From positions 1-33,418 of the forward strand of contig CAMUZD010000002.1 in NCBI GenBank assembly GCA_947165115.1: DNA of 33,418 nt. The letters run 5' to 3'. The position numbers and the translations under genes were made by a program. Source of the DNA: an uncultured Clostridia bacterium. GTDB taxonomy: Bacteria; Bacillota; Clostridia; Oscillospirales; Acutalibacteraceae. Below are positions 1-33,418 of the stretch, piece after piece (within the stretch, counting starts at the first letter, position 1; each line of letters starts with the position of its first letter). The notes below the pieces were generated by a model, which searched no databases, had not been told where the DNA came from, and saw only the letters and a program-made list of their open reading frames with translations.

Positions 1-712
1 CTTTTCATGAAGCACGGAGTAACTACCTCGGCTGATTTACTGAAAAAGCTCGATACGCTTAATGAAGAGCTTTTCGAGATGAACAAGATCCCGCGGAAAA
101 CCGAAGAAGCCGAAAAAGAGCTCGCTGCACTGCTCAAAAAAGGGGAGAAACTGGCCGAAGATCTGCGTAAAAAGCGCCTCAAAGCAATAAAACCGCTTGA
201 AGAAAATATTTTGAAATATCTCCTCAAATTCGGGATGAAAGGAGTCAAGTTCTCGATTCTGCTGAACAAACTTGAAGACCTCAATGAAACAGGTCTCGAT
301 GAAGTCGTTTTTGAGATAAATACGATCGGAACTGAAAAAATGTTCGATATTTCATCACTTTCGGGAGGAGAACTTTCGCGGCTTCTCCTTGCAGTCAAAC
401 TTATTGACGACGAAGAAGGAAAGGTCATTCTTTTTGATGAAATCGACAGCTCTATCGGCGGTGAAACTGCCCGCAACGCAGCTCTTGAAATGAAGAAAAA
501 TTCTCAAAAAAATCAAATAGTTGTAATTACTCACTTCCCGCAGACGGCATCACTTGCAAACACTCACATCGTAGTCAGAAAAAGCATTGAGGAGGGAGAT
601 GTCGAAACCGAAATCTCGATTCTCGATAAAGAGGGAACTCGCCAGAATGATGGGCAAAAGCGATTCAGCTGATTTCCTGGCTGCTGCTGAAAAAATGATT
701 GCGGAAGGGTAG
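1..712 (+). CDS. recN: RecN-like DNA repair ATPase, C-terminal part (truncated by window start; apparent +1 frameshift near 633-635)
   Basis: ABC/SMC-type motifs SSLSGGELSRLLLAVKL and VILFDEIDSSIGG, followed by VVITHFPQTASLA. After the GGG at 633-635 the expected C-terminal tail (ELARMMGKSDSADFLAAAEKMIAEG*, stop 710-712) lies in another frame; the ORF-track frame stops at 672. Confidence 0.85.
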
Positions 713-916
713 TTATTTCTGCTGGTTTTTATTCCGCATCGACTCGAAAAATTCGTCGATCCACTTGTTGCATTTCACGAAATCGCCGTTTTGAAGGGCT
801 TCCTTGATGTCAGCGGGAGCGTTTTTTTCAATTACGGCGCGCTGTTTGTCGGAAAGTTTGTTGTAGTCTTTTTTTATCGGAGTCGCGCTTGTGTTGAAAA
901 CATTGACAACACGCAC
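713..916 (-). CDS. hypothetical protein (67 aa), stop abuts the recN stop
   Basis: ORF with coding-like composition, convergent with recN; no recognised family. Confidence 0.45.
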   Translation of the reverse strand: MRVVNVFNTSATPIKKDYNKLSDKQRAVIEKNAPADIKEALQNGDFVKCNKWIDEFFESMRNKNQQK

Positions 917-928
917 GCAAAATTAGAC

Positions 929-971
929 TTTTTTCTCACCAAGTCCAAAATTTAGATTTTATGAGAAAAAA
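929..971. repeat. inverted repeat, 10-bp perfect arms TTTTTTCTCA / TGAGAAAAAA with 23-bp spacer
   Basis: Direct reading: TTTTTTCTCA at 929-938 and TGAGAAAAAA at 962-971; located between the Dam stop and the 67-aa ORF. Confidence 0.7.
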
Positions 972-1762
972 TTAAAACAACGTCCCTTGAATTCCTTCCT
1001 CAAAATTCCAAACCAAAAGCTCGCCGAAATCTTTTGCGCTCTTATTGTTCAGCGAACATCGGCGGCTAAAAGTCTTCTGCTTATAATCCTTGTAGAGCTC
1101 GCAAATTTCCGGACAAGCATTGTAGCTTAAAATCCAACGTGCCTTGCTTCTCTTCAACAATTCCGCCAACCGCTCATGGTCAAAGCTGCCGGCCTTGTAG
1201 TAATGCTCGGTTTCAAAATACGGCGGATCCAAATAGAAAAACGTGTCCGGCTTATTGTACCGTTCAAGTAAAACCGAATAATCCAGGCATTCAATGTTCG
1301 TTTTCTGAAGCCGTTTCGAGATCGCAATTATCCGCGCCTGAATGCTTTCAACCGAGCTCAGGTTGTTCGGTGCATAGCTCGGATTCACAAGCCGGGCACC
1401 AAAACAGAAATTCAACAAGTATAAAGTTCTAAATGCTTGAAAATATTGATGATTTTCTTGGGGGGGGTAATATTCCTTATCCTATTAAAAAAGGTGCGCG
1501 AGCTGAAAACGAAGTTGAACTCGCGGGCAAACTCTTCTCCGTGTTCCTTGACAACCCTGTAAAGGTTGATGATTTCGTCATTCAGGTCATTGATGATTTC
1601 GCACGGAGCCCACTTTTCGCGGGCAAAGTAAATCGCACCGCCGCCGAAAAACGGCTCGACGTAAGTGCTGACATCTCCTGGAATCATCGGCACGATCCAA
1701 GGCCGCAAAGCCTTTTTCCCGCCGATATACGGGAACAAATAATCGATCGGTATAATTTTCAT
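972..1762 (-). pseudogene. Dam-type (D12 class) adenine-specific DNA methyltransferase split into two ORFs (1412-1762 and 972-1418) by a C8 tract; possible phase-variable OFF state
   Basis: N-part YIGGKKALRPWIV...VEPFFGGGAIYFA; C-part FFYLDPPYFETEHYY (DPPY motif). One added C at 1460-1467 would give ...TPPQENHQYFQAFRTLYLLNFCFGARLVN..., joining both halves. Confidence 0.85.
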
Positions 1763-1771
1763 AGTCTCTCC

Positions 1772-2692
1772 TTACCCGATTTCGGCCGTACTGGTAAAAG
1801 AACCGGCTGAAATGTTGTGGGTGATTTTCGTTACTCTGTAGGTGCCCTCAAATTCCGGCCGGACACCCGTCAGCTTGATTTTTGCTCCGGCATAAATGTC
1901 AGGGCGGCCTTTGGAAAACTGAATCATTCCCGAAAAGGCACTTTTTTGCAGTGATTCCAGCTTTTTTTTCGCGTATCCTTTCGCTTCGGTCGCTGACTGA
2001 AAGCCGCCCTTGCCCTGGAATCGCGGTGTTTCAACACCGACAACAATTTTGTTATAGTTCCCTGTTTCCTTGTCAAAATAAATCGCCTCGACCGACTTAT
2101 ATGTCGTTCCGGCAGTCTTCAGGTGGCCGCTCGCAATTTCCTTTCGATCGACCTCGAAAACGTCCGGAGAATCGTCGAAAAAAATAATACAGCCGTTTTT
2201 TAGAGCGATATCCGCGCCGTTCTCGTTTGCGATCCGGCGGAGAAACGCCAAATCAGATTCATTGTTTTGAGCGTAAACCTCGAAAAACGGATCGTTATCC
2301 AGTTTGAATTTTGATTGCAGGTTGTAATCGGCGGCAATCTGCTCGCCAATGGCCGACAGTTTCACCTGCTGCCACGTCCTGATTTTGTTTTTGCTCTTAA
2401 TGTCCGAATAAGCCGCCACCGCCTTTGCCTTGACCGTAACCGCGCCGTTGAAAAGATTGCAGCTGACCTCGTTTGTCGTGAATTTTCCCAGTAAATTCAG
2501 CTTGTCGTCGTAACCGGCTGAAAAAGTGATTACTGTTCCGGCCTTCGGAAGAGACGATAAATGCGACAAGTTCAGATCGAGGGTGTCGGTTCCGTTCTTG
2601 ATTTCGTCCGTGATCGTGGCCGACTCAAAATATTCCTGAATTTCTTTATCGATGTTTTTATTGTTGCTTGAAATCGAATAATAGGCTTTCAT
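1772..2692 (-). CDS. phage late control / tail protein D (P2 gpD-like)
   Basis: 306 aa, located after U and X; features such as AQNNESDLAFLRRIANENGADIALKNGCIIF typical of gpD-like proteins. Confidence 0.8.
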   Translation of the reverse strand: MKAYYSISSNNKNIDKEIQEYFESATITDEIKNGTDTLDLNLSHLSSLPKAGTVITFSAGYDDKLNLLGKFTTNEVSCNLFNGAVTVKAKAVAAYSDIKSKNKIRTWQQVKLSAIGEQIAADYNLQSKFKLDNDPFFEVYAQNNESDLAFLRRIANENGADIALKNGCIIFFDDSPDVFEVDRKEIASGHLKTAGTTYKSVEAIYFDKETGNYNKIVVGVETPRFQGKGGFQSATEAKGYAKKKLESLQKSAFSGMIQFSKGRPDIYAGAKIKLTGVRPEFEGTYRVTKITHNISAGSFTSTAEIG

Positions 2693-2889
2693 CAGTTCCA
2701 GAGCCTCTTTTCATCAATAATTTCGACCGGCTTTTCAGGAAAATAAAGAATGATCCCTGCTTCAAGAAAGTCATCTTTCGCGATGCCCGGATTAGCCTCT
2801 AAAAAGAGCTGAATATACCGCGTATCGCCGTAAAACTTGAACACAAGCAGATCAACCCGGTCGCCGTCTTTTGTGACATACTCACTCAT
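2692..2889 (-). CDS. tail protein X (LysM-like, P2 gpX family)
   Basis: MSEYVTKDGDRVDLLVFKFYG...LEANPGIA...LEAGIILYFPE; start taken at internal ATG 2889. Confidence 0.8.
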   Translation of the reverse strand: MSEYVTKDGDRVDLLVFKFYGDTRYIQLFLEANPGIAKDDFLEAGIILYFPEKPVEIIDEKRLWN

Positions 2890-3292
2890 GGTACTCCTCA
2901 ATTTCAAGAGCGAAATCAACCTTTTGTGCCGTTCCGTCGCTTAGAAAAAATGTTTTGTCGAACTCTGCCGAAAGAACAACTACTTTCCCGGCAAATGTAC
3001 CGTCGCCCAGAATCATTGTTACCGGTTCCTGCTCCCTGACTATTTTCTTCAGTTCCTTCTGGCCGTTTTCCTTGCTTAAAGGTTTTACGCCGACCAAAGC
3101 CGGAAGGTAAAATCCGGCGATTGAAAAAGAACTTGTCGCTTTTTTTGTTGCCTGATAAAAAGGATAATATCCGGCTCTTTCCGACTTCGCCCATCCGCCG
3201 TTGACTTTTTCTTTCAGCTTGTTGAATGCTGTTCCGAAAGTCGAAAACACAAAATCTCCCAGACTGATCAAATATTCTGAATTAGTAGGCAT
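2882..3292 (-). CDS. tail protein U-like (P2 gpU)
   Basis: MPTNSEYLISLGDFVFSTFGTAFNKL...; position between tape measure and X; start taken at 3292. Confidence 0.7.
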   Translation of the reverse strand: MPTNSEYLISLGDFVFSTFGTAFNKLKEKVNGGWAKSERAGYYPFYQATKKATSSFSIAGFYLPALVGVKPLSKENGQKELKKIVREQEPVTMILGDGTFAGKVVVLSAEFDKTFFLSDGTAQKVDFALEIEEYHE

Positions 3293-5432
3293 AACTGTTC
3301 TCCATGTCGTCTCTTGCGCCAGCCATGACAGCCGCACGGACTTTTTCGGTTATGGTCGGCAATGATTCATCTAAATTGGCTGAATTTATTGTAATATTCG
3401 GCATTGAAACATTGACGTTTTTTTCATTTCTCACGTTGGTTTGCAGCGGTATATCTTTAGCGACTGAAATGGAACCGCTTGACTTGCCGCTGTTCAGATC
3501 ATCAATTTTGGAAACCGCCGTAATAGTTGCTGTTCCGCCTCCAAAAATCATATTCCAGCCTTTTTTTAAAAGATCTATTTTGCGAGAAAACCATTCTATT
3601 TTTTCAGAAAACCAGTTTAATATCGGTTCCCAGTTGTCATAAATAGTCTTTGCTAATTTTACAATTGCCCAAATCGGAAAAGCGAACCATTTCAAATATT
3701 TCATTATTGTGTCAAAGTGTTCGATAACCCATGTTTTGATGTCATCCCAGTTTTTATATACAGCGTAAATCGCAACACCTAAAGCCATCACTCCGGCAAT
3801 GACCAAGCCGATTGGGTTGGCATGCATGGCTGCATTGAAAGCCCATTGAATAAAGGTCGCTCCCTCCGTTGTTGTCTTATATAGTTTATAAGCTGCAGCC
3901 GCCCCTTTAACACCCTTAACAACAGCATGAATTATTAAACCTAACTTCAATGCGCCGTAAAATGCGATTGCCGCACCTGCTGCCATAGTGAGCCCTTCTA
4001 TAAGATTCGGATGCTGTGAAATAAAATTGCCTATAGGAACTACAATAGAAGCAACGGTCTCGCCGATTTTGCTGAAGGTCGGAATAAAAGCCTCTCCGAT
4101 TTCGACTTTTACGCGATCCATCGCCGCATGCATACGCGCCATCCTCACTTCCGTGGTTTCTCCTAAATCCTCGTATGCCTTTTGAGCCATTCCGGAGGCA
4201 TCGGACATCGAAGCCGTTTTTTCTCTAAAATTATCAGCCTGTGCTCCCGTCAAAGCCAAAACAGCGTTCTTTGCTTCCATGGAGCTGAACAATTGCGCGA
4301 AAGCCAGCTCATCATCGTTAACCGCAAACTTTAACGCGGCAAGAGCACCTTCGAGACCTCGCTGCTCAAGAATCTCTTTTCCGCTTGAATACCCTAATCT
4401 TTGAAGTGCATTGTCCATTTCTTTTGTCGGATCAAGCAACCCTGCAAGCGTTGCCTTCAGCTGGGTTGCGACTTCCGAAGTAGTACCTGTAACGCCTGTT
4501 AAAGTAGCGAATGCGCCGAAAAGTTCTTCCTGTTTTACCTTCAATGTTGCCGCAGTCGGAATAACCTGCCCCATAGAATGAGCCAAGGCAGGGAAATCTG
4601 TCTGACCTAATTTAACGGTATTAAAAGCAAGATCCATCGCCTTTTGAGACGCTTCCGCCGTAGTATCGTTGTAACCTTTTGTGACAGCCGACATCAAATT
4701 GATAGCATCCGCCGTTTCTGCTCCACCAGCAAGGGCAGCCTTTGCCGCAATGCCCAGCTTTGCGGAACTTTCCGCCGTATCGCCGAAGGCCGAAACTGTC
4801 TGATAAAGACCGTTTTGTAAATCACCGAGAGAAAGCCCTGTTTCTTCTGAAAGACTCTTAACATTTTCGCCGAGTTCTTGAAGTCTTGCTGCTTTCTGTG
4901 TTTTATCACCGTCTAAAAGTGTCCCTACATTAGCCATACCTTTTTGAAAGCCGGAGGCCGCATGTTCAAAACTTGAAACCGTCATAAACAGACCGGCTCC
5001 CATAGCACCTGCTTTTGCCAAACCGCCCAAACCGACAGAAACACCGGCTCTCATTTCTGAGAATGCCGAGCCAAGCCCCTCCATCGAAGTGTTGAAGTTT
5101 ATTTTTTGGTTAAATTCAGCCGCCTTTTTACCGGCATTTGCCAAATTAACACCGAAATTTGCAGCTTCCGTTTTAGCTTCCGAAAGTCTGTCTAAAAGTT
5201 CTTGACGAATTTGAATCGTTTCGGCTGTTCTACCGACCTGCCGCATTTCCTCTTTATTGAGCTTCAGTTTTTCCGTCAGATCTAAAAGTTCTTCCGACCA
5301 TTTCTTGCCAAGCTGTAATTTTTCAGTATCCTTAATAGTTAAGGATGCTTGTTTTTTAATGGAGGTAAATGCTTGTCCGACGGTACTAGTCAGTGCAGCT
5401 CCTATGAGAAGATTAAAGCCAAGATCTGCCAT
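3282..5432 (-). CDS. tail tape measure protein (TP901-like core)
   Basis: 716 aa with a long helical region, central hydrophobic segments and TP901-type LGETTEVRMARMHAAMDRVKVEIGEAFIP. Confidence 0.88.
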   Translation of the reverse strand: MADLGFNLLIGAALTSTVGQAFTSIKKQASLTIKDTEKLQLGKKWSEELLDLTEKLKLNKEEMRQVGRTAETIQIRQELLDRLSEAKTEAANFGVNLANAGKKAAEFNQKINFNTSMEGLGSAFSEMRAGVSVGLGGLAKAGAMGAGLFMTVSSFEHAASGFQKGMANVGTLLDGDKTQKAARLQELGENVKSLSEETGLSLGDLQNGLYQTVSAFGDTAESSAKLGIAAKAALAGGAETADAINLMSAVTKGYNDTTAEASQKAMDLAFNTVKLGQTDFPALAHSMGQVIPTAATLKVKQEELFGAFATLTGVTGTTSEVATQLKATLAGLLDPTKEMDNALQRLGYSSGKEILEQRGLEGALAALKFAVNDDELAFAQLFSSMEAKNAVLALTGAQADNFREKTASMSDASGMAQKAYEDLGETTEVRMARMHAAMDRVKVEIGEAFIPTFSKIGETVASIVVPIGNFISQHPNLIEGLTMAAGAAIAFYGALKLGLIIHAVVKGVKGAAAAYKLYKTTTEGATFIQWAFNAAMHANPIGLVIAGVMALGVAIYAVYKNWDDIKTWVIEHFDTIMKYLKWFAFPIWAIVKLAKTIYDNWEPILNWFSEKIEWFSRKIDLLKKGWNMIFGGGTATITAVSKIDDLNSGKSSGSISVAKDIPLQTNVRNEKNVNVSMPNITINSANLDESLPTITEKVRAAVMAGARDDMENSYAY

Positions 5433-5440
5433 TCGCCCCT

Positions 5441-5701
5441 CTATTTTCTATTATTCATAACATTGTGTGTAGCCGTCCTTCTTATCGTAGCTGCATGTAT
5501 TGAACCGTTTGTTTTTGCTGAAGGAGCAGCAGGGACTTTTGTTGACCACATTTTTGGACTTGCATTCATTGAATTTGTGATAATTCTTACCGTTCCGTTT
5601 TTTATTGCGTTTTTTGCCTGGTTTTTATAGCCCGAAACACCATAAAAGGCGGCAAGTAACCCGCTTTTTGTCTTTACAACTTTTGTTGTTATTTTATTCA
5701 T
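5441..5701 (-). CDS. small basic protein between E/E' and tape measure, unknown function
   Basis: 86-aa ORF; ATG overlaps the E' stop (ATGA at 5701-5698). Confidence 0.55.
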   Translation of the reverse strand: MNKITTKVVKTKSGLLAAFYGVSGYKNQAKNAIKNGTVRIITNSMNASPKMWSTKVPAAPSAKTNGSIHAATIRRTATHNVMNNRK

Positions 5702-6083
5702 CTTGCCGCCTCTTTTGCCATCTCTTTTGCGATTTCGTAGAAGCTCATAAGCTCGTCAATATCCATGTTTTCCGTGTCCGTAAAAGAGAAGTGCAGGAAA
5801 TAGCCCAAAGCCGCCTGCACCTCCCTCAAACTTTCAACGCTCAGGATAAAAAACTTTTAAGCTGCTCCTGAAGCTGTGTGTAATCCGAAAGATCCATTTC
5901 TTCAATCGCGCATGTCGGCAAGTCGGCAAGGTTCGCGATAAGAACCGTTTCCTGCTCCATTGCATCTTTGCCGATTTTCGCCGCGATTTTCAGATCCTTC
6001 ACTTTCGGCCTTCTGAGTTCGACTTCTTTGATTTCTTTTCCATCAACCGATATCGGACAAACAAGTTCCATCTTTTCCTCCAT
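5698..6083 (-). CDS. tail assembly chaperone E plus -1 frameshift product E-E'
   Basis: E ORF 5841-6083; 0-frame T TTT TTA slippery heptamer at 5853-5847, then in-frame -1 extension ILSVESLREVQAALGYFLHFSFTDTENMDIDELMSFYEIAKEMAKEAAR* ending 5698. Confidence 0.82.
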
Positions 6084-6113
6084 TTTTTCTCATAAAATCC
6101 AAAAAACAAAGTC

Positions 6114-6629
6114 TTAGCCGCCTATATTGATCTTCGTCTGAAGATTTCTGTCGACACCGCCTATCGCTACGATGTTGAGCAGCTTGTCGATGTTGAATAC
6201 AGGTGCGCCGCCGACTATAAGATCGTAGTGAGTTACACTCATCTTATAGGTCGATTTGATTTCTTCGCCTTTTTTGGTGTCTATCGGAATTTCGATGATC
6301 GAACCGCCCAGTGCCGCCACGACCGGAATTTCCGCCGGGCCGTCTTTTATTGAACCGCGGAAAGTGAAAAGAGTTCCCGAAGTCAGAAAGTCAACGCTTC
6401 CTATGAGTCCCATCTTGATCGGATCAATGTCACCGAAACTGATTTCAGCTTCAAGTTTGTCAAGATTGACAGGGATATCATACTCTCCTGCACCGCCACC
6501 GTTGTCAATGGTTACAGTTTTGAATTTGACAGTCGGCAGCGTAACCTCTTTGACTTTTCCGAGGTTTCCGACACCATTCACCGCAACATCAAAATCCTTC
6601 AAAATCTGCGGATATACCGAAACAACCAT
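6114..6629 (-). CDS. major tail tube protein (P2 FII-like)
   Basis: 171 aa, YPQILKDFDVAVNGVGNLGKVKEVTLPTVKFKTVTIDNGGGAGEYDIPVNLDKLEAEISFG; follows the sheath. Confidence 0.85.
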   Translation of the reverse strand: MVVSVYPQILKDFDVAVNGVGNLGKVKEVTLPTVKFKTVTIDNGGGAGEYDIPVNLDKLEAEISFGDIDPIKMGLIGSVDFLTSGTLFTFRGSIKDGPAEIPVVAALGGSIIEIPIDTKKGEEIKSTYKMSVTHYDLIVGGAPVFNIDKLLNIVAIGGVDRNLQTKINIGG

Positions 6630-6640
6630 TATGCACCTCC

Positions 6641-7966
6641 TTAATCAAAAATTTCAGTAACGTATTCGTCTGTGACGACTTCCTCAAATTCCATAGTCTG
6701 AGCAGGATAAACCGGACCGAATTTGTACTTGAAACGAATTTTGCCCTGCTTGATCGCGCTCGCCGGGTTCTTTTCTGCTTCAGCCCAGCATTCACCGCCC
6801 AGAATTCCGCCGTTGAGCTTGATTTCGTTAAGAACGCCGTTGACGGAAGCTGTAACATCCTCAACGAAAGTTCTTTTGATTCCCTTATCCTGTGCCCAGA
6901 GAATACCTGCCGCGATTGTCTTTTTGATCATGTCGGAAGTCCTCTTGACGCAGAGAAAACGCCATTTTTCGACATCAGCAGCCGTGTTGTTACCCCAGAG
7001 CCTGTATGCGCCGCCCTCATAGACAACACATGCAATGTTCTGATTGTTGATGACGTTTGCTTCGCTGCTTTCATCCATAAGATCGAATTCAACCGCCGGT
7101 TCAACACCGACAACTGTTTTGAACTTGTGGTTTGACGGGGAATTCCACTGACCTTCGTTGTAGTCAACGTAAGCAATAAGACCGGCTGTTACCGCGCACG
7201 GATCCACGACACCGTAAGAAGCCACTTTCACTTTCTGAGCGAGATAGTAAGCGTTCTTGCTTGTTTTCAGAGCTTCGCCTTCGTATCCGTATTTCGGGAA
7301 AAGGTAGGTTGCAAGAAGCGGTTCCGCTACCGTTCTCAGCGCGATTTCGATTGCCTCTTTGCTGTCTGCATCGAAAGAGTCTCTGATTTCCGCAAAAAGC
7401 AGTGTCGGAGCCATATTGCAGAGCGATTTCGCCGATTTTAAAGCGTAAATTCCAGTTTTGTCTGTCGCGTTTCCAACGATATTCGCCGCAACCTCTGACT
7501 CCGTTAATTGCGCCGGATTTGATCCGGCACTTGCATCGCCGATTTCGCTTTCACTTGAATCACTAACAACGATCGGCGTTCCTTCGCCGTCTGTGATGAC
7601 ATTGTTTTCGTGATCAGTGAGGTAGACTACTGTTTCGACAGCTTCTTCATCTTCGCTGCTTCCTTCAACCCTGACAACAACCGTGTGTGTTTTCTGCTCT
7701 CCCCATGCCATCTCGATAGCTTGTCTGAGATACGATTTCTTCGACATCAGAGCAACCTGACTTGTCTTTGTAACAAGGACAGGCTTGTTGAGCGGAAACA
7801 TTTCCTCGAATGCGGCGTTTGCGGCATCGAAATCATCCGCAGACTCTTCTTCGCCGTGGTAAGCCGCCGCTGTTCCTACGATACCGTAGACACTCGACAT
7901 CTGGAGCGGAATAACCTGCCCGCCGTCGGTGTTCTCGTAAATTTTAAGTCCGTGTAAAAAACTCAT
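6641..7966 (-). CDS. tail sheath protein (P2 FI-like)
   Basis: MSFLHGLKIYENTDGGQVIPLQMSSVYGIVGTA...; C-terminal region and neighbourhood typical of contractile sheath; contains a palindromic-element insertion at 7503-7537. Confidence 0.88.
   Translation of the reverse strand: MSFLHGLKIYENTDGGQVIPLQMSSVYGIVGTAAAYHGEEESADDFDAANAAFEEMFPLNKPVLVTKTSQVALMSKKSYLRQAIEMAWGEQKTHTVVVRVEGSSEDEEAVETVVYLTDHENNVITDGEGTPIVVSDSSESEIGDASAGSNPAQLTESEVAANIVGNATDKTGIYALKSAKSLCNMAPTLLFAEIRDSFDADSKEAIEIALRTVAEPLLATYLFPKYGYEGEALKTSKNAYYLAQKVKVASYGVVDPCAVTAGLIAYVDYNEGQWNSPSNHKFKTVVGVEPAVEFDLMDESSEANVINNQNIACVVYEGGAYRLWGNNTAADVEKWRFLCVKRTSDMIKKTIAAGILWAQDKGIKRTFVEDVTASVNGVLNEIKLNGGILGGECWAEAEKNPASAIKQGKIRFKYKFGPVYPAQTMEFEEVVTDEYVTEIFD
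7503..7537 (+). repeat. palindromic mini-element (coding, in tail sheath gene)
   Basis: GTTAATTGCGCCGGATTTGATCCGGCACTTGCATC; translated DASAGSNPAQLT. Confidence 0.88.
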
Positions 7967-7981
7967 GTTTTTCTCCTTTTA

Positions 7982-8665
7982 TTATGATCTGGAAATAACC
8001 TGAACTGTCCCCAGACTTACCTTGGGGATATAAGCGTCAATGTCCGGGTTTCCATTGATTGTAAAGCCCAGCCAGAGATATGGCTTCAATATATGTGCTC
8101 CGGTTTCAGGATCTGTTTCGCTCATTATCGCAACTCTACCTGATTCGCGCTTGTTTTGTGTGACAGTGACATTGCCATTACCGTCACATGTTACCATAGC
8201 TTCACCGCCGAAAGAGATGTCATATAATCCATCTGTCTCTGACTGACGGCAAAACATAGCAAGTAGTTTTATCCTGAAAGTGGCTGTTTCCCCTTGAGCT
8301 ACAGTCAGCGAATCGCCTTCTTCGGAGAATCTTAATGCGTCAAGATTAACTGATGGATCGATCAAACTGGGGTCAATTCCATTTAGATCTAAAATAAAAT
8401 CTGTTATAGGAGTGCTGTTTTTTGAATATCCGGTTTGAGTCAGAGGGTAGCATATGTTTTTTTCGACTTGTCTTTTCCATGTCTCAAAATCCTCTTTGAG
8501 TTTAGCGTGATTTGGCACCTCCACAGTTTCGATCGTTCCGTCCGATTTCATTTTTTTGACGGATACGTTTGCCGGGGTTGTCGAAAAAAACATATCCCAT
8601 ATGCTGCTGAGCCAGCTTTCAACAACCGTGTAAAAGTTGTTAATCTTTTTAATCAATTCATTCAT
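7982..8665 (-). CDS. tail-appendage-associated hypothetical protein
   Basis: 227 aa ORF between fibre-like gene and sheath. Confidence 0.5.
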   Translation of the reverse strand: MNELIKKINNFYTVVESWLSSIWDMFFSTTPANVSVKKMKSDGTIETVEVPNHAKLKEDFETWKRQVEKNICYPLTQTGYSKNSTPITDFILDLNGIDPSLIDPSVNLDALRFSEEGDSLTVAQGETATFRIKLLAMFCRQSETDGLYDISFGGEAMVTCDGNGNVTVTQNKRESGRVAIMSETDPETGAHILKPYLWLGFTINGNPDIDAYIPKVSLGTVQVISRS

Positions 8666-8677
8666 TTTGTCTCTCCT

Positions 8678-9265
8678 TTAATTGTGGATTACATAATTTT
8701 TGAGAAGCGTTATTTCTTCTTTGAGTTTGAGGTTTTCCGTTGCCGCTGACGCGAGCAGACAGACAGCTGTAAAATCGACATCCGTCTGCAGCGCATAAGC
8801 CGCATCACTGGTATAAATTGCAGCCGTTTCTGCACTGTTGAACTTAATTGGAACGGTGATCACAAGATCCGTCTGCATATCCGGCTCACTTGCCGACGGA
8901 ATATAAGTCGGCGGGAATTTTCCGATCCATACCAGAACATCGTTGTTGCTTTCGTCTGTAATGTATAGTCCGACCTCTCGGATCGTTTCACCTTTAACCG
9001 CCGCATCCGGAATGATAGTCGCCTTAACCCGTACCGTAGTTTTGGTTGTATCATTCGGATCAAGCGTTATCTGAACACTTTCCACGAGCTGCGTGGCCGT
9101 TCCGTGAAGATCAGTCTCCGAACCGTCGTAAAGGTTCGCGTTGTTATAGTCCGCATCGGTCAGATTCCCGATTTTCATTTTTGAAAATGGTTTTTTGTTT
9201 TCCGGACTCTGCTCATAGCTTGCAAGTAACGCGAGTCCCGAATCTGTGAATCTGCTGTTTGCCAT
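8678..9265 (-). CDS. tail fibre/collar-fibre N-terminal-domain-like protein
   Basis: MANSRFTDSGLALLASYEQ... resembles the N-terminus of P2-type tail fibre proteins; ETIREVGLYI motif. Confidence 0.65.
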   Translation of the reverse strand: MANSRFTDSGLALLASYEQSPENKKPFSKMKIGNLTDADYNNANLYDGSETDLHGTATQLVESVQITLDPNDTTKTTVRVKATIIPDAAVKGETIREVGLYITDESNNDVLVWIGKFPPTYIPSASEPDMQTDLVITVPIKFNSAETAAIYTSDAAYALQTDVDFTAVCLLASAATENLKLKEEITLLKNYVIHN

Positions 9266-9281
9266 ATCTGAACCTCCTTAT

Positions 9282-9308
9282 TTGTCGGAGCGCGGGCGGC
9301 TCGCCAGC
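9282..9308 (+). repeat. GC-rich repeat TTGTCGGAGCGCGGGCGGCTCGCCAGC, copy A
   Basis: Matches the reverse complement of 16996-17024. Confidence 0.65.
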
Positions 9309-9324
9309 AGCTCCTGAAAATTCC

Positions 9325-33418: not shown

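Follow-up and report, generated by a model that had tools for sequence, protein, structure and literature searches.

A candidate phase-variable adenine methyltransferase gene at the right end of a Mu-like prophage

The window analyzed here, a stretch of 33,418 nucleotides, starts with a fragment of the host gene recN (1-672) and carries a prophage from position 904 onward. The features on which our analysis is based are the following:

904-971, minus strand: right end of the phage, 68 bp from the end of the methyltransferase gene to the host junction (placed by the limits of homology)
972-1762, minus strand: predicted D12-class (Dam-family) N6-adenine DNA methyltransferase gene, in two frames (PF02086 on both halves)
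972-1460, minus strand: C-terminal half of this gene with DPPY, which needs a frame change at the tract (PF02086; pN/pS)
1412-1762, minus strand: N-terminal half with the FPYIGGK and FFGGG motifs, 116 aa at C8 (open reading frame)
1460-1467, minus strand: frame-breaking C8 tract, the proposed slippage switch (sequence; lengths vary in homologues)
1766-1773, minus strand: Shine-Dalgarno AAGGAGAG upstream of the ATG at 1762 (sequence)
29388-30308, minus strand: AAA ATPase, Mu B / TniB-like (PF13401, PF05621)
30313-32340, minus strand: Mu-type transposase (A), a marker of transposable phages (PF09299, Mu-transpos_C)

Its transposase and B ATPase place this element among the predicted Mu-like transposable phages, and it further encodes a Mu F protein and portal, minor tail, and baseplate-hub proteins. 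The phage starts with TG at 904: similarity to a related phage in G068 begins at this position, and host similarity to the reindeer MAG G070 ends at 903. The left end and the target duplication lie beyond the contig. Because the methyltransferase gene ends 68 bp inside the right end, it is the last gene of the phage, in agreement with the late-end position given in the first-pass annotation. The portal and Mu F genes (17136-21394) are on the plus strand and the other late genes on the minus strand. A second methyltransferase, of the C5-cytosine type (23213-24763), is intact and has no G/C run of at least 7.

The recN fragment is 97% identical to recN of G070, as against about 29% identity to recN of the bin that holds the contig (G000:C36:4304-4942; L105). 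Hence, the contig was mis-binned. This fits with the observation that genomes of the same genus as the holding bin contain only distant relatives. By its recN, the host is close to the reindeer MAG Reindeer_2_mag_13, in the lineage that comprises G068-G070 (UBP6_UBA1209 being one of them), and not the holding bin. Relative to G070, the window's recN has an 11-bp deletion at 634-635, real or an assembly error, that shifts the frame of the last ~30 codons.

The run at 1460-1467 is a G8 on the plus strand, i.e., a C8 on the coding minus strand. In frame 0 the methyltransferase stops 14 codons past the tract, giving 116 aa (1412-1762) that end in ...ITPPKKIINIFKHLELYTC*. Past the tract, another frame reads QENHQYFQAFRTLYLLNFCFGARLVN...DPPY... 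and runs to a stop at 972. The N half matches positions 1-92 of PF02086 and the C half positions 146-244, with scores of 63.8 and 43.1 bits, both above the gathering cut-off of 22, and DPPY is at its conserved place. The gene is thus predicted to encode a D12-class N6-adenine methyltransferase. A tract of 9 (or 6) would join both frames. The first-pass annotation had proposed that the C8 splits a Dam-type methyltransferase, which the sequence, the frames, and the PF02086 matches on both halves confirm, and that one C more or two fewer would join the halves, which holds for lengths 9 and 6.

The joined reading, a paper construct made for searches only, matches 2dpm (DpnM) and 7m6b across nearly its whole length. 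It scores 108.2 bits with TIGR00571 (Dam subfamily), below the NCBIfam cut-off of 114.85; the predicted enzyme is hence a relative of Dam that lies below this cut-off, and GATC specificity is not implied. GATC is not avoided in these phages (window 904-33418 and relatives), which neither shows nor excludes GATC methylation. Most of them contain fewer GTAC, GGCC, ACGT, and CTAG sites than expected, which may be a trace of host restriction.

Five further phages with close homologues were identified in scans of IMG/VR and GTDB genomes, the IMG/VR records G072 and G073 being counted once since they are identical over 18.7 kb. All have a tract at the homologous codon, and in this comparison, of the kind proposed in the first-pass annotation, its length differs. 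It is C8 in L022, C10 in L024 and L025 (the C10 state being found twice, in two records of one phage), C9 in L021, and C8-IS-C9 in L023. L020 has an interrupted tract of 8 nt, CCCCTCCC, which is point-mutated and probably locked. Including the window, the six phages thus show C8, C8, C8 with an IS, C9, C10, and 8 interrupted. The phages of L022 (G070) and L025 (G073) are 97% identical across 10.9 kb and have C8 and C10, respectively. Within these 10.9 kb, no other clean short coding indel separates the two, and the remaining gaps cluster inside diverged patches. A homopolymer that breaks the frame of a coding sequence is one mark of a contingency locus. Length polymorphism between close relatives is another, and the assembled sequences of these phages show both. 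L021 is the only copy in register, and it has lost DPPY via a 13-nt deletion; among the six phages sampled, no copy combines an ON frame with an intact catalytic half.

The element inside the poly-C is IS3-like, with TGTTCTGACC...GGTCAGAACA ends, and is flanked by C8 and C9, one on each side (L112:1501-2902, i.e., G071:C1:32245-33646). On its left, the 10-bp end occurs twice. A related IS, located in G070:C95, has a terminal C8 of its own.

Dinucleotide shuffles of the window give G8/C8 runs 0.57 times on average, and a single such run is therefore unremarkable by itself. The methyltransferase tract is the sole G8/C8 in the 2.07 Mb of the holding bin, which is not the phage's host. As this bin proved not to be the host, the poly-G counts were redone in the bins of three relatives, which have 1-3 distinct G8/C8 runs each. 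Outside the methyltransferase, these runs lie in an intact phosphorylase-like gene, at the end of an IS, or where no gene is clearly recognizable, and thus do not point to a cell-wide contingency system. In these phages, the G/C runs of at least 7 are the methyltransferase tract and one G7 near the end of G071, with no others. CCC is a rare codon in 16 genes of the window, where it accounts for 24 of 228 Pro codons. Of 44 fourfold sites that can be compared among four representatives, only 4 have an invariant C. Divergent homologues nevertheless share the poly-C at one codon, with synonymous sites otherwise close to saturation. Judging from these comparisons, the recurrence of the tract at one codon, with CCC rare and the lengths differing, is not due to chance.

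To assess selection on the half downstream of the break, we used Nei-Gojobori counts. Divergent copies have pS of 0.56-0.86 versus pN of 0.07-0.09 in this C half, i.e., pN/pS of 0.08-0.19 (about 0.1), and the C halves of the close OFF copies L022 and L024 differ by 19 synonymous and 7 nonsynonymous changes. By these estimates, the half beyond the tract is under strong purifying selection, and the signature of purifying selection shows in both halves of the methyltransferase. An untranslated half would not show it, and the gene is therefore not a simple dead gene. L022 and L024 have identical N halves but differ in the C half, which weakens the evidence from this pair because the C halves are possibly recombinant: recombination may have imported selected C halves that had diverged elsewhere. 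Between the methyltransferases of the window and of L020, identity is limited to the first part of the C half.

A survey of 1.02 Mb of phage sequence, from 145 loci that surround D12 methyltransferases and in some cases overlap, identified three distinct G/C runs of at least 8. In L028, a G11 (6360-6370) splits a D12 methyltransferase located between terminase and portal. This is a Mu-like phage (Portal_Mu, Mu_F, Mu-like_Pro), for which a DDE_2 search of the record was silent, the controls being equally silent; the G11 has an equal length in a second contig (L143:199-209). In L217, a G9 (3205-3213) close to the end of the methyltransferase puts ...RYKELLVKNY out of frame, and the relatives L234 and L235 have the in-frame ending ...YKELIIKNY. 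Two of the three runs thus fall within methyltransferase genes, whose share of the surveyed sequence is roughly one tenth. Each of the two disrupts the reading frame, and does so elsewhere in the gene than the window's tract. In these small numbers, this suggests convergent evolution of frame-breaking runs in phage D12 methyltransferases. The third run, a C9 that follows a D12 methyltransferase gene at a distance of about 110 nt (L185:3415-3423), is possibly regulatory or a matter of chance. L026, initially a candidate split methyltransferase, was rejected because it consists of two adjacent intact methyltransferases.

The reading that best accounts for these data is slipped-strand phase variation of a phage adenine methyltransferase, to which we assign a probability of about 0.68. 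The first-pass annotation had named the gene a candidate for it, and the length polymorphism, the purifying selection, the position in the phage, and the two further tract-bearing D12 methyltransferases all argue for this candidate. The methyltransferase gene would be a contingency locus of the Mu-like prophage, where slipped-strand mispairing during replication gains or loses C's at the poly-C. At length 9, which is in register, the gene would yield the complete D12 N6-adenine methyltransferase, about 263 aa long; at length 8 or 10, the product would be an inactive N-terminal fragment of 112-116 aa only. The phage population would then be a mix of methylating and non-methylating members. We infer that the lengths change by slippage within populations and that the joined protein is active, along with the timing of expression, the methylation target of the enzyme, and the reason why switching pays. 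The benefit might lie in bet-hedging, with host systems that cut either unmethylated or methylated DNA, or in a switch of host gene expression in the lysogen.

The poly-C could instead be a mere mutational hotspot, the methyltransferase having been lost recently and independently in each lineage without any useful switching. All copies are indeed broken as assembled, and some lineages of the tract-bearing gene are, to judge by their lesions, decaying. The first-pass annotation had held that a tract fixed at C8 together with further inactivating mutations would indicate a simple pseudogene. This applies in part to some lineages, those with the locked, interrupted tract (L020), the IS (L023), or the lost DPPY (L021), and is opposed by the selection on the C half. 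Plain decay would explain these three lesions in single lineages, but not the conservation of the second half, which is strongly purified although out of frame. Nor would it lead one to expect that lesions concentrate in the tract instead of spreading over the 790-nt gene, that the run persists at near-saturated synonymous divergence, or that the same kind of tract occurs in two other phage D12 methyltransferases. We consider decay as the general explanation rather unlikely. A further possibility, which we regard as quite improbable, is recoding, in which ribosomal frameshifting, or slippage of the transcribing polymerase, at the C run would yield the full-length protein. This would explain why selection is seen although no copy is intact; at C8, the sequence C CCC CCC with CAA after it could formally serve as a -1 slippery site, and transcriptional slippage could work on both C8 and C10. 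However, a -1 shift suits C8 but not C10, C9, or CCCCTCCC, the downstream RNA folds no better than shuffles, the purine stretch upstream of the tract is not conserved, and the homologue sequences contain no conserved Shine-Dalgarno-like element for recoding.

Homopolymer length is a common class of error, and the contig comes from a draft, mis-binned MAG, so that an assembly or sequencing error had to be considered. It is very unlikely, because independent assemblies agree on out-of-frame states (C8 or C10, with C10 in two records of one phage) and because an IS and a point mutation, the lesions seen in two of the tracts, do not belong to this class of error. Methyltransferases of other classes can consist of two chains, e.g., M.AquI and M.EcoHK31I, and the two halves might by analogy be made as separate cooperating chains. 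The start that the second half would need is not conserved (the window offers TTGs without support, L022 has none, and L024 has a different TTG upstream), and most phage homologues examined have a single chain, which makes a split enzyme extremely improbable.

If phase variation of the methyltransferase is real, the methylation state of the phage would be a heritable, randomly switching trait that affects survival of restriction or control of host genes. More tentatively, and at somewhat less than even odds, separate temperate phages may have independently evolved poly-G/C switches at different positions of D12 methyltransferases, making phase-variable adenine methylation a recurrent strategy. 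Each burst would then release virions with and without methylation, which could escape opposite kinds of host restriction; alternatively, each lysogen population would carry a phage-borne phasevarion.

Several known systems share parts of this arrangement. The Type III Mod phasevarions, such as ModA of Neisseria and ModM of Moraxella, are N6-adenine methyltransferases switched ON and OFF by repeat tracts (review PMC13076061). The proposed switch has this principle in common with them, but theirs are chromosomal restriction-modification genes, whereas the window's is a small orphan D12 enzyme in a transposable phage with a C homopolymer. In Campylobacter phages, polyG tracts reportedly concern receptor-binding proteins. 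The study of these hypermutable tracts (Sorensen et al. 2021, Cell Rep 35:109214, as cited in PMC10877375) deals, according to its title, with phenotypic diversity and evasion of bacterial resistance. A homopolymer contingency locus in a phage genome would be common to both cases; judged by that title, theirs is not about DNA methylation, and the hosts differ. Dam-type genes occur near the right end of several other Mu-like phages. Those of Pseudomonas phage B3, Shewanella phage MuM16-1, and Campylobacter Mu-like phages are likewise D12 methyltransferases in a Mu-like phage, but the records examined hold one uninterrupted gene without a G/C tract. Phage Mu itself has a DNA-modification gene at its right end, mom/com; the position is shared, but enzyme class and control differ, since Mom falls outside the D12 methyltransferases and is subject to regulation; it is not known to be switched by a homopolymer. 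PamA, a Dam-like methyltransferase of a Staphylococcus aureus prophage that alters host gene expression (PMC13076061), is also a prophage adenine methyltransferase, for which that review does not describe phase variation. Our search of the open-access PMC literature, with most subscription papers outside its scope, returned no report of a phage-borne methyltransferase switched by a homopolymer. Phase-variable methyltransferases are thus already known as bacterial genes, and phage homopolymer contingency loci for other functions. Our best reading is that the locus described here combines these known parts in a new place, as a phage-borne methyltransferase with a putative homopolymer switch.
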